A DNA stretch of 64,000 nt from Zhongshania aliphaticivorans. Its GTDB lineage: Bacteria; Pseudomonadota; Gammaproteobacteria; Pseudomonadales; Spongiibacteraceae. The stretch is taken from positions 62,001 through 126,000 of the forward strand of contig NZ_CACSIJ010000001.1 of NCBI RefSeq assembly GCF_902705855.1. Reading direction: 5' to 3'. Positions 1 to 64,000 of the stretch are shown one piece after another. A program made the translations under genes and the position numbers. Under the pieces are notes generated by a model that made no database searches, was not told the DNA's origin, and saw only the letters and a program-made list of their open reading frames with translations. Every line of letters begins with the position of its first letter. Positions within the stretch are counted from its first letter, which is position 1.

Positions 1-2
1 AT

Positions 3-284
3 CATCTTGCTAATGTAAAAATAAAGGACGACGTTAAAACCAATCGACAACCCGCCGTGTCTGCCCATCGACATGTTTCTTCGCTAAAAGAAAAGCTCAG
101 CCGTTATAGAACTGAAATGCTTTGCGCTATTGGCGAATCTGAAGAATACAGCGCGCTTTGCAATGAACACCCTGATCTACGTGAGAGCGCACAAGACTTG
201 TATAACCAGGCTCGTGAACGCAGCGCCACGCTGCTTGGCAAAATGAAAGCGCTTGAAAATATGCTTTCCCAGTATGCAGGGTAG
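3..284 (+). CDS. C-terminal part of an unidentified helical protein (cut by window start)
   Basis: The reading frame is open to the first base of the window, so this is probably the 3' end of a longer gene, although an in-frame GTG at 57 could start a 75-residue protein. The visible 93 residues are rich in Glu, Lys, Arg, Ala and Leu, with no predicted membrane segment, and look like a helical or coiled-coil tail (SSLKEKLSRYRTE, then ARERSATLLGKMKALENML). I recognise no family. The stop is 4 bases before the ATG of the helicase gene, which implies one transcript and a shared role. No good ribosome binding site precedes the GTG, which favours the longer, truncated version. Confidence 0.6.
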   Translation, partial: HLANVKIKDDVKTNRQPAVSAHRHVSSLKEKLSRYRTEMLCAIGESEEYSALCNEHPDLRESAQDLYNQARERSATLLGKMKALENMLSQYAG

Positions 285-288
285 CATC

Positions 289-1713
289 ATGCAACTTAGA
301 CGATGGCAATACGAAGCAGTCGAAGCTGCTCTAACGAAGTATGAAACGGAGCACCCTCACTTTCTCTGCTTAGCGACACCAGGTGCCGGGAAAACATTCA
401 TGGCATCGAGAATCGCCAAAGAATTGATGGATTCAGGGAAAATTGATTTAGTTTTTTGTTTTTCACCCTCAGTCAATGTCGCGACATCATTCCAAGCGTC
501 AATTGAGTCACAATTAAAATGTAAATTGGATGGATTACTTGGGTCAAAGGGTCGATCCCTTACGTATCAGTCAATGCCCAGCCAAGACCTCTCTTTTTGG
601 TCTCTCCTGTCTCAATACAAAACATTGGTTATTTTTGATGAAATACATCACTGCGCTGGCGACAATTTGGACAACGCAAATGTCTGGGGTCAAAAAATCA
701 TCCAACATATTCAAGGGGAGGCAGATTATACGCTCGCTCTATCAGGTACGCCTTGGCGCTCAGATAAAGTCCCCATCGCGCTCTCAAGCTATTGTGTAGG
801 TGGAGTTATACAGTGTGATTATAGCTACGGATTAGAGCGAGCAATTCAAGATGGTGTATGTCGGATACCTAAGATCATCGCCGTAGACAATGACGAGATC
901 ACATTATTATCAGGTGACGAGAGGGAGCGCTATAGTTCATTTGCAGAACTCCTTAAGCAATCTAAATGCACCTACCAGCAACTTTTAGATAGTTCTGACT
1001 TGATTACCTATATGATCAAGATCACTGCAAAGAAAATTAACGAGGTTAGAAAAAGGCAACCTAACTCAGGAGCCTTGGTCGTCGCGGCAACAGTCGATCA
1101 TGCGATTAAAATCGCCGAGATTATAAAGCGTGATACCGGAGATTCGGCCCGTGTAGTGACGTATTTACACGATGGCGCACAAGATACCATTCGAGATTTT
1201 CGAGAAGCGAATGATAAGTGGATCGTTTCTGTAGGCATGATTAGCGAAGGTACCGACATCCCTCGTCTAAAAGTATGCTGCCACCTTACGAGGGTGAAGA
1301 CAGAATTGTATTTCAGGCAAGTTTTAGGACGTATATTGCGGTCAACGGGTGTTGAGAAAGATGAAGGATTTTTATTCATTCCGGCCGAACCAAATTTAGT
1401 AGAATACGCAGAACGAGTTGTTGAAAACATACCCGACGCTAACACCATTGCCATCGAACAGATGACCGGAAGTATCACTACAAGCGATAACTCAATTCAA
1501 GTACTGACGCTACCGGAGATAGAGAACGATCCTAAGCCAATTGTAAACGTCAATTTTTCTACCGAGCTATTTCCAGACGATAAAGGGGTTGATCTTTCAG
1601 CATTAACTACACCGACGCTTGCTGAAACTTACGACACGTCGGTTGGCCTATTTGGACGATTTAAGCAGGAAATAATAAATTTTGCGATACAAGACATCGC
1701 CTTTAATCGTTAA
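289..1713 (+). CDS. DEAD/DEAH-box superfamily 2 helicase
   Basis: A 474-residue NTP-dependent nucleic acid helicase or translocase. Visible motifs: an N-terminal Q-like element (MQLRRWQYEAV), Walker A ATPGAGKT at about 29-36, DEIH box at about 117-120 (VIFDEIHH), SGTPWR at about 152-157, and in the second RecA lobe ISEGTDIPRL and QVLGRILR (motifs V and VI). Little follows the second lobe, so no nuclease, HNH or methylase domain is present. I chose ATG 289 because an upstream in-frame TTG (253) would overlap the preceding gene, and the ATG follows that gene by 4 bases. Helicases of this stand-alone type are common in conjugative elements, phages and defence islands; the substrate cannot be told here. 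It could be one subunit of a larger system whose other genes lie left of the window. Confidence 0.85.
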   Translation: MQLRRWQYEAVEAALTKYETEHPHFLCLATPGAGKTFMASRIAKELMDSGKIDLVFCFSPSVNVATSFQASIESQLKCKLDGLLGSKGRSLTYQSMPSQDLSFWSLLSQYKTLVIFDEIHHCAGDNLDNANVWGQKIIQHIQGEADYTLALSGTPWRSDKVPIALSSYCVGGVIQCDYSYGLERAIQDGVCRIPKIIAVDNDEITLLSGDERERYSSFAELLKQSKCTYQQLLDSSDLITYMIKITAKKINEVRKRQPNSGALVVAATVDHAIKIAEIIKRDTGDSARVVTYLHDGAQDTIRDFREANDKWIVSVGMISEGTDIPRLKVCCHLTRVKTELYFRQVLGRILRSTGVEKDEGFLFIPAEPNLVEYAERVVENIPDANTIAIEQMTGSITTSDNSIQVLTLPEIENDPKPIVNVNFSTELFPDDKGVDLSALTTPTLAETYDTSVGLFGRFKQEIINFAIQDIAFNR

Positions 1714-1868
1714 GAAAGTGGGCACCAATACGGCGCCACCGAACACGAACTTAAAGCGGTCGCTTAAGCCTCAGAATTGAATCCTTATCGGTGATACGCA
1801 ATCTTAGTTTAGAAGAGCCTTCCGGGTATGTCGATGTACGCTCTATTAACGTGACGCATTATGGAAGT

Positions 1869-1946
1869 ATGAAAGTCTTGGTACTGAGCAATTTACATCT
1901 AGAATTTGGTCCGCTAACTATCGGCGCGCACAGCGCAGATGTGTAA
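1869..1946 (+). pseudogene. Remnant of the N-terminus of a calcineurin-like metallophosphoesterase
   Basis: A 25-codon open frame reads MKVLVLSNLHLEFGPLTI and then stops at TAA. This closely matches the usual start of calcineurin-like phosphoesterases (M-K-x-x-x-L-S-D-L-H-L-E-F). The metal-ligand Asp of the D-x-H motif is replaced by Asn, and the reading frame is lost after about 18 recognisable residues. I see no continuation of the family in any frame before the dUTPase gene. I read it as a deletion remnant rather than a small functional gene; chance similarity of a 15-residue match is possible but unlikely. Confidence 0.5.
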
Positions 1947-2019
1947 AGAAAATATGGCCAGTTTGGCCAAACTGGCTCACTATCTTTACACCCTCCTCTA
2001 TAGTAAAGATTTACACATC
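1938..2019. repeat. Nested dyad: perfect 20-bp palindrome inside GTGTAAAGA/TCTTTACAC arms
   Basis: Positions 1957-1976 (GCCAGTTTGGCCAAACTGGC) are a perfect palindrome. It is flanked almost symmetrically by GTGTAAAGA (1941-1949) and its reverse complement TCTTTACAC (1983-1991), 7 and 6 bases away. A further copy of the right arm, TTTACACATC (2010-2019), is the exact complement of GATGTGTAAA at 1938-1947. The right copy ends just before the dUTPase stop codon. No T-run follows, so it is not a simple terminator. It could be a recombination or integration site, an operator, or an island edge. Confidence 0.7.
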
Positions 2020-2021
2020 AC

Positions 2022-2561
2022 TTATGCAGCCAAGAAACCATGATAAAATAGACCTTTCACTCGCCCACCCTGCTCTCCTTTTGACAAGAATTCTAGGCAT
2101 ACCACGTTTTTACCGACATACTGCTTATAAAGATCGTCAAAGCCAAGCTCTGCAGCCGTCATCAGATCCCAAAACAAAGGCACGGAAAATCCTTTCGTTC
2201 GCAGGCAATGTTCAGCTAACGCCTCTGTCGCCTCCAAAACCCCCAAACCTGTCGGAGAGTGCACCGCTAGGGCCTCAATAATTTCATCCGCCAGCGCATC
2301 AATAGCAACACCGTCGCGAAACAGCGCACTCATACCAAAGTGCCAAATATCGACCACTTCGAGCTGGACTTGCCCCAAATCAGCTTGCTGCTTTTTCCAC
2401 CATTTATAGCCGTAGTGATCCATGAGCTCACCACATTCGATCCAAGCTGCGCGATACCACGCATTCCCTTGGCTCATCCAATCGCTATTTACCTTGCTGT
2501 TCATGCGGTTCTGCAAATCCAGCATAGTAATAAAAGCCGGACGACGCGTTGAATCAGACAC
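2022..2561 (-). CDS. Dimeric (all-alpha) dUTP diphosphatase
   Basis: Hydrolyses dUTP to dUMP and pyrophosphate, keeping uracil out of DNA and supplying dUMP for thymidylate synthesis; cytoplasmic. The 179-residue sequence has the signature of the all-alpha NTP pyrophosphatase fold: a long N-terminal helix (MLDLQNRMNSKVNSDW), the ECGELMDHYGYKWWKKQ helix with its acidic metal ligands, and QVQLEVVDIWHFG supplying the second acidic pair (E-x-x-D). This is the dimeric dUTPase_2 type, unrelated to trimeric Dut. The start is a GTG at 2561; a later ATG (2525) would drop part of the first helix region and has no ribosome binding site. It is a single gene separated by about 100 bases from its upstream neighbour. 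Confidence 0.85.
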   Translation of the reverse strand: MSDSTRRPAFITMLDLQNRMNSKVNSDWMSQGNAWYRAAWIECGELMDHYGYKWWKKQQADLGQVQLEVVDIWHFGMSALFRDGVAIDALADEIIEALAVHSPTGLGVLEATEALAEHCLRTKGFSVPLFWDLMTAAELGFDDLYKQYVGKNVVCLEFLSKGEQGGRVKGLFYHGFLAA

Positions 2562-2668
2562 TATTTAACCCACCCATCTAAAATCTGAGTGCACATGATA
2601 AACAAGGAGGAGGTATTAAGCAGCGACTATTTACCGCTTTATATATTTGAAGGGAATTCTAGCAAAAG

Positions 2669-2902
2669 CTATTGCTGAGACAGGTTCTCACCCAATTCGA
2701 TGAAGTAGTGCAATAAATCTGCACTGACAATTTCGCGGCAATCTTCCCCTAGACGATCACCGATACTATCCGGAATCTGCGCTAGGAAATTTGCACCGTA
2801 ACTCACTCGACGACTATCTAAACAAAGACTGATTGTCGACTGCGGGCCGTGAACAGAATAATGCTTCGACTCTAAAGGCCTGCTTTTTTGCATATAGCCC
2901 AT
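2669..2902 (-). CDS. Small orphan protein, coupled to the upstream gene
   Basis: A 77-residue unrecognised protein starting MGYMQKSRPLESKHYS. Its ATG shares its first base with the TGA of the upstream gene (a TGATG junction), the classic arrangement for translational coupling. A GTG 12 bases earlier is a less natural start. There is no signal peptide or membrane segment; the C-terminal half is acidic and probably helical (DSIGDRLGEDCREIVSADLL). An alternative is that this and the preceding frame are one protein of about 190 residues split by a frameshift. I cannot name a family. Confidence 0.45.
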   Translation of the reverse strand: MGYMQKSRPLESKHYSVHGPQSTISLCLDSRRVSYGANFLAQIPDSIGDRLGEDCREIVSADLLHYFIELGENLSQQ

Positions 2903-3249
2903 CAAGCACACCACTGCTGTTCGGTGGCGTAAACCAGTGAAAGCTTACGCCCATGGGCAAAATCAATAATCTGCAAAGGCTTGCCCGCTAACAAATGACC
3001 CACCGTATTGGAGGGAATTGCGGGTAAACATACAATATTATTAGGTGAGTCCGTGTTCGGAAATAACAGAACGAGATCAACTATATCTGAAGTGCCATCT
3101 ACACCATGGCCCCTCGAACATAAGCGTATATCAACACTTTGCAGCTGCTCAGGCAAGACACTATCAACTGCAAGATGCTTCACAGTGTCTTTATTGTCAA
3201 AACCTAGTAAATAGCTAGCAAGTAGCATCGCGACTCTCATTTCTATCAT
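2902..3249 (-). CDS. Orphan protein of unknown function
   Basis: A 115-residue frame beginning MIEMRVAMLLASYLLGFDN. No domain is recognisable. The N-terminal stretch is mildly hydrophobic but is too short and interrupted to be a clear membrane anchor. The remainder alternates hydrophobic and charged residues, as in a soluble alpha/beta protein. The stop overlaps the start of the next gene by one base, so both are presumably made from one message. It sits downstream of queF on the same strand, 85 bases away, and could be transcribed with it. Length and coupling support a real gene, but no homology evidence is available here. Confidence 0.45.
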   Translation of the reverse strand: MIEMRVAMLLASYLLGFDNKDTVKHLAVDSVLPEQLQSVDIRLCSRGHGVDGTSDIVDLVLLFPNTDSPNNIVCLPAIPSNTVGHLLAGKPLQIIDFAHGRKLSLVYATEQQWCA

Positions 3250-3334
3250 TGAATGAAAGCCATTATGCGCTTAAGTGGGCATCAAACTATCCGGTAATTT
3301 ACCTATCAATTCCAAAGACTCACTCCCCTACCAA

Positions 3335-4171
3335 CTATTGGCGAACACCACGGCTGTTGATGGGAATGAGTGTATTATCGCTACTTCGCCAAGGATTAAT
3401 ATCCAAGCCGCCCCGACGGGTGTAGCGCGCATAAATGCTTAAGGATTCCGGCTGACAACACCTACTGATATCACTAAATATTCGCTCAACACAGTGCTCA
3501 TGAAACTCATCATGCTCACGAAACGATACTATATAGGCCAATAAATTCTCATGATTAATCCTGGCGCCAGTATAGCGAATCTCTACGCTAGCCCAATCTG
3601 GCTGCGAAGTCACCGGGCAACGAGATCGCAATAAGTTGCTGTATAGATGCTCACTACATACGACGTCACCATCCAGCGTAAGTAGCTCAGAATTTGGCGT
3701 ATAGGATGTCGGGGTAATATCAAGCCCATCCAAACATTCACCTATAGGCTCCGATATTGCGTAAGTATCTGCCCAACAATTTGCAGTATAAAGCGTCAAC
3801 TCAACACCCGCGCCACTCACCGAGCTCAAATCACGTTCAAGCGTTCGCCTTAAGAACGCTAGATCTGTAATCCGCGTTTGATTAAAGGAGTTTAAATACA
3901 ACTTAAAAGACTTAGATTCGATAATATTTGGACTATCAGCAGCAAACCGAAACTCGGCACACGCAACCACCGGTTTCCCTGATTCATTCAGCCACGACAA
4001 CTCATAAGCATTCCAAATATCTACACCGGCAAACGGTAGCTGTTTCGCTGTATCAATCCCTAACTCCTGCCGACCCTGTTGTCTTGGAATCGCATGCAAA
4101 CAGGAAGGGTCATACTGATCGGGATAAGTAACTTTTTCGCCTAAGGGGCCGTGGCCTTGATGATCAACCAT
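3335..4171 (-). CDS. queF: NADPH-dependent 7-cyano-7-deazaguanine reductase
   Basis: Reduces preQ0 to preQ1 with two NADPH, a step of queuosine tRNA modification; cytoplasmic. The 278 residues match the long two-domain gammaproteobacterial form (about 280). The N-terminal half carries the ESKSFKLYLNSFNQ motif (about 85-98) that includes substrate-binding Glu and the NADPH-binding region of this tunnelling-fold family. The catalytic Cys is expected in LRSRCPVTSQPDWAS (Cys about 185). The start is an ATG in MVDHQGHGPLGEKVTYP, a typical N-terminus of the family. It follows the ABC exporter permease by 15 bases, so it is likely the third gene of that transcript, although the functions appear unrelated. 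Confidence 0.95.
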   Translation of the reverse strand: MVDHQGHGPLGEKVTYPDQYDPSCLHAIPRQQGRQELGIDTAKQLPFAGVDIWNAYELSWLNESGKPVVACAEFRFAADSPNIIESKSFKLYLNSFNQTRITDLAFLRRTLERDLSSVSGAGVELTLYTANCWADTYAISEPIGECLDGLDITPTSYTPNSELLTLDGDVVCSEHLYSNLLRSRCPVTSQPDWASVEIRYTGARINHENLLAYIVSFREHDEFHEHCVERIFSDISRCCQPESLSIYARYTRRGGLDINPWRSSDNTLIPINSRGVRQ

Positions 4172-4186
4172 AATGATTCTCGCGCC

Positions 4187-4960
4187 TCATTGACGAAGGC
4201 GCGTACCGCTAGACAGCAAATACATACAGTATGCATAGGCCGCAATAGTGAACCCGCCAACCATTAGAAACGCCGTCGTTACGTTTACATCAGACACACC
4301 CAGTACGCCATAGCGAAAGGCATTGACGATATAAAGCATAGGATTTAAACGTGACACGCCAGCCCAAAAATCTGGCAATAAATCTATCGAGTAAAATACG
4401 CCGCCGAGATAGGTTAAAGGCGTTAAAACAAACACCGGTACAATCGATACATCGTCAAAATTATTCGCAAAGACGGCGTTAATAAAGCCCGCTAGTGAAA
4501 ACATAATTGAAGTCATTAACACAATCGCAATGGTAACGCCGACATGCTGAATATGGAGACTGGTAAAAAACAGCGACAACAAAGTAACAATTAAACCGAC
4601 GAGCAAGCCCCGCGCAACTCCGCCGATAACAAAGCCCCACAAAACCGTATTGTTCGACATCGGCGACACTAATATCTCTTCAACAAAACGCTGAAACTTG
4701 GCGCCGAAGAATGACGACACCACATTAGAATAAGCGTTTGTAATGACCGACATCATAATCAAACCCGGCACAACAAACTCCATATAAGTGAAGCCACCCA
4801 TCTGGCCAATACGTGACCCAATCAACGCGCCGAATATCACAAAATACAGTGACATGGTGATTGCGGGAGGCAGTAAGGTTTGCATCCAAATCCGCAAAAA
4901 CCGGCGGATCTCTTTGCGGACAATGGTGTAAAAGGCCACCCACTGTTCAGCTAATGTCAT
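4187..4960 (-). CDS. ABC-2 type transporter permease (YadH-like)
   Basis: Membrane half of an ABC exporter. The protein of about 257 residues has six hydrophobic segments, starting with a re-entrant-type N-terminal helix (RFLRIWMQTLLPPAITMSLYFVIFG) and including the ABC-2 family stretch PLTYLGGVFYSIDLLPDFW before the final helices. Length and pattern fit YadH. I chose ATG 4960 over ATG 4972 because GGAG lies 6 bases before it, while the first ATG lacks a ribosome binding site. The ATPase partner is directly upstream with a 61-base gap. The cargo is unknown; members of this family are proposed to export lipids or polymers, but nothing here decides it. Confidence 0.85.
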   Translation of the reverse strand: MTLAEQWVAFYTIVRKEIRRFLRIWMQTLLPPAITMSLYFVIFGALIGSRIGQMGGFTYMEFVVPGLIMMSVITNAYSNVVSSFFGAKFQRFVEEILVSPMSNNTVLWGFVIGGVARGLLVGLIVTLLSLFFTSLHIQHVGVTIAIVLMTSIMFSLAGFINAVFANNFDDVSIVPVFVLTPLTYLGGVFYSIDLLPDFWAGVSRLNPMLYIVNAFRYGVLGVSDVNVTTAFLMVGGFTIAAYAYCMYLLSSGTRLRQ

Positions 4961-5021
4961 TCGAAACTCCATCTATTCAGCGCCAGTTATCGTCGGCGGA
5001 ATCAAAACCACAACGCCAGAT

Positions 5022-5936
5022 TTACTTTGCGTTCAGCAAACCCACAAACAGCTCTTCCAAGCGATTCGCTTTATTACGCATACTACTAATCACTAAGCCT
5101 TGCTTGTTTAATGCAGCGAAAACCTCGTTCAGCGAACTGCCTTTTTTAAGCACTAGCTCAAACATATGCTCGTCGATATAACGCGTATCAAAACCTTCCA
5201 CCACCAAATCCGGAGTGATCACCTCTGGGGTATCTAAAATAAACACCTCTTTTTGAAGCTGTCGCAGCAAAGCCTTCATGCTAGTGTTTTCTACGATATT
5301 ACCGCCATCTATAATAGCGATATGGCGGCATAAGCTCTCCGCCTCTTCTAGATAATGGGTAGTTAGAATAATGGTAGTTCCGCTTCGATTAATCTCTGTC
5401 AGGAACTCCCACATAGATCGCCGCAATTCAATATCGACGCCCGCCGTTGGCTCATCCAGAATCAAGAGCCGGGGTTCGTGAATAAGGGCACGAGCAATCA
5501 TCAAGCGTCGTTTCATACCACCGGACAACATCCGCGAGGCTACATCGCGCTTATCCCAAAGCCCCAACTTTTTAAGATATTTTTCGGCCCGCTCGCCGGC
5601 GACTGCCCTATTCAAGCCGTAATAACCAGCTTGATTCACAACGATATCCCAAACAGTCTCAAAATTAGAGAAGTTGAATTCTTGAGGAACAACGCCAATT
5701 TCACGCTTTGCTGCGGCTAAATCTGTTTGGATGGAATGACCAAACACATGAACATCACCCGCAGTCTTTTTAACCAATGACGAAACAATACCGATAGTCG
5801 TCGACTTACCCGCACCATTTGGTCCGAGCAGGGCAAAAAAATCACCCTCAGTTACCTCAAGATCAATGCCTTTTAAAGCCTCAAAGCCATTATCGTAGAC
5901 TTTACGCAATCCTTTAATCTGCAGGGCAATTGCCAT
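5022..5936 (-). CDS. ABC transporter ATP-binding protein (YadG-like)
   Basis: The 304-residue ATPase that powers the permease encoded just downstream. Walker A is LLGPNGAGKST (about 36-46), the signature is LSGGMKRRL (about 138-146), Walker B is RLLILDEPTAG (about 155-165), and the switch His follows in TTHYLEEAE. A C-terminal extension of about 80 residues (RQLQKEVFILDTPE onward) is typical of ABC-2-partner ATPases such as YadG. The first gene of a likely ABC ATPase-permease-queF transcript; the 254-base upstream gap to the divergent PA2817-like gene should hold its promoter. Confidence 0.88.
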   Translation of the reverse strand: MAIALQIKGLRKVYDNGFEALKGIDLEVTEGDFFALLGPNGAGKSTTIGIVSSLVKKTAGDVHVFGHSIQTDLAAAKREIGVVPQEFNFSNFETVWDIVVNQAGYYGLNRAVAGERAEKYLKKLGLWDKRDVASRMLSGGMKRRLMIARALIHEPRLLILDEPTAGVDIELRRSMWEFLTEINRSGTTIILTTHYLEEAESLCRHIAIIDGGNIVENTSMKALLRQLQKEVFILDTPEVITPDLVVEGFDTRYIDEHMFELVLKKGSSLNEVFAALNKQGLVISSMRNKANRLEELFVGLLNAK

Positions 5937-6190
5937 AGTATCTGCCTAAATTTTAGCTGCTTAAGTGTATGAAACCAATTTGGTCGCTTAACCCACATAG
6001 ATTTATGAGGCTAACCTAACAATCACGGTGAAGCGCCGCCCACAAACGTAAACAAGGCTCGTCCGTGTAGAATATAATTAACTGAATTTGCTAATCGACT
6101 GACGAGAACAACTGCTGTTAGCCGCTCATTTTGCCACGCCCACGCAGTGGAATACACTAAAGTCTTAAATCTACAAGAAATGGAGTTACA

Positions 6191-6583
6191 GTGACGACAC
6201 GCCTAGAATACTACCGCCACCTAAATGACGCACTCAGCGAGCTATGTACGAAGGTAGTTACCCAGCACCCGAATCACAGCGAAGAAAGTAACAATGAATT
6301 GCTTGAGTTATTCGCCCAGCTAGACGATTGCTTCGTCAGTAATGACGATTACGCACTCTTTGGACAGCAGATCATTAATCGTATAGTCAGCCACTACCCT
6401 GACATCACTCCGCAGGTACACCGCGACTTACTGTGGTTTTTTGGTGGAGATTGTCTACACTTTTTAGGAGACGAAGAAATACAAAAGTACCAAGAGTTAG
6501 AGGAGCGCTACTACGAATTAAATAAGGCGGACGAAAACGTCAGTTACCGCAATCTACGCGCACAAGTCTTTAATATGCATTGA
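6191..6583 (+). CDS. Small conserved acidic protein, PA2817-like
   Basis: A 130-residue soluble protein with high Asp/Glu and Tyr content (LLELFAQLDDCFVSNDDYALFGQQIINRIVSHYPDI; then DLLWFFGGDCLHFLGDEEIQKYQELEERYYEL). From memory it resembles the conserved protein called PA2817 in Pseudomonas, which also lies near tRNA genes and an ABC exporter; this was not checked by search. The start is GTG 6191 with GGAG 5 bases upstream; the only nearby ATG (6180) runs into a stop after three codons. Function unknown. A strong bidirectional hairpin terminator follows. Confidence 0.75.
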   Translation: MTTRLEYYRHLNDALSELCTKVVTQHPNHSEESNNELLELFAQLDDCFVSNDDYALFGQQIINRIVSHYPDITPQVHRDLLWFFGGDCLHFLGDEEIQKYQELEERYYELNKADENVSYRNLRAQVFNMH

Positions 6584-6640
6584 GCGACCTTGTGTCGCTT
6601 AAAACATAATGAACACCAACGATTAAATTACCGGCGAAAA

Positions 6641-6667
6641 AAAAGCGAAGCAGACGCTTCGCTTTTT
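6641..6667. terminator. Bidirectional rho-independent terminator
   Basis: GCGAAGC (6645-6651), loop AGAC, GCTTCGC (6656-6662), with A-runs to the left and a T-run to the right. It ends the PA2817-like gene on the plus strand and the tRNA-Gly transcript on the minus strand, which lies 7 bases away. Confidence 0.85.
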
Positions 6668-6673
6668 AGAATT

Positions 6674-6749
6674 TGGAGCGGGAAAGGAGGCTCGAACTCC
6701 CGACCTCAACCTTGGCAAGGTTGCGCTCTACCAACTGAGCTATTCCCGC
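6674..6749 (-). tRNA. tRNA-Gly (GCC)
   Basis: A 76-nt tRNA on the minus strand, starting GCGGGAATAGCTCAGTTGG and ending with an encoded CCA. The anticodon loop CTTGCCAAG gives anticodon GCC. The acceptor stem GCGGGAA pairs with TTCCCGC, the D-loop has AGTTGGTAGAGC and the T-loop has GTTCGAGCC. It is the last of three tRNA genes on this strand. Confidence 0.97.
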
Positions 6750-6919
6750 AAATTCCGAAATTTTGTTAATCACAAAATATCCGCACAGCCTTGATAAAAA
6801 ACACTTTTCTGCTTCCACCTTCAAGACGGGGCGCATGATAAAAAGTTTTCTTCAAACTGTCAACACCGCCGTGGCAGGCAATTTATCTGACAGCATTCTA
6901 CGCGCTGTAGCGTAGAAAT

Positions 6920-6995
6920 TGGCGTCCCCTAGGGGACTCGAACCCCTGTTACTGCCGTGAAAGGGCAGTGTCCTAGGCCACTAGACGAAGGGGAC
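6920..6995 (-). tRNA. tRNA-Glu (TTC), copy 1
   Basis: A 76-nt tRNA on the minus strand beginning GTCCCCTTCGTCTAGTGGCC, with anticodon TTC in CCTTTCACG and encoded CCA. It is identical in sequence to the copy at 7171-7246. The sequence matches the well-known bacterial tRNA-Glu nearly base for base. No terminator separates it from tRNA-Gly, so the two may be cotranscribed. Confidence 0.97.
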
Positions 6996-7109
6996 GCCGC
7001 GAGCCTTTCAGGGCAATATTGCTGTCCCTGAAAGAGGGCGCAATTCTAGTGTGACTCCCCCACCCCGTCAAGGCCAATTTAACACTAAATCAAGGATAAA
7101 TAACAAAAA

Positions 7110-7137
7110 AAAAGAGAAGCATCTCTGCTTCTCTTTT
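7110..7137 (-). terminator. Rho-independent terminator of tRNA-Glu copy 2
   Basis: Stem AAAAGAGAAGCA (7110-7121) and TGCTTCTCTTTT (7126-7137), loop TCTC, with a continued A-run on the plus strand that becomes a U-run in the minus-strand transcript. It separates the two tRNA-Glu genes, which suggests that copy 1 and tRNA-Gly have their own promoter. Confidence 0.8.
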
Positions 7138-7170
7138 AACGCTGCCGATATCATCACCAGCGCGAAATAA

Positions 7171-7246
7171 TGGCGTCCCCTAGGGGACTCGAACCCCTGT
7201 TACTGCCGTGAAAGGGCAGTGTCCTAGGCCACTAGACGAAGGGGAC
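7171..7246 (-). tRNA. tRNA-Glu (TTC), copy 2
   Basis: A 76-nt gene identical to the copy at 6920-6995 (anticodon TTC, encoded CCA). The flanks differ after a few bases, so the duplication is confined to the tRNA itself. It is followed on its own strand by a strong terminator. Confidence 0.97.
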
Positions 7247-7402
7247 GCCGCAAACCTTCCAGACTCCGAGTCACTTGACGTCTGAAAGTGGCGCGAATTC
7301 TAGAAACCTTAGCGCCCGCCGTCAAGTCGCTTTTTACAATTTGCGCTAAAAAAACAAAAAAACCTCAGAAATCGACTACTTAGCAATCAAATTGGCCACA
7401 TT

Positions 7403-7801
7403 TCAATCAGCCTGATCATCAAGCCGTAAAGATAACGAGTTAATACAGTAACGCAATCCCGTCGGCTCTGGCCCATCTGGGAATACATGACCCAGATGCG
7501 CTTCGCAGCGCGCGCACACAACTTCTTCACGAATCATGCCATGGCTCGAATCACGATTAACCCCGACAACCTCGTCAGCAACCGGCTGATAAAAACTTGG
7601 CCAGCCCGACCCAGAGTCATATTTAGTATCAGAAGCAAATAATGCGAGCCCACAACAGCGGCAAACATAACTACCGCTCGTTTTTTCGTCATAGTACTCA
7701 CCGGTAAATGCCCGCTCAGTGCCCTTCTGGCGACACACATAAAACTCCTCATCACTTAGCAGTTCCCGCCATTCTTGTTCAGATTTCACTACTTTTTCCA
7801 C
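7403..7801 (-). CDS. msrB: Peptide-methionine (R)-S-oxide reductase
   Basis: Reduces the R-sulfoxide of methionine in oxidised proteins, with thioredoxin as the usual donor. The 132-residue cytoplasmic protein shows the two zinc CxxC pairs (Cys47/Cys50 in YVCRCCG; Cys96/Cys99 in [11 protein letters not shown]), the core GSGWPSF (about 64-70) and the catalytic Cys119 in [10 protein letters not shown]. It starts with GTG preceded by GGAGAG. No MsrA fusion or neighbour is seen. It is a single gene, divergent from alaA with a 183-base gap. Confidence 0.95.
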
Positions 7802-7984
7802 GAATAACTCTCCACCTGTTTACCTTCAAAGCCGTATACTTAGCTGCTAGGCTATTTACGCGCTATATACCACAGTAGTTTATACCGCATTAAATAGCAC
7901 ACAAGACGAATTACGCAGGGAGTCAGCCTACGCTGGTCACCTGATCACTAAAAATCCGGTACTTACCGGCTAAGAAGGCGGGAA

Positions 7985-9223
7985 ATGAGCCACCATTTAA
8001 AATCGAAAAAATTAAACAACGTCTGCTACGAAATACGTGGGCCCGTGCTGCAACGCGCGAATGAATTAGAAGAAGAAGGCCACCGTATTCTTAAACTGAA
8101 TATTGGTAACCCTGCACCTTTCGGTTTTAACGCCCCTGACGAAATCATCCAAGATGTCATTCGCATGCTTCCCGATAGCGAAGGCTATAGCGATTCGAAG
8201 GGACTTTACAGTGCGCGCAAAGCGATCATGCAAGAATGCCAAAAGATCGGCATTCCAGGTGTCGGCGTCAATGATATTTATCTCGGCAACGGTGCCAGTG
8301 AACTAATTAGCATGGCAACCCAAGCACTGCTTAATCAAGGTGACGAGGTACTTATCCCTGCCCCCGATTACCCTCTGTGGACTGCAGTAGTATCATTATC
8401 AGGCGCGACCCCCGTTCATTATCTCTGTGACGAAGATAATGGCTGGCAGCCGTCTATCGACGACATTGTGAACAAAATCACGCCAAACACCAAAGCCATT
8501 GTCATCATCAACCCAAACAACCCTACCGGCGCGGTATACAGCCGAGAAATGTTAGAGCAGCTTGTTGCCATTGCGGAAGCACACAACCTTGTGGTGTTCG
8601 CCGACGAAATTTACAGCAAAATCCTATTTGATGACGCCGTTCATATCCCTATCGGTAGCCTAAAGGCTGATATTCTGTGCTTAACCTTTAATGGCTTATC
8701 TAAGGCCTACCGACTTGCAGGCTTCCGTAGCGGCTGGCTTATTGTTTCTGGTGCAAAAGATCGGGCAACAGACTATATCGAAGGCCTAAACATTCTTTCG
8801 TCTATGCGACTCTGCGCCAACGTACCTGCTCAGCACGCCATTCAAACGGCACTGGGCGGTTACCAAAGCATAAACGAACTTATTTTGCCTGGCGGGCGAC
8901 TATTAGAGCAGCGCGATCTGGCTCATAAGATGTTGAATGAAATCCCCGGCGTAAGCTGTACCAAGCCGGCAGGTGCTATATACATGTTTCCGCGCTTAGA
9001 TCCGGAAATATACCCAGTAAAAGATGACGAACAACTGGTACTAGACCTGCTGAATCAGGAGAAAATTCTGCTGGTGCAAGGCAGCGGTTTTAACTGGCAT
9101 GAACCCGATCATCTTAGAATCGTATTTTTGCCGAACAAAATCGACCTCGCTGATGCAATAGAGCGCTTTGCGAGATTCTTAGCCTCTTACCGCAAGCAGC
9201 TTGCCCTTAAAAAACCTGCCTAA
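7985..9223 (+). CDS. alaA: Pyridoxal-phosphate aminotransferase, AlaA-type alanine transaminase
   Basis: Makes alanine from pyruvate using glutamate; cytoplasmic PLP enzyme of fold type I. The 412 residues match E. coli AlaA in length. Visible: substrate loop NIGNPAPFGF (39-48), PLP-phosphate region LGNGASELI (100-108), NPNNPTGAVYS (176-186), the Asp/Tyr cofactor pair in FADEIYSK (205-212) and the Schiff-base Lys240 in FNGLSKAYRLAGFRSGW. The ATG follows AAGGCGGGAA. Single gene facing a convergent methyltransferase; a mismatched hairpin lies between them. Confidence 0.9.
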   Translation: MSHHLKSKKLNNVCYEIRGPVLQRANELEEEGHRILKLNIGNPAPFGFNAPDEIIQDVIRMLPDSEGYSDSKGLYSARKAIMQECQKIGIPGVGVNDIYLGNGASELISMATQALLNQGDEVLIPAPDYPLWTAVVSLSGATPVHYLCDEDNGWQPSIDDIVNKITPNTKAIVIINPNNPTGAVYSREMLEQLVAIAEAHNLVVFADEIYSKILFDDAVHIPIGSLKADILCLTFNGLSKAYRLAGFRSGWLIVSGAKDRATDYIEGLNILSSMRLCANVPAQHAIQTALGGYQSINELILPGGRLLEQRDLAHKMLNEIPGVSCTKPAGAIYMFPRLDPEIYPVKDDEQLVLDLLNQEKILLVQGSGFNWHEPDHLRIVFLPNKIDLADAIERFARFLASYRKQLALKKPA

Positions 9224-9230
9224 ACCTTCT

Positions 9231-9263
9231 AGAGGCTCGCAGCCGCACCGACTGCAAGCCTCT
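9231..9263. terminator. Hairpin between convergent alaA and methyltransferase genes
   Basis: AGAGGCT (9231-9237) and GCAG (9239-9242) pair with CTGC (9252-9255) and AGCCTCT (9257-9263) around a single C/A mismatch and a 9-base loop. No T-run follows on either strand, so it may be a stability element or a rho-assisted terminator rather than an intrinsic one. Confidence 0.4.
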
Positions 9264-9270
9264 CGCCCCG

Positions 9271-10200
9271 TCAAAGCCGATAATGCAGCACCTTCAATGC
9301 AGCATCTGAGCTTGCCTCAGGAAAATCCTCTCGTCCCGCAATCCTCGATACAAACGTAGCGTTTGGGCAATACTCACCCATCACCTCTTCTAAGAACCTC
9401 TGACCTAGATATGGCGCATTTAAGCACACGAGAATATCGCCACCCTCTGGAAGCAAATCGGGAAATTGCCGAACCAGCTTTTTATAATCATTTATCGCGT
9501 CGAAGCTGCCAAGCTGCCGCGATGGAGGATCACAGATAAGAATATCAAAGGGGCCGAGCTTCTTGAGTCGCCCCCACGATTTAAGAATATTGTGACTAAG
9601 AAAGCGCAGCTCAGATGCCCTCACAACGGGATTAAGCCTGTGATTCTCTCGCCCCTCAGACAGGGCTGGCTTACTCATGTCGATATTAAGAATTGACGCC
9701 GCGCCAGCCTGCTCCGCAGCAACTGAAAACGCACAAGTATAAGAGAACAAATTCAATACACGCTGACCTTCTGCACGCTGAGCAAGCCATGCCCGCGCCG
9801 GCTGCATATCCATGAAGTAACCAATATTTTGTTTATGGCTTAAATCTAGCTTAAATCTATAAGCACCCTCATTCGCGTAATGCATAAGAGGAATATCTCC
9901 CCACAAACAATATGTTGAGGGGGTATTCTCATATCGTTTCTGAACTATGGCAGACGTACACTCATTAGCAAATCGAGCCTGAAGCTCAACACAAAACTGC
10001 GCCCAAAAATTCGGCTCTGGCTCTCGGTAAAGCACGATCCACAACAGCGGTTCAAAATAATCTACGGTGAAAAATTCGAAGTCTGGATAACATTGCCCAC
10101 GACCATGAAACAGACGTTGTGCGCCCCTATCCACCGACAACTGCCAATCAGAAAAATGCGTTACTTTATCGAACTCGCTAAAATCAATCACCGGACGCAC
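9271..10200 (-). CDS. Class I SAM-dependent methyltransferase, RlmI/RlmK-like
   Basis: A 309-residue protein of the RlmI/RlmK-type RNA methyltransferase superfamily. Visible: a DLSHKQNIGYFMDMQPAR segment before the Rossmann core, SAM motif I VLNLFSYTCAFSVAAEQAGA (about 145-164), acidic motif II INIDMSK-like (SILNIDMSKPAL), and motif IV FDILICDPPSRQLGSF. The DPPS motif is usual in rRNA m5C and m7G enzymes of this group, but the N-terminal PUA domain of true RlmI is missing, so the target RNA is open. Its GTG start overlaps the upstream NAD-kinase-like gene by 17 bases, implying coupled translation. Confidence 0.75.
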   Translation of the reverse strand: MRPVIDFSEFDKVTHFSDWQLSVDRGAQRLFHGRGQCYPDFEFFTVDYFEPLLWIVLYREPEPNFWAQFCVELQARFANECTSAIVQKRYENTPSTYCLWGDIPLMHYANEGAYRFKLDLSHKQNIGYFMDMQPARAWLAQRAEGQRVLNLFSYTCAFSVAAEQAGAASILNIDMSKPALSEGRENHRLNPVVRASELRFLSHNILKSWGRLKKLGPFDILICDPPSRQLGSFDAINDYKKLVRQFPDLLPEGGDILVCLNAPYLGQRFLEEVMGEYCPNATFVSRIAGREDFPEASSDAALKVLHYRL

Positions 10201-11323
10201 TCACTCGATACATAATGACATCGCGGTAACCGGTAACAAGGGAGATATAGCCCTGCCACTCCACATCGAGCGCAAGGTCATTACTGTCTACTAGCAGTGG
10301 TCGCCCATCGAGGCCACTAATTTTGGTTTTGGTCGCAATAACAATGAAATTTTCGCGCCCAATAGCGCGAATCAATGCTGGCGTTAATTGCTGATTTCCT
10401 CTTCCAAGAATATGCCCCTGGCCACCAATGGCGGTGATAACTGCTTTTACGGGGCCGGCGTGATCGGTAACTAAAGTTGCCAGTTGATCTGCGCTTAAAT
10501 CACTCGCTATCAGCTTATTATTCAAAACTGCATCAAAACCCAACAAGGTATTCCCTACACCGAGCTGAATCATAATGGCGGCCGTTGTACTCCCTGGACC
10601 AACGATGTATAGGGTTTCCGGCTCCATACCCTCGATAATATGATCCGCAATATCCGCCAGAACCAGCTCCTCTTGCTCACGGCCGCCCGATTTAACATGC
10701 TGCAGAAAGCCGCCAATGCTTGGCACCAACAGCTCACCAAAATATTTTGATCGCACCACGCCCGCTCTGAATGCCTCTTCATCAATATCGCGGACTTCGC
10801 CTTCGCCAAGCTCAACCAAGCCACCGGAAATCAGTGCTAACACTATATCGGCTGCGCTTTCAGGGCTTACCGCATACACTCCCGAATGCATTTTCACACC
10901 TGCGGGCACACCTAAACAGGGAACACTTACCCCGATGGCACTGCATATATCCCGCGCTGTGCCATCACCCCCAACAAACAGTAGCAAATCAACACCGGCT
11001 GCTGACAAGGCCAATGCCGCGCTTTGGGTATCGCTACTTGTAGTTTGACACGCAGAATCAGGGCAACCGACCGACACAAAGGGCAGCCCCACCACCTCTC
11101 TAGCCCCTGCATTTTGCGCGGACATATCGCCTTCAAATCCAAACACAGTGACCTTGGTCGCTACTTTTTCAGATATTTTCGCCAAACACCGCAGGGCGCG
11201 GGTGCCGGCTCGGCCGCGATCGCTATCACGAACCACGCTTACATCAAGGCCATCGCTACCCTTCATGGCCAAGGGGCCACCTAGCCCCGCAACTGGATTA
11301 ACAATTAATCCTAGTTTAAACAT
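10184..11323 (-). CDS. ATP-NAD kinase family protein
   Basis: A 379-residue protein of the ATP-NAD kinase/diacylglycerol kinase fold. It opens with KLGLIVNPVAGLGGP, and the conserved nucleotide-binding GGDGTARDI occurs near residue 117. This long form with an extra C-terminal domain (FIVIATKTKISGLDGRPLLVDSND) is distinct from the about 290-residue housekeeping NadK; members are annotated as ATP-NAD kinase-like, and their true substrate is not certain. I chose ATG 11323 because AAGGG lies 5 bases before it; the GTG six bases earlier lies inside that spacing. The stop overlaps the methyltransferase start. No other kinase gene is near. Confidence 0.8.
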   Translation of the reverse strand: MFKLGLIVNPVAGLGGPLAMKGSDGLDVSVVRDSDRGRAGTRALRCLAKISEKVATKVTVFGFEGDMSAQNAGAREVVGLPFVSVGCPDSACQTTSSDTQSAALALSAAGVDLLLFVGGDGTARDICSAIGVSVPCLGVPAGVKMHSGVYAVSPESAADIVLALISGGLVELGEGEVRDIDEEAFRAGVVRSKYFGELLVPSIGGFLQHVKSGGREQEELVLADIADHIIEGMEPETLYIVGPGSTTAAIMIQLGVGNTLLGFDAVLNNKLIASDLSADQLATLVTDHAGPVKAVITAIGGQGHILGRGNQQLTPALIRAIGRENFIVIATKTKISGLDGRPLLVDSNDLALDVEWQGYISLVTGYRDVIMYRVSASGD

Positions 11324-11376
11324 AAGCACCCTTACTTAAATTAAAGGCAACACCCTGACTCTGACACTCAAATCGC

Positions 11377-12492
11377 TTAACGACCACTTTGCAGCGCCTT
11401 AAGAATCGCCGAAAATTTAGGCTTTGTGCTTGTTAATGAACTATAGGCCAGCTCGCGGCGAACAGGATAGTTCTTACGCAACAAATCAAACTCTTGCCCC
11501 CTTGCATTGCAGTCTATAATTCCACGAAAACGCTTGTCGTCCTCCATCACATCGTATACGGATGCAACGACACTCCTGACAAAATGAGCCTCATTAGCGC
11601 CATCACACAGTATTTCCGCGCTATCAGCCATCGAGGAAAGAACAGCAAAAGGTAATAAATTGACACCGAGGAATTCAGCCAATTCCGATGCAACCATCTT
11701 CAAACCCGTTAATTTCCCGTCGGCACTATATCCCGCGATATGGGGGGTAGCGATGTGACAACGCGATGCGAGATTAACTGAAAAACTAGGCTCGCTCTCC
11801 CAAACATCAAGTACTAATTTGATATCTGGGCGCTGCTCACACAAGGACAGCAACACCTCCGTGGCAACAGCCTCGCCCCTCCCCGCATTTAAAAATACAG
11901 CATTAGCAGGCATGCCCCTTAAGCGATCAAGCCCAAGCATATGATAACTAGGATATTCTCCGTCTCGGGTCAGCGGTGTATGCAAGCACACTAAACTGCT
12001 GCTCATCACCGTATCTAAGGTAGATAAGCCTTCTATTGCTTGGTCAAGCAAAGGGTCATAGGCCTTCCAATTGATGCCTAAGGCACTTAAACGCTGTCCC
12101 AATCGCCGCCCGACATTACCATAGCCAATAATGCCAACACGCTCACCGCCTAATAAACGCTCAAGCAAATTGTCGCAACTGCAAATAGCGCTGATCACAT
12201 AATCAACCACCGACTCCGTATTGGAGCCTGGTGCATTGCAGGTCTTTATTTCATTTGCGGCTAAATATTTGAGGTCAAGATGATCCGTGCCAATGGTAGT
12301 TGAACCAACAAAACGAACAGCGGTTCCAGCCAGCAATGCCGCATTGACCTTGGTGACCGAACGTACAATAAGTACTTCTGCCCCCCCAATATCAGCCCTG
12401 CTTAATTGCCTGCCGCTGATTTGTTGAACATCGCCAAATTGTGAAAAACAAGCAACTGCAGCCGGAATATTCTCGTCCACTAAAATTCTCAA
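11377..12492 (-). CDS. pdxB: 4-phosphoerythronate dehydrogenase
   Basis: Second step of DXP-dependent pyridoxal phosphate synthesis: oxidises 4-phosphoerythronate to 2-oxo-3-hydroxy-4-phosphobutanoate with bound NAD; cytoplasmic. The 371 residues match PdxB. Visible: D-isomer dehydrogenase N-terminus MRILVDENIPAA, VGIIGYGNVGRRLGQRL nucleotide fold (about 120-136), FLNAGRGEAV (catalytic Arg region), DVWESEPS (Glu) and TPHIAGYSADGKL (catalytic His), followed by the PdxB-specific C-terminal dimerisation domain. Single gene; 53 bases downstream of the EpmC gene end. Confidence 0.95.
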   Translation of the reverse strand: MRILVDENIPAAVACFSQFGDVQQISGRQLSRADIGGAEVLIVRSVTKVNAALLAGTAVRFVGSTTIGTDHLDLKYLAANEIKTCNAPGSNTESVVDYVISAICSCDNLLERLLGGERVGIIGYGNVGRRLGQRLSALGINWKAYDPLLDQAIEGLSTLDTVMSSSLVCLHTPLTRDGEYPSYHMLGLDRLRGMPANAVFLNAGRGEAVATEVLLSLCEQRPDIKLVLDVWESEPSFSVNLASRCHIATPHIAGYSADGKLTGLKMVASELAEFLGVNLLPFAVLSSMADSAEILCDGANEAHFVRSVVASVYDVMEDDKRFRGIIDCNARGQEFDLLRKNYPVRRELAYSSLTSTKPKFSAILKALQSGR

Positions 12493-12556
12493 TACTACGT
12501 GACCCCTCGCTAAAAATCTAACAATCTAGATTAACTATTATAGCTAGCATATTGAT

Positions 12557-13132
12557 TTAAAAATAAATTAAATGATCAAGAGTGTAGCGCATTGGATCTT
12601 CTGCCTCTGGCAAAACGTAGTAACTTTGCAAGGCCCGCCAGAAGATTGCTGCCCTAGGCGGTAAGCCGTTCGCCAGATAGCATTGAGCAACCTGCCATAC
12701 CACAAGTTGAAATGGAAACGGATCAATGGGATCGCCATTCAAATTATCTATACTAACTTGAAATTGACGTCCCGCCGCCACGCTAAAGAGCCACTCTAGG
12801 GCCTGTGGCCGCGCCTCGACAGATTCAAAAACACGCTGCTGAGCCATGCTGCGCCCGTCAGGTTCGTACCAATAGCCATAATCAAGTTGTTGCCGTCGAC
12901 GCTCACCAGCGATGCACCAGTGGGATACCTCGTGCAAAGCGCTTGCTGCGTAATCCGAACGGAAAATTATCTGATGGTAGTCCGCAGAGGACTCCGCCGG
13001 CAGGTAAAGCGACTCCTCGCCCCCACCCACCAATCGGGTTCGCATCGACTCAGCAAAACAGGACTCAAATATCGAACACAGAATGTCAGCCTCCGCTGGC
13101 ACTGGCTTTTTACACTGTAGAGCCTCATGCAT
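12557..13132 (-). CDS. epmC: Elongation factor P hydroxylase
   Basis: Hydroxylates the beta-lysyl-lysine on EF-P, last step of the EpmA/EpmB/EpmC pathway. The 191-residue protein has the family signature SALHEVSHWCIAGERRR with the metal-binding HExxH, then DYGYWYEPDGR and the VEARPQALEW helix. EpmA and EpmB are not in the window. The start is uncertain: ATG 13132 gives an E. coli-like length; a GTG at 13153 would add 7 residues. Both overlap the end of the upstream gamma-glutamylcyclotransferase gene, indicating cotranscription. Confidence 0.88.
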   Translation of the reverse strand: MHEALQCKKPVPAEADILCSIFESCFAESMRTRLVGGGEESLYLPAESSADYHQIIFRSDYAASALHEVSHWCIAGERRRQQLDYGYWYEPDGRSMAQQRVFESVEARPQALEWLFSVAAGRQFQVSIDNLNGDPIDPFPFQLVVWQVAQCYLANGLPPRAAIFWRALQSYYVLPEAEDPMRYTLDHLIYF

Positions 13133-13619
13133 TACGCAACAGCCCGCGCTCACCCAATAAGGGCTCAGCTAACACACTCTCCTGAGTCGCCAGCATGCTG
13201 AGGTATTGAGCAGAGAGAAAATCACGCCCCGCGAGTAAATGATCTAAATAAGTGCTTTCAGGTAATAAGTTGCTATTAATAAACGCCGGATTAGCGATAT
13301 AAATCCACGTTGTGCGTGGCCCCGATTGCGCCTGAACAATAAATCGTTCGCGACTATAGCGAACCGGTGTGCCTTCAAAATGATCCATCAAACTCAAATC
13401 ATTTACATTCTTTAGTGTGTAAAGAACCCCTTCAACATGACTTTTGCAGCAGGGTTGAATATTGGCATACGCAACCGTCGGCTTGCAGTGCGACTGCTTA
13501 TTAAATACCAGCCGAAAGCTAGGCAGCGTCGCCGCCTCGGCGCTAACAAATTCTAAGCCCCGGGCTCGCATCCGAGCTGGATTCATATTGGAGCCATAGG
13601 CAAAATAGCAGGAAGTCAT
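13125..13619 (-). CDS. Gamma-glutamylcyclotransferase-like protein
   Basis: A 164-residue protein of the GGCT/AIG2-like fold. It opens with CYFAYGSNMNPARMRARG, the family's substrate-binding YGSN motif, followed by LPSFRLVFNK and an HFEGTPVRYSRERF region with the expected acidic catalytic residue (DHFEG). The family converts gamma-glutamyl amino acids to 5-oxoproline, but many bacterial members have unknown substrates. ATG 13619 is preferred to an earlier TTG. The 3' end overlaps the epmC start. Confidence 0.85.
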   Translation of the reverse strand: MTSCYFAYGSNMNPARMRARGLEFVSAEAATLPSFRLVFNKQSHCKPTVAYANIQPCCKSHVEGVLYTLKNVNDLSLMDHFEGTPVRYSRERFIVQAQSGPRTTWIYIANPAFINSNLLPESTYLDHLLAGRDFLSAQYLSMLATQESVLAEPLLGERGLLRNA

Positions 13620-13795
13620 TATCAAACACTTGGCAAATTGCTAAACAGAGAGTAATTTTAACAGAAAGGGACATCGCCGCGACCGAGTTTATAGTGGCTC
13701 GGGTTTCAAATAAGATTTTCCCTGAAAGATTTTGTCCTAGCCACAAGCTTGCAAAATCCGCTGGCATGTGCCGCCCGCTACGTGAGGAATGATCT

Positions 13796-14473
13796 ATGGC
13801 TCCACGTAACAACGGTAATAAGCCTTCGTCCGCGAAGATAATCCCCTTTCCTCTGCGTTCCACACGCACAGAGCAACATCGAATTCTTAGAGTGTCGCCA
13901 GAATACGATGGTCTTTGTTTGCTATACGCTCACCACGCGCTAAGCCGCGATAAATTGTATGCGGTAAAAATACTGGGCTGGGCGCGACTCGCCAACGGAC
14001 AAACGGTTGCGATATTGCCCTGGTTAAACGCGATCTCGCGTTGCATAGACTTAAACGACCCCGAGTCGGGGCAAAGCCAGGGGTATTACGATCCCCGCAG
14101 CGGTAGCCATTTTAGTGAAACACCGCCGCACCATCTCGCCGCACTAGATGCGATGAGCCACTATTCGAGCACCACCGCAGTAATTCAGGAAATCCCCGAC
14201 CTTATCGGCAGTCATGCGGCCCTCTTGGGAGACAATCAGCAGTTTTTATTAGAACCCGTAATTAGCTGGCGACTGCACAAGGACGGCAGGCTTGAGGCGC
14301 AGGTTGCAGATTTAAGTCTTGCCCAGCATTCACCCATTCTCGCCGGCGATGAGTGCCTATACCCAGTTCAACAGGAAGCCAATTTCCGGTATTTCTTTCA
14401 ATATCATATTGCCAACCAAATCAAAGCCGGCGGCCAAATTGCAACGCGGGCCCTAAGTCAGCTCTTAACATGA
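13796..14473 (+). CDS. Conserved-looking protein of unknown function
   Basis: A 225-residue soluble protein I do not recognise. The first 28 residues are basic and low complexity (PRNNGNKPSSAKIIPFPLRSTRTEQHR); the rest is a mixed alpha/beta sequence with no signal peptide or membrane segment. Features include KLYAVKILGWARLANGQTVAILPWLN, as in a small beta-barrel, and a C-terminal YFFQYHIANQIKAGGQIATRAL helix. It stands alone between the divergent cyclotransferase gene and the convergent tusA gene, so context gives no hint. Codon use matches the neighbours. Confidence 0.65.
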   Translation: MAPRNNGNKPSSAKIIPFPLRSTRTEQHRILRVSPEYDGLCLLYAHHALSRDKLYAVKILGWARLANGQTVAILPWLNAISRCIDLNDPESGQSQGYYDPRSGSHFSETPPHHLAALDAMSHYSSTTAVIQEIPDLIGSHAALLGDNQQFLLEPVISWRLHKDGRLEAQVADLSLAQHSPILAGDECLYPVQQEANFRYFFQYHIANQIKAGGQIATRALSQLLT

Positions 14474-14486
14474 AGGCCCGATTTAA

Positions 14487-14768
14487 TCAGGCCTTCTTAA
14501 GATAGTAGTGATATTCCCCAGAAGCTTCCTCCTGAGCCATTAATTCATGGCCTAGAAAAGCGCAAAACTTGGGAATATCACGGGTCGTCGCAGGATCGGT
14601 AGCCACAACCTTAAGAACGTCGCCCGATGAAATATCCCGTATTTTATTGTGCAACATCATTACCGGTTCGGGACAAAACAGCCCGCAGGTATCTAGAATG
14701 TGATCAGCCTCAATTGCCAAACTTAAACTCCAAATTTGTACACGTATGCCCGAGTCTGGCCCGAGCAT
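14487..14768 (-). CDS. tusA: Sulfurtransferase TusA family protein
   Basis: Small sulfur carrier that passes persulfide sulfur from IscS toward tRNA 2-thiouridine synthesis and other uses. The family signature [12 protein letters not shown] holds the active Cys in the CPxP-type motif; the rest ([28 protein letters not shown]) fits the TusA alpha/beta fold. With ATG 14768 it has 93 residues, longer than the usual about 80. A TTG at 14720, 7 bases after GGAG, would give 77 residues starting at [12 protein letters not shown] and may be the real start. It lies 11 bases after the YheU gene. Confidence 0.88.
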
Positions 14769-14779
14769 CTACCACCGTA

Positions 14780-14998
14780 TTAGTCTTTTGCTACAACCGT
14801 CCAGCTCTCAGTATCTGGACTAAACACAATGCTCGCTTTTTTACTTTCTAGGGCGCGGCGAAGCTGACTGATTTTTACCTCAAGGCTCACCTCACTTTCA
14901 CCATAGTCAGTGCCATCACGGGTGACTAACTCTTCTAACATACCCTGAAAGGCTTCTGGGCTTAATTTTTGCCAAGGAATTTCTACATATTCACTCAT
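14780..14998 (-). CDS. yheU: YheU family protein
   Basis: A 72-residue cytoplasmic protein of unknown function. It matches the small YheU/UPF0270 family: MSEYVEIPWQKLSPEAF opening, then LEELVTRDGTDYGESEVSLEVKISQLRRAL. In E. coli the family is likewise short. I chose ATG 14998 over an upstream frame start at 15013 because the family begins near the EIPWQKL stretch. It overlaps the upstream methyltransferase-like gene by 8 bases and precedes tusA closely, making one transcript of four or five genes. Confidence 0.85.
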   Translation of the reverse strand: MSEYVEIPWQKLSPEAFQGMLEELVTRDGTDYGESEVSLEVKISQLRRALESKKASIVFSPDTESWTVVAKD

Positions 14999-15815
14999 GT
15001 ACGGGCTTACCAAACTTAAGGGTCATACGGTCACTTTCACCAATAGCCAGATACTTCTCCCGATCCTTATCACCCAAACGCAAACTTGGCGGTAAGGTCC
15101 ACACCCCTTTCGGGTGGTGGTGATTATCTTTGCTATTGGCATTGATTTCACTACTGTCGAGCAATAAAAATCCAGCGGATTCAGCAAGAGCGATTACCTG
15201 TTTTTCTGAGACATATCCGCTGCTAACCATCACTTCCAAGGAGGCGTCCGCGTCAGCACGGTGCTCAACCACCCCCAAAATACCGCCAGGTTTTAAGGCT
15301 TTAAACGCCGCAGCAAACACATCTTCAGCCACGCCGGCTTTTAACCAATTATGGACATTGCGAAACGTTAGCACCTTATCCGCCGTGCCCGCCGGCGCGA
15401 TCTCTGAATATTTGGGTGGCTGCAGTGTCGTCAGCTCGACCTTGCCATAAACAGCGGGGGCTGCAGCGAGCTTAGCTTCAAAGCTCGCACGAGCCTTGCT
15501 GTAAAATGCCACATCGCTGTCATTAGCAAATTGCGCGGTATATAACTTGCCACAATCACTCACAATAGGCGCCAGCACTTCGGTGTACCAACCGCCACCG
15601 CCAGGCCATAACTCAACGACAGTGTCGCAGGGCTGAACGCCAAAGAAAATTAAGGTTTGCAGTGGGTTTCTATATTGATCGCGGCTGCGGTTTTGTTCAC
15701 TGCGATGTTCTGCATCCAACACTTCGGCCCACTTCAAATCTGTTACTGCGGGAGCAGAATTCGCGGCCCCGCAAAACAGAAAGAAAATCAAAACCGGTAC
15801 AGTAGCTAACTTCAT
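14991..15815 (-). CDS. Exported class I methyltransferase-like protein
   Basis: A 274-residue protein with a clear Sec signal peptide (MKLATVPVLIFFLFCGAANSAPA, cleavage likely after ANSA) followed by a Rossmann methyltransferase domain: ELWPGGGGWYTEVLAPIV as SAM motif I, then a FRNVHNWLKAG stretch and a LKPGGILGVVEHRAD stretch typical of class I enzymes. Members of this predicted-methyltransferase group commonly have signal peptides. How SAM would reach the periplasm is unclear, so the protein may have another role. ATG 15815 is preceded by AAGGGGAT; an ATG 33 bases earlier would hide the signal peptide. Confidence 0.8.
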   Translation of the reverse strand: MKLATVPVLIFFLFCGAANSAPAVTDLKWAEVLDAEHRSEQNRSRDQYRNPLQTLIFFGVQPCDTVVELWPGGGGWYTEVLAPIVSDCGKLYTAQFANDSDVAFYSKARASFEAKLAAAPAVYGKVELTTLQPPKYSEIAPAGTADKVLTFRNVHNWLKAGVAEDVFAAAFKALKPGGILGVVEHRADADASLEVMVSSGYVSEKQVIALAESAGFLLLDSSEINANSKDNHHHPKGVWTLPPSLRLGDKDREKYLAIGESDRMTLKFGKPVHE

Positions 15816-15844
15816 TTTTATCCCCTTTTGGCTTTTGCCACTGA

Positions 15845-16156
15845 TCATACGGATTGTTCCGTCAAAAAAGTGCGTACATGTTCGACTTTTTCCAACATAG
15901 TTTGTTCTCGGTCAGTGCGAGTGCCAATTTTCAGCTGAGTAGACAGCCTTGGCACACCCATTTCGTGTAAGCGTGCATGACAGCGCTTAATCGACTCCAT
16001 GACGATCTCCCACTCCCCCTCAATATTAGTACCGTAAGCATGTAATTGATGCGCCAAGCCCATATCCGCAATGATCAATTGGCACTCCGCTATATAGGGC
16101 GTCAAAGAGGCGCCAACATTCAAGGGCGTAATACAAAAATCCACAATCACTTTCAT
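15845..16156 (-). CDS. MTH1187 family thiamine-binding protein
   Basis: A 103-residue protein of the small ferredoxin-like MTH1187/YkoF-related (DUF77) family: MKVIVDFCITPLNVGASLTPYIAECQ, then LHAYGTNIEGEWEIVMESIKRCH and a KIGTRTDREQTMLEKV end. Structurally studied members bind thiamine or related pyrimidines; a carrier or sensing role is likely but not proven. It ends 29 bases before the start of the methyltransferase-like gene and probably leads that transcript. I see no thiamine riboswitch in the 89-base upstream gap. Confidence 0.85.
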   Translation of the reverse strand: MKVIVDFCITPLNVGASLTPYIAECQLIIADMGLAHQLHAYGTNIEGEWEIVMESIKRCHARLHEMGVPRLSTQLKIGTRTDREQTMLEKVEHVRTFLTEQSV

Positions 16157-16245
16157 GTTGTGCTCCTAAGTCTGTCTGCCGCCATACAGTCGTAGTATGC
16201 TAATACCATAATCTAACACTACCAACGTAGAATAAGGACGACACC

Positions 16246-16761
16246 GTGAACAACTCTCTTGTCTTTACCTTTTTGGGGCTGGATCGTCCCGGGCTAGTTG
16301 AACGGTTGGCTGACGTAGTCGCAGACCATCAAGGAAACTGGCTAGAAAGCCGCATGACCCAGCTAGCAGGCCAGTTTGCCGGAATTGCTCGGGTCACCGT
16401 TCCTGAAAGTAAAGTCGATGAACTCAGCCATGCCCTCTTGAGCCTCAATATTGAAGGCTTAACTATAAATATCCAGGCTGGGCAGGCCACATCAGTGGCC
16501 AGCAAGCCCAAAATCTGTAAATTACATATTCTTGGTAACGACCGCCCAGGTATCGTTCGCGAGGTCAGCCGAGCCCTAAAACAGCAGCAAATCAATGTCG
16601 TAGAGATGAGCTCCAATATTACCAGTGCAGCGATGAGTGGCGATGCCTTATTTGAGGCGCATGTTAGCGCGGAAATACCTCTTGGCTGCGATGTTGACGA
16701 ACTTGAGGACAGTTTAGACACCATCGCAGAGCAACTCAGCATCGATATTGTTTTGAGTTAA
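16246..16761 (+). CDS. gcvR: Glycine cleavage system transcriptional repressor-like, tandem ACT protein
   Basis: A 171-residue protein with two ACT domains: FTFLGLDRPGLVERLADVVADH (about 7-28) and KLHILGNDRPGIVREVSRALKQQ (about 91-113). This is the GcvR arrangement; in E. coli GcvR binds GcvA and blocks activation of the glycine cleavage operon when glycine is low. No gcvA, gcvT or gcvP gene is in the window, so the target is inferred. Divergent from the thiamine-binding gene; preceded by AAGGACGACACC. Confidence 0.85.
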   Translation: MNNSLVFTFLGLDRPGLVERLADVVADHQGNWLESRMTQLAGQFAGIARVTVPESKVDELSHALLSLNIEGLTINIQAGQATSVASKPKICKLHILGNDRPGIVREVSRALKQQQINVVEMSSNITSAAMSGDALFEAHVSAEIPLGCDVDELEDSLDTIAEQLSIDIVLS

Positions 16762-16772
16762 ACCTTAATTGT

Positions 16773-16985
16773 TTATCCGCGGATTTTATGAATAGTAAAG
16801 ACCAGCGCTGCCGCGAGCAGCGCCAAAAAGCCCACGCCCAATACGCAAAGTAAAAAATACTCAGCAATCTCCCGCCAGGGTACGTCAAAGCTCCACACCG
16901 CAGAGCATACCAACATCACTGTTGCTAACACCGCTAATACCGGTGTTCGATAGTGCTTATATGCCTTTATATACTGATTTACCAC
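16773..16985 (-). CDS. Small membrane protein of unknown function
   Basis: A 70-residue protein with two hydrophobic spans (TPVLAVLATVMLVCSAVWSF and FLLCVLGVGFLALLAAALVF) joined by an acidic loop. A basic N-terminus suggests both ends are cytoplasmic. GTG start. Convergent with gcvR, 11 bases apart. No family recognised; length and pattern support a real inner-membrane protein. Confidence 0.6.
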   Translation of the reverse strand: MVNQYIKAYKHYRTPVLAVLATVMLVCSAVWSFDVPWREIAEYFLLCVLGVGFLALLAAALVFTIHKIRG

Positions 16986-17029
16986 GTAGCTTTACCGCCT
17001 AATCCTGCATTAATATACGTTTACTGTAT

Positions 17030-17461
17030 TCACCCTAAGGTATCTTCCCGCACCCACTCACAGCGCAGACGCCCGCCACCCTGCCCCGGCACATGGCATT
17101 CATCCTCCGCCTGCCACACAAATGTATGGGTGCCGTTATAAGCAGTTTGTAAATGCACGGTTGCCGTTACCCAATACATTTTATGTAGCATATTTTCAAA
17201 GTGTTTAATCCATTCATCCCACTCATGCTCAATGGCCTTGTAGGAACTACCAAAGTGGATCACGTCGGTTTGGCAATCGCCGAAATCTATTGCGGGACGC
17301 GGTGCCGAAAACATTTCGCGACACAGCAAAGGCCAATCTTCCGACGCGGGTAGTGATGCCGTTACGAGTTGATTATTGTCGCGTCGCTCCGCAACATCTG
17401 CCTTACTACGCGCAAACAACATATCTGTAATACAACCATAAACTACCGATTCCTGTGCCAT
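17030..17461 (-). CDS. Conserved-looking soluble protein of unknown function
   Basis: A 143-residue protein without signal peptide or membrane segment. It opens MAQESVVYGCITDMLF and has a Trp-rich middle (HEWDEWIKHFENMLHKMYWVTATVHLQ) and a Cys-containing C-terminus (WQAEDECHVPGQGG). The alternating pattern suggests an alpha/beta fold. I do not recognise it. It lies 44 bases beyond a small membrane protein gene on the same strand and 80 bases from the MFS gene. Confidence 0.6.
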   Translation of the reverse strand: MAQESVVYGCITDMLFARSKADVAERRDNNQLVTASLPASEDWPLLCREMFSAPRPAIDFGDCQTDVIHFGSSYKAIEHEWDEWIKHFENMLHKMYWVTATVHLQTAYNGTHTFVWQAEDECHVPGQGGGRLRCEWVREDTLG

Positions 17462-17540
17462 AGCCAGCCCTAAATTATTATGTCTACGGGAGTCTACAAA
17501 AGCTGTCTGTTATCAGCCAGTCATTATTTCCCACGCTCAA

Positions 17541-18701
17541 CTAGGCCTTGCTAGCACTATCTGATGGTAAATGGAGATATCGCCATGCAATCAAAAACGC
17601 GGCGGCCGCTGCAACAGCCGCTGCGACAAAACATAACACACCGCTAAAATCCCAAGCCCAGCCACTTAAGACAGCCCCTACTGCGCCACCCAAGCCAAAA
17701 CTTAAGCCGCTATACAAAGCCATGCCCTGGCCATGGTGACCGGTAAAATATTGCCTAATAAATTCTATTCCAGCAGCGTGATAACTCCCAAAACTTGCCG
17801 CATGTAAACACTGTGCGATAAAAAGCACCCAAGGGTATTCAACGAAATACGCAATAAGCAACCAGCGTAGGCAAGATAGCGCTAGGCTCCACAACACAAT
17901 ATTTCTTAGACTGTAAGCTGCTAAAACACGGTGCATGCCAATAAACAGCAGCACTTCCGCAATAACGCCCAACGACCAGTACACACCGATGGCAGACTTG
18001 GAATAAGACTGCGCCTCAAGATAAATACTGAAAAAAGTGTAGTACGGGCCATGTGATAGTTGTAAAAAAAAACTGACCGCAAAAAAAGCGATTACCGCAG
18101 GATGCCGCAGAATTGAACCTAAGGATTGGCGATTCTGTTTATTCGTCACAGCACCGTCCTTTTCTGCCACTAGCAAGCTCGCCAGCCATATTCCCGTAAG
18201 CAACGCAGTTATTAAGTAAAGCAAATGCACTATAGGATGATGATCTAGCCACCAACCCACGCCGAGCACTGCTGCAATAAACCCTATTGAGCCCCACACC
18301 CGAATACGACTATAACGCCCGTAACGACCTGCCAAATGCGACAAGGTCAACACGTCAAATTGGGCTAACACCGCATTCCAAAAGAAGCTATACGTGACAA
18401 CAACCGCCGCAAGCCACCAGAAATCTGAGCGCAAATATACGCCACAGAAGGCGACCACCGCAGAAAAAGCCCCATAGCGAATAATGCGACTGCGATAGCC
18501 GTAGGTGTCTGCCAACCAGCCCCACAAGTTTGGCGCAACAATCTTCGTCGCCATAACGAGGGCCGACAGAATACCAATTTCTTCAGAACTGAAATTTAGG
18601 GATTTTAAATACAGGGCCCAATAAGGTACCCAGGTTCCTAGTAGCGCAAAATAGCAAAAATAGAAACCTGATAAGCGCCAATACGGCACCGCAGCCGCCA
18701 T
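17541..18701 (-). CDS. MFS transporter, 3-phenylpropionate/H+ symporter (HcaT) type
   Basis: A 386-residue inner-membrane protein with about 12 hydrophobic spans. The N-terminus RLSGFYFCYFALLGTWVPYWALYLKSLNFSSEEIG and the LWGWLADTYGYRSRIIRYG loop between spans 2 and 3 are typical of the small PPP/HcaT or nucleoside-symporter-like MFS branch, as is the VWGSIGFIAAVLGVGW segment. Its substrate is not determined; aromatic acid uptake is possible. It follows aroC by 6 bases, so it is likely cotranscribed with chorismate synthesis, although this may only be operon packing. Confidence 0.8.
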   Translation of the reverse strand: MAAAVPYWRLSGFYFCYFALLGTWVPYWALYLKSLNFSSEEIGILSALVMATKIVAPNLWGWLADTYGYRSRIIRYGAFSAVVAFCGVYLRSDFWWLAAVVVTYSFFWNAVLAQFDVLTLSHLAGRYGRYSRIRVWGSIGFIAAVLGVGWWLDHHPIVHLLYLITALLTGIWLASLLVAEKDGAVTNKQNRQSLGSILRHPAVIAFFAVSFFLQLSHGPYYTFFSIYLEAQSYSKSAIGVYWSLGVIAEVLLFIGMHRVLAAYSLRNIVLWSLALSCLRWLLIAYFVEYPWVLFIAQCLHAASFGSYHAAGIEFIRQYFTGHHGQGMALYSGLSFGLGGAVGAVLSGWAWDFSGVLCFVAAAVAAAAAFLIAWRYLHLPSDSASKA

Positions 18702-18707
18702 ATTGAA

Positions 18708-19808
18708 TTAAGACGTGGCGGCGGGAATGACTGGGGTGCTGGAACGCACATTGGCATTTTGCCCGCGATTCCTCAGCAAGTGATCCATTAATACAATGGC
18801 AACCATCGCCTCAGCAATCGGAACAGCGCGAATCCCTACACAGGGATCATGGCGACCAGTGGTAATCACCTCAACAGGATTACCGTCAAGGTCGACGGTT
18901 TTACCAGGCACCAAAATACTCGAGGTTGGCTTTAAGGCAAGGTGCGCAACCAAATCTTGGCCGCTAGAAATACCACCAAGAATACCGCCGGCATTATTCG
19001 AGGTAAAACCCTCAGGGGTTAATTCATCGCGATGGGTACTGCCAAGCGCATCAACACAATCAAATCCTGCACCAATTTCGACACCCTTTACTGCATTTAT
19101 TCCCATTAGGGCATGGGCGATGTCGGCATCTAAACGGTCAAAAACCGGCTCCCCCAAACCCACGGGCATACCGCTGGCCACAACAGTTAATTTAGCACCG
19201 ACAGAGTCACCCGATTTACGCAGCTTTTGCATATACTCTTCCATGCTTGGAATTTTGCTGGCGTCTGGGCAAAAGAATGGATTGGTTTCAACCACCGCCC
19301 AATCCACATTTTCAATCGCAATGGGACCGAGCTGAGACAAATATCCGCGCACCTCAATACCGCAGTGTGCCCGCAAATATTTCTTCGCAACCGCACCGGC
19401 AGCAACCCGCATTGCAGTCTCTCGCGCCGAAGAACGCCCACCACCACGATAGTCGCGTGAACCGTATTTTTGCTGATAGGTATAATCGGCATGCATAGGA
19501 CGAAAACGGTCTTTGATTTTGCCGTAATCTTTTGAACGTTGATCAGTATTCTCAATTATCAGGCCTATAGAGGTGCCGGTGGTTTTCCCCTCAAATACGC
19601 CTGACATGATTTTAACCACGTCGTCCTCGCGGCGCTGGGTGGTGTAACGCGAGGTGCCAGGTTTGCGGCGATCTAAATCAATCTGTAAATCTTCCTCACA
19701 AATGTCTATTCCCGGTGGGCAACCATCAATAATGGCACCTAGGGCGAGTCCGTGACTCTCACCGAAAGTAGTGACTGTAAACAATTTACCGATGCTATTA
19801 CCTGACAT
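18708..19808 (-). CDS. aroC: Chorismate synthase
   Basis: Last step of the shikimate pathway: converts EPSP to chorismate with reduced FMN. The 366 residues match. Visible: [18 protein letters not shown] at the N-terminus (first family signature), [24 protein letters not shown] (second signature) and [12 protein letters not shown] plus [20 protein letters not shown] near the end (third). It sits 77 bases downstream of prmB on the same strand. Confidence 0.97.
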
Positions 19809-19885
19809 GAGGTTTCCTGAATCTACTTTAATTAAGGCCGATCTGACGGCGGATTATACGGCAAACGTGGAATACAGTCAGACAC

Positions 19886-20815
19886 TCACAAAAAACTGTC
19901 TACATACTCAAGCAATTGCTCGCGGGTCATCACAAACACGCCGTGACCACCCCGCTCAAACTCTAACCACATAAAGGGAACCATCGGGAAGGCCTCGTCT
20001 AAAGCGACGCAGCTATTCCCAACTTCCACCACCAATATGCCATTGGGATTTAAGTAGTCAGCCGCATGCCGTAAAATTTGGCGGGTAATATCTAAACCAT
20101 CGGGCCCTGAGGCCAAACCAAGCGCGGGTTCACGATGGTATTCTTCGGGCATATCGGCCAAATCTTCCGCGTCAACATAGGGTGGATTACTAACAATAAG
20201 GTCGTAACGCTCCCCCGCCAACCACTCAAACACATCAGATTGTACGGCCCTAACACGCTCAGACAGATCGTGGCGGGCAATATTAATGTCAGCAACATTG
20301 ATAGCATCCAGCGAAATATCAGCTAAATCTACCGCGGCGTCCTCAAATTGATAGGCGCAGGCAATGCCGATACAGCCGCTACCCGTACACAGATCGAGAA
20401 TTCGCTGGGGATAGCTACCACCCAGCCAGGGTTCAAAGCCTTGGCCTATTAACTCCGCGATTGGTGAGCGTGGCACCAATACCCGCTCGTCCACATAAAA
20501 AGACAGACCTGCAAACCACGCCTCGCGGGTTAAATAAGCAGCCGGCAGGCGCTCATTAATGCGACGCTCCAAAAGCGATAATATCGACTCGCGCTCCGCC
20601 TTGGTTAATCGGGCGTCGAGTAAATCATCGGCAAAATCGAAGGGCAAATTAAGAACATGGCTAATCAACACCCGCGCTTCGTCATAGGCGTTATCTGTGC
20701 CGTGGCCGAAGAACAAGCCAGCGCGGCCAAATTCGCTTATCCCCCAGCGCAGGTAATCGCGAAGGCTAAAAAGCTCGTTACTGATATCTTGAGTTTGGCT
20801 CACAGTGTCATCCAC
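19886..20815 (-). CDS. prmB: Ribosomal protein L3 N5-glutamine methyltransferase
   Basis: Methylates a Gln of ribosomal protein uL3 with SAM. 309 residues, usual for PrmB. Visible: [33 protein letters not shown] motif [19 protein letters not shown], and the catalytic [20 protein letters not shown] (NPPY, about 194-197), with the PrmB-specific [11 protein letters not shown] sequence distinguishing it from PrmC. It precedes aroC, an order common in gammaproteobacteria. Divergent from folE. Confidence 0.93.
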
Positions 20816-20980
20816 ATTTTCAAAGACGCAATTTTACACGACTTGATCCATTAATCTCACCCTCAACGTATGCACAGATGAAATTGCAATTTCTTAATAT
20901 TCATCGGGTAGAAGATCGTTTGGAATGTAACCTTGGGTTTGCTACCATTCCCCACCCAAATAGCGCACGAAGGATAAACA

Positions 20981-21523
20981 GTGGAAAAGGCGTTTGCAGA
21001 CATTATTAAAAAAATCGGCGAAGATCCGACCAGAGACGGCCTATTAGACACCCCAGCCCGCGCAGCAAAAGCGTTTGAGTTTTTAACAGAAGGCTATCGC
21101 CGCAATGTTAAAGATGTTGTTAACGACGCGCTGTTTGACTCCGATTGCAACGAAATGGTTGTGGTATCCGACATCGAACTATACTCGCTGTGCGAACACC
21201 ACCTGCTCCCCTTTATTGGTAAATGCCACGTCGCTTATATCCCTCAAGGAAAAGTGCTTGGACTCTCCAAAGTCGCTCGCATTGTAGATTTATATGCGCG
21301 TCGCCTTCAGATTCAAGAAGGTCTCACCACGCAAATCGCAAACACCATGATGGAAGTAACCGGCGCAGAGGGCGTGGGCGTTATTATTGAAGCAAGACAT
21401 ATGTGCATGATGATGCGCGGTGTTGAAAAGCAAAACTCAGTTATGCGTACCAGCGCAATGCTCGGTGCTTTCAAAGATAACCAAGCAACCCGAACCGAGT
21501 TTTTGTCACTTATTAGTATGTAA
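20981..21523 (+). CDS. folE: GTP cyclohydrolase I
   Basis: Converts GTP to 7,8-dihydroneopterin triphosphate, first step of folate (and queuosine precursor) synthesis. The 180-residue protein has the zinc ligands Cys71 and His74 in [10 protein letters not shown] and Cys142 in [10 protein letters not shown], and the QEGLTTQIA substrate segment. GTG start after AAGGA. It may also feed the queF pathway at 3.3 kb, as FolE makes the shared precursor. A hairpin follows the stop. Confidence 0.96.
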
Positions 21524-21529
21524 TCTCTT

Positions 21530-21555
21530 GCTCCCATAAAACACTTTATGGGAGC
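21530..21555. terminator. Hairpin between convergent folE and alpha/beta hydrolase genes
   Basis: GCTCCCATAAA (21530-21540), loop ACAC, TTTATGGGAGC (21545-21555): an 11-bp perfect stem 6 bases after the folE stop. No clear T-run follows in either direction, so intrinsic termination is probable but not certain. Confidence 0.55.
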
Positions 21556-21571
21556 GAATCCAAACCCCTGT

Positions 21572-22438
21572 TTACCCGTCAGTCCGGCTTAAAAATCCAT
21601 TAATCCATTCAGCAATTTGTGTAGCTTGCGTTTCCATATGGCAGTGATGCTGACCCTCGATTTCTCTAATCTCAAAACTATTGCTTATATTAATATCTAA
21701 TGTGGGCAGCCACTGCCCCAAGCCCTGCTTCGCGGAAACCAGCATCGCAGGGGCAGTAATTGCATCGACTGTCGCCTGTAGTTGCTGAAGGCTCAACTTT
21801 ACCGGCGATGCCAATTTCAATCGTTTGTCACTGCGCCAGTAAAAACGACCATCTTCGGCCTGATATAAACCCCGTTCCACAATTAACGCCGCCGCTTCGG
21901 CAAGCATGGGGGTCGCTTTGCAGCGAGCCGCGACGGCAGCATCAAATGTGGCGTGACCTTTATCACCACCAATAGTGGGGGTACTCGTAAAATCCCTAAG
22001 ATATTGCCCCATTTGAACAGGGAAGTTCTCTGAAATTTCGGGTTGCGGAATTAAGCCATCTAAACACACCAAATGGCTTACTCGCTGGGGAAGCGCACCG
22101 CTGAGTAAGGTGGCGATATTGGCGCCACGGGAATGACCTAATAAGGCAAATTCCTGCCAACCCATTTGATCAGCCACAGAAACAATGCTGCGTAAATCAT
22201 CCCAAATCGCGTAGTTTCCAGATACAGGCTTATGATCACTTAAACCGTGCCCGGGCAGATCCATCGCTAATATCTGCAAATTGGGAAGTTGCGCTGCGAT
22301 ACGATCAAAGCTCGCGGCATTGTCTAGCCAACCGTGCAGCGCAATAACAGGAAGTCCTGAATCATCACCCCAAAGCTTTGCTGCGAGGCGTAAACCGTCA
22401 ACAACAAAAGTTTTTACGGTGGCTAGGTGCGTACTCAT
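21572..22438 (-). CDS. Alpha/beta-fold hydrolase
   Basis: A 288-residue cytoplasmic hydrolase. Visible: oxyanion segment ALHGWLDNAASFDRI (about 34-48), DLPGHGLSD, nucleophile elbow LLGHSRGANIA with Ser (about 106), and the catalytic His in GQHHCHME near residue 263. The family has many substrates (esters, haloalkanes, epoxides); nothing here fixes it. The start codon overlaps the stop of sixA by 4 bases (ATGA-type), so translation is coupled. Confidence 0.85.
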   Translation of the reverse strand: MSTHLATVKTFVVDGLRLAAKLWGDDSGLPVIALHGWLDNAASFDRIAAQLPNLQILAMDLPGHGLSDHKPVSGNYAIWDDLRSIVSVADQMGWQEFALLGHSRGANIATLLSGALPQRVSHLVCLDGLIPQPEISENFPVQMGQYLRDFTSTPTIGGDKGHATFDAAVAARCKATPMLAEAAALIVERGLYQAEDGRFYWRSDKRLKLASPVKLSLQQLQATVDAITAPAMLVSAKQGLGQWLPTLDINISNSFEIREIEGQHHCHMETQATQIAEWINGFLSRTDG

Positions 22439-22914
22439 CGACCGTTATGATCGTAATTGGGGTAATGACGAAGCCACTCTAACGTCCCGCAACCTTGGGA
22501 AAATACTTCGGCACTGACTAAAGCCATGCTAGCGGGCTGCATTCCCCAATAGCTCTTGTTGTCGCCATCATGCCAGTGTGCAATGACGTTGCTGAGCAAG
22601 GGATTATGGGACACCAGCAGCAGTCGCTCACCCCGAAATGTGGCGAGCATAGTTTCTAATTCAGACTGTGGTGTGTCGGGAGTTAAGGACGATTTCAGGC
22701 GCGGCCGCAGCTGCCAGTCTCGGTTTAAAATCGCAGCGGTCTGCACCGCACGCCGATAGGGGCTAACCCATAATTCATCAGGCTTCCATCCGCTTGCGCT
22801 GATCCAGTCCGCGGCTACGTTTACCTCTTGTTGACCTACTTCGGTTAGCTCTCGCTCGATATCTGTTTTGGTATCCCAAGATGCAGAGCCGTGCCGTATT
22901 AACAAAATTTCCAT
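22435..22914 (-). CDS. sixA: Phosphohistidine phosphatase SixA
   Basis: A 159-residue histidine phosphatase. The N-terminal LIRHGSASWDT carries the RHG catalytic motif with phospho-accepting His, VSPYRRAVQTAAIL contains the second Arg, and VSHNPLLSNVI contains the second His. In E. coli SixA removes phosphate from PtsN-branch phosphotransfer proteins. It lies 13 bases downstream of gpsA and overlaps the hydrolase start, forming gpsA-sixA-hydrolase. Confidence 0.92.
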   Translation of the reverse strand: MEILLIRHGSASWDTKTDIERELTEVGQQEVNVAADWISASGWKPDELWVSPYRRAVQTAAILNRDWQLRPRLKSSLTPDTPQSELETMLATFRGERLLLVSHNPLLSNVIAHWHDGDNKSYWGMQPASMALVSAEVFSQGCGTLEWLRHYPNYDHNGR

Positions 22915-22927
22915 AACACCTATTACA

Positions 22928-23944
22928 TTACTTAATGATGAACTCTACATCGCGATTCTGCTCGGCACACATCATTGTGCCGATAACTTCACTCACCTGA
23001 CGACCATTATAAATAATATCGTAAAGGCCATTTACCAAGGGCATGTAAATATCTAAGGCTTCAGACTGCTCCTTCATCAGTCGCAAGGTATTTACACCTT
23101 CAGCAACTTGGCCAAGACTGGCAACCACCTCGTTTAAGTCCCGCCCCTGCCCTAATTCGTAACCAACACGATAATTGCGGCTCAATGGTGATGTGCAGGT
23201 AACGAACAAATCACCCACGCCGGCCAAACCCATAAAAGTAAGTGGATCTGCGCCTTTTATCACCGCGTAGCGACTCATCTCTGCCAAACTACGCGTTACC
23301 AGCATACTGATGGTATTGTGGCCGCAACCCATTGCTGCCGCCATACCCGCCGTGATGGCGTAGACGTTTTTTAATGCGCCCGCTAACTCAACGCCGTACA
23401 TATCATTACCCGCGTATACTCTAAAATACGAGCACTGCAGTACTTCTTGGATTGTCGCATTGACCTCAGGATCTTCGCTGGCGATGACTGTGCCGGTGAT
23501 CATTCTAGCCGCTAATTCTTTGGCCAAATTTGGGCCACTCATGACACCTAGGCGAACTTGAGGAAGCTCCTCTCGCAGAACCTCGCTCATTAACTTATTG
23601 CTTTCAAACTCAATACCTTTAGTGGTACTGACCAATATGGTGCCGGACGCTAAGTGATCCGCTAATTGCCGCGCCACCTCACGGCTTGATTTGCTCGGTA
23701 TAGAAAAAAACACCGCATCGCAATTAGCGACCGTTTCTTGCAAATTACTGCTAGCCCGCAGCGAAGGATTGAGTTTTATGCCGGGGAGATATACTTCGTT
23801 AGTATGTAATTCATTTACCTCTTGAACACGCTCTGCGGTTCTCATCCATTGGCAGGTATCATGCCCGTTGTCAGCCATAATATTTGCGATCGCAGTACCA
23901 AAGCTGCCACCACCTATAATCGCAACCTTATATCGTTTTCCCAT
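22928..23944 (-). CDS. gpsA: Glycerol-3-phosphate dehydrogenase [NAD(P)+]
   Basis: Makes sn-glycerol 3-phosphate from dihydroxyacetone phosphate for phospholipid synthesis; cytoplasmic. 338 residues, normal length. Visible: dinucleotide motif VAIIGGGSFGTAIANIMADNG (about 8-28), SGPNLAKELAARM, ELAGALKNVYAITAGMAAAMG with catalytic Lys, and the substrate-binding GVGDLFVTCTSPLSRNYRVG. First of a three-gene run with sixA and a hydrolase. Confidence 0.96.
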   Translation of the reverse strand: MGKRYKVAIIGGGSFGTAIANIMADNGHDTCQWMRTAERVQEVNELHTNEVYLPGIKLNPSLRASSNLQETVANCDAVFFSIPSKSSREVARQLADHLASGTILVSTTKGIEFESNKLMSEVLREELPQVRLGVMSGPNLAKELAARMITGTVIASEDPEVNATIQEVLQCSYFRVYAGNDMYGVELAGALKNVYAITAGMAAAMGCGHNTISMLVTRSLAEMSRYAVIKGADPLTFMGLAGVGDLFVTCTSPLSRNYRVGYELGQGRDLNEVVASLGQVAEGVNTLRLMKEQSEALDIYMPLVNGLYDIIYNGRQVSEVIGTMMCAEQNRDVEFIIK

Positions 23945-24004
23945 ATTCAGCCTAACCCCTATCTTATTTATCGTGAGTTTATCACTGCTGCACAGGACTA
24001 AAAC

Positions 24005-24030
24005 AAAAAAGGCGGCTTTCGCCGCCTTTT
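24005..24030 (-). terminator. Rho-independent terminator of htpG
   Basis: AAAAGGCGGC (24007-24016), loop TTTC, GCCGCCTTTT (24021-24030). On the minus strand the stem is followed by a U-run encoded by the A-run at 24005-24010. It lies 9 bases after the htpG stop. Confidence 0.9.
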
Positions 24031-24039
24031 ACTTCAATT

Positions 24040-25944
24040 TTATGCGCTTAATTCCAAAAGCAGCTTATTCAACTTGTGAACATAACTTGCTGGATCTTCA
24101 AGTTGTGCCCCCTCAGCTAAATGGGCTTGATCAAAAAGAACATCGACCAGATCAGCAAAGCGATCCTCATCGGCTTCCTTATCTAGCTTAAGAACTAATG
24201 GGTGCTGCGGATTCAGCTCAAAAATAGGCTTGCTAGGTGGCAACGCCTGCCCTGCTGCCTCCATCATCCGGCGCATTTGCGCCCCCATATCGTCTTCAGT
24301 AACAACTAAACAGGCTGGCGACTCAGTCAAACGGCCAGTTACCCGCACTTTTTCGACTTTTTCAGCTAATACGGTGTTTACTCGCTCAACTAGGTCTTTA
24401 TGTTCTTCAGCCAATACTTCTTGGGCTTTTTTCTCAGCTTCATCTTCAAGATCACCAAGATCCAAGTCTCCACGACCCACATCCAAGAAAGACTTGCCAT
24501 CAAAGTCAGCAAGGTGGTTCATCAACCAATCGTCAACGCGCTCAGACAGCAGCAGCACTTCGATACCTTTCTTGCGGAACACTTCAAGATGAGGACTATT
24601 AGAAGCCGTTTTATGGCTTTCGCCAGCCACATAATAAATTTTATTCTGCCCTTCTTTCATCCGCGCCACGTAATCTTCTAGCGAATGAGTCTGCTCAGCC
24701 TTATTGTCATGGGTAGTTGCAAACCGAAGCAGCTTAGCGATTTTTTCTTTATTGCTGAAATCTTCAGCGGGCCCTTCTTTCATCACCTGACCGAAGGCTT
24801 TCCAGAACTGCTGATACTTTTCAACATCGCTTTTCGCAAGCTTGCTCAGCATATCTAACACACGCTTTGTCAATGCACTCTTCATGGCATCAACGGCGGG
24901 GTCTTGCTGCAAAATTTCGCGTGAGACGTTTAACGACAAATCGTTTGAATCGATAACACCCTTAACGAAACGCAGGTACAACGGTAGGAATTGCTCAGCA
25001 TCGTCCATAATAAAGGTACGCTGAACATATAATTTAAGGCCACGTGCCGCATCGCGATTCCATAAATCCATCGGCGCTTGGCCAGGCAAGTACAAAAGAC
25101 TGGTGTACTCTAGCTTCCCTTCGACTTTATTGTGGCTCCAATGCAAAGCTGGGCTGAAGTCATGGCTAACGTGCTTGTAGAATGTCTGATATTCCTCATC
25201 CGTCACTTCGCTACGCGAGCGTGTCCACAGAGCGGTCGCACTGTTAACCGCTTCAAATGTTGGCTCAGCTTGCTCTTCGCCCTCTTTCGGAGCCGGCGGG
25301 GTATTTAGCATTTGAACGGGAATACTGATGTGATCAGAGTATTTTTTGATAATGGAGCGAACACGCCAGTCATCAGCAAACTCAGTGTCGTCTGGGCGCA
25401 GATGGAGGACAACAGTTGTACCACGATCGACCTTCTCACAAGACTCAATAGAGAAATCGGCTTCGCCGGTGGACTCCCAATGCACAGCATCTGTCGCCGT
25501 TAAGCCAGCGCGGCGAGTGAATACCTCAACCCGCTCAGCCACAATAAAGGCCGAGTAGAAACCAACACCAAATTGACCAATCAACTGTGAATCTTTTTTA
25601 CCATCACCACTGAGATTTTTCAAAAACTCTGCGGTACCAGAGCGAGCTATGGTGCCCAGATTATTAACCACTTCCTCGCGTGACATACCAATACCATTGT
25701 CGCTAAGAGTCAAGGTATTGGCATCTTTATCGAGGGTGATGCGAATGTGTAAATCAGGATCATTTTCGTAAAGTGATCCATCCGCTAGTGCTTCGTAACG
25801 AAGTTTATCAGCGGCATCCGAGGCGTTTGAAACCAGCTCTCTAAGAAAAATTTCTTTATTGCTATACATTGAGTGAATCATTAACTGCAGCATTTGCTTC
25901 GCTTCAGTTTGAAAACCCAGAGTTTCTTTTTCTGCTGTCGACAT
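24040..25944 (-). CDS. htpG: Molecular chaperone HtpG (Hsp90)
   Basis: ATP-dependent chaperone of the cytosol. 634 residues match the bacterial family. The N-terminal ATPase domain shows [20 protein letters not shown] (about 34-53), [15 protein letters not shown], and [17 protein letters not shown] (about 125-141). The middle domain has the [14 protein letters not shown] and [10 protein letters not shown] segments with the catalytic Arg. The ATG follows GAAGGAAGG. A strong heat-shock promoter lies 62 bases upstream and a terminator directly downstream, so it is a monocistronic heat-inducible gene. Confidence 0.98.
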
Positions 25945-26005
25945 TGTTGCTACCTTCCTTCAAAAAATTAAGTGTGGCCACAGCGCACTGCGGTCAGTGC
26001 TTAGA

Positions 26006-26033
26006 AGATGGGGTCACCACGTAATTTTTCAAG
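26006..26033 (-). promoter_or_regulatory. Sigma-32 heat-shock promoter of htpG
   Basis: On the minus strand: CTTGAAA (26027-26033), 13-base spacer, CCCCATCT (26006-26013). This matches the sigma-32 consensus CTTGAAA-N13-15-CCCCATNT without a mismatch. It is directed at htpG, with a leader of about 55 bases before the ATG at 25944. Strong evidence for RpoH control. Confidence 0.9.
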
Positions 26034-26040
26034 GCCAGCA

Positions 26041-27714
26041 TTAGGGATTATCTGGTAACACCCGCGCCAATATGGCTTGAACATCCGCGCACTCGGGCAA
26101 ACAACCGTATATCGCCTGCCCCCCACTCAAGCGTGAGCGAATAAATGCTTCTGCAATAGCGCTTGGCGCCGACTCAATCAGCAGCGAGGCTTGCATCGTT
26201 AAAGCCAGCTGCTCAATTAAATAACGGGCACGAAACTCAAGGTTACTGGTTTTTGCAAAAGTCTCCTTAAGACTATTCACCGCATTATCTAGCAATACAT
26301 TGCGCCCAGCAGTTTTAACCAGCTCCACAAACCAACGATCTAATACCGCCGGCGCTTTCTGCAATGCCCGCAATACGTCTAGGGCCTGAATATTGCCCGA
26401 GCCTTCCCAAATCGCATTGATCGGTGCTTCGCGATAGAGCCTTGGCATAATACAATTTTCAATGACGCCGTTTCCGCCCAAACACTCCATTGCCTCATAG
26501 GCGTGTGCGGGGGTGCGCTTGCAAATCCAAAACTTACCGACAGCGGTGCCTAGGCGCATCAACAATTGCTCAGCGGGGTCGTCGTCATTATCTAAAGCCT
26601 TCGCCATGCGCATAGTCAGCGCAAGCGAGCCTTCTACCTCAAGCTGCAAATCTGCCAGTACATTTTGCATTAGTGCTTGGTCGATTAATCGTGCGCCGAA
26701 GGACGAGCGCTGGCGCGCATGATTGACCGCCTGCACAACAGCTTGGCGTTGCCCCGCTGTTGAACCGACCATACAGTCGAAACGCGTTAATGCCACCATC
26801 TCGATAATAGCGGCCACACCACGCCCTTCTTCACCTACCATCCAGCCTTGAGCTTGACGCAACTCTAGCTCTGAGGATGCATTGGACACATTACCCATTT
26901 TATTTTTTAGCCGTTGCACGTACAGACCATTCTTTTGCCCATCCTCTCGCCAACGCGGTACCAAAAAGCAACTCAAACCACCAGGGGCCTGCGCCAGCAT
27001 TAAAAAGGCATCACACATTGGTGCCGACAAAAACCATTTATGGCCATTAATTGTGTAAAGCGCGCCATTACCAGAGTCATTCAGCGGCTCTGCGACGGTG
27101 GTATTTGCGCGCACATCTGAGCCACCCTGCTTTTCCGTCATCCCCATTCCGATGGTGACCGCAGCCTTCTCAAAATAAGGCACATTCTCTGGCTGATACG
27201 CCGTGTTTAAAATTTTAGGTAGCCAGATTTCCGCCAAACGTGGGCTCAATTTGATCGTCGGCACCGAGGCAAACGTCATTGTTAGCGGGCAACCATGACC
27301 AGCATCAATTTGAGACTGCATATAACTCAGCGCAGCTCGCTTAAGATGGGCATTCTTCACATTTGGCTGCCACGGCCCTGAATGGATACCTTCGGTCAGC
27401 GCCATATTCATTAATTGATGATAGGCGGGATGAAATTTAACTAGGTCTACACGGTGGCCAAAGCGGTCGTGACTCTCAAACTGGGGTTTGTGTTCATTGG
27501 CGTCAAAACCCCATTGAATTACGTCGGCGCGGCCGCAGCGCTCACCGTAGGCAATGAGTTGCGCGGTATCATTCACATCATAGTGGCTAAGCACTTCTTG
27601 TAGTACGTAGTCACTAGCGTACACATTGTAATTTTCCAAGGCAGAGGATTGATTAAATACCTGATGGGTTTCTGCACTAAAATGCAACTCGGAACTAGCT
27701 TGATCAACAGACAT
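26041..27714 (-). CDS. Acyl-CoA dehydrogenase family protein, AidB-like
   Basis: A 557-residue FAD flavoprotein of the AidB branch. Visible: GMGMTEKQGGSDVRANTT (the acyl-CoA dehydrogenase signature in its AidB form), HKWFLSAPMCDAFLMLAQAPGG, and the C-terminal ECLGGNGVIEN and REAPINAIWEGSGNIQALDVLRAL with the catalytic Glu region. E. coli AidB belongs to the adaptive response to alkylation and binds DNA; many relatives are simply acyl-CoA dehydrogenases, and the substrate here is open. ATG 27714 follows AAGGTGGG. It is preceded by a TetR gene 24 bases away, probably in one operon. Confidence 0.88.
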   Translation of the reverse strand: MSVDQASSELHFSAETHQVFNQSSALENYNVYASDYVLQEVLSHYDVNDTAQLIAYGERCGRADVIQWGFDANEHKPQFESHDRFGHRVDLVKFHPAYHQLMNMALTEGIHSGPWQPNVKNAHLKRAALSYMQSQIDAGHGCPLTMTFASVPTIKLSPRLAEIWLPKILNTAYQPENVPYFEKAAVTIGMGMTEKQGGSDVRANTTVAEPLNDSGNGALYTINGHKWFLSAPMCDAFLMLAQAPGGLSCFLVPRWREDGQKNGLYVQRLKNKMGNVSNASSELELRQAQGWMVGEEGRGVAAIIEMVALTRFDCMVGSTAGQRQAVVQAVNHARQRSSFGARLIDQALMQNVLADLQLEVEGSLALTMRMAKALDNDDDPAEQLLMRLGTAVGKFWICKRTPAHAYEAMECLGGNGVIENCIMPRLYREAPINAIWEGSGNIQALDVLRALQKAPAVLDRWFVELVKTAGRNVLLDNAVNSLKETFAKTSNLEFRARYLIEQLALTMQASLLIESAPSAIAEAFIRSRLSGGQAIYGCLPECADVQAILARVLPDNP

Positions 27715-27738
27715 AAAGCCCACCTTAATATGTTTCGA

Positions 27739-28344
27739 CTACGGTTTAACGGTCACACCAATTGCTCTCAAACAAAAATCGCGTAAAGCAGCCGTTGTTA
27801 TTTCATTACAGCCCAGGTGATCTAGCGGCCCCAATAAGCTTTCTGCCATTGCACCCACCAGTGCCGCGGCAGACAGCGACGGTATTTGCTCCTGCAATAC
27901 GCCACTTTCTACGCCTTCAACAATCAAGGCCTCAAACAACGCAGAATAGGTTCTTCGGTATTGTAAGCGCGCGACATCAACCGCCGGATCAACCGGCTCG
28001 GCTATGAGTGCCCATGCCAGCTTAGGGGCTGCGAATGCCCGCTGCGCAAAAGTTTCTGCCGCCGCCGCTAAGCGCGCCGCAACCGAATCATCAAGCGATA
28101 ACGCGGCCTTAACCGCCTCAACCTCCCGAATGGTTGCACGACGAAACACCTCGGTACTCAATTCATCTTTATTACTAAAATAGCGATACACCGTCCCGAC
28201 GCCGACCCCAGCTGCGGACGCAACCGCCTGTATCGTGAGTGCTGCAAAGCCACCCTCTCTCACCAATGATTCCGCTGCGTGAAGCAGGCCCGACTTTTGT
28301 GCAAGCTTACGCTGGGTAACCATCGGGGTTTCGCGATATGCCAT
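27739..28344 (-). CDS. TetR/AcrR family transcriptional regulator
   Basis: A 201-residue regulator with an N-terminal helix-turn-helix: LLHAAESLVREGGFAALTIQ, then AVASAAGVGVGTVYRYFSNKDEL. The C-terminal half is a helical ligand-binding domain. I chose ATG 28344 (MAYRETPMVTQRK) because CTCC on the plus strand gives a GGAG 5 bases upstream, and because the alternative start at 28377 lies in the centre of a 44-bp palindrome that must be the operator. It probably represses itself and the downstream AidB-like gene, with an acyl-CoA or fatty acid as a likely inducer (inference). Confidence 0.88.
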   Translation of the reverse strand: MAYRETPMVTQRKLAQKSGLLHAAESLVREGGFAALTIQAVASAAGVGVGTVYRYFSNKDELSTEVFRRATIREVEAVKAALSLDDSVAARLAAAAETFAQRAFAAPKLAWALIAEPVDPAVDVARLQYRRTYSALFEALIVEGVESGVLQEQIPSLSAAALVGAMAESLLGPLDHLGCNEITTAALRDFCLRAIGVTVKP

Positions 28345-28354
28345 AGGGACTCCG

Positions 28355-28398
28355 TCTTGATCAAACAAGTGAATCATGATTCACTTGTTTGATCAAGA
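28355..28398. promoter_or_regulatory. 44-bp perfect palindrome, probable TetR operator
   Basis: Positions 28355-28376 are the exact reverse complement of 28377-28398. The core is TGAATCATGATTCA, flanked on both sides by CAAACAAG/CTTGTTTG and ended by TTGATC/GATCAA. It ends 11 bases before the tetR ATG and covers the region where promoter and leader should lie, so it is most likely an autoregulatory operator, large enough for two TetR dimers. It is also able to form a cruciform or a strong mRNA hairpin. Confidence 0.85.
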
Positions 28399-28433
28399 TT
28401 TAAAATGGTTCAAAACAACCGCCACCAAAACGC

Positions 28434-28460
28434 AAAAAGGCGGCCGAAGCCGCCTTTTTT
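28434..28460 (-). terminator. Rho-independent terminator of the suc operon
   Basis: AAAAAGGCGGC (28434-28444), loop CGAA, GCCGCCTTTTT (28449-28459). It lies 18 bases after the sucD stop, with A-run and T-run giving termination in both directions. It ends the sdh-suc transcript. Confidence 0.88.
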
Positions 28461-28477
28461 AACAACGCTATGCGAAC

Positions 28478-29350
28478 TTACCAGCCGGTAATTTCTTTCA
28501 AAGCTTTGCCAATATCCGCCAATGAGCGAACTGTTTTAACGCCTGCGTCTTGCAGGGCGGCAAACTTCTCATCAGCAGTACCTTTACCGCCAGAGATGAT
28601 TGCGCCAGCGTGACCCATACGCTTACCAGCAGGTGCAGTTACACCAGCAATGTAAGATACAACAGGCTTAGTTACGTTTGCTTTGATATAAGCAGCTGCT
28701 TCTTCTTCAGCAGAACCGCCGATCTCACCGATCATAACAATCGCTTCGGTCGCTGGATCTTTCTCGAACAAAGCGAGAATATCGATGAAGTTAGAGCCTG
28801 GGATCGGATCACCACCGATACCAACACAGGTAGACTGGCCAAAACCGTAGTCAGTAGTCTGCTTAACCGCTTCATACGTCAGGGTACCTGAACGCGACAC
28901 GATGCCGACTTTACCTGGCAAATGAATGTGGCCAGGCATAATGCCGATCTTGCATTCACCTGGGGTGATAACACCTGGGCAGTTAGGTCCGATTAGGCGA
29001 ACGCCCATCTCGTCACACTTAACTTTACACTCAAGCATATCCATTACTGGAATGTGCTCAGTGATGCATACGATCAGCTTAATACCAGAAGTAGCTGCTT
29101 CAAGGATAGAATCCTTACAGAACGCTGCCGGTACATAAATAACTGATGCGTCTGCGCCAGTTGCCTCAACAGCTTCTTTAACAGTATTAAATACTGGAAG
29201 ACCAAGGTGCTCAGTGCCGCCTTTACCTGGCGTTACACCGCCAACCATTTGCGTACCGTAAGCAATCGCTTGCTCAGAGTGGAAAGTACCCTGACCACCA
29301 GTGAAACCTTGACAGATTACCTTGGTGTTTTTGTCGATAAGAATAGACAT
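28478..29350 (-). CDS. sucD: Succinyl-CoA synthetase alpha subunit
   Basis: With SucC interconverts succinyl-CoA and succinate, making a nucleoside triphosphate. 290 residues, the family length. Visible: N-terminal CoA-binding [19 protein letters not shown] (about 15-33), [15 protein letters not shown], and the phospho-His signature [16 protein letters not shown] (His about 247). Its ATG shares one base with the sucC stop (TAATG), so translation is coupled. Last gene of the TCA supercluster. Confidence 0.98.
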
Positions 29351-30516
29351 TATTTGCCCCCTGCTGCTTTAACAGCTTGCTCAGCCGCGTCAGTTAGACT
29401 GGTTGCCGCGATGATATCGAGGCCAGAATCAGACAGCAGTTTAGAACCCAGCTCTGCATTGTTACCTTCTAAACGAACCACAACCGGTACGGTTACGCCC
29501 ACTTCTTTGACTGCACCGATAATACCTTCGGCAATCAGGTCACAACGTACGATACCACCGAAGATGTTAACCAATACCGCTTTAACATTAGTGTCTTCAA
29601 GGATAATTTTGAAGGCTTCAGTAACACGCTCTTTAGTTGCACCACCACCTACGTCGAGGAAGTTAGCAGGGAAACCGCCGTGCAGAGAAACAATGTCCAT
29701 GGTACCCATGGCCAAACCAGCGCCGTTTACCATGCAACCAATGTTACCGGTTAGAGCAACATAGTTAAGATCCCATTCTGCCGCACGCGCTTCGCGCTCA
29801 TCTTCCTGAGAAGGATCATGCATTGCCTTCAATTCAGGGTGACGATACATCGCGTTAGCATCAACAACTAACTTGGCATCTAAGCAGTGAAGATTGCCTT
29901 CGCTGGTAATAACCAATGGGTTGATTTCCATCAGGGCTAAATCTTTGTCTTGGAACAATTGCGCCAAACCCAAGAAAATCTTAACGAATTGTTTTACCTG
30001 AGTAGGGTTTAAACCCAACTGGAAAGCCAACTCGCGGCCTTGGTATGGCTGTGCGCCAGTCATCGGATCGATAATTGCCTTGAGAATCTTCTCTGGAGTC
30101 TCTTCTGCAACTTTCTCAATCTCTACGCCACCTTCGGTAGACGCCATGAAAACGATGCGACGTGAAGAACGGTCGACAACTGCACCTAAATACAGCTCTT
30201 GATCGATATCAGTACACGATTCAACCAAGATCTTCGAAACCGGCTGACCATTTTCATCAGTCTGATAGGTCACTAGGTTTTTACCTAGCCACTTTTCAGC
30301 AAATGCTTTGATCTCATCTTTGCTGCTAACCAGCTTAACGCCGCCAGCTTTGCCTCGGCCACCAGCGTGAACTTGGGCTTTAACAACCCATTTGTCGCCG
30401 CCAATTTTATCAGCTGCAGCTGCAGCTTCTTCCGGGGTATCACAGGCATATCCTGTAGAAACAGGTAGCCCGTATTCGGCAAACAACTGCTTGCCCTGGT
30501 ACTCGTGAAGGTTCAT
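29350..30516 (-). CDS. sucC: ADP-forming succinyl-CoA synthetase beta subunit
   Basis: ATP-grasp nucleotide-binding subunit partnering SucD. With ATG 30516 it has 388 residues, exactly the usual size, and starts [20 protein letters not shown]. Visible: [17 protein letters not shown] (nucleotide grasp), [26 protein letters not shown], and [17 protein letters not shown]. An earlier ORF start at 30594 would only add sequence absent from the family and should be ignored. Coupled to sucD. Confidence 0.97.
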
Positions 30517-30607
30517 GTTGGAATTACCATCTCGGTCTGTGGAAGTGTTAAGCGAGTTAGATCCTGTCAGTGACTTGGCCCGCTCCCTCTGCACATTGCA
30601 GTAACAA

Positions 30608-30643
30608 CGCGAAATCGGGATGCGTATTTTCCCGAATTTCGCG
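30608..30643 (-). other. Bulged hairpin between lpdA and sucC
   Basis: CGCGAAATCGGGA (30608-30620) pairs with TCCCGAATTTCGCG (30630-30643) with a single bulged base. It lies in the 140-base gap between lpdA and sucC, without a U-run. It may set different mRNA levels of the two halves of the operon. Confidence 0.5.
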
Positions 30644-30656
30644 CACTACCGCAAAT

Positions 30657-32120
<1,464 letters not shown>

Positions 32121-32200
32121 TTAGCTGCCAAGCAATCCGCCACAGCTAAATGACGCTGATGCCGCAAGGTTCGGCACCAGTCATTTTCGTCAACTAAGTT

Positions 32201-33391
32201 TTAGATTTCGAGCAATATCCGCGCAGGATCTTCAATCAAGTCTTTAATTGCGACCAAAAATTGAACTGCGTCTTTACCGTCAACTAGGCGGTGATCGTAG
32301 GACAGCGCCAAGTACATCATTGGTAAAATAACGACTTCACCATTAACCGCCATAGGACGATCTTGGATTTTGTGCATACCCAAAATAGCAGTTTGTGGTG
32401 GGTTGAGAATAGGCGTAGACAGCAATGAGCCAAACACACCACCATTGGTAATAGTAAAGGTGCCGCCGGTCATATCTTCCATGCTTAGTTTGCCGTCTTT
32501 AGCACGCAAACCGTATTCACGGATCTTCTCTTCAATTTTCGCCATGCTCATATTTTCAGCATCACGGAGCACTGGCACAACCAAGCCTTTCTCGGTTGAT
32601 ACCGCTACACCCACATCTTGAAAACCGTGATACACGACGTCATCGCCATCAATAGACGCGTTTACTGCCGGGAAGCGCTTCAATGATTCGCAGGCGGCTT
32701 TCACGAAAAAGCCCATAAAACCTAAGCGCGTGCCATTGTGTGATTTTTCAAACAAATCTTTATATTGATTGCGTAAATCCATCACTGGTTTCATGTTGAC
32801 TTCGTTGAAGGTCGTCAACATTGCAGTAGTGTGAGTTGCCTCAAGAAGACGCTCGGCGATACGCTTGCGTAAACGTGTCATTGGTACGCGTTTTTCAACT
32901 CGCTCACCGGCGGGAACATCAACCGCTGGCGCGGGGGCTGCTGCTGGTTTTGCAGCTGGTGCAGCTACAGGCTTATAGCTTGCAACGTCTTCTTTGGTAA
33001 TAACGCCGCCCTTGCCCGTACCAGTAACAGCAGCCGCATCAATGCCTTTTTCATCTAGCATTTTGCGTGCTGCTGGGCTAATTTTTAGGTCTGCGGTAGC
33101 AGCAGGCGCTGCCGCTGCTGGCTGAGCAGACTCAGCAGGAGCACTGGCCGCCGCGCCCTCTTCAAACGTGGCGATAAGCTCATCGCTAAGAACCGTATCG
33201 CCCTCACCTTTAATGATTTCTTTTAATACGCCGTCAGCTGGTGCAACAACCTCTAACACCACCTTATCCGTTTCGATGTCTACCAATGGCTCATCGCGGG
33301 AAACCGCTTCGCCGACTTTTTTATGCCATGTAGCAATAGAACCGTCCGCGACTGATTCCGGAAATGTTGGTGCTTTAATTTCAGTGCTCAT
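32201..33391 (-). CDS. sucB: 2-oxoglutarate dehydrogenase E2, dihydrolipoyl succinyltransferase
   Basis: Core of the 2-oxoglutarate dehydrogenase complex; transfers succinyl to CoA. 396 residues. In order: a lipoyl domain ([13 protein letters not shown], lipoyl-Lys in [11 protein letters not shown] near residue 43), an Ala/Pro-rich linker, a peripheral-subunit-binding domain ([26 protein letters not shown]), a second Ala/Pro linker and the catalytic domain ending with [13 protein letters not shown], whose His/Asp form the active site. ATG 33391 with AGGAAG upstream is the best start. Between sucA and lpdA. Confidence 0.97.
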
Positions 33392-33450
33392 CACTCTTCC
33401 TGTCAATTAATATCGCTGTACGAGACAGTCTTTATAAGTTGATTAAAACC

Positions 33451-36285
33451 TTACAGTTTTAATGCCTGTTTAATAAACTTCTCTTGCTGCTCAAGGTGTA
33501 ACGCCATGTAACCAGCCGCAGGTGATGCGGAAGGCTCACGCCCTACATAACCGAGCAATAGATTCTTTTCAGGTTTAAAGCTGCGTATTACGCGGGTCAT
33601 ACGATGGCGGCTATTATACCAAGCCCCTTGGTTACGAGGCTCTTCCTGACACCAAACCACTTTCTTAAGGTTAGGATAACCAGCAATAGCGTTCCGTAAA
33701 TCCTCATAGGGAAAAGGATAGACCTGCTCAAGGCGAACGATCGCGACTGAGTCTTTACCATGTTCACGTCGAGCTGCGCGCAGGTCGTAATACACTTTAC
33801 CGCTACACAGAATCATGCGCGTGACTTTTGACTTATCGATGTCATCAGTCTCATCAATCACATTCTGGAATTGACCTTCGGTTAATTCTTCTAGGGTCGA
33901 TACCGCCTCTTTATGACGCAGCAAGCTCTTTGGAGACATCACTATCAAGGGGCGACGTAAAGGACGAATCGCCTGACGGCGCAACATGTGATAAACCTGC
34001 GCGGGCGTAGACGGAACGCACACTTGAATATTGTGCTCAGCACACAACTGCAAGAAACGTTCTAGTTTCGCCGACGAATGCTCTGGCCCCTGCCCTTCAT
34101 AACCGTGTGGCAGCAGCATGGTTAAACCACACAGACGACCCCACTTTAATTCACCACTACTAATGAACTGGTCGATAACAACCTGCGCACCGTTGGCAAA
34201 GTCACCGAACTGCGCTTCCCAAATAACCAGTGAATCTGGCTGAGTGGTTGAATAACCGTACTCAAAGGCGAGCACCGCTTCTTCTGACAGAAGAGAGTCG
34301 AAAATAGCAAATGCTGGCTGATCTGCAGACATGTTCTGTAATGGGATATAACGGCGCGCGTCTGACTGGCTGTGCAAAACCGCATGGCGATGCGAGAACG
34401 TACCGCGACCAACATCCTGCCCCGTTAAACGTACTTTATGTCCCTGCTTAAGCAGTGAACCATACGCCAGAACCTCGGCAAAACCCCAGTTAATTGGCAT
34501 TGCGCCTGCGGCCATTTTACGACGATCTTCGTAAATTTTGGCGACTTGACGCTGTACCACAATGCCTTCTGGAATGGCATTAACTAGCTCTGCGGTTTCT
34601 TTTAGCAATTTTGGATCGATGGTCGTGTCGCCCGCCACATCCCAAGCGTGGCCAAGATACGGTGCCCAATCAACAAATAGCTCTTTGTTTGGCTCCATGA
34701 CCAAACTTTTTGCTACGTGCTCACCGTTATCGAGCGCCTGACGGTAATCGTCAGCCATCTTGTCAGCCAGCTCTTTGCTTACAACGCCTTCTTCAAGCAG
34801 CTTATTAACATAGAGTTCGCGAGTCGTCTTTTGCTTACTGATTTTGTTGTACATCAATGGCTGAGTGCCTGAGGGCTCATCAGCTTCATTGTGACCACGA
34901 CGGCGATAGCAGATTAAATCGACAACCACATCTTTCTTAAATTCTTGACGGAAATCGGCAGCCAACTGACTAACAAACAACACCGCCTCAGGGTCGTCAC
35001 CATTAACATGAAAAATGGGCGCCTGAACCATTTTAGCAACGTCGGTACAGTACTCTGTTGAACGTGCATCTTCCTGCAAGCTTGTTGTAAAGCCCACTTG
35101 GTTATTGATAACGATATGAACGGTACCGCCGGTTTTATAGGCGCGGGTTTGAGACATTTGAAATGTCTCCATAACTACACCCTGACCTGCAAATGCCGCG
35201 TCGCCGTGCAATACAATAGGAACAACCTTGTCACCGATAGGGTCGTTACGACGATCCTGTCTTGCGCGAACTGAGCCTTCAACCACAGGAGACACAATTT
35301 CCAAATGCGATGGGTTAAAGGCCAAAGCCAAATGCACTTCACCGCCTGGCGTCATCACATTTGAAGAAAAACCTTGGTGGTACTTAACGTCAGCAGAACC
35401 TTGGTACTTAACCTTGCCTTCAAACTCATCAAACAACTCAGCAGGGTTTTTGCCTAAAATATTGACTAATAAATTGAGGCGTCCACGGTGAGCCATACCA
35501 ATGACCATTTCTTTGGCACCGTATGAGCCCGCACGCTGAATGATGGCATCCATCATTGGAATTAAGCTTTCGCCGCCTTCAAGGCCAAAACGTTTGGTAC
35601 CGGGATATTTTGAACCCAGCGATTTTTCCAAACCTTCGGCAGCCGTTAAGCGCTCAAGCAAATGTGTACGAATATCAAGACCATACTGAGGTTGCGAACG
35701 AACACTTTCCATTCGCTGCTGAATCCATGTGCGTTCACGCGTATCGACAATGTGCATGAACTCAGCACCGACTGAGCGGCAATAAGTTGAACGCAATGCA
35801 TCATAAATATCGCGCAAGGAAGCTTGATCTTTGCCAATATACAAGCTGCCAGTTTGGAAAGTTGTATCAAAATCCGCTTCGCTCAACTGGTGGTATTGCA
35901 ATTCAAGATCAGGAACGCGTGACCGCTGCCACAAACCTAAAGGGTCTAGTTCTGCTTCTTGATGACCACGTTGACGATAGGCACTGACCAGTTGAATAAC
36001 TCTGACCTGCTTGCGCTCGTGAACACTAATGTCGTTATTGACAGGGCCACTGTAGCGAATCGGCGTTTTTGCTAATTGCGCAAAATGTTCGCGAACCGGA
36101 GAGTGAGGGATATCATGCGTCGCATTTTCACTGACGCGGGGTAATTGCTGAAAATAGTCCCGCCATTCGTCAGAAACAGCGTTTGGATCTGTGAGGTAGG
36201 CCTCATACAACTCTTCTACGTAAGTTGCATTGCCGCCAGATATATGTGAGCTTTTCCATAGAAGCTCCATCGAATTTTTCTGCAT
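33451..36285 (-). CDS. sucA: 2-oxoglutarate dehydrogenase E1 component
   Basis: Thiamine-diphosphate enzyme that decarboxylates 2-oxoglutarate. 944 residues, the normal size. Visible: N-terminal MELLWKSSHISGGNATYVEELYEAYL (E2/E3-contact region), FGLEGGESLIPMMDAII, GMAHRGRLNLLVNILGKNP, the ThDP motif HGDAAFAGQGVVMETFQMS … INNQVGFTT, RRRGHNEADEPSGTQPLMY, and the transketolase-like QDVGRGTFSHRHAVLH. First gene of the suc half, 266 bases after sdhB. Confidence 0.98.
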   Translation of the reverse strand: MQKNSMELLWKSSHISGGNATYVEELYEAYLTDPNAVSDEWRDYFQQLPRVSENATHDIPHSPVREHFAQLAKTPIRYSGPVNNDISVHERKQVRVIQLVSAYRQRGHQEAELDPLGLWQRSRVPDLELQYHQLSEADFDTTFQTGSLYIGKDQASLRDIYDALRSTYCRSVGAEFMHIVDTRERTWIQQRMESVRSQPQYGLDIRTHLLERLTAAEGLEKSLGSKYPGTKRFGLEGGESLIPMMDAIIQRAGSYGAKEMVIGMAHRGRLNLLVNILGKNPAELFDEFEGKVKYQGSADVKYHQGFSSNVMTPGGEVHLALAFNPSHLEIVSPVVEGSVRARQDRRNDPIGDKVVPIVLHGDAAFAGQGVVMETFQMSQTRAYKTGGTVHIVINNQVGFTTSLQEDARSTEYCTDVAKMVQAPIFHVNGDDPEAVLFVSQLAADFRQEFKKDVVVDLICYRRRGHNEADEPSGTQPLMYNKISKQKTTRELYVNKLLEEGVVSKELADKMADDYRQALDNGEHVAKSLVMEPNKELFVDWAPYLGHAWDVAGDTTIDPKLLKETAELVNAIPEGIVVQRQVAKIYEDRRKMAAGAMPINWGFAEVLAYGSLLKQGHKVRLTGQDVGRGTFSHRHAVLHSQSDARRYIPLQNMSADQPAFAIFDSLLSEEAVLAFEYGYSTTQPDSLVIWEAQFGDFANGAQVVIDQFISSGELKWGRLCGLTMLLPHGYEGQGPEHSSAKLERFLQLCAEHNIQVCVPSTPAQVYHMLRRQAIRPLRRPLIVMSPKSLLRHKEAVSTLEELTEGQFQNVIDETDDIDKSKVTRMILCSGKVYYDLRAARREHGKDSVAIVRLEQVYPFPYEDLRNAIAGYPNLKKVVWCQEEPRNQGAWYNSRHRMTRVIRSFKPEKNLLLGYVGREPSASPAAGYMALHLEQQEKFIKQALKL

Positions 36286-36551
36286 TCCTGTCCACCTAAA
36301 AATAAGGGAAGTGGCAGTCTGAATGATTAATGCCCGATAAGGCTCTTCTCATCCTGTGTAGCCCAGCAGCATTCAGTGTACGCCGCAGAACCGACTCGCA
36401 CCACAGGGAACGTCCCTTCCCTCGTATACGCTTTCACGCCCATATAGTGCCGGTAAGCACCGAGTGTATTTTATTTGGCGCCGCTCGTAAGCGGCACCAG
36501 AGGACTAACTTTACGCAGAGTTTTATTACCCAGCCTGAGCTGAGGGAATAC
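36286..36551. other. 266-bp gap between sdhB and sucA with two hairpins
   Basis: It holds no gene. Two small dyads are visible: AGGGA/TCCCT (36415-36427, loop ACG) and GCCGCT/AGCGGC (36480-36485 and 36490-36495, loop CGTA). Neither is followed by a U-run on the minus strand. A separate sucA promoter or an mRNA processing site is possible here. Confidence 0.5.
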
Positions 36552-37268
36552 TTAAGTTGCTCTGCTTAGCAACATATTCCGGATATGACCAATTGCCTTT
36601 GTTGGGTTTAAACCCTTAGGGCAAACATTGACGCAGTTTTGAATACCGTGGCAACGGAAAACACTAAACGGATCATCAAGATCACTTAAACGCTCTTCAG
36701 TTGCGGTGTCACGGCTATCCGCCAAAAAGCGATAAGCCTGCAACAAGCCACTTGGACCAATAAAGCGATCAGGGTTCCACCAAAACGAAGGACAAGCCGT
36801 TGAGCAGCACGCACAAAGAATACACTCGTACAAACCATCCAACTTCTCACGCTCTTCGGGAGACTGCAAACGCTCAATAGCGGGCGCAGGCGTGTCGTTT
36901 TGCAAGAACGGCTTAATCTTTTCATACTGCTTGTAGAAAAGACTCATGTCGATAACAAGATCACGAATAACTGGCAAGCCTGGCAGCGGGCGCAATACTA
37001 ATTTATTGCCGCCTTTGCCATTTTTAAGTGCTTCCGAAATGGGTGTAATACACGCCAGACCATTTTTACCGTTAATGTTCATACCATCAGAGCCACATAC
37101 ACCCTCACGACAAGAACGACGGTAAGCTAGCGATGGATCACTGCCTTTTAACAACTCGAGAACATCCAATACCATCAGGTCTTTGCCACCGGTATCGAGT
37201 TCAACTTCTTGCATGTACGGCTCCTGATCAGTTTCAGGATTGTAACGATAGAGACTAACTTTCAACAT
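36552..37268 (-). CDS. sdhB: Succinate dehydrogenase iron-sulfur subunit
   Basis: Electron carrier of complex II with three iron-sulfur centres. 238 residues. Visible Cys clusters: the [2Fe-2S] group in SCREGVCGSDGMNINGKNGLAC (about 53-75), the [4Fe-4S] group CILCACCSTACPSFWW and the [3Fe-4S] group CHGIQNCVNVCPKGLNP. Directly downstream of sdhA (17 bases). Confidence 0.98.
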   Translation of the reverse strand: MLKVSLYRYNPETDQEPYMQEVELDTGGKDLMVLDVLELLKGSDPSLAYRRSCREGVCGSDGMNINGKNGLACITPISEALKNGKGGNKLVLRPLPGLPVIRDLVIDMSLFYKQYEKIKPFLQNDTPAPAIERLQSPEEREKLDGLYECILCACCSTACPSFWWNPDRFIGPSGLLQAYRFLADSRDTATEERLSDLDDPFSVFRCHGIQNCVNVCPKGLNPTKAIGHIRNMLLSRAT

Positions 37269-37285
37269 ATTCGTTTTCTCCTGAA

Positions 37286-39058
37286 TCAGTACGTACGAAT
37301 TTTTGGTGCAAACGCTTCACGTGTTTTAGGCGTGAAGTTTACCGCCCGCTTACCGACACGTTTTTCGCTAGGGAAGTACACAGAATGGCACAACCAATTT
37401 TCGTCGTCGCGATCAGTGAAATCTTCACGAGCGTGAGCGCCGCGGCTTTCGGTGCGCGCTTCTGCAGCGATTGCAGTTGCTTCGGCTACTTCAAACAAGT
37501 TGTGCAATTCAAGTGCTTCAATACGTGCAGTATTGTAGGCATTGCTCTTGTCTTCCAAGTGCGCATTGTCGATACGCACACGCAGTTCTGCCAATTTCTT
37601 AATACCTTCCTGCATAAAGTCACCGCGACGGAATACGCCAAAGTGATTTTGCATAATGGTTTGCAACTCTGTACGCAGTGCCGAAACACTCTCACCGCCA
37701 GTAGTATTGTTAATCTTGTTCAAGCGGCTCATTGCACGTTCGATATCTGCCTCAGAAGCGTCACGCATCTCAATGCCTTCGCGAAGACTCTTCTCGATAT
37801 ACAGACCAGCTGAACGACCAAACACCACCAAATCTAGCAGTGAGTTACCACCTAAACGGTTAGCACCATGAACTGATACACAAGCGACCTCACCACAGGC
37901 AAACAAACCAGGAATAACCGTATCGTTGCCTTCTGCATCAACAGTCAATGCCTGACCGTTAACGTTGGTGGGAATACCACCCATCATGTAGTGACAGGTC
38001 GGTACAACTGGCACAGGTTCTTTTACTGGGTCAGCGTGGGCAAAGGTACGAGACAATTCACAGATACCTGGCAGACGGCTCTCGAGAACTTCTTCACCAA
38101 GGTGATCCAGCTTTAGGTAAACGTGATCACCGTTTGGACCACAACCCCGGCCTTCAAGAATTTCTAGCGTCATTGAACGAGCAACAACGTCACGGCCCGC
38201 CAAATCTTTAGCATTCGGCGCATAACGCTCCATGAAGCGCTCGCCGTCTTTATTGACGAGGTAACCACCCTCACCGCGACAACCTTCAGTAACAAGCACA
38301 CCCGCGCCGGCTATACCGGTTGGGTGGAACTGCCACATTTCAATATCTTGCACTGGGAAACCAGCTCGCAATGCCATACCAACACCGTCACCAGTATTAA
38401 TGTGAGCATTAGTAGTAGAGGCATAAATACGGCCTGCACCACCGGTTGCGAATACAGTCGCTTTCGATTTAACGTAAACCACTTCACCGGTTTCGATACA
38501 AATAGCAATAACACCAACCACTTCGCCGTCTTCGTTTTTAACGAGGTCTGTGGCATACCATTCGTTAAAGAATACGGTATTGTTTTTTAGGTTGCCTTGG
38601 TAAAGCGTGTGTAGCAGCGCGTGACCAGTACGGTCGGCAGCAGCACAGGTACGAGCAGCCTGACCGCCCTCACCGAAGTTTTTAGACTGACCACCAAAAG
38701 GACGCTGATAAATACGACCTTCTTCGGTACGCGAAAAAGGCATACCCATATGATCTAGCTCGTAAACTGCCTCTGGGCCAACCTGACACATATATTCAAT
38801 AGCTTCTTGATCACCGATGTAATCAGAACCTTTAACCGTGTCATACATATGCCACTGCCACTGATCTTGCGGATCAGAACTGGCGATTGCACAGGTAATA
38901 CCACCCTGCGCCGACACGGTGTGCGAGCGAGTAGGAAATACTTTAGAAATTACTGCTGTTTTGTAACCAGACTGTGCCAACTGCAATGCAGCACGCATAC
39001 CTGCGCCACCGCCACCAACAATTACACCATCAAAAGAAATTGTACGAATATTAGCCAT
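37286..39058 (-). CDS. sdhA: Succinate dehydrogenase flavoprotein subunit
   Basis: Oxidises succinate to fumarate at a covalently bound FAD. 590 residues. Visible: FAD motif [21 protein letters not shown] (about 10-30), the covalent-FAD His in [12 protein letters not shown], catalytic region [33 protein letters not shown], and [19 protein letters not shown]. Separated by 3 bases from sdhD. Confidence 0.98.
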
Positions 39059-39061
39059 TGT

Positions 39062-39436
39062 TTAACTCCAAAGAATCTGGATGCCCCAAACGAGGTAGGT
39101 GAATAACACAACAGCTGACGCCGCCTGAAATGCCAAACGCAACAACGTGCCTCGGCCACCCATCATTCGCTCGGTTAAATAATCGGTAGATACAGACCAC
39201 AAACCGATCCAAGCATGTCCTACAATGGACAACACCGCTGCAGTACTAAACACACGCATAAAGGTGCTATCAAAATATGCACTCCATTGTGCATAAGTAA
39301 TTTCTGAGCCACTGCAGACCAGATAAAAACCAACCACTAACATATATGCTAGTAGCACCACACCGGAAACTCGCTGTATTAGCCAGTCAGATAAACCGCT
39401 GCGTCCCAAATTCGTTACTGAACTTACCATATCCAC
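39062..39436 (-). CDS. sdhD: Succinate dehydrogenase membrane anchor subunit
   Basis: Hydrophobic anchor of complex II that helps bind haem b and ubiquinone. 124 residues with three membrane helices: GVVLLAYMLVVGFYLVCSG, FSTAAVLSIVGHAWIGLWSV (carrying the haem-ligand type His), and LAFQAASAVVLFTYLVWGI. N-terminal GLSDWLIQRVSG is the family motif near the quinone site. Overlaps sdhC by 13 bases. Confidence 0.95.
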   Translation of the reverse strand: MDMVSSVTNLGRSGLSDWLIQRVSGVVLLAYMLVVGFYLVCSGSEITYAQWSAYFDSTFMRVFSTAAVLSIVGHAWIGLWSVSTDYLTERMMGGRGTLLRLAFQAASAVVLFTYLVWGIQILWS

Positions 39437-39810
39437 AACCCCGTCAGCAGAACCAATACCGCCGTCACCGCCAAGACCAATTTCGCCCCAGTCTCGCCGC
39501 CCTTCATAGTCTCACCAATGCCTGCATCCATAACCAAATGCTTCACACCGGCTGCTGAGTGATAACTCAAACCGATCAACACGGCCCAAATACTCAACTT
39601 ACCCCAGAACGATGCTAGACACGCCTTCGCCTGTTCAAAGCCCTCTGGGCCATCAAGACTTGTACCAAGCAACCAAAACAGCAGGGCTACGCCCGCCACA
39701 AGAAACACACCACTAACGCGGTGTAAAATAGAGGTATATGCGGTAATCGGCAGCGCGATTGTTCCGATATCCAGATTTACAGGTCGTTTATCGTTCACGG
39801 TTTTTGCCAC
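39424..39810 (-). CDS. sdhC: Succinate dehydrogenase cytochrome b556 subunit
   Basis: Haem-containing anchor subunit. 128 residues, opening KRPVNLDIGTIALPITAYTSILHRVSG: the Ser/His of the SILHRVSG motif lie at the quinone site. It has three membrane helices; the second contains the haem-ligand His in SYHSAAGVKHLVMD. It starts with GTG, with no strong ribosome binding site. First gene of the sdh-suc operon. Confidence 0.96.
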   Translation of the reverse strand: MAKTVNDKRPVNLDIGTIALPITAYTSILHRVSGVFLVAGVALLFWLLGTSLDGPEGFEQAKACLASFWGKLSIWAVLIGLSYHSAAGVKHLVMDAGIGETMKGGETGAKLVLAVTAVLVLLTGLWIW

Positions 39811-40326
39811 ACTTTTAATTTCTGGCCCATATATTACGAGCGGTTTAAAGGGAGTGGATCAATCAGATACTGAGCTCTCCAACCCAGCATCGCTTCTTAG
39901 AAACAGGAGTAGCTAAACTCCCGAAGAAACGCCGCGCATTATAGGGCCATCGAAGGGCAATTACAAACCCTTAAACACCCACAAAAGGGCAGCAAAAAAC
40001 TCGAATATCAAAGGCTTAAGAGACCATTTCGCACCATTATGGCGCCATAGCAAAAACATGACCTCACTAATTTCGTGCGCAATAATTAGCGAACATTTAC
40101 ATACAAACGATAAAAACCTTGCAGGACTGAATATTTAGAATTCCATCCGCACCAATACCACGTTAAAATGTTCTCACCGTTGACAAAACATTTCAGCTCT
40201 CTATATTTGTCACTCCCGCGAAATGCGGATCTCCCCGGGTTACGTTCAGGTAATACCTTACCGGATGCTAGACTCGGGGAGTCAACGCCACAAGCTATGC
40301 TAAAAAGTTACAGGAGCCCGTCCCAC
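39811..40326. other. 516-bp divergent regulatory region between sdhC and gltA
   Basis: No gene is supported. An open frame starting at 40168 merely extends gltA upstream through its own promoter. The segment holds the gltA promoter (40180-40207) and, on the minus strand, presumably the sdhC promoter, which I could not pin down. It is AT-rich around 40020-40160. Confidence 0.6.
40180..40207 (+). promoter_or_regulatory. Probable sigma-70 promoter of gltA
   Basis: TTGACA (40180-40185), 16-base spacer, TATATT (40202-40207). The expected start near 40214 would give a leader of about 113 bases before the gltA ATG. Confidence 0.55.
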
Positions 40327-41610
40327 ATGAGCGATAAGAAAGCAAGTCTGAGTATCGATGGAAAAACGCTAGACCTTAAAGTCCACTCTGGCACCATCGG
40401 TCCCGACGTCATCGAAGTCAGCGCCCTGACGGGTAACGGATATTTCACCTACGATCCCGGCTTTGTTTCAACCGCAGCCTGCGAATCAAAAATCACATAT
40501 ATTGACGGTGATAAAGGTGTGCTACTCCACGGTGGCTACCCCATAGAACAACTGGCCGAACAATCCGACTACCTAGAAACCTGCTATTTATTACTATACG
40601 GCGCACTGCCAAACGCAGCACAAAAAGAAACCTTCGTTAATAAAGTCCGCATGCACACCATGGTCAACGACCAAATGAGCACCTTCTTCAAAGGCTTCCG
40701 CCGCGACGCTCATCCAATGGCAATCATGTGCGGCGTAGTTGGTGCCCTCTCTGCGTTTTACCACGACTCACTAGACATTACAGACGAGAAACACCGCGAA
40801 ATCTCAGCAATTCGCCTAATTGCGAAAATGCCAACCTTGGCGGCAATGACTTACAAATACACCATTGGCCAGCCCTTTATGTACCCGCAAAATCATCTGA
40901 GCTACTCAGAAAACTTTTTGCACATGATGTTCGGTAATCCCTGCGAACCAAGCAATGTAAACCCCGTACTCGCAAAAGCAATGGACAAAATATTCCTATT
41001 GCATGCTGACCACGAGCAAAATGCATCAACGTCAACCGTGCGTCTTGCCGGCTCAACAGGTGCCAATCCTTTCGCCTGTATCTCTGCAGGTATTGCAGCA
41101 CTTTGGGGGCCATCGCACGGCGGCGCAAACGAAGCCGTACTGGATATGCTTAATGAAATCGGCGATGCATCACGTATCGACGAGTTTGTAGCGCGAGCAA
41201 AAGATAAAGATGATCCATTCCGCCTAATGGGCTTTGGTCACCGTGTTTATAAGAATTTTGATCCGCGCGCTAAAGTAATGAAGCTAGCGGCAGATGAAGT
41301 ACTTGCGGAGTTAGGCCTTGAGAACGACCCACTGCTGAAAATTGCTAAGCGCCTAGAGCAAATTGCACTGGAAGACGAATACTTTATCGACCGCAAGCTC
41401 TATCCAAACGTCGATTTCTATTCAGGTATTATTCTTAAAGCGATTGGTATTCCAACTAGCATGTTTACCGTTATCTTCGCCTTGGGCCGCACCCCAGGCT
41501 GGATTGCTCACTGGAATGAAATGATCAGCGGCAGCTACCGCATCGGGCGCCCTCGCCAGCTTTATACTGGCCCAGCGCAACGCGACTTCGTTCCACTGGA
41601 CAAGCGTTAA
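40327..41610 (+). CDS. gltA: Type II citrate synthase
   Basis: Condenses acetyl-CoA and oxaloacetate. From ATG 40327 it has 427 residues, matching the NADH-sensitive hexameric family, and begins [19 protein letters not shown]. Visible: oxaloacetate/CoA residues around [34 protein letters not shown], the catalytic His in [17 protein letters not shown] and the catalytic Asp in [22 protein letters not shown] lies 10 bases upstream. The longer frame from 40168 would translate the promoter and is rejected. A strong terminator follows. Confidence 0.98.
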
Positions 41611-41615
41611 GACGT

Positions 41616-41643
41616 AAAAAAGGCCGCTTATGCGGCCTTTTTT
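41616..41643 (+). terminator. Rho-independent terminator of gltA
   Basis: AAAAAAGGCCGC (41616-41627), loop TTAT, GCGGCCTTTTTT (41632-41643), starting 6 bases after the gltA stop. The symmetric A/T flanks make it usable by the convergent lipoprotein gene as well. Confidence 0.92.
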
Positions 41644-41684
41644 AATTCCACTGTTAATTCTATATCTCAGATCAAACATCAAAA

Positions 41685-42122
41685 CTAGCGTGTTTTATAC
41701 TCAAACCCCATTTCGGCACCATCTACAGAATCACCGTAGCTACTAAAATTGCTATTTCTATCGAACTCAGCGCCCTCCTTCATTCGCAGCTTTGTTTTTA
41801 TTTTCAAACGCTGTTCTTCACTTTGGCCAGATTGCTCAAACCAAGCCTCCACACCGTAGCGACTTTTTTCCTCTCCCCAATTTTGCACATCATCCTGTAA
41901 ATCACTAGGTAAACTCAAATCAAGCACAGGCTGATTTTGCACGGACTCTTCCACAGTCCGAGCTTCTGGCGAGGTGTTTTCTATAGCATTTTCATCGACA
42001 AGTGGAAAATTGTCGTGACGCTCAGACTCAGTTTTTTCTACTGCCTGCGCCACTTTAGGCTTTTCCCCACAAGACACCAATACAATTGACAACAAAAAAC
42101 ACACACAACAACGATTAATCAT
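41685..42122 (-). CDS. Probable lipoprotein of unknown function
   Basis: A 145-residue protein with a lipoprotein signal: MINRCCVCFLLSIVLVSCGEKP, with lipobox LVSC and lipidation expected at Cys18. The mature part is hydrophilic, acidic and low in structure (EKTESERHDNFPLVDENAIENTSPEART), ending with a region rich in Gly, Ser and charged residues. Residue +2 is Gly, which does not call for inner-membrane retention. Codes convergently with gltA. Function unknown. Confidence 0.7.
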   Translation of the reverse strand: MINRCCVCFLLSIVLVSCGEKPKVAQAVEKTESERHDNFPLVDENAIENTSPEARTVEESVQNQPVLDLSLPSDLQDDVQNWGEEKSRYGVEAWFEQSGQSEEQRLKIKTKLRMKEGAEFDRNSNFSSYGDSVDGAEMGFEYKTR

Positions 42123-42245
42123 TCTTAAATACCACTTAAATCAAGTGCGACACCACACATACCTCGTCCGATTGGACAATAGCGGTGTCAAAACGTCACG
42201 TATACATTAACTGCATTTTACACGACACCAATCACCGGAGACCAC

Positions 42246-43019
42246 ATGAGCAGACTCACTGGAAAAGTTGCTATTATCACAGGCGCCGCACGCGGCATGG
42301 GCGCAGTGACCGCCAAATTATTTGTGGAGCACGGCGCCAGCGTCGTTATCGCAGATATCATTGACGACGCAGGAGAGGCCCTGGCCGCCTCACTTGGCGA
42401 CCGCGCTCATTATATCCATGCCGACATATCAAAAGAGTCTGACTGGCAAAACCTCATAAACAAAGCCGAATCGCTTGGACCTCTAAATGTGCTGATAAAC
42501 AACGCCGCCATCCTACACGTGGCCGCTATTGCGGATTCAGACGCCGAAGATTACATGCGGGTCATCAATATCAACCAGCTTGGTACTTACCTTGGCATTC
42601 GAGCCGCGATTGAACCTATGAAAAAAGCAGGGGGAGGCTCAATTATTAACATTTCCTCAATTGATGGCTTACAAGCCAAAAACGGTTTATCTGCTTATGT
42701 TTCTAGTAAATGGGCGGTGAGAGGCCTTAGTAAATCGGCAGCAATTGAACTAGGCCCCTACAATATTCGTGTCAATACGGTTCACCCCGGCGGAATTTTT
42801 ACGGCTATGCACGGTGCAGAAGGCAAAACGGAACCCAGCGATCAAGACAATGCATTTTATGTTAACCATGCTCTACCCCGTGTTGGGCTACCCCTAGAGG
42901 TCGCCAATATGTCACTTTTCTTGGCTTCCGATGAAAGTAGCTACTCCACGGGGGCGGAATTTCTAGTAGACGGTGGTTGGCAAGCCGGTATGCGATTGAG
43001 CATGCTGCCCAGCTCTTAG
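42246..43019 (+). CDS. SDR family NAD(P)-dependent oxidoreductase
   Basis: A 257-residue classical short-chain dehydrogenase. Cofactor motif TGAARGMG (TGxxxGxG), LNVLINNAA, and active-site Ser-Tyr-Lys in NISSIDGLQAKNGLSAYVSSKWAVRGL (Y-x-x-x-K). Asp in VIADI after the second strand points to NAD rather than NADP. The ending GAEFLVDGGWQAG is the usual SDR C-terminus. Similar to 3-alpha/20-beta-hydroxysteroid and related dehydrogenases, but the substrate is undetermined. ATG after CCGGAGACCAC. Confidence 0.9.
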   Translation: MSRLTGKVAIITGAARGMGAVTAKLFVEHGASVVIADIIDDAGEALAASLGDRAHYIHADISKESDWQNLINKAESLGPLNVLINNAAILHVAAIADSDAEDYMRVININQLGTYLGIRAAIEPMKKAGGGSIINISSIDGLQAKNGLSAYVSSKWAVRGLSKSAAIELGPYNIRVNTVHPGGIFTAMHGAEGKTEPSDQDNAFYVNHALPRVGLPLEVANMSLFLASDESSYSTGAEFLVDGGWQAGMRLSMLPSS

Positions 43020-43118
43020 GAGATATTCACAAACACACTGGTAAAACAAACACTGGAAAGCCGTTAAAGGGTCTTCTATATTGGGCATGTAATACTGATT
43101 TTGTCTGCGGAGGACCCA

Positions 43119-43352
43119 ATGGACACCGAATTACATACAATGAACCTTCTCTTTGACCAGCTTGGCCTTCCAAGTGAAGACAAAGAGATTGAGCGTTTCA
43201 TTGTTCGACACCGCCCCTTACCCCGAGGCTTGCAGATTCACGAAGCAAGTTTTTGGAAACCAGCACAGGCCAATTTTCTGAAGGAATCTTTAGATATTGA
43301 CGCGGAATGGGCGGAATTAGTCGATGAGTTAGATGCACGCCTGCGCTATTAG
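43119..43352 (+). CDS. DUF2789 domain-containing protein
   Basis: A 77-residue protein of the small proteobacterial DUF2789 family, with the family pattern MNLLFDQLGLPSEDKEIERFIVRHRPLP … HEASFWKPAQANFLKESLDIDAEWAELVDELDARLR. Function unknown. ATG 43119 follows GGAGG, better than a frame start 18 bases earlier. Confidence 0.88.
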   Translation: MDTELHTMNLLFDQLGLPSEDKEIERFIVRHRPLPRGLQIHEASFWKPAQANFLKESLDIDAEWAELVDELDARLRY

Positions 43353-43380
43353 CGCAGGCGTTGCCTAGCCCAGCAAGGCA

Positions 43381-43590
43381 TTAGCTATTTCCCTCGTCTA
43401 GGCCAACATAACTAATTTTCGGGTAAGACACCCACTTAAAAACCTGCCGATAACTGCATATCATGCATTTATGGGGGATCTCACCCGTTGCTGGATTCAT
43501 CTCACCGGCACTAACCATCATTCCATGCCCGCACTTATCGCAGACGTAATTCACTTCTACAGGTTGAACTAAGCGTTTAATTTCAGGCAT
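43381..43590 (-). CDS. Small zinc-ribbon-like protein
   Basis: A 69-residue protein with two CxxC pairs: YVCDKCGHGMM and HKCMICSYRQ, separated by a 21-residue acidic/Gly-rich loop. This spacing is typical of a treble-clef or zinc-ribbon knuckle. It would bind one zinc, and may contact nucleic acid or protein. It is the gene after a membrane-anchored coiled-coil protein (15 bases apart), implying one transcript. Function unknown. Confidence 0.7.
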   Translation of the reverse strand: MPEIKRLVQPVEVNYVCDKCGHGMMVSAGEMNPATGEIPHKCMICSYRQVFKWVSYPKISYVGLDEGNS

Positions 43591-43605
43591 TATTTATATT
43601 CCGTG

Positions 43606-43974
43606 TTATCGCGAGCCCGCACCATTATTGGGCGCAGGATCCGCAGATGATGAACCATTAGGCTGCGCTGCAATCCCCTGCTTGGCACGCTCCAACTCTT
43701 TTTCTACCGAATTAATCATCGCCGACCACCCCTGAATCAAGGCATCGTTAGCAGTCTCAATTAAGCCACCCAAAGAATTTTGCTGGATTTTGTCCATTTC
43801 ACTTTTAGCAAGCTGCACCCTCTGATCAATGCTACTTACACGCTCTGATAACTGAATCAATTGTGTATTCAGAGTTTCGCGGTAGGCCTGTTCGTCTCGA
43901 TATTGCCAATACTCAAAGACCAGTAACGCAACAACAATCACTGCCGCCAGCAAAACACCAAGTGATGATTTCAT
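43606..43974 (-). CDS. Membrane-anchored coiled-coil protein of unknown function
   Basis: A 122-residue protein: one N-terminal membrane helix (SSLGVLLAAVIVVALLVFEYW), a coiled coil (LNTQLIQLSERVSSIDQRVQLAKSEMDKI), a second helical segment (WSAMINSVEKELERAKQG) and a disordered Pro/Asn/Ser tail. It probably faces the periplasm. ATG 43974 follows GGGAG by 7 bases, which is better than ATG 43998. No family recognised. Confidence 0.7.
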   Translation of the reverse strand: MKSSLGVLLAAVIVVALLVFEYWQYRDEQAYRETLNTQLIQLSERVSSIDQRVQLAKSEMDKIQQNSLGGLIETANDALIQGWSAMINSVEKELERAKQGIAAQPNGSSSADPAPNNGAGSR

Positions 43975-44122
43975 TTTGTAACTCCCAGCAGAACACATAC
44001 AAAAAATTAGAGCTTAGTCGGTAAAGACATTACTATGCTAAGACAAGTAAACATAAGCCTCAAATTTACACCGCAAAGTCCAAAAGCAACAATGATTTCA
44101 GCACAAGGAAACGCTAAATAAT

Positions 44123-45391
44123 ATGAAACTGCAGTTACTCCTTACCGGCAATGAACTCATGGCTGGCGATACGATCGACTCAAACTCCTCAATGATTGCC
44201 GAACTAATCACCGATTATGGCTGGCGGATTGATAAAAAAGTCACCGTCGGTGATGACCTTAAATTGCTAGAAATGCAAATTCACGATTTGGCTGCTGACT
44301 GCGATGTATTGATTATTAACGGCGGCCTCGGCCCCACTGTTGACGACATGACCTCGCTCGCGCTAGCCAACACCACTGGCAAGCCAATCACTGAGCACCC
44401 TGACGCCCTAGCCCACTTAAGCCAGTGGTGCGAACAAAAGGGTTTTCGCCTAAATGCATCAAACCTCAAACAAACATTGCTGCCAGCGGGCAGTGGCATT
44501 ATCGCGAACTCACGAGGAAGCGCTGTTGGGATTCAGATAAAAATCGGTAATTGCTTAGTTCTAGCTACACCGGGGGTACCGAGCGAACTAAAGGTAATGA
44601 TGACAAACGAAATCATCCCCTTATTAGCCGCGCAATTTAGTTCTGACTATATTCAAACTCAGCGCTTAGCAGTATTTGGTCTTGGCGAATCGTCAATACA
44701 AGAAAGAGTCAACAAGCATTACCCCGACTGGCCCAATGATGTTGAACTCGGCTTTCGCGCGTCGATGCCTGTACTCGAAGTAAAACTAACAACCCGTGGC
44801 CAAAATGCCAGCAAAAAGATTGACGAATGGCGCGGCAAAATAATTGACCTAATCGATGATCACCTGCTCGGCGACATGCCCTTAAATCTAGCGCAATCAG
44901 TCATCGCCGCCGCAAAGCAACACAAGCTCAGCATTTGTACCGCTGAATCCTGCACCGGTGGGCGAATAGCTGCGGAGCTTACCGGTGTCGCCGGCGCATC
45001 AGAGGTATTTCCTGGCGGGATTGTTAGTTACTCAAATGCACTAAAACATCAACTGCTAGGTGTTTCAGAAAACAGCTTAAATACGGAAGGCGCTGTCAGT
45101 CAAAGCGTTGTTAAACAAATGGCTGAAGGCGCTTTAAACACTATTGGCGCCGACCTAGTTATCGCCGTCACCGGCATAGCTGGACCTGACGGCGGCAGCG
45201 AAGACAAGCCTGTCGGCACCGTATGGCTAGCATGGGGAAGTCGAGAAAACCTGAAAGTAGAAAAATTCTTCCTCCCGGTAGACCGGCATTTATTTCAGAC
45301 CTTAGTCACCGCCCTAGGCTTAGACCTTATAAGACGCCATATACTAAGCATCCCCGGTTTACCCGAGCTCATGACCCGCCGCCGCGCCTAA
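44123..45391 (+). CDS. cinA: CinA family nicotinamide mononucleotide deamidase-related protein
   Basis: A 422-residue two-domain protein. The N-terminal MoaB/MogA-like domain (LLTGNELMAGDTIDSNSSMIAE … INGGLGPTVDDMTSLALANTTG) hydrolyses ADP-ribose in characterised members; the C-terminal PncC domain (SICTAESCTGGRIAAELTGVAGASEVFPGGIVSYSN … AVTGIAGPDGG) deamidates NMN for NAD recycling. It is not followed by recA, unlike in several related bacteria. The stop lies within a GC-rich hairpin (45378-45401). Confidence 0.93.
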   Translation: MKLQLLLTGNELMAGDTIDSNSSMIAELITDYGWRIDKKVTVGDDLKLLEMQIHDLAADCDVLIINGGLGPTVDDMTSLALANTTGKPITEHPDALAHLSQWCEQKGFRLNASNLKQTLLPAGSGIIANSRGSAVGIQIKIGNCLVLATPGVPSELKVMMTNEIIPLLAAQFSSDYIQTQRLAVFGLGESSIQERVNKHYPDWPNDVELGFRASMPVLEVKLTTRGQNASKKIDEWRGKIIDLIDDHLLGDMPLNLAQSVIAAAKQHKLSICTAESCTGGRIAAELTGVAGASEVFPGGIVSYSNALKHQLLGVSENSLNTEGAVSQSVVKQMAEGALNTIGADLVIAVTGIAGPDGGSEDKPVGTVWLAWGSRENLKVEKFFLPVDRHLFQTLVTALGLDLIRRHILSIPGLPELMTRRRA

Positions 45392-45410
45392 GCGTGGCGG
45401 CACGTCGGTG

Positions 45411-45848
45411 TTATACCGCCACTAAAAGTCGATCAGCAATCCATTGTAGTAACATCTCATACGCGCCATTGATCATTGCAATGGTATCTTTCTCACTCAC
45501 GCCTTTAGGCTCTGCACGCCCATACCAATCAATACGGCAACGTTCGTTATCAAGCGCTGTAACCTTGGCATTTGCCGAATAATTCGTAACTGGCATGGGC
45601 ACTCCGCGCGGAATATCGTAAGAAAAACTCATGGTAGATGGGTCCTGCGCTGTGAGCACCTCATCTATAGGCTCCGGTAAACCTGAAATATGTAAGCGAC
45701 GAGTCATCCCGATACCGCTCCCAATAAGCTCAATTTTGTCAATACCGGGGGCCCAGCTAATATCACCAAAATTCTCTAACAACTCCCACACCGTATGTGC
45801 CGAGACATTAAACTCACGCGCCAAATGCGTTTCAACCATTCCAATCAC
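45411..45848 (-). CDS. SRPBCC family protein
   Basis: A 145-residue protein of the START/Bet v1-like ligand-binding superfamily: MVETHLAREFNVSAHTVWELLENFGDISWAPGIDKIELIGSG is the typical first beta strand and helix pair, and the C-terminal long helix DTIAMINGAYEMLLQWIADRL closes the cavity. No signal peptide. The ligand is unknown. Convergent with cinA. Confidence 0.82.
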   Translation of the reverse strand: MIGMVETHLAREFNVSAHTVWELLENFGDISWAPGIDKIELIGSGIGMTRRLHISGLPEPIDEVLTAQDPSTMSFSYDIPRGVPMPVTNYSANAKVTALDNERCRIDWYGRAEPKGVSEKDTIAMINGAYEMLLQWIADRLLVAV

Positions 45849-46147
45849 CCTTGCTCATATTAATTATTCGGCATAATGCCTCATCACTGAGATTCCCACC
45901 TCACCCGAACGGCCTAGCTATATAAACCCTTGGTAATATGAACAAGCCTTAATTGGCGCCCCCTCTAAACACTGGTACTCTTTAAGTAAGTAACAAAGCT
46001 ATAACGAGACTTCCGCATAACTACTCGCTAGCCAATACAGCATTAAAACTCCGCTTTTACGCCGTTTTTTGCCTCGTATTGGTTTCGCTCGTGACCTTAT
46101 GCTGAAATCTCATAACATAATAAGCATTCAACATTCGGAACAGCGCC

Positions 46148-48073
46148 ATGAATAGTTCATCTCAAACACCCGTATTGCTATTCAGCATGGATTCCGACCA
46201 ATTTTGGGCCGCACCTACCACTACAGGTGGGCTGAAGGCCTACTACCAGCAGTACGGCAGCCAAACAGATAACTATCAGATTGACCTAATCCACTTTAAA
46301 GACGAAGACGCCATCACTCGCTGGCAGCAGTGTTGGCAAGAAACGTACTTGCCGGCCATAAAGTCCGCAAGACACGCAGGTCAACAAGCGGTCATTGGTT
46401 TTAGTATGTACACGTGGAATGCCGCAGAATTCCTCGACCTTATTCATCAAATTAAAACGGAGTGCCCAGAGGTGCTTTGCATTGCGGGTGGCCCGCACGT
46501 GCAACAGGCGGAAGATTACCTCGGAGACGACCCCATCGACATCATTATTCTCGGTGAGGGAGAAACCAGTTTCCAAGAAATTTTAGATCATCCTCAGCGC
46601 AGCAACTGGCCTGCAATAAATGGAATCGCTTATTTAGAAAATGGCAAGATTCATAAAACCCCTGAGCGCCAACGTAGAAAGCACCTTGATGAACTCCCCT
46701 CCGCCTTAGACGTCATGGATTTATGCGATGCTGAGGGCAAACCTCTATATGACTCCATCTCATATGAGACCAGTCGAGGCTGCCCGTTCAAGTGTGCGTT
46801 TTGCGAATGGGGCACCGGCGCCATCGGCACAAAAATGTACCAATTCTCTATGGATAGAGTGCGTAGCGACTGGCATAAAATCGTCAATGCCGGAATTAAA
46901 GACATCTGGCTCGCAGACTCAAATTTTGGTGCACTAAAAGAAGACTTAGAAAAAGCGCAACTTATTTGCGAATTAAAAGAAAAAACCGGATTACCCAGCA
47001 GCTTTGCCACTTCTTGGTCAAAGAAGCACAGCCCCCGCGTACAGGAAATTGTTCTTTTACTCCATAAAAATGGCTTGCTGCCCCACTACCAGCTTGCACT
47101 GCAAACACTCACACCACTGGCACTCGAACTGAGCAATCGGCAAAACATGGCGGCCAACAAATATGAACCCATCGCACGTCAAATGGCCGCAGAAGGTGTA
47201 CCTATTGCGGCGGAACTGATTTGGGGCCTACCGGGCGACAATCTCGCAGAGTTTGAAAGTAACTTAGACCAACTCTTAAAAACCTTTCCCAATCTCAACA
47301 TTTTTGCCTACACATTGCTGCCAGGCACGGAATTTTACGAAAAGCGTCTAGATTATAAAATTGAAACTATTCCCGTGGCGGGTTATGGAAAAGCCAAAGG
47401 CGAATACGTTGTCGCCTGCCATACTTTTGATCGCAACGAAGGCATTGAAGGCTACTTCCTTATCACCGCGCACATCCTATTTGCACACGGCCATCTTATT
47501 CCTTTAGCCATTCGTTATTTGGCGCTACAAAACGGCATCACCACTGCACCGCTATTACGCGCATTGCTACGTGCGGTTTGCGTCGAATATCAAGATGATC
47601 TGCCTAATTTAGACCTTCAAGACAGAATGATGGTCTATGAAAACAGAGCGACTATTTTTACAAGCATATTAAAAAACCCCCTACGCTTATACGCCCTATT
47701 TGAATTAGAAATTATCAATTACTTAGAAGAAACACAAAATAACCATCTAAGTGATGCAACTCGAAATATTCTTGCACTCGATTACGCACTATCACCTCGC
47801 TGCGGCGAAGCAACAGAAATCAATTGCGAATTTAATTTTAATGCCATAAGCAGTAAAGCCGCGCTCGACTGCCTCAGCCTTCCAGATACCGCTGACCTCA
47901 TCACTGGCACACATCAAGTGCTCAGCATTAAAACCCCAGGCGGTGTCGGCACAATATTAAAAGATCCTGATGGCGGCGCATGGCTTAGAGGTGAGATCCA
48001 ACATCAACAGTCTGACATCCAAACTGTAAAAATCATTCACCCTAATGTTAAACCCACACAGGCAATGCAATAG
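46148..48073 (+). CDS. Cobalamin-binding-type radical SAM protein, orphan
   Basis: A 641-residue protein. Residues 1-150 form a Rossmann-like B12-binding-type domain (QQAVIGFSMYTWNAAEFLDLIH, LCIAGGPHV, DIIILGEGETSF), but I do not see the DxHxxG cobalamin-ligand motif. The radical SAM core has Cys212, Cys216 and Cys219 in TSRGCPFKCAFCEWG, then SNFGALKEDLEKAQLI and AAELIWGLPGDNLAEFE. A C-terminal domain of about 220 residues lacks extra cysteine clusters I can recognise. It stands alone between the SRPBCC gene and HIT; no precursor peptide or other biosynthetic gene is adjacent. Substrate unknown. Confidence 0.85.
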   Translation: MNSSSQTPVLLFSMDSDQFWAAPTTTGGLKAYYQQYGSQTDNYQIDLIHFKDEDAITRWQQCWQETYLPAIKSARHAGQQAVIGFSMYTWNAAEFLDLIHQIKTECPEVLCIAGGPHVQQAEDYLGDDPIDIIILGEGETSFQEILDHPQRSNWPAINGIAYLENGKIHKTPERQRRKHLDELPSALDVMDLCDAEGKPLYDSISYETSRGCPFKCAFCEWGTGAIGTKMYQFSMDRVRSDWHKIVNAGIKDIWLADSNFGALKEDLEKAQLICELKEKTGLPSSFATSWSKKHSPRVQEIVLLLHKNGLLPHYQLALQTLTPLALELSNRQNMAANKYEPIARQMAAEGVPIAAELIWGLPGDNLAEFESNLDQLLKTFPNLNIFAYTLLPGTEFYEKRLDYKIETIPVAGYGKAKGEYVVACHTFDRNEGIEGYFLITAHILFAHGHLIPLAIRYLALQNGITTAPLLRALLRAVCVEYQDDLPNLDLQDRMMVYENRATIFTSILKNPLRLYALFELEIINYLEETQNNHLSDATRNILALDYALSPRCGEATEINCEFNFNAISSKAALDCLSLPDTADLITGTHQVLSIKTPGGVGTILKDPDGGAWLRGEIQHQQSDIQTVKIIHPNVKPTQAMQ

Positions 48074-48085
48074 CGAACAAAAACA

Positions 48086-48481
48086 CTATGCTAACGCAGC
48101 GCGAATTTTATCTGCAGTTACGGCGAGTGCCTCACTGTCAGCGCGCTTTGCATTGCTGATATTGGCATCTGCCATATCGCTTATAGGTGAAAGATGAATG
48201 TGCGTGTGCGGCACTTCTAAGCCAATGATCATCATACTCACCCGACGACAGGAAAATGCTTTCTTTAAAGCTTTGGCCAACAGCTGCGACACCGCCATTA
48301 AATGCGCCGCCAATTCCGTAGGCAGATCATCCCAATGATCGATCTCTGAACGCGGAATCAGTAAAAGATGGCCTTCCTGTATTGGCTCTATTGTTAAAAT
48401 AGCAACCGCGTGCTCGTCTTCCCAAACTAAATGCCCAGGAAGCTCGCCTTGAATAATTTTTGTAAAAATACTGCTCATCAT
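48086..48481 (-). CDS. HIT family protein
   Basis: A 131-residue histidine-triad nucleotide-binding protein: FTKIIQGELPGHLVWEDEHAVAIL, GHLLLIPRSEIDHWDDL, and the catalytic VPHTHIHLSPI (H-x-H-x-H) near the end. Such proteins hydrolyse AMP-NH2, AMP-lysine or similar adducts. It overlaps the end of tmcA by 4 bases and is probably cotranscribed. Confidence 0.9.
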   Translation of the reverse strand: MMSSIFTKIIQGELPGHLVWEDEHAVAILTIEPIQEGHLLLIPRSEIDHWDDLPTELAAHLMAVSQLLAKALKKAFSCRRVSMMIIGLEVPHTHIHLSPISDMADANISNAKRADSEALAVTADKIRAALA

Positions 48482-50562
48482 TTCCCCTCGTCTATATGAT
48501 TTTCAATTATTTGTTGGAATAAATTTCGCAATCGATTTTCTACTGCAAGACGCCCATCTAACTGATAACGCGCTGACAAATACCCCCACCCCTCTCCTAG
48601 CACCAGCGCACGAACCGCCAACTCCGCATCGGCATAAGCCTGCAAATTCAGACCATGACACATACGCGTTAAACTTGCCGCAGCCTGTTCAAAAAACAAT
48701 TCACGACGACAATAACGCTGCACCACAATAAAATCTGCATCCAAGCCAGAGATGCAAACAGGCTTAAGGGCAGATAAAGCAACGAGCACATCAGCACTGA
48801 TTTGTTTATGAGTATGACGAACCGTCAACGTTACATTTTGCAACAGCGCTTGTTGCATAGTTTTAAAACTTAATTCCATTTCGTCAGAAAGCGCTTTGGC
48901 AACAATTAAAGAATAAGCACCGCTAGATGTATCTCGCTTACTACCTAGCCATAAGGCTTCAAATCCATTCTGCAACCAAAACGGAATAACATCTGATGAA
49001 GCAGCAAAACTAGATGATAAATACGCACAGTGATTTTCGTCAGCAAATTGTTCTGCCGCTTGCAACAGGCGCCGCCCTATTCCTTGACGCCGGGACTCCG
49101 ACACCACAGCTATACGATTTACTCTATAACTACTATTTTGCCCATAACGCCCATCGGCATTGATATGTGCAAGTCGTTGAGCGACTAAATGCCCTTTAGG
49201 CCTACGCTGCCCCGCAATAATGGCTGTAGTTAAATCTGTGCTCAAACCACCTTCCGGAATCAACTGGCAAACGCCCACTACACAGTGCCCGCACTCGGCC
49301 ACAATAATGACGCTCGACGAATCAAGCATATACTGCAAATCGCGGGGCGAGGTTTGATAATGCGCTTGCACCAGTAAACCAAATACCTGCGCAAGAATGT
49401 CATCCTGTGCCAAATCATCTCTCTGTAGCACTCTAACTTTAGGATCGACAATTCCGTCAGGCACCAATGGCTCTGCGCTTAATAAAAAAGCCTCATTTAG
49501 ACATTGCTCAAGTGGGTCATCTCCCGCCCACCGCAGCGGCTCTCGCAACGCGATCCGACGCCACTGCGGACGCTCACGATTTAATATTTCTTTAAATCGA
49601 ATATCAAAGCCTCGCCCACTTCCCTCGTAACCATGTACTGTCGTCGCAAACACAATTCTAGGGTGCTGTAATAGCTCATATAAGAGACCGACGGCGATAC
49701 TCGCCGCTTCATCGACTAATATTAAATCCCAGCTATAATCTGCAATAAGTTCGAACGCAGCTAAGAAGGTAAATTCGCAATCCTTGAAACGAAAGCTAGA
49801 CGCTAGCATCTCTCCGTCAGGCAGCAATTGTTGAATTTGTCTAAAGGCAGCATCAACGGAATGTATATTTGTGGCGGTAATCGCTATACGTTTACATTTA
49901 CCTTCACGCAACAAGCTTGCTGCCGCGATTCCCAGTGCAGATGTCTTCCCACGGCCGCGATCTGATCTGATAACTAAAGGACGTCTTGATCTACCACTCA
50001 CAACGCGCACAATCGCATCGACCGTCGCCTGCTGATCAATACTTGGCAAAACTCGCTTCCAAGGAACAGGTTTTAAAAACGGAAGCGGCTCTACAAAATG
50101 AGTCTCAAAGTGCTGCTGGTGTTCGAAACGATATACCCCAGTAAAACTGGCCACCTTTGTTAAAAACCGCTGCAAGAAAAGCGATGTAGTATTGTCAGCT
50201 ACGGCATCAGAGTTTGCTTGAAAGTAGGCTGGCCATTCATCAAATACTGGGCACAATATAATCAAAACACCACCCGCAACTAGGGTTCCTGCAGCAGCAA
50301 GCCAATCATCCACTGCCTGCGCAGAATAGGCATCGATAAGAACTGCACTAAACTCCTGACCTAGGCTAGATTTAGCAATACTCGGCGTAATATTTCGAAT
50401 AGGGGTTGTTGCCAGTAACAATGATTTTTGATTTAGGATATCGCAGTTAGCAAGCTGAGTTCGGCCCCACGCTTGCGGCCCACTTAAAAACACAAGGTAG
50501 CGATGGCCGTTATTTTCGCCCACAGCACAGAGCTGCTGAATAAAATCATTCAGCACTGTCAT
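48478..50562 (-). CDS. tmcA: tRNA(Met) cytidine acetyltransferase
   Basis: Acetylates cytidine 34 of elongator tRNA-Met using acetyl-CoA and ATP. 694 residues from ATG 50562. Domains: N-terminal RNA-binding/DUF1726 region, helicase core with Walker A RSDRGRGKTSALG (about 192-204), VDEAASI in place of a DEAD box, and HGYEGSGRGF; then a GNAT domain with acetyl-CoA loop SESRRQGIGRRLL. The C-terminal tail is the tRNA-binding region. A start at 50700 would add about 46 residues overlapping the neighbouring gene and is rejected. Confidence 0.92.
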   Translation of the reverse strand: MTVLNDFIQQLCAVGENNGHRYLVFLSGPQAWGRTQLANCDILNQKSLLLATTPIRNITPSIAKSSLGQEFSAVLIDAYSAQAVDDWLAAAGTLVAGGVLIILCPVFDEWPAYFQANSDAVADNTTSLFLQRFLTKVASFTGVYRFEHQQHFETHFVEPLPFLKPVPWKRVLPSIDQQATVDAIVRVVSGRSRRPLVIRSDRGRGKTSALGIAAASLLREGKCKRIAITATNIHSVDAAFRQIQQLLPDGEMLASSFRFKDCEFTFLAAFELIADYSWDLILVDEAASIAVGLLYELLQHPRIVFATTVHGYEGSGRGFDIRFKEILNRERPQWRRIALREPLRWAGDDPLEQCLNEAFLLSAEPLVPDGIVDPKVRVLQRDDLAQDDILAQVFGLLVQAHYQTSPRDLQYMLDSSSVIIVAECGHCVVGVCQLIPEGGLSTDLTTAIIAGQRRPKGHLVAQRLAHINADGRYGQNSSYRVNRIAVVSESRRQGIGRRLLQAAEQFADENHCAYLSSSFAASSDVIPFWLQNGFEALWLGSKRDTSSGAYSLIVAKALSDEMELSFKTMQQALLQNVTLTVRHTHKQISADVLVALSALKPVCISGLDADFIVVQRYCRRELFFEQAAASLTRMCHGLNLQAYADAELAVRALVLGEGWGYLSARYQLDGRLAVENRLRNLFQQIIENHIDEGK

Positions 50563-50581
50563 TTCCGCACGCTGAATACAG

Positions 50582-50881
50582 TCATGATTTACTAGATGGG
50601 TACACCGGTGCCTCCGGCATATGCATATGAAGGATAAAACGTTCATCACCGTGATACAGCGCTGCCACTTCCTCATGCGCATAACGTTCTGCCAGCTCAC
50701 AAAGTCGGCCCCTAATCTCTTGTGGACTAATTAACTTTGCGGCAAGGCCCGCTTCAATAAACCCTTCTATGCGATACAGTAGTGCGGGGGGAATATCTAA
50801 GCCTTCTGCCTGATCTTTAAAAAAAGCGAGCAATTTCGCGTCTAACTCAGCAAGGTAGCCCACCACATCATATTCACTCAC
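50582..50881 (-). CDS. Small conserved-looking protein of unknown function
   Basis: A 99-residue soluble helical protein (EYDVVGYLAELDAKLLAFFKDQAEGLDIPPALLYRIEGFIEAGL). It starts with GTG in the GTGA junction that overlaps the stop of the DUF2288 gene, a strong start signal. The next gene is tmcA, 19 bases on. No family recognised; the context suggests nothing beyond RNA modification neighbours. Confidence 0.7.
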   Translation of the reverse strand: MSEYDVVGYLAELDAKLLAFFKDQAEGLDIPPALLYRIEGFIEAGLAAKLISPQEIRGRLCELAERYAHEEVAALYHGDERFILHMHMPEAPVYPSSKS

Positions 50882-51195
50882 GAAAGAGATCGATCCTTTT
50901 GAACAAGAACCCACGGCGCAACAACGACCGCCCAGACTTCACAATTATCGGCCAACCAATTTACTGCAAGCTCTTCGGTCGCCTTCTGAAGCTGCCCACT
51001 TTTCATCAATGTAGATATCGTCTCGGCATCATCATTTGCAATCGCGACTGCAGTAGCAACTAGATCTAGTTCAGGCGCAACGACTAAAACCGCACCTTGC
51101 GCGTAAAATCGCTGCAATTCCGTCCAATAAATTCGAGAAGTTTCTCGATTTAATTTCGTCATTAACTCAGAAGATTCGTCTAAAACCACGCTCAC
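50878..51195 (-). CDS. DUF2288 family protein
   Basis: A 105-residue cytoplasmic protein of the DUF2288 family: LNRETSRIYWTELQRFYAQGAVLVVAPELDLVATAVAIANDDAETI, and the ending EVWAVVVAPWVLVQKDR, which is the hallmark of the family. Function unknown. Starts the DUF2288-unknown-tmcA-HIT run. Confidence 0.88.
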   Translation of the reverse strand: MSVVLDESSELMTKLNRETSRIYWTELQRFYAQGAVLVVAPELDLVATAVAIANDDAETISTLMKSGQLQKATEELAVNWLADNCEVWAVVVAPWVLVQKDRSLS

Positions 51196-51245
51196 ACCTT
51201 ACAGTTCGACTATATCAAATTAACGGGAAGCTCATTCTACTGCGG

Positions 51246-51950
51246 CTAGCTTAACTCAGGCCACTTGATGTCCCACGGTGGGGTGCAGTTTAGCAACACT
51301 GTTTGCAGTGCTCCATCAAGAAAGTCCTTACCTATCTGGGGAGCACACATATAATTACGCTCAACACCCCGAAACGTGAAGCGCAGCGCCATGGCATGCA
51401 AATACATTCGGTCGGCCTCTTGAACACTCGGCCCATAACGCTGATCTCCAGTAATTGGCACACCGAGACTTTTCATCACAACCCGCAGCTGATGGGTTTT
51501 TCCTGTATGGGGTTTCAGCAAGTAAGCGCGTCGACCGTTTTCTAAGACATAACTAAAAAATTGGGTTACCGAGGGATTACTCCGCGTGCGACTGAGTAAA
51601 TAACTGCCGCCGCGACTTTTTTTAATATCACCAATAACCATACCCTGCTTTTTCATTGGTTTACCCTTCGCGAGGGCAAAATAAAATTTTTCAACCTCGC
51701 GGTTTGCAAACAAATCACCGAATTCTGCCGCAACACTTGGATTTTTAGCAAGTACCATTAAACCCGATGTCGCATCATCCAGTCTGTGTACCAAGTGAAA
51801 GAATTCACCAGGAAAATCTCTATGCAATACATCAACCAAGCTCTGTGCATGTTGATTACGGTGCAGATTAACTCCCGGCGCCTTATCTATGACCAGATAC
51901 TCGTCGTTGTTTTCCAACAAACGATAATTCAATTCACGATCTTCAGGCAT
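51246..51950 (-). CDS. RluA-family RNA pseudouridine synthase
   Basis: A 234-residue protein with the RluA-type catalytic motif HRLDDATSGLMVLAKN (Asp about 61), a ligand-binding HTGKTHQLRVVMKSLGVPITGDQRYG region and no S4 domain. This short form resembles the TIGR01621-type pseudouridine synthases; the modified RNA position is not predictable here. Single gene, 50 bases after the DUF2288 gene start. Confidence 0.9.
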   Translation of the reverse strand: MPEDRELNYRLLENNDEYLVIDKAPGVNLHRNQHAQSLVDVLHRDFPGEFFHLVHRLDDATSGLMVLAKNPSVAAEFGDLFANREVEKFYFALAKGKPMKKQGMVIGDIKKSRGGSYLLSRTRSNPSVTQFFSYVLENGRRAYLLKPHTGKTHQLRVVMKSLGVPITGDQRYGPSVQEADRMYLHAMALRFTFRGVERNYMCAPQIGKDFLDGALQTVLLNCTPPWDIKWPELS

Positions 51951-52504
51951 ATCTGTTAATCAGTCCGATCCCCAGCAAAACACTTACGGCTTTTAGCCAG
52001 CCGTACTCGTAACACATCAATTTCTAGCGACACCCCGTGCTTGGCGATGTACGCTGCATTAACTATTCAATCACCAAATTCAGGGTTGCGGCGACATCGG
52101 TATATATGTCAAGCAACGGCACTTTCATCTCAACAGCATCATTATGCCGATGGACTCTCCTACTCGCTAAAGCTCTCCCCTAAGTCGAACGGTCGCATTG
52201 CTCACCATAAGCACCGCCAAACTGATTGTTCACAGGCACGAGAAGAGCTAACTATCGCTCCATTAAACCCCTGCAAATACGTGAAGACAATCACAAACTC
52301 GTACCATGTTTATGAAAAATGAGTCAGGGCCTTAATAAATCGCTTGTATATAAGTCATCAACACAATGGTGAAAAATTTAAGTTGTCCCCAATATAGGTG
52401 AATAAGCTTGTGGATAAGCTTGTAGATTACCTACGTGAGACAGGGCTCACGGTGCACGGAGAGATCAGCATGATTTTTAACCAGACTGTAATATAGCTGT
52501 GATT
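51951..52504. other. 554-bp gap without a supported gene; DnaA-box-like repeats
   Basis: An open frame at 52041-52322 has atypical composition and no recognisable family. The distinctive part is 52402-52429, where ATAAGCTTGT occurs twice 12 bases apart. I see no promoter or terminator I could support. Confidence 0.6.
52409..52417 (-). promoter_or_regulatory. Exact DnaA-box match
   Basis: TGTGGATAA is the exact reverse complement of the DnaA box TTATCCACA. A degenerate second copy, TGTAGATTA (52421-52429), follows 12 bases later within tandem ATAAGCTTGT repeats. It may be a DnaA-responsive or titration site; a chance match is possible. Confidence 0.45.
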
Positions 52505-53764
52505 TTACTGGCGCCATGACTTTTCTAGCATTGACAATGCTAAAATAACGACGGCCATCACAAGCGCCGAACACCAATATGGATAAGTCGGCGAGAGTCT
52601 ATATAAAGCGCCGCCAATCAGTGGCCCAAACATAAATCCTAAACCAGCGATAGCACCAAGCAATCCCGCCAAACCACCCTGCTCATGAGATTCTACCGCC
52701 ATCGTTGCACTTGCGGTAAACGAGGGACCGGTTAACCCCATACCAAACCCAAACAGCCCCATAGCAAGAAACAACATCCACAATGCGCTGGCGTTTGCTA
52801 GTAATAAATATGACATCAGCATAAACGGTAAGCCAACCCGTAATAAGCGCATAGGCAAGCCACTGTAGCTGCGCACCACCAAAAACTGGGCAATTAAAAT
52901 CGCGACCGACGACACCACCATCGCACTTGAAAATAGCTGAGCAGCACGAATTCCATTTATGTCTAAGGTGTCCTGAAAGTAGAAACCCAAGGTTTGCTGA
53001 ACCATACCCAGCAAACTGTAGATGATAAATCCCAATACGAGGAATATACGGTATCGAGGATCAAAGTAAGCGAGTTTAGGCTGTTTGCGACCGCTCGTAT
53101 TCGCGGGTGGAATAGCAGGTAAATAGCGCCAAACTAAAACACCGACAATAAACGCAACTGCTGCCTGAATATAAAGTGGGGCAAGGTAATTGATACTGAC
53201 AAACCATGCTAGTGCTGGCCCGACCATCACCCCCAGTTGATTGCAGGCCTGTAATTTACCCATACCCTTGGTACGTTCGTATACCGATGTCACATCAACC
53301 ATATAAGCGGCCGACGCGGGATGAGTGGCCGACATAATCACAGCGTGGAACACACGACTAAGAATTAAACAGGTGAACAAGGCGGTACCTACAAGCGCGC
53401 CTGACAGGCCTAAATAGGCAACGCCATTAAACGCCAAGGTACCAACAACATAGCCAAATAGGCCTAATATAATAAGTGGCTTTCTCCCCCAACGGTCGCT
53501 AAGTCGCCCCCATTTAGGTGCGACAACAAAAAATACAAACGCCGTCAAGGCAGATAAAGACGTGATTGCCAGCTCTCTAGGCTCAATGACAATGTCAGAA
53601 AATGGCAGATTGAATACCAATAAATCAAGATGAAGCTCTCGACCCAGCATCGGCAAAATCGCAAACACCACTGTCTGCCCCATACCAACACTCATCATGG
53701 CTAAGTAAAGGGTAAACATCGCCTTAAAGCTGGATTTACCAGTCGTTGGCACCGAATCACTCAC
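52505..53764 (-). CDS. MFS transporter
   Basis: A 419-residue inner-membrane protein with about 12 spans. It has the major-facilitator loop KWGRLSDRWGRKPLIILGL between spans 2 and 3 and a second-half counterpart (LTGPSFTASATMAVESHEQGGLAG). Drug:H+ or TetA-like antiporters look most similar, but the substrate is unknown. I chose GTG 53764 because AGGGGG lies 9 bases before it, over a GTG at 53782. It stands alone, convergent with nothing and downstream of the hydroxylase region. Confidence 0.82.
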   Translation of the reverse strand: MSDSVPTTGKSSFKAMFTLYLAMMSVGMGQTVVFAILPMLGRELHLDLLVFNLPFSDIVIEPRELAITSLSALTAFVFFVVAPKWGRLSDRWGRKPLIILGLFGYVVGTLAFNGVAYLGLSGALVGTALFTCLILSRVFHAVIMSATHPASAAYMVDVTSVYERTKGMGKLQACNQLGVMVGPALAWFVSINYLAPLYIQAAVAFIVGVLVWRYLPAIPPANTSGRKQPKLAYFDPRYRIFLVLGFIIYSLLGMVQQTLGFYFQDTLDINGIRAAQLFSSAMVVSSVAILIAQFLVVRSYSGLPMRLLRVGLPFMLMSYLLLANASALWMLFLAMGLFGFGMGLTGPSFTASATMAVESHEQGGLAGLLGAIAGLGFMFGPLIGGALYRLSPTYPYWCSALVMAVVILALSMLEKSWRQ

Positions 53765-53782
53765 GTACGCTAACCCCCTCAC

Positions 53783-54103
53783 TCAAGCCTTTATATTATA
53801 TATGGTAGAGCTACTAGAAACTGATCACACTACTTTAAGGTCATTTCCGAAGACTAAATAGCCTCAGTCTCGTGGGCTAGAACTAAAAACAGACGCAAAG
53901 TGCTCCCAGCGCATTTTCAGTATAACTGTACAGCGACAAGAAATAGTCTAACAAGTGAACACAATTTGCTTGCAATGAACCTTATCTAAATCAGGCCAAG
54001 ATGAGTAAAACTAATACGGGGTGCGATAAGTGGGGATGTAAAGCGAGGGGCAGCCCCCCCAAAGAAACGCGCTTACGTATTCTTTGAGGAGCTTTAGTAG
54101 TTA
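53783..54103. other. 321-bp gap between MFS and hydroxylase genes
   Basis: No open frame of note. Around 53810 there is a TATATTATATATGG tract that may belong to the MFS promoter. Near 54050 a CAAAGAA/TTCTTTG dyad lies after the hydroxylase stop, without a U-run. I see nothing else. Confidence 0.4.
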
Positions 54104-55210
54104 TTAAGCAGCCGAAGACAGTTCCGTTTCGGTTTCAAACCAATCAGGCCATCCAGCACGAAGGTTTTGTTGACGCGCTAATTCTCGCTCCTCAGTGCTT
54201 GCATGATTAAGATCCCATTCTTTTAAAGCAGGCTTAATCACGACATTATTCCAAATCGGCGGAATCAAAGCAGACAAAAAGCAAACAAACACACTTGGAA
54301 CTCTAACCGCAGTAGCGTCTGGCTTTAAACGATAGTAAGGCGTATACGCATCCAAATGATGATCCGCATGATTGGTGATTTCGAAGGCAACAATGCGGCT
54401 AATGGGTTGCAAATGATTCCAAACATGGCGGCGACCAATCGGTTTACCTGGAATACGAACTTGGCCGTAATGCTGGAAGTAGTTAAACGTTTCAACCCAC
54501 AGACGGGCGAGACACGCGCCACCTAAGCCACAAAGTGCGGCGTTAGCACCACCGATTGCAAACATAGCAAGCTCAAATACAACAAAGGCAAGTATCGCTT
54601 TCCATACACGGTGATGAATAGACCAACGCGATCTGCCACGTTTCATCATCGCTTCACTTTCTAAGCGCCATCCAGTGATAGTACTTTCATACACAGCTCT
54701 AACAGCAAACCCATAAAGATTGGCACCACGCGGTGCGGTATCACAATCTTCTGGTGTACCAACATCCAGATGGTGGCCTACACGGTGACCGATGTCACGT
54801 GATGCATCTAGGTAAACAACCTGTAAATAGGTGCCTATAAACTTCTGCAAAGTACCTTGCTGGTGGTAAAGCTCATGGAGGCTAGGCACGCCAATAATGA
54901 CGCCCAACCAAGAAACAGACAGCGTACCGCCAATCATTTCTACCGTACTCATATTGCCCTGACCAATACGCCAAGCCAAAAAGAGGTAAAGCCCAACTGA
55001 GAATAGCGCACCTATCCAGATCGGGATATCTGCTAAGGCGCGGTTGTTAATGTTACGCTCTTTAGTGTCGCGCGGTAGCACGGTATCTAGAATCGCGAGG
55101 CCTGGAAGGGTTGCAAGTCCAAACCACACATAAGGCCCACCAAGGTAAATACCTACTGCAGTCATAATCTGCAATGCAGGAGAAAAGTAATATCGTAGAT
55201 AATCAAACAT
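54104..55210 (-). CDS. Membrane di-iron hydroxylase of the AlkB/XylM family
   Basis: A 368-residue integral-membrane monooxygenase. The histidine boxes are HELYH (112-116), HRVGHH (142-147), NYFQHYG (243-249) and NHADHH (280-285), which ligate the di-iron centre. The pattern YLDASRDxxHxxGHHLxVGTPEDCDTA is closer, from memory, to xylene/cymene monooxygenase (XylM) than to alkane hydroxylase AlkB, whose first box is usually HELSH. Rubredoxin or reductase genes are not in the neighbourhood, so electron donors must be elsewhere. Divergent from an AraC-type regulator, with a likely promoter at 55229-55257. Confidence 0.82.
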   Translation of the reverse strand: MFDYLRYYFSPALQIMTAVGIYLGGPYVWFGLATLPGLAILDTVLPRDTKERNINNRALADIPIWIGALFSVGLYLFLAWRIGQGNMSTVEMIGGTLSVSWLGVIIGVPSLHELYHQQGTLQKFIGTYLQVVYLDASRDIGHRVGHHLDVGTPEDCDTAPRGANLYGFAVRAVYESTITGWRLESEAMMKRGRSRWSIHHRVWKAILAFVVFELAMFAIGGANAALCGLGGACLARLWVETFNYFQHYGQVRIPGKPIGRRHVWNHLQPISRIVAFEITNHADHHLDAYTPYYRLKPDATAVRVPSVFVCFLSALIPPIWNNVVIKPALKEWDLNHASTEERELARQQNLRAGWPDWFETETELSSAA

Positions 55211-55228
55211 AACAACGTCCGCCCATAC

Positions 55229-55257
55229 TTATTATTTCGTAAACTTAGCAAAGACAA
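55229..55257 (-). promoter_or_regulatory. Probable promoter of the AlkB/XylM-like gene
   Basis: On the minus strand TTGTCT (55252-55257), 17-base spacer, TAATAA (55229-55234), 19 bases before the ATG at 55210. The -10 is good and the -35 is fair, so an activator may be needed. Confidence 0.5.
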
Positions 55258-55328
55258 GTAGTTCCGAACAATCGCAACCACCTTCTCTTGACGGTACTAA
55301 GTATGAACTTTCCCAGAAGACGAAACAG

Positions 55329-55364
55329 GTCATTTATTGACAACACAGGGTCATTTAAAGACAA
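55329..55364. promoter_or_regulatory. Two 15-bp direct repeats, probable AraC-type operator
   Basis: GTCATTTATTGACAA (55329-55343) and GTCATTTAAAGACAA (55350-55364) differ in two bases and start 21 bases apart, two turns of the helix. They overlap the predicted araC-type gene promoter (TTGACA 55337-55342, 17-base spacer, GACAAT 55360-55365). Direct repeats with about 21-bp spacing are typical of AraC-family binding sites, so the regulator probably binds here and also controls the divergent hydroxylase. Confidence 0.7.
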
Positions 55365-55388
55365 TCAAGCCTTTAATAGGAGAACGAG

Positions 55389-56426
55389 ATGGATTTTTCT
55401 GAACTTAGCCTATCCACGCCCTCAATTCCGATTGGTTATTCACGCCTCGTTGCACGCACCTTAGGCCTCGTCGAAAAAAACCTCCATCTACTATTAGCCA
55501 ATACTCAGCTTAACACCAGCGACCTGTTGCGTGATGACACCTACATTACTGGGGCTCAACAGATCCGCATTCTTAGCAATGCACTCGATGTATCTGGCGA
55601 TGAGGCTTTTGGCTTGTACTTTGGTCAAAATCTCATTCCACCAACTCATGGCCCCTTAGGCTTTTTAGTGCATAGCAGCTCTAATTTAATTGACGCAATG
55701 GAAGCTTTTACAAACTTCCTCCCCTTGCGGATGAACCTCACGCAAATGGACATCAGCACCAGCCCAGAATGGCTGGAATGTCATTTCCACGCAAACCCAC
55801 AGGTCGATGACAAAATTTATCGACTCGTTATTGAAGCGCTAAGTCTGGGAGTATTTGCAATCACCGAGTTCATCCTAGGCCGTCCACTTACCGAGGGGCA
55901 CCTACAATTTATTTACTCTGCACCAAATTACCAAGCAAAGTACCAACAGTTCTATCCCTGCGAAGTGAATTTCTCGGCAGACAGCAATTCACTCCGAATC
56001 CCCATTGGACTCATCAACACACCAAATGCGTCCGCAGAACATAATAACTACGAATACGCGCTAAACCAGTGTAAAAGCCTGCTCGATCAACTACACGTAG
56101 GTCATTTGGACACCAAGACCAAGGTACGTAAACTTCTATTATCTCACCCCAATCATCAACTTTCAGAAGACGCCGTCGCCGCCACCATGTTCATTAGTAA
56201 GCGAACCTTGGCACGGCGCTTAAATGCCGAAAGCACCGGTTTTCGGGAAGTACGTGACGATGTGCTTTCGTCCCTTGCAACAGGCTATTTACTCGATACG
56301 CAGCTGTCGGTGGATGCGGTTGCAGGCTTGCTCAACTATCACGATAGCTCTAACTTTCGGCGCGCATTTAAACGCTGGCATGGCATTCCTCCTGAGCAAT
56401 TCCGCAATAAAAACAGTAATCGATAA
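55389..56426 (+). CDS. AraC family transcriptional regulator
   Basis: A 345-residue regulator. The N-terminal 200 residues match the arabinose-binding-like/OruR-type sensing domain (SIPIGYSRLVARTLGLVEKNL). The C-terminus has two helix-turn-helix units: LSEDAVAATMFISKRTLARRLNAE and LSVDAVAGLLNYHDSSNFRRAFKRWHGIPPEQFR, the classic AraC signature. ATG after AGGAG. Divergent from the hydroxylase, whose expression it likely activates in response to a hydrophobic substrate (inference). Confidence 0.9.
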   Translation: MDFSELSLSTPSIPIGYSRLVARTLGLVEKNLHLLLANTQLNTSDLLRDDTYITGAQQIRILSNALDVSGDEAFGLYFGQNLIPPTHGPLGFLVHSSSNLIDAMEAFTNFLPLRMNLTQMDISTSPEWLECHFHANPQVDDKIYRLVIEALSLGVFAITEFILGRPLTEGHLQFIYSAPNYQAKYQQFYPCEVNFSADSNSLRIPIGLINTPNASAEHNNYEYALNQCKSLLDQLHVGHLDTKTKVRKLLLSHPNHQLSEDAVAATMFISKRTLARRLNAESTGFREVRDDVLSSLATGYLLDTQLSVDAVAGLLNYHDSSNFRRAFKRWHGIPPEQFRNKNSNR

Positions 56427-56512
56427 TACAAGTCCGACACCTACAGCGTAAAAATCATTAGACTATCGGTATACTTAGCGCAGAATAACCACGCAAAAAC
56501 AGGCTTCAGCCC

Positions 56513-58027
56513 ATGAACAATGCAAAACCTGCCCCGCCATTCATTCAGCGCTGGCTGAACAGTCTTGAGCTCGCCGGCAACCGTCTACCTAATCCGGTCT
56601 TGTTGTTTATTTATTTTTGTATCGCCATCGTTACCTTTTCAGTCTTGGCGGAGTTCATCGGGTTTTCTGCACAACATCCACTTACAAATGACGTCATCAC
56701 TGCAAAATCCTTATTGAGTGCGGAAGGCATAAAGTGGATGGTCGGCAATGCCGTCGGCAATTTTATTCATTTCGCGCCGGTAGGCTCGGTGTTAGTCGCA
56801 ATTTTAGGCATCGCAGTTGCAGAAGATTCCGGCCTATTAAGTCACGTATTACAGCGCCTAGCTGCAAGCGCTCCGCCTCGCTTATTGAGCAGCTTTGTAG
56901 TTTTTGCCGGTGTTATGTCGAGCATCGGTTTTGACTCTGGCTACGTCGTACTCATTCCGCTGGCGGCGCTAATATTTCGCGCAGCAGGAAGATCGCCATT
57001 GGCCGGTATTGCAGCCGCCTTTGCCGGTGTCTCTGGTGGCTACAGTGCCAACCTACTACTAGGTCCGGTAGATGCCATTTTGTCTGGTATCAGCAGCGAA
57101 GCGATGGCTTTAGTCGCGCCGGAGCACGGCGTATTAACCAGTGGCAATTATTACTTCACCCTTGTATCAACGGCGTTTATTACTGTAACCGGCGCATGGG
57201 TAAACGAAAAAGTTGTAGAGCCACGCCTAGCTAAACCTAATCTGGGGGAATTTAATGACGAGTCACAGCAGCGCATAAACACACCAATTTTAAAAGCTGC
57301 CATACGGAAAGTCGCCATTTTCAGCGTTGCCTTCTTACTTCTCTTATTGTGGTTAGTTATCCCTGCCGATGGATTAATGCGCAATCCCGATCCCAAGGGT
57401 TTAGCCGCACTGCCTTTACTAAATGGCATTGTGGTTTTTATCGCGCTATACGCCACCCTCAGCGGCCTTATTTTTGGCTATAGCACAGGTAAATATAAAC
57501 GCCATCACGACTGGATTGCTGGAATGGAAAACGGCATTGGCAGCTTATCTGGCTACATTGTTCTGATGTTTTTTGCCGCTCAATTTGTCAATTATTTTAA
57601 CTGGACTGGATTAGGCGCCATTTCTGCGATCAATGGCGCAAACTGGCTAGCAGGGCTTGAACTCTCGAAAACAAGTTTACTGGTGGGATTCATTCTAATC
57701 AGCGCCAGCATCAATCTATTAATCGGCAGCGCCTCGGCGAAATGGGCCTTAATGGCCCCCATATTTATACCGATGTTATTTTTATTGGGCATAGATCCTG
57801 AGTCAGCGCAGATGGCGTATCGCATAGGCGATTCCAGCACCAATATCATTACGCCGTTAATGCCGTATTTTGGTGTGGTAGTCGCCTTTATGCAGCGCCA
57901 CGACGAATCTGCGGGCATGGGCACCTTAATGGCACTGATGCTGCCTTACTCGGTAATATTTCTTGTCGCTTGGTCGCTGCTACTCAGCCTGTGGTTAGCA
58001 GCAGGTTTACCTTTGGGGCCAGGGTAA
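56513..58027 (+). CDS. AbgT family transporter
   Basis: A 504-residue inner-membrane protein with about 9-11 spans and characteristic AbgT stretches: RWLNSLELAGNRLPNPVLLFIYFC at the N-terminus, GVMSSIGFDSGYVVLIPLAALIF, and GSASAKWALMAPIFIPMLFLLGIDPESAQMAYRIGDSSTNIITPLMPYF. E. coli AbgT takes up p-aminobenzoyl-glutamate; characterised relatives (MtrF, YdaH) export sulfonamides. The actual substrate is open. 86 bases downstream of the araC-type gene; no binding-protein or hydrolase partner beside it. Confidence 0.92.
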   Translation: MNNAKPAPPFIQRWLNSLELAGNRLPNPVLLFIYFCIAIVTFSVLAEFIGFSAQHPLTNDVITAKSLLSAEGIKWMVGNAVGNFIHFAPVGSVLVAILGIAVAEDSGLLSHVLQRLAASAPPRLLSSFVVFAGVMSSIGFDSGYVVLIPLAALIFRAAGRSPLAGIAAAFAGVSGGYSANLLLGPVDAILSGISSEAMALVAPEHGVLTSGNYYFTLVSTAFITVTGAWVNEKVVEPRLAKPNLGEFNDESQQRINTPILKAAIRKVAIFSVAFLLLLLWLVIPADGLMRNPDPKGLAALPLLNGIVVFIALYATLSGLIFGYSTGKYKRHHDWIAGMENGIGSLSGYIVLMFFAAQFVNYFNWTGLGAISAINGANWLAGLELSKTSLLVGFILISASINLLIGSASAKWALMAPIFIPMLFLLGIDPESAQMAYRIGDSSTNIITPLMPYFGVVVAFMQRHDESAGMGTLMALMLPYSVIFLVAWSLLLSLWLAAGLPLGPG

Positions 58028-58048
58028 AACAGGCAATTGAAGGCCGCC

Positions 58049-58771
58049 CTACTCCTGTACCGTCGCCGCCATTTCATCAATATCAACGTGCCTGACGTTC
58101 GCACCCTTTACTAGGTAGATAACATGCTCGGCAATATTTCTGGCGTGATCACCAACGCGCTCTAAAGATCGCAATGCCCACATTACCTGTAAGACAGATG
58201 AAATGGTGCGCGGGTCTTCGATCATATACGTGACCAAACTGCGCATTGCAGTGCCGTATTCCAAATCAACCGCTTTATCTTCTTCTGCAACGGCGAGTGC
58301 TAAATCAATATCAAGGCGTGCAAAAGAATCCAATGCATTACGTACCATGCCAGACACATGGTCACCAATATGACGAATTTCAAGAACACTGCGTGACAAA
58401 CCGCCTAGCTCGGTCAGTTTAATCGCACTGTCTGCGACCTTGCTGGCCTCGTCACCCATACGCTCAAGATCACTTAAAATCTTGCTGATCGACAATACCA
58501 AGCGCAGATCACTTGCCGCTGGCTGACGGCGCGCCAATATAATGGTGCACTCTTCGTCAATTGACACTTCTAAGCTATTAACCGCTTTGTCACCTAACTT
58601 TACGTCAGTCGCCAAGCCCGTATCCAAATTCATAAACGCATTAGTAGCATCGGCAACCTGCTTCTCAACCAAGCCACCCATCTCTAACATACGTGTTTTA
58701 ATATCATCTAACTCAGTATTAAACTGCTGAGATATATGATGAGTGTGCGAATTTTTATCTTTCATAATCAA
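58049..58771 (-). CDS. phoU: Phosphate signalling complex protein PhoU
   Basis: A 240-residue helical protein that restrains PhoR signalling and Pst uptake when phosphate is plentiful. It has the two tandem three-helix repeats with DLRLVLSISKILSDLERMGDEASKVAD and SVLQVMWALRSLERVGDHARNIAEHVIYLVKG, including the metal-binding E(R)xGD motifs. Last gene of the pst operon. Confidence 0.96.
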   Translation of the reverse strand: MIMKDKNSHTHHISQQFNTELDDIKTRMLEMGGLVEKQVADATNAFMNLDTGLATDVKLGDKAVNSLEVSIDEECTIILARRQPAASDLRLVLSISKILSDLERMGDEASKVADSAIKLTELGGLSRSVLEIRHIGDHVSGMVRNALDSFARLDIDLALAVAEEDKAVDLEYGTAMRSLVTYMIEDPRTISSVLQVMWALRSLERVGDHARNIAEHVIYLVKGANVRHVDIDEMAATVQE

Positions 58772-58834
58772 TCTCCCAAAAATCTGTTAGCAAACCTTAA
58801 GACACCTCTGATGAATCCGATGCCCCCCTCAGGC

Positions 58835-59710
58835 TTACCCATAGCGACCGGTAATATAATCTTCGGTTTGCTTGTTACTGGGGTTGGTAAAAAGAATATC
58901 TGTATTATCGAACTCGATTAACTTACCCATATACATAAAAGCAGTGTAGTCAGACACACGCGCAGCCTGTTGCATGTTGTGGGTAACGATAACAATAGTG
59001 TATTTGTCTTTTAGTTCGTAAATAAGTTCTTCAATTTTTAATGTTGAAATAGGATCTAGCGCTGACGCAGGCTCGTCCAATAACAACACTTCAGGCTCTA
59101 CCGCGATGGTGCGTGCAATAACAAGACGCTGCTGCTGGCCACCCGACATGCCCAAAGCATTATCATGCAAACGATCTTTTACTTCGTCCCACAATGCGGC
59201 GCCGCGCAAAGAGCGCTCTACTACTTCATCTAACACACGTTTTTTATTGATGCCTTGAATACGCAAACCATAGGCAACATTTTCATAAATAGATTTCGGG
59301 AACGGGTTCGGCTTTTGAAAAACCATACCAACCCGTCTGCGGAGCGTTGCCACATCAACCCGTTTGTCGTAAATATTAGAACCATCTAAAGAAATACCAC
59401 CGTCAACGCGGCAGCTATCGACCAGATCATTCATGCGATTAAAACAGCGCAGTAAAGTCGATTTACCACAGCCGCTAGGCCCAATAAACGCGGTCACTTT
59501 TTTACGAGGAATAACCATATTCACATCGAACAGTGCCTGCTTTTCCCCGTAATACAAATCAAGGTTATCGACCGTTAATGTAATGTCTTCATCGTGAATA
59601 GATTGCTCCACTCGATTCCGCCCCAGCGACTCCATATTAATAGCGTGCGCCTTTACCGTAGATTTGTCACTTGTCATAAAATTCGCCGCCTTCTCGTTCA
59701 CGTCATTCAC
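58835..59710 (-). CDS. pstB: Phosphate ABC transporter ATP-binding protein
   Basis: The 291-residue ATPase of the high-affinity phosphate importer. Walker [10 protein letters not shown] (77-85), signature [11 protein letters not shown] (186-196), Walker B LLLDEP (209-214) followed by ASALDPIST, and the switch VTHNMQQA. A 40-residue N-terminal extension precedes the usual start, so the start may be later (for example Met26, MESLGRN). 2 bases after pstA. Confidence 0.97.
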
Positions 59711-59712
59711 GC

Positions 59713-61413
59713 TTACATTTCCAGTGATTTATATTTCTCACGCAAATGATTGCGCAAGGCCACCGCACTTAAATTCAGTAAGGCGATGATAACGACTAAT
59801 AACAAAGCCGTGGCATATACCAAGGGCCTTGCCGCTTCAACATTTGGACTTTGGAAACCAACATCATAAATATGAAAACCCAAATGCATAAATTTCTGAT
59901 CTAAATGAAAGTAAGGGAAATTACCATCAACCGGTAAGGATGGCGCTAACTTAACAACACCAACCAACATCAATGGCGCAACTTCACCCGCCGCTCGCGC
60001 AACGGCGAGTATCAGGCCTGTCATCATTGCGGGACTCGCCATCGGTATTACCACACGCCACAGGGTCTCGGCCTTAGTTGCACCTAAGGCCAAACTACCT
60101 TCACGTAAATTACGCGGAATACGCGCCAAACCTTCCTCGGTTGCCACAATAACAACCGGCAAGGTTAATAAGGCCAGCGTCACCGATGCCCATAGCAATC
60201 CAGGCGTACCAAAAGTTGGTGCCGGCAATGCCTCAGGGAAAAATGCCTTATCCATTTCTGAACCAAGGAAATAGATGAAAAAACCTAAACCAAACACACC
60301 GTAAACAATTGAAGGAACCCCCGCCAAATTGTTCACCGCAATACGCACAATACGGGTCATCACACCCTGCTTGGCGTATTCACGCAAATACACTGCCGCC
60401 ACCACACCAAACGGGGTTACCAATACCGACATGATTAGCACCATAATGACGGTACCAAAAATCGCGGGGAAGATGCCGCCTTCTGTATTAGCTTCACGAG
60501 GTTCATCGGTCAAAAACTCACCGAACTTCACAAAATAAAAACCTATTTTCTGTACTAGGCTCATACCGTTTGGTCGATAGGCTTGGACAACGGTGGCAAT
60601 TCGCTGGTCTTTGATCTGACCAGAGGCCGTTTTCATAGTAAAGCTATCGCGGTGCCATTGCTGATACAAATCTGCAAGTTCACTTTGCAAAACTTTATAT
60701 TTCGCATCTAACTCAGCGCGCTCGGCCGCCAAGTCGGCTAGTACCTGTTCACGTCTCGCCTCAGCCATTGAGGTGTTTATTTCCAAACCACGGGATTTTA
60801 GACGCAATTTTTCAAGGCGATAATTTATCGCACCGATATCTTTTTTCTCAATTTTCTTAATTTTTTCATGGATCTCATTGGCACGAAGCACTCGAGACTG
60901 AAACTCATCCCAAGCTCGCCCGTCCTCAATGCTAGCAACGACATTACCCTGTTCTTTTACCGATTGTAGGTAACCGTAAAAATTGCCCCATTCGCGACGC
61001 TCAATAACTACCGCGTCTTTAGGATAATTTACGTCATTCAAGTAGCGACTGATCACCCACTTAAAGTCAGCGCCACCAACATCTCGGTTACCGAGCTTAA
61101 CCAGCTCGCGATCAACAAAGGCATCATCGGTATCAATTTTAAATCCCGCACTCAGCAGTTGCTCAATGGGCACAGCCTCAGATTCGACACGCTCCGCAAG
61201 TACAGTAACGCTTTCTTCACTGGGTAAAGCATACTGGGCTTCCATTACGGCAGCGGGCCAAAAATGCCCAAAGCCGCGAACAGCCAACAATATCAGCAAG
61301 CCGATAACTGCCAATGTGCTTACTGTTACTGCAGCGGCATTCATCCAAATCATTGGCTCGCCGCGCTTACACCACTCTATAAAGCCTTGCTTGTTATCAT
61401 CGTGCAATGACAT
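59713..61413 (-). CDS. pstA: Phosphate ABC transporter permease PstA, long form
   Basis: 566 residues, about twice the classic size. An N-terminal membrane helix is followed by a long periplasmic coiled-coil-rich segment (for example [22 protein letters not shown] and [25 protein letters not shown], about residues 150-260), then the usual permease part with the EAA loop ([45 protein letters not shown]). Long PstA of this type is known in Pseudomonas-related bacteria. 56 bases downstream of pstC. Confidence 0.95.
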
Positions 61414-61469
61414 GACTTAATTTCCCGTATCTCTTGCTCTGGCTCACCAGCAAATTTTGCAATAACAAA

Positions 61470-63701
61470 TCAAAGATTTCCGTAACGCATACGCAGACGT
61501 TGGCGCACTGTTTCCGCAATGGTATTGACCACAAATGTGAACATGAATAATACAAAAGCCGCCAAGAACAATACTCTGTAATGCGAACTATCGACTTCAG
61601 TTTCTCCGATTTCAACGGCGATATTCGCCGCTAAGGTACGCATACCTTCAAAAATATTGGCGTCCATAATCGGTGTATTTCCTGTCGCCATTAATACAAT
61701 CATGGTTTCACCGACTGCTCGCCCCATACCAATCATCAACGCAGAGAAAATACCGGGGCTAGCGGTAGGCATCACCACACCAACAAGACTTTGCCACGGC
61801 GTTGCTCCCAAGGCCAAAGAACCATAACTAAGGTGCTTGGGCACTGAGAAAATAGCATCTTCGGCGATGGAGAAAATCGTCGGTATAACGGCAAAGCCCA
61901 TAGCAATACCGACCACCAAGGCATTGCGTTGATCGAAGGACACGCCGATATCATTCGTTAACCATGCACGCATATCGCCGTCAAAAAATAAACGCTCTAT
62001 CGGTGCGCTCATTTCGACGCAGCCAATGACAACAGTAAGAACAACAGGAACCAGCAATACGGGATGCCAGCCGTCAGGGATAAAACGACGGACTGTCGAT
62101 GGCAGTTGAGACCACAGCCATGCAAACAATAAAATACCTACCGGCAATAATACGAAGAGCGAAAATATTGCGGGCAGGTTCTTTTCAATAAACGGCGCCA
62201 ACCAAAGACCGGCCAAAAACCCGAGAATAACCGTCGGCAGGGCTTCCATTAATTCAATAAGAGGCTTGGTTTTTCTGCGCAGTGCCGGCGCCATAAAATA
62301 GGCGGTATAAATAGCACCGCAAATTGCCAGTGGTGCGGCAATGAGCATGGCATAAAACGCCGCCTTCAACGTACCAAAGGCTAGCGGTGCAAAACTATAT
62401 TTTGCTTCAAAGTCATTGCTAGATGCCGAAGACTGCCAAACATAGTCGGGCTCGGGATAGCTTTCATACCAAACCTTGCTCCACAGGGCAGACCACGACA
62501 ATTCTGGATGCTCGTTATGCAGTGTAAAACTCGCCAAACCGCCATCGGCATTTTCGACGAGCAGCTTGTCTGCACGGGGCGATATTGCCATCATACTGAC
62601 CTGACCAACGTTCAGGTCTTTACGCAATAAGCGTCGATGAGAGGTGGTATAAAATAAATCTAATTGGCCTTCGCTATTTATACTGGCGAAACCTTTGCGA
62701 CGGTGTTCAGTAACTATCCCCGCACTACCCCCACTTGGAATATCGAAATCCCGAATCGCTTGAAGTTTATAACCCGAATCTCGCTCTTTATCCCTAACCA
62801 CAAACCACTGTCCAACTGAACCGTGATCGCTCGCGACCAACAAAGAGATACCGCCTAATAAAAATCTGGCTTGGCTCAATTTGCCGTTATCAAACAAATA
62901 ACCACGATCCGCAATTGTTTGCTCTTTCAGGTCAATTAAACGAAAGCCACCGTCAGCGGCTAGCACATACAACCACTGCTGGCCTGGGCCTATTAGCACT
63001 CGATTCGGAACGATATCCAAACTCGGTAGCAATACATCTTCTTCACTTAAGGTCACTTCTTCGCTGAGAAAATCCTCTTCTTTAACCCAGCGGCGCCCCA
63101 GTAAATTTCCGTCGCTCACCGCAATAATCAGCAAGGCGTCATCGCTGTCGCTAATGGCCACCTGCTGTAGTGCTCGCCCTTCCGAAAGCAAAAATGCCTT
63201 ATCACCATAGGGGAAGCGTAATTCTGGTGTAATTACCCGCTTATCATTTGGATAGCTGCTGCGGTAATCATGTTTGGCAATCAGCACTTTGCCATCGGTG
63301 AGACCCAGCGCAAATAATCGACTTTCTTCTGATTCAAGTGCGAAGCTGAGAATATCTGCGCCATCTAAAGGTAATTGTGTTTCCGTCAGCAAAGTGCCAT
63401 CGCTAAGCTGAAAAAATGCCGCCTCGCCGTCGCGCGCCAACCTAAAACCAACTTCCGCCTGCTCCTCCATCGCGAGGTATAGCGCCGCGGCGGGAGTTGT
63501 CGTTTTAAATTGCGAATCAGCCTTAATGGACGCAGACTGAAACAATGGCATGATTTCGTATAGCAAATAGAAAAATATCAACAGGATCGCAAACAATACG
63601 CTGATACCGCCGGCGGTAATCGTCGCTGTTGCTATGCCGTCTTTGATTTGACGCCATTTACGATAGGCGGAAGCGGTAGCTCGTACCTCAGATTGACTCA
63701 T
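61470..63701 (-). CDS. pstC: Phosphate ABC transporter permease PstC, long form
   Basis: 743 residues, more than twice the classic PstC. An N-terminal membrane helix is followed by a large periplasmic region, about residues 60-420, with repeated beta-blade-like stretches (DGKVLIAKHDYRSSYPND, LLIIAVSDGNLLGRRW, WLYVLAADGGFRLIDL) reminiscent of a propeller. The C-terminal third holds the permease spans and EAA loop ([42 protein letters not shown]). Reported as a general feature of long PstC proteins in Pseudomonas-type operons. Confidence 0.95.
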   Translation of the reverse strand: MSQSEVRATASAYRKWRQIKDGIATATITAGGISVLFAILLIFFYLLYEIMPLFQSASIKADSQFKTTTPAAALYLAMEEQAEVGFRLARDGEAAFFQLSDGTLLTETQLPLDGADILSFALESEESRLFALGLTDGKVLIAKHDYRSSYPNDKRVITPELRFPYGDKAFLLSEGRALQQVAISDSDDALLIIAVSDGNLLGRRWVKEEDFLSEEVTLSEEDVLLPSLDIVPNRVLIGPGQQWLYVLAADGGFRLIDLKEQTIADRGYLFDNGKLSQARFLLGGISLLVASDHGSVGQWFVVRDKERDSGYKLQAIRDFDIPSGGSAGIVTEHRRKGFASINSEGQLDLFYTTSHRRLLRKDLNVGQVSMMAISPRADKLLVENADGGLASFTLHNEHPELSWSALWSKVWYESYPEPDYVWQSSASSNDFEAKYSFAPLAFGTLKAAFYAMLIAAPLAICGAIYTAYFMAPALRRKTKPLIELMEALPTVILGFLAGLWLAPFIEKNLPAIFSLFVLLPVGILLFAWLWSQLPSTVRRFIPDGWHPVLLVPVVLTVVIGCVEMSAPIERLFFDGDMRAWLTNDIGVSFDQRNALVVGIAMGFAVIPTIFSIAEDAIFSVPKHLSYGSLALGATPWQSLVGVVMPTASPGIFSALMIGMGRAVGETMIVLMATGNTPIMDANIFEGMRTLAANIAVEIGETEVDSSHYRVLFLAAFVLFMFTFVVNTIAETVRQRLRMRYGNL

Positions 63702-63774
63702 TTCTTCTGCTCTCTAAAAACTCACAAACACGATATGACATTTTTATTACAATTTAATGACAGGCTTATAAGTC

Positions 63775-63806
63775 AAAAAAAATGCCGCATCACTGCTGCG
63801 GCATTT
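63775..63806 (-). terminator. Hairpin terminator/attenuator between pstS and pstC
   Basis: AAATGCCGCA (63780-63789) pairs with TGCGGCATTT (63797-63806), 7-base loop; on the minus strand a U-run follows from the A-run at 63775-63780. It sits 23 bases after the pstS stop and 74 bases before the pstC start. It would let pstS be made in excess of the membrane subunits, a usual feature of this operon. Confidence 0.8.
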
Positions 63807-63829
63807 AATTCAATTATCTAAGACACCGA

Positions 63830-64000
63830 TCAAAGCGCTAGTTTTGCTCTAATTTTCTCAACAACATTTGCAGGTAAGGGAATATAGCCATCTTTAACAA
63901 CAACCTCTTGGCCTTGCTTGGAAAGAACTAACTTTATAAATTCACGCTCTAGTGGTGCCAAAGGCTTATTAGGCGCTTTATTCACGTAAACATACAAAAA
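63830..64000 (-). CDS. pstS: Phosphate-binding protein PstS, C-terminal part (cut by window end)
   Basis: The last 56 codons of a gene that starts beyond the window. The translation [31 protein letters not shown] is typical of the C-terminal lobe of periplasmic phosphate-binding proteins, which end with a helix like this one ([12 protein letters not shown]). It delivers phosphate to PstCA. Its position directly upstream of pstC supports the call. Confidence 0.9.

Follow-up and report, generated by a model that had tools for sequence, protein, structure and literature searches.

The window, by which we mean the whole 64-kb stretch of DNA analysed here, carries on its minus strand a tetR gene (27739-28344; 201 aa from the ATG at 28344) whose product contains the TetR_N and TetR_C_24 domains (PF00440 and PF17932), the helix-turn-helix profile PF00440 being matched at 7.6e-16 with 58.1 bits against a cut-off of 24. 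The closest named relatives are from Zhongshania, with 94% identity to Z. marina. On the same strand, 24 bp past the tetR stop codon, begins the gene of an AidB-like acyl-CoA dehydrogenase (26041-27714; 557 aa from the ATG at 27714) that matches the AidB_N profile at 1.6e-57, and the next minus-strand frame of at least 100 aa past aidB is one that we take, by eye, to be htpG-like. Upstream of tetR lie genes that we likewise presume to be sucCD-like, and a terminator-like hairpin (28434-28459, minus strand) stands 3' of them, between them and the tetR promoter. Since this hairpin ends the sucCD-like genes, tetR probably needs a promoter of its own. A second hairpin of the window, TAAAAAAGGCCGCTTATGCGGCCTTTTTTA at 41615-41644, with a perfect 13-bp stem, a 4-nt loop and A/T flanks, is probably a terminator working in both directions.

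Ahead of tetR, at 28355-28398, direct reading of the letters gives TCTTGATCAAACAAGTGAATCATGATTCACTTGTTTGATCAAGA, a stretch identical to its own reverse complement, whose two halves meet between 28376 and 28377. This 44-bp perfect palindrome is, as the earlier note had it, the largest in the window, the runner-up without a spacer being the 20-bp GCCAGTTTGGCCAAACTGGC at 1957-1976. Under a base-composition model about 4e-9 palindromes of 44 bp are expected, and a chance origin was rejected on this ground. The feature is also unique in the 3.95-Mb genome: the inner 40 bp and AGTGAATCATGATTCACT, each searched with up to three mismatches, and RTGAAYNNNNRTTCAY, searched exactly, have a single match each, which is the palindrome itself. 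A search of the genome for the operator core as a way to other targets, proposed in the same note, returned this one strong site and, for the 18-bp core at up to three mismatches, no further targets, so that a wider regulon in the window's own genome was rejected.

At up to two mismatches the shorter, 16-bp core has two further places in this genome, in L055, where it falls within a 423-aa open frame, and in L056. The latter place, near position 1498 (G000:C15:19097), reads GTGAATCATAATTCCC, carries neither a frame of at least 80 aa nor an Rfam match, and recurs in four genomes, the others being G005, G007 and G012. The same search at two mismatches misses three genomes of the genus (G013, G019 and G020) despite their regulator, and finds single places in three genomes of the family that are without it. 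A sequence two mismatches from the core, GTCAATCATGATTTAC, is present in multiple copies in G012 (contigs C4, C7, C22 and C28) and in G017 (contig C24), and these copies are perhaps part of a repeated or mobile element.

The palindrome appears to contain the tetR promoter. The predicted -35 element TTGATC (28391-28396, minus strand) lies in its left arm, and the predicted -10 element TTCACT (28368-28373, minus strand), preceded by TG at 28376-28375, forms an extended -10 of the sequence TGATTCACT in the right core; the 17-bp spacer between the two hexamers runs across the palindrome centre. The -10 position would place the start of transcription at approximately 28361 (minus strand). TTCACT is a weak -10, and a scan for strict consensus promoters detected none. 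The placement agrees with the comparative data, as at least four of six bases match TTGACA 17 bp ahead of TTCACT in 41 of the 79 loci carrying the site, whereas for any one of the 15 other spacings tested 0-9 of the 79 do so. In all six loci that keep only a second site, described below, a TTGACC element, 17 bp and TT[TA]ACT are retained, a pattern which was written after inspection of these six loci.

The longest tetR frame opens at an ATG within the palindrome (28377), exactly where the earlier note had warned that a longest-frame call would wrongly put the start. The 16 TetR proteins of the genus, that of the window and its 15 orthologues, all align from residue 1 encoded at ATG 28344 (MAYRET; MVYRET in L015), and in 8 of the 16 loci there is no in-frame ATG, GTG or TTG between the equivalent of this start and the preceding stop. 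A Shine-Dalgarno-like GGAG (28350-28353, minus strand) can be read 5 nt ahead of ATG 28344. As the predicted promoter lies within the palindrome, ATG 28377 is upstream of the likely transcript start, and the longer start would therefore be untranscribed. Judged from this alignment, 28344 is the true start of tetR, and the correction made in the earlier note stands.

The regulator is present in 16 of the 18 genomes of the genus, the window's own included, and all 16 loci have an operator-like site ahead of tetR, centred 26-36 bp before the ATG. With the bases numbered outwards from the centre, no variation is seen on either side at positions 5-7 and 13 and almost none at 1, 4, 9 and 10, whereas positions 2, 3 and 8 are variable, chiefly on the left side. 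The innermost part constitutes a core, TGAATCATGATTCA (28370-28383, unstranded), which has the form of the 14-bp operators reported for the promoter of PA3973 of Pseudomonas aeruginosa (PMC9736018) and which was not found in the limited collection of literature searched. At positions 1-8 the two arms are identical in 110 of 128 comparisons against a shuffle mean of 108.5, hardly above what conservation alone gives. At positions 9-16 they are identical in 97 of 128 against 82.2, a value reached by 2 of 10,000 shuffles, and at positions 17-22 in 27 of 96 against 25.2, which is no excess; the shuffles ignore the relatedness of the 16 loci. Parsimony on the tree of the 16 proteins gives the same picture, with eight double changes at positions 9-16, six of them to the same letter, against 2.1 expected, and six against 5.3 at positions 17-22, although these numbers are small and the expectation is a simple one. 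Because the arms co-vary at positions 9-16 and not at 17-22, the conserved operator would measure about 30-32 bp, the span of excess symmetry being 16 bp on each side of the centre (28361-28392, unstranded).

The extra arm length belongs to the window species itself: the outer 6 bp are the predicted -35 box on one side and a mirror copy of it on the other, and the mirror copy is complete only here. The arms are imperfect in 8 of the 16 genus loci, where the perfect run outwards from position 4 stops at positions 3-11. The proposal that the 44-bp palindrome is a TetR operator has thus to be divided: the comparison across genus and order supports an operator, but the conserved operator is not the full 44 bp, positions 17-22, which on the promoter side hold the predicted -35, showing no excess symmetry across the genus.

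Of 390 genomes sampled from the order, 78 have the regulator at E up to 1e-25, and 65 of the 66 match rows outside the genus were analysed, the one left out (G338:C16:8540-9055) being partial with an internal stop. The score matrix was derived from the genus sites, which makes the genus scores circular; the order loci, themselves mutually related, are the test. The site cut of 2.4 is the maximum over 116,640 control positions downstream in the same loci, and 63 of the 65 loci have at least one site above it (61 at a cut of 10), the exceptions without a site ahead of tetR being L085 and L156. A single scored site is present in 33 loci and two sites in 30 (26 at a cut of 5 and 17 at a cut of 10), while in the genus no second site exceeds 2.4 (0 of 16 loci). 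The cut is not clean, as window position 48793 (2.6), L019:1167 (5.1) and L021:1538 (3.9) also pass it, and since such scores turn up elsewhere the weakest second sites are uncertain.

The spacing of paired sites is narrow, 26-29 bp from centre to centre in 26 of the 30 loci (28 bp in 11, 29 in six, 27 in six and 26 in three), and in 30 loci a site is centred 11 bp before the ATG. In a number of these relatives (L113, L115, L120, L129, L130, L147 and other order loci) the stretch 10-50 bp before the ATG has the second operator directly adjoining the tetR start, so that a bound repressor would mask the ribosome-binding region as well. Compared with the first site, the second resembles its reverse complement more than its direct copy in 18 of the 30 loci, less in eight and equally in four, the loci being related; this tendency gives a weak clue to the relation between the two layouts. 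In L129 the two 16-bp sites are exact reverse complements.

Downstream of tetR and in the same orientation, an AidB homologue is present in all 16 genus loci and in 61 of 65 order loci, although it is only 32% identical in L154 and L155 and lies 489 bp away in L081 and L084. The four order loci without it are L125, where the genes are divergent, L085, where aidB precedes tetR, L156, with no aidB in the 1.3 kb downstream, and L158, with none in the stretch examined. Two of these rearrangements show the site moving with the operon: between the divergent genes of L125 there are two sites 28 bp apart, and in L085 (G291) no site precedes tetR, but one scoring 26.2 stands upstream of aidB, and 29 bp beyond it there is a weak second site that, at 1.1, stays under the cut. 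The regulator is absent at E 1e-15 from 5 of 21 genomes of the family, all of which keep aidB, and none of these five has a site above 1.9 within 3.1-3.6 kb around that gene. A scan of genome contigs gave 20 loci, of which three are on the same contigs as the genus loci L003, L006 and L007 and 17 are distant relatives, with 28-44% identity along a portion of the protein; tblastn at 1e-8 found no aidB at these 17, and two of them, L029 and L032, have one position each above 2.4.

We consider it very probable that the adjacent TetR protein has the palindrome as its operator, that the tetR-aidB promoter lies inside it, and that the repressor blocks both genes. The comparison of genomes supports the identity of the operator, its linkage to regulator and operon, the position of the promoter and the start codon; for binding and for repression of the AidB-like gene the experimental support is that from P. 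aeruginosa, on whose analogy both may be expected here. A repressor dimer, or a pair of dimers, would occupy the palindrome and mask both promoter elements, the -35 TTGATC and the extended -10, thereby shutting off transcription of its own gene and of the AidB-like dehydrogenase gene; release would presumably be by a ligand, perhaps an acyl-CoA. The suggestions of the earlier note that a TetR protein acts at the palindrome and controls tetR and the AidB-like gene jointly have therefore both gained support, the former from the site in all 16 genus and 63 of 65 order loci, its movement with the operon and its absence from the five regulator-less genomes, and the latter from the conserved same-strand aidB, the two rearranged genomes and the repression of PA3972 by PA3973 as reported in that study (PMC9736018). 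The promoter within the palindrome, the relatives with two sites and the P. aeruginosa counterpart go beyond what that note contained.

How many dimers the operator takes is a separate question. The earlier note suggested that two TetR dimers fill it; in a refined form of this idea they would bind as a dimer of dimers of the QacR/CprB type, the long arms having been selected for contacts of the second dimer. Binding by two dimers is plausible by analogy, and we put this account of the arms at a little under an even chance. The identity of arm positions 9-16 beyond chance and their paired changes speak for it, with the reservation that the shuffles ignore relatedness and the tree counts are small, as do the two sites above the cut in 30 of 65 relatives outside the genus. 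The 30-32 bp span fits the 22-32 bp of dimer-of-dimers operators and exceeds the 15-17 bp of a single dimer, in the parts of the source available (PMC4150764), but a single dimer with additional minor-groove contacts could span the same length. The perfect run is short in half of the genus loci, and offset sub-dyads, looked for as the mark of two dimers, found no support, the outer 16-mers alone reaching 5 of 8.

A second and rather doubtful account is that the arms, chiefly their outermost 6 bp, were made alike by template-switch (quasipalindrome) copying and not by selection for binding. Template switching is reported to repair the arms of inverted repeats or to generate them (PMC8794818; PMC8604942), and several features of the outer arms agree with it. 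Positions 17-22 have no excess of symmetry or of double changes in the genus, and only in the window species does the outer right arm match the left fully, a match for which the right-flank base frequencies of the other species at positions 18-22 give a product of 0.0004. On the left the outer arm is constrained by the -35 box, and this accounts for the smaller number of changes there than on the free right side (22 against 41). In L003, the nearest relative, the outer right arm departs from that of the window through a cluster of substitutions and a length difference of one base. However, the direction of change in the outer arm is not polarisable, 16 species offer 16 chances for one long run, and selection for repressor contacts accounts equally well for positions 9-16. 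The co-varying arms could reflect either process, and they offer a modest set of natural data for asking whether the symmetry of an operator is maintained via selection or via copying between arms. If copying were the answer, a mutational mechanism, and not only selection, would have shaped the symmetry of an operator.

The two accounts can be joined in a more specific and, in our judgement, improbable history, in which the two operators of many relatives were replaced in Zhongshania by one palindrome whose arms grew and changed together via template-switch copying, the -35 box being mirrored into a perfect 44-bp operator that two dimers can fill; the reverse-complement tendency of the paired sites hints weakly at such a history. 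That the feature acts in RNA, as a tetR-leader hairpin or terminator, is very unlikely: the single strand of the palindrome folds strongly (-20.6 kcal/mol, z -8.6, DNA parameters), its centre is loop-like in that positions 2-3 on the left side vary more than 4-7, and several two-site relatives, such as L129 and L130, could form a single long hairpin, imperfectly paired, that takes in both sites, but with the predicted promoter inside the palindrome a transcript would hold the right arm only, no T-run follows, only 10 of the 31 mismatched arm cells at positions 9-16 would be G-U pairs, and the invariant bases at 4-7 are those of the operators bound by PA3973 (PMC9736018).

Under the preferred reading, a repressor acting at an operator that contains its own promoter, the analysis establishes where operator, promoter and start codon lie for a family of regulators present in about one fifth of the order genomes sampled and links the Zhongshania regulator to an experimentally studied system of P. 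aeruginosa. It also provides a clear example of a longest-frame gene call that starts inside a promoter.

PA3973, as described in the available part of the work of Kotecka et al. 2022 (PMC9736018), is a self-associating TetR protein of P. aeruginosa that binds its own promoter by ChIP-seq and EMSA. In that promoter TGAATCCGGATTCA and TGAAGCGTGATTCA, with 11 bp between them, overlie the predicted -10; a fragment without the first site and part of the second was not bound (PMC9736018). Loss of PA3973 raises the expression of PA3972, which is AidB-like, and of PA3971; in some media, growth of the double mutant of the latter two was slower when hydroxylamine or hydroxyurea was present, and more than 300 sites are reported for the regulator (PMC9736018). 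The window TetR is a relative of PA3973 and a probable orthologue. As in P. aeruginosa, the regulator gene comes first in its cluster with the gene of an AidB-like acyl-CoA dehydrogenase adjoining it, and, as in the promoter reported there, a TGAA-N6-TTCA palindrome lies over the predicted -10 (PMC9736018). The hundreds of ChIP sites of PA3973 differ from the one strong site found in the window genome (PMC9736018).

Among 25 genomes of one genus, a single one has the exact two-site arrangement of the PA3973 promoter, 11 bp apart; it lies in L171, ahead of a tetR-aidB cluster whose TetR and AidB proteins are 46% and 56% identical to those of the window. The P. aeruginosa ChIP motif SAAGRNMTGAACG is matched at best at 9 of 13 positions in the palindrome region and at 10 of 13 in the L171 promoter. 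In L171 the TetR and AidB-like genes are followed by two further genes, which from the gene order are presumably thioesterase-like and AMP-nucleosidase-like. P. aeruginosa also has a thioesterase gene and amn after aidB, unlike the window, where aidB is followed by the presumed htpG-like gene.

Among acyl-CoA-responsive TetR regulators, FadR of Bacillus offers a likeness in that, of the NCBIfam models, the window TetR matches that of FadR best, but the 44.7 bits obtained lie far under the equivalog cut-off of 200. The family profile matches 49 PDB sequences, which include chains of a fatty acid metabolism regulator protein (3whb, 4.8e-9). The available text on TfmR of Xanthomonas (PMC6637906) contains nothing on AidB. 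The operators of QacR, CprB, CgmR and Ms6564 measure 28, 22, 32 and 31 bp, and several dimer-of-dimers operators are not palindromic, according to the accessible part of the source (PMC4150764); the 30-32 bp of excess symmetry in the window fall inside this range, although the regulators and targets are different. The switch described here is thus of a known kind, studied in P. aeruginosa, with a new operator layout: where the PA3973 promoter has two tandem 14-bp sites 11 bp apart (PMC9736018), Zhongshania has, with no second site, one extended palindrome.
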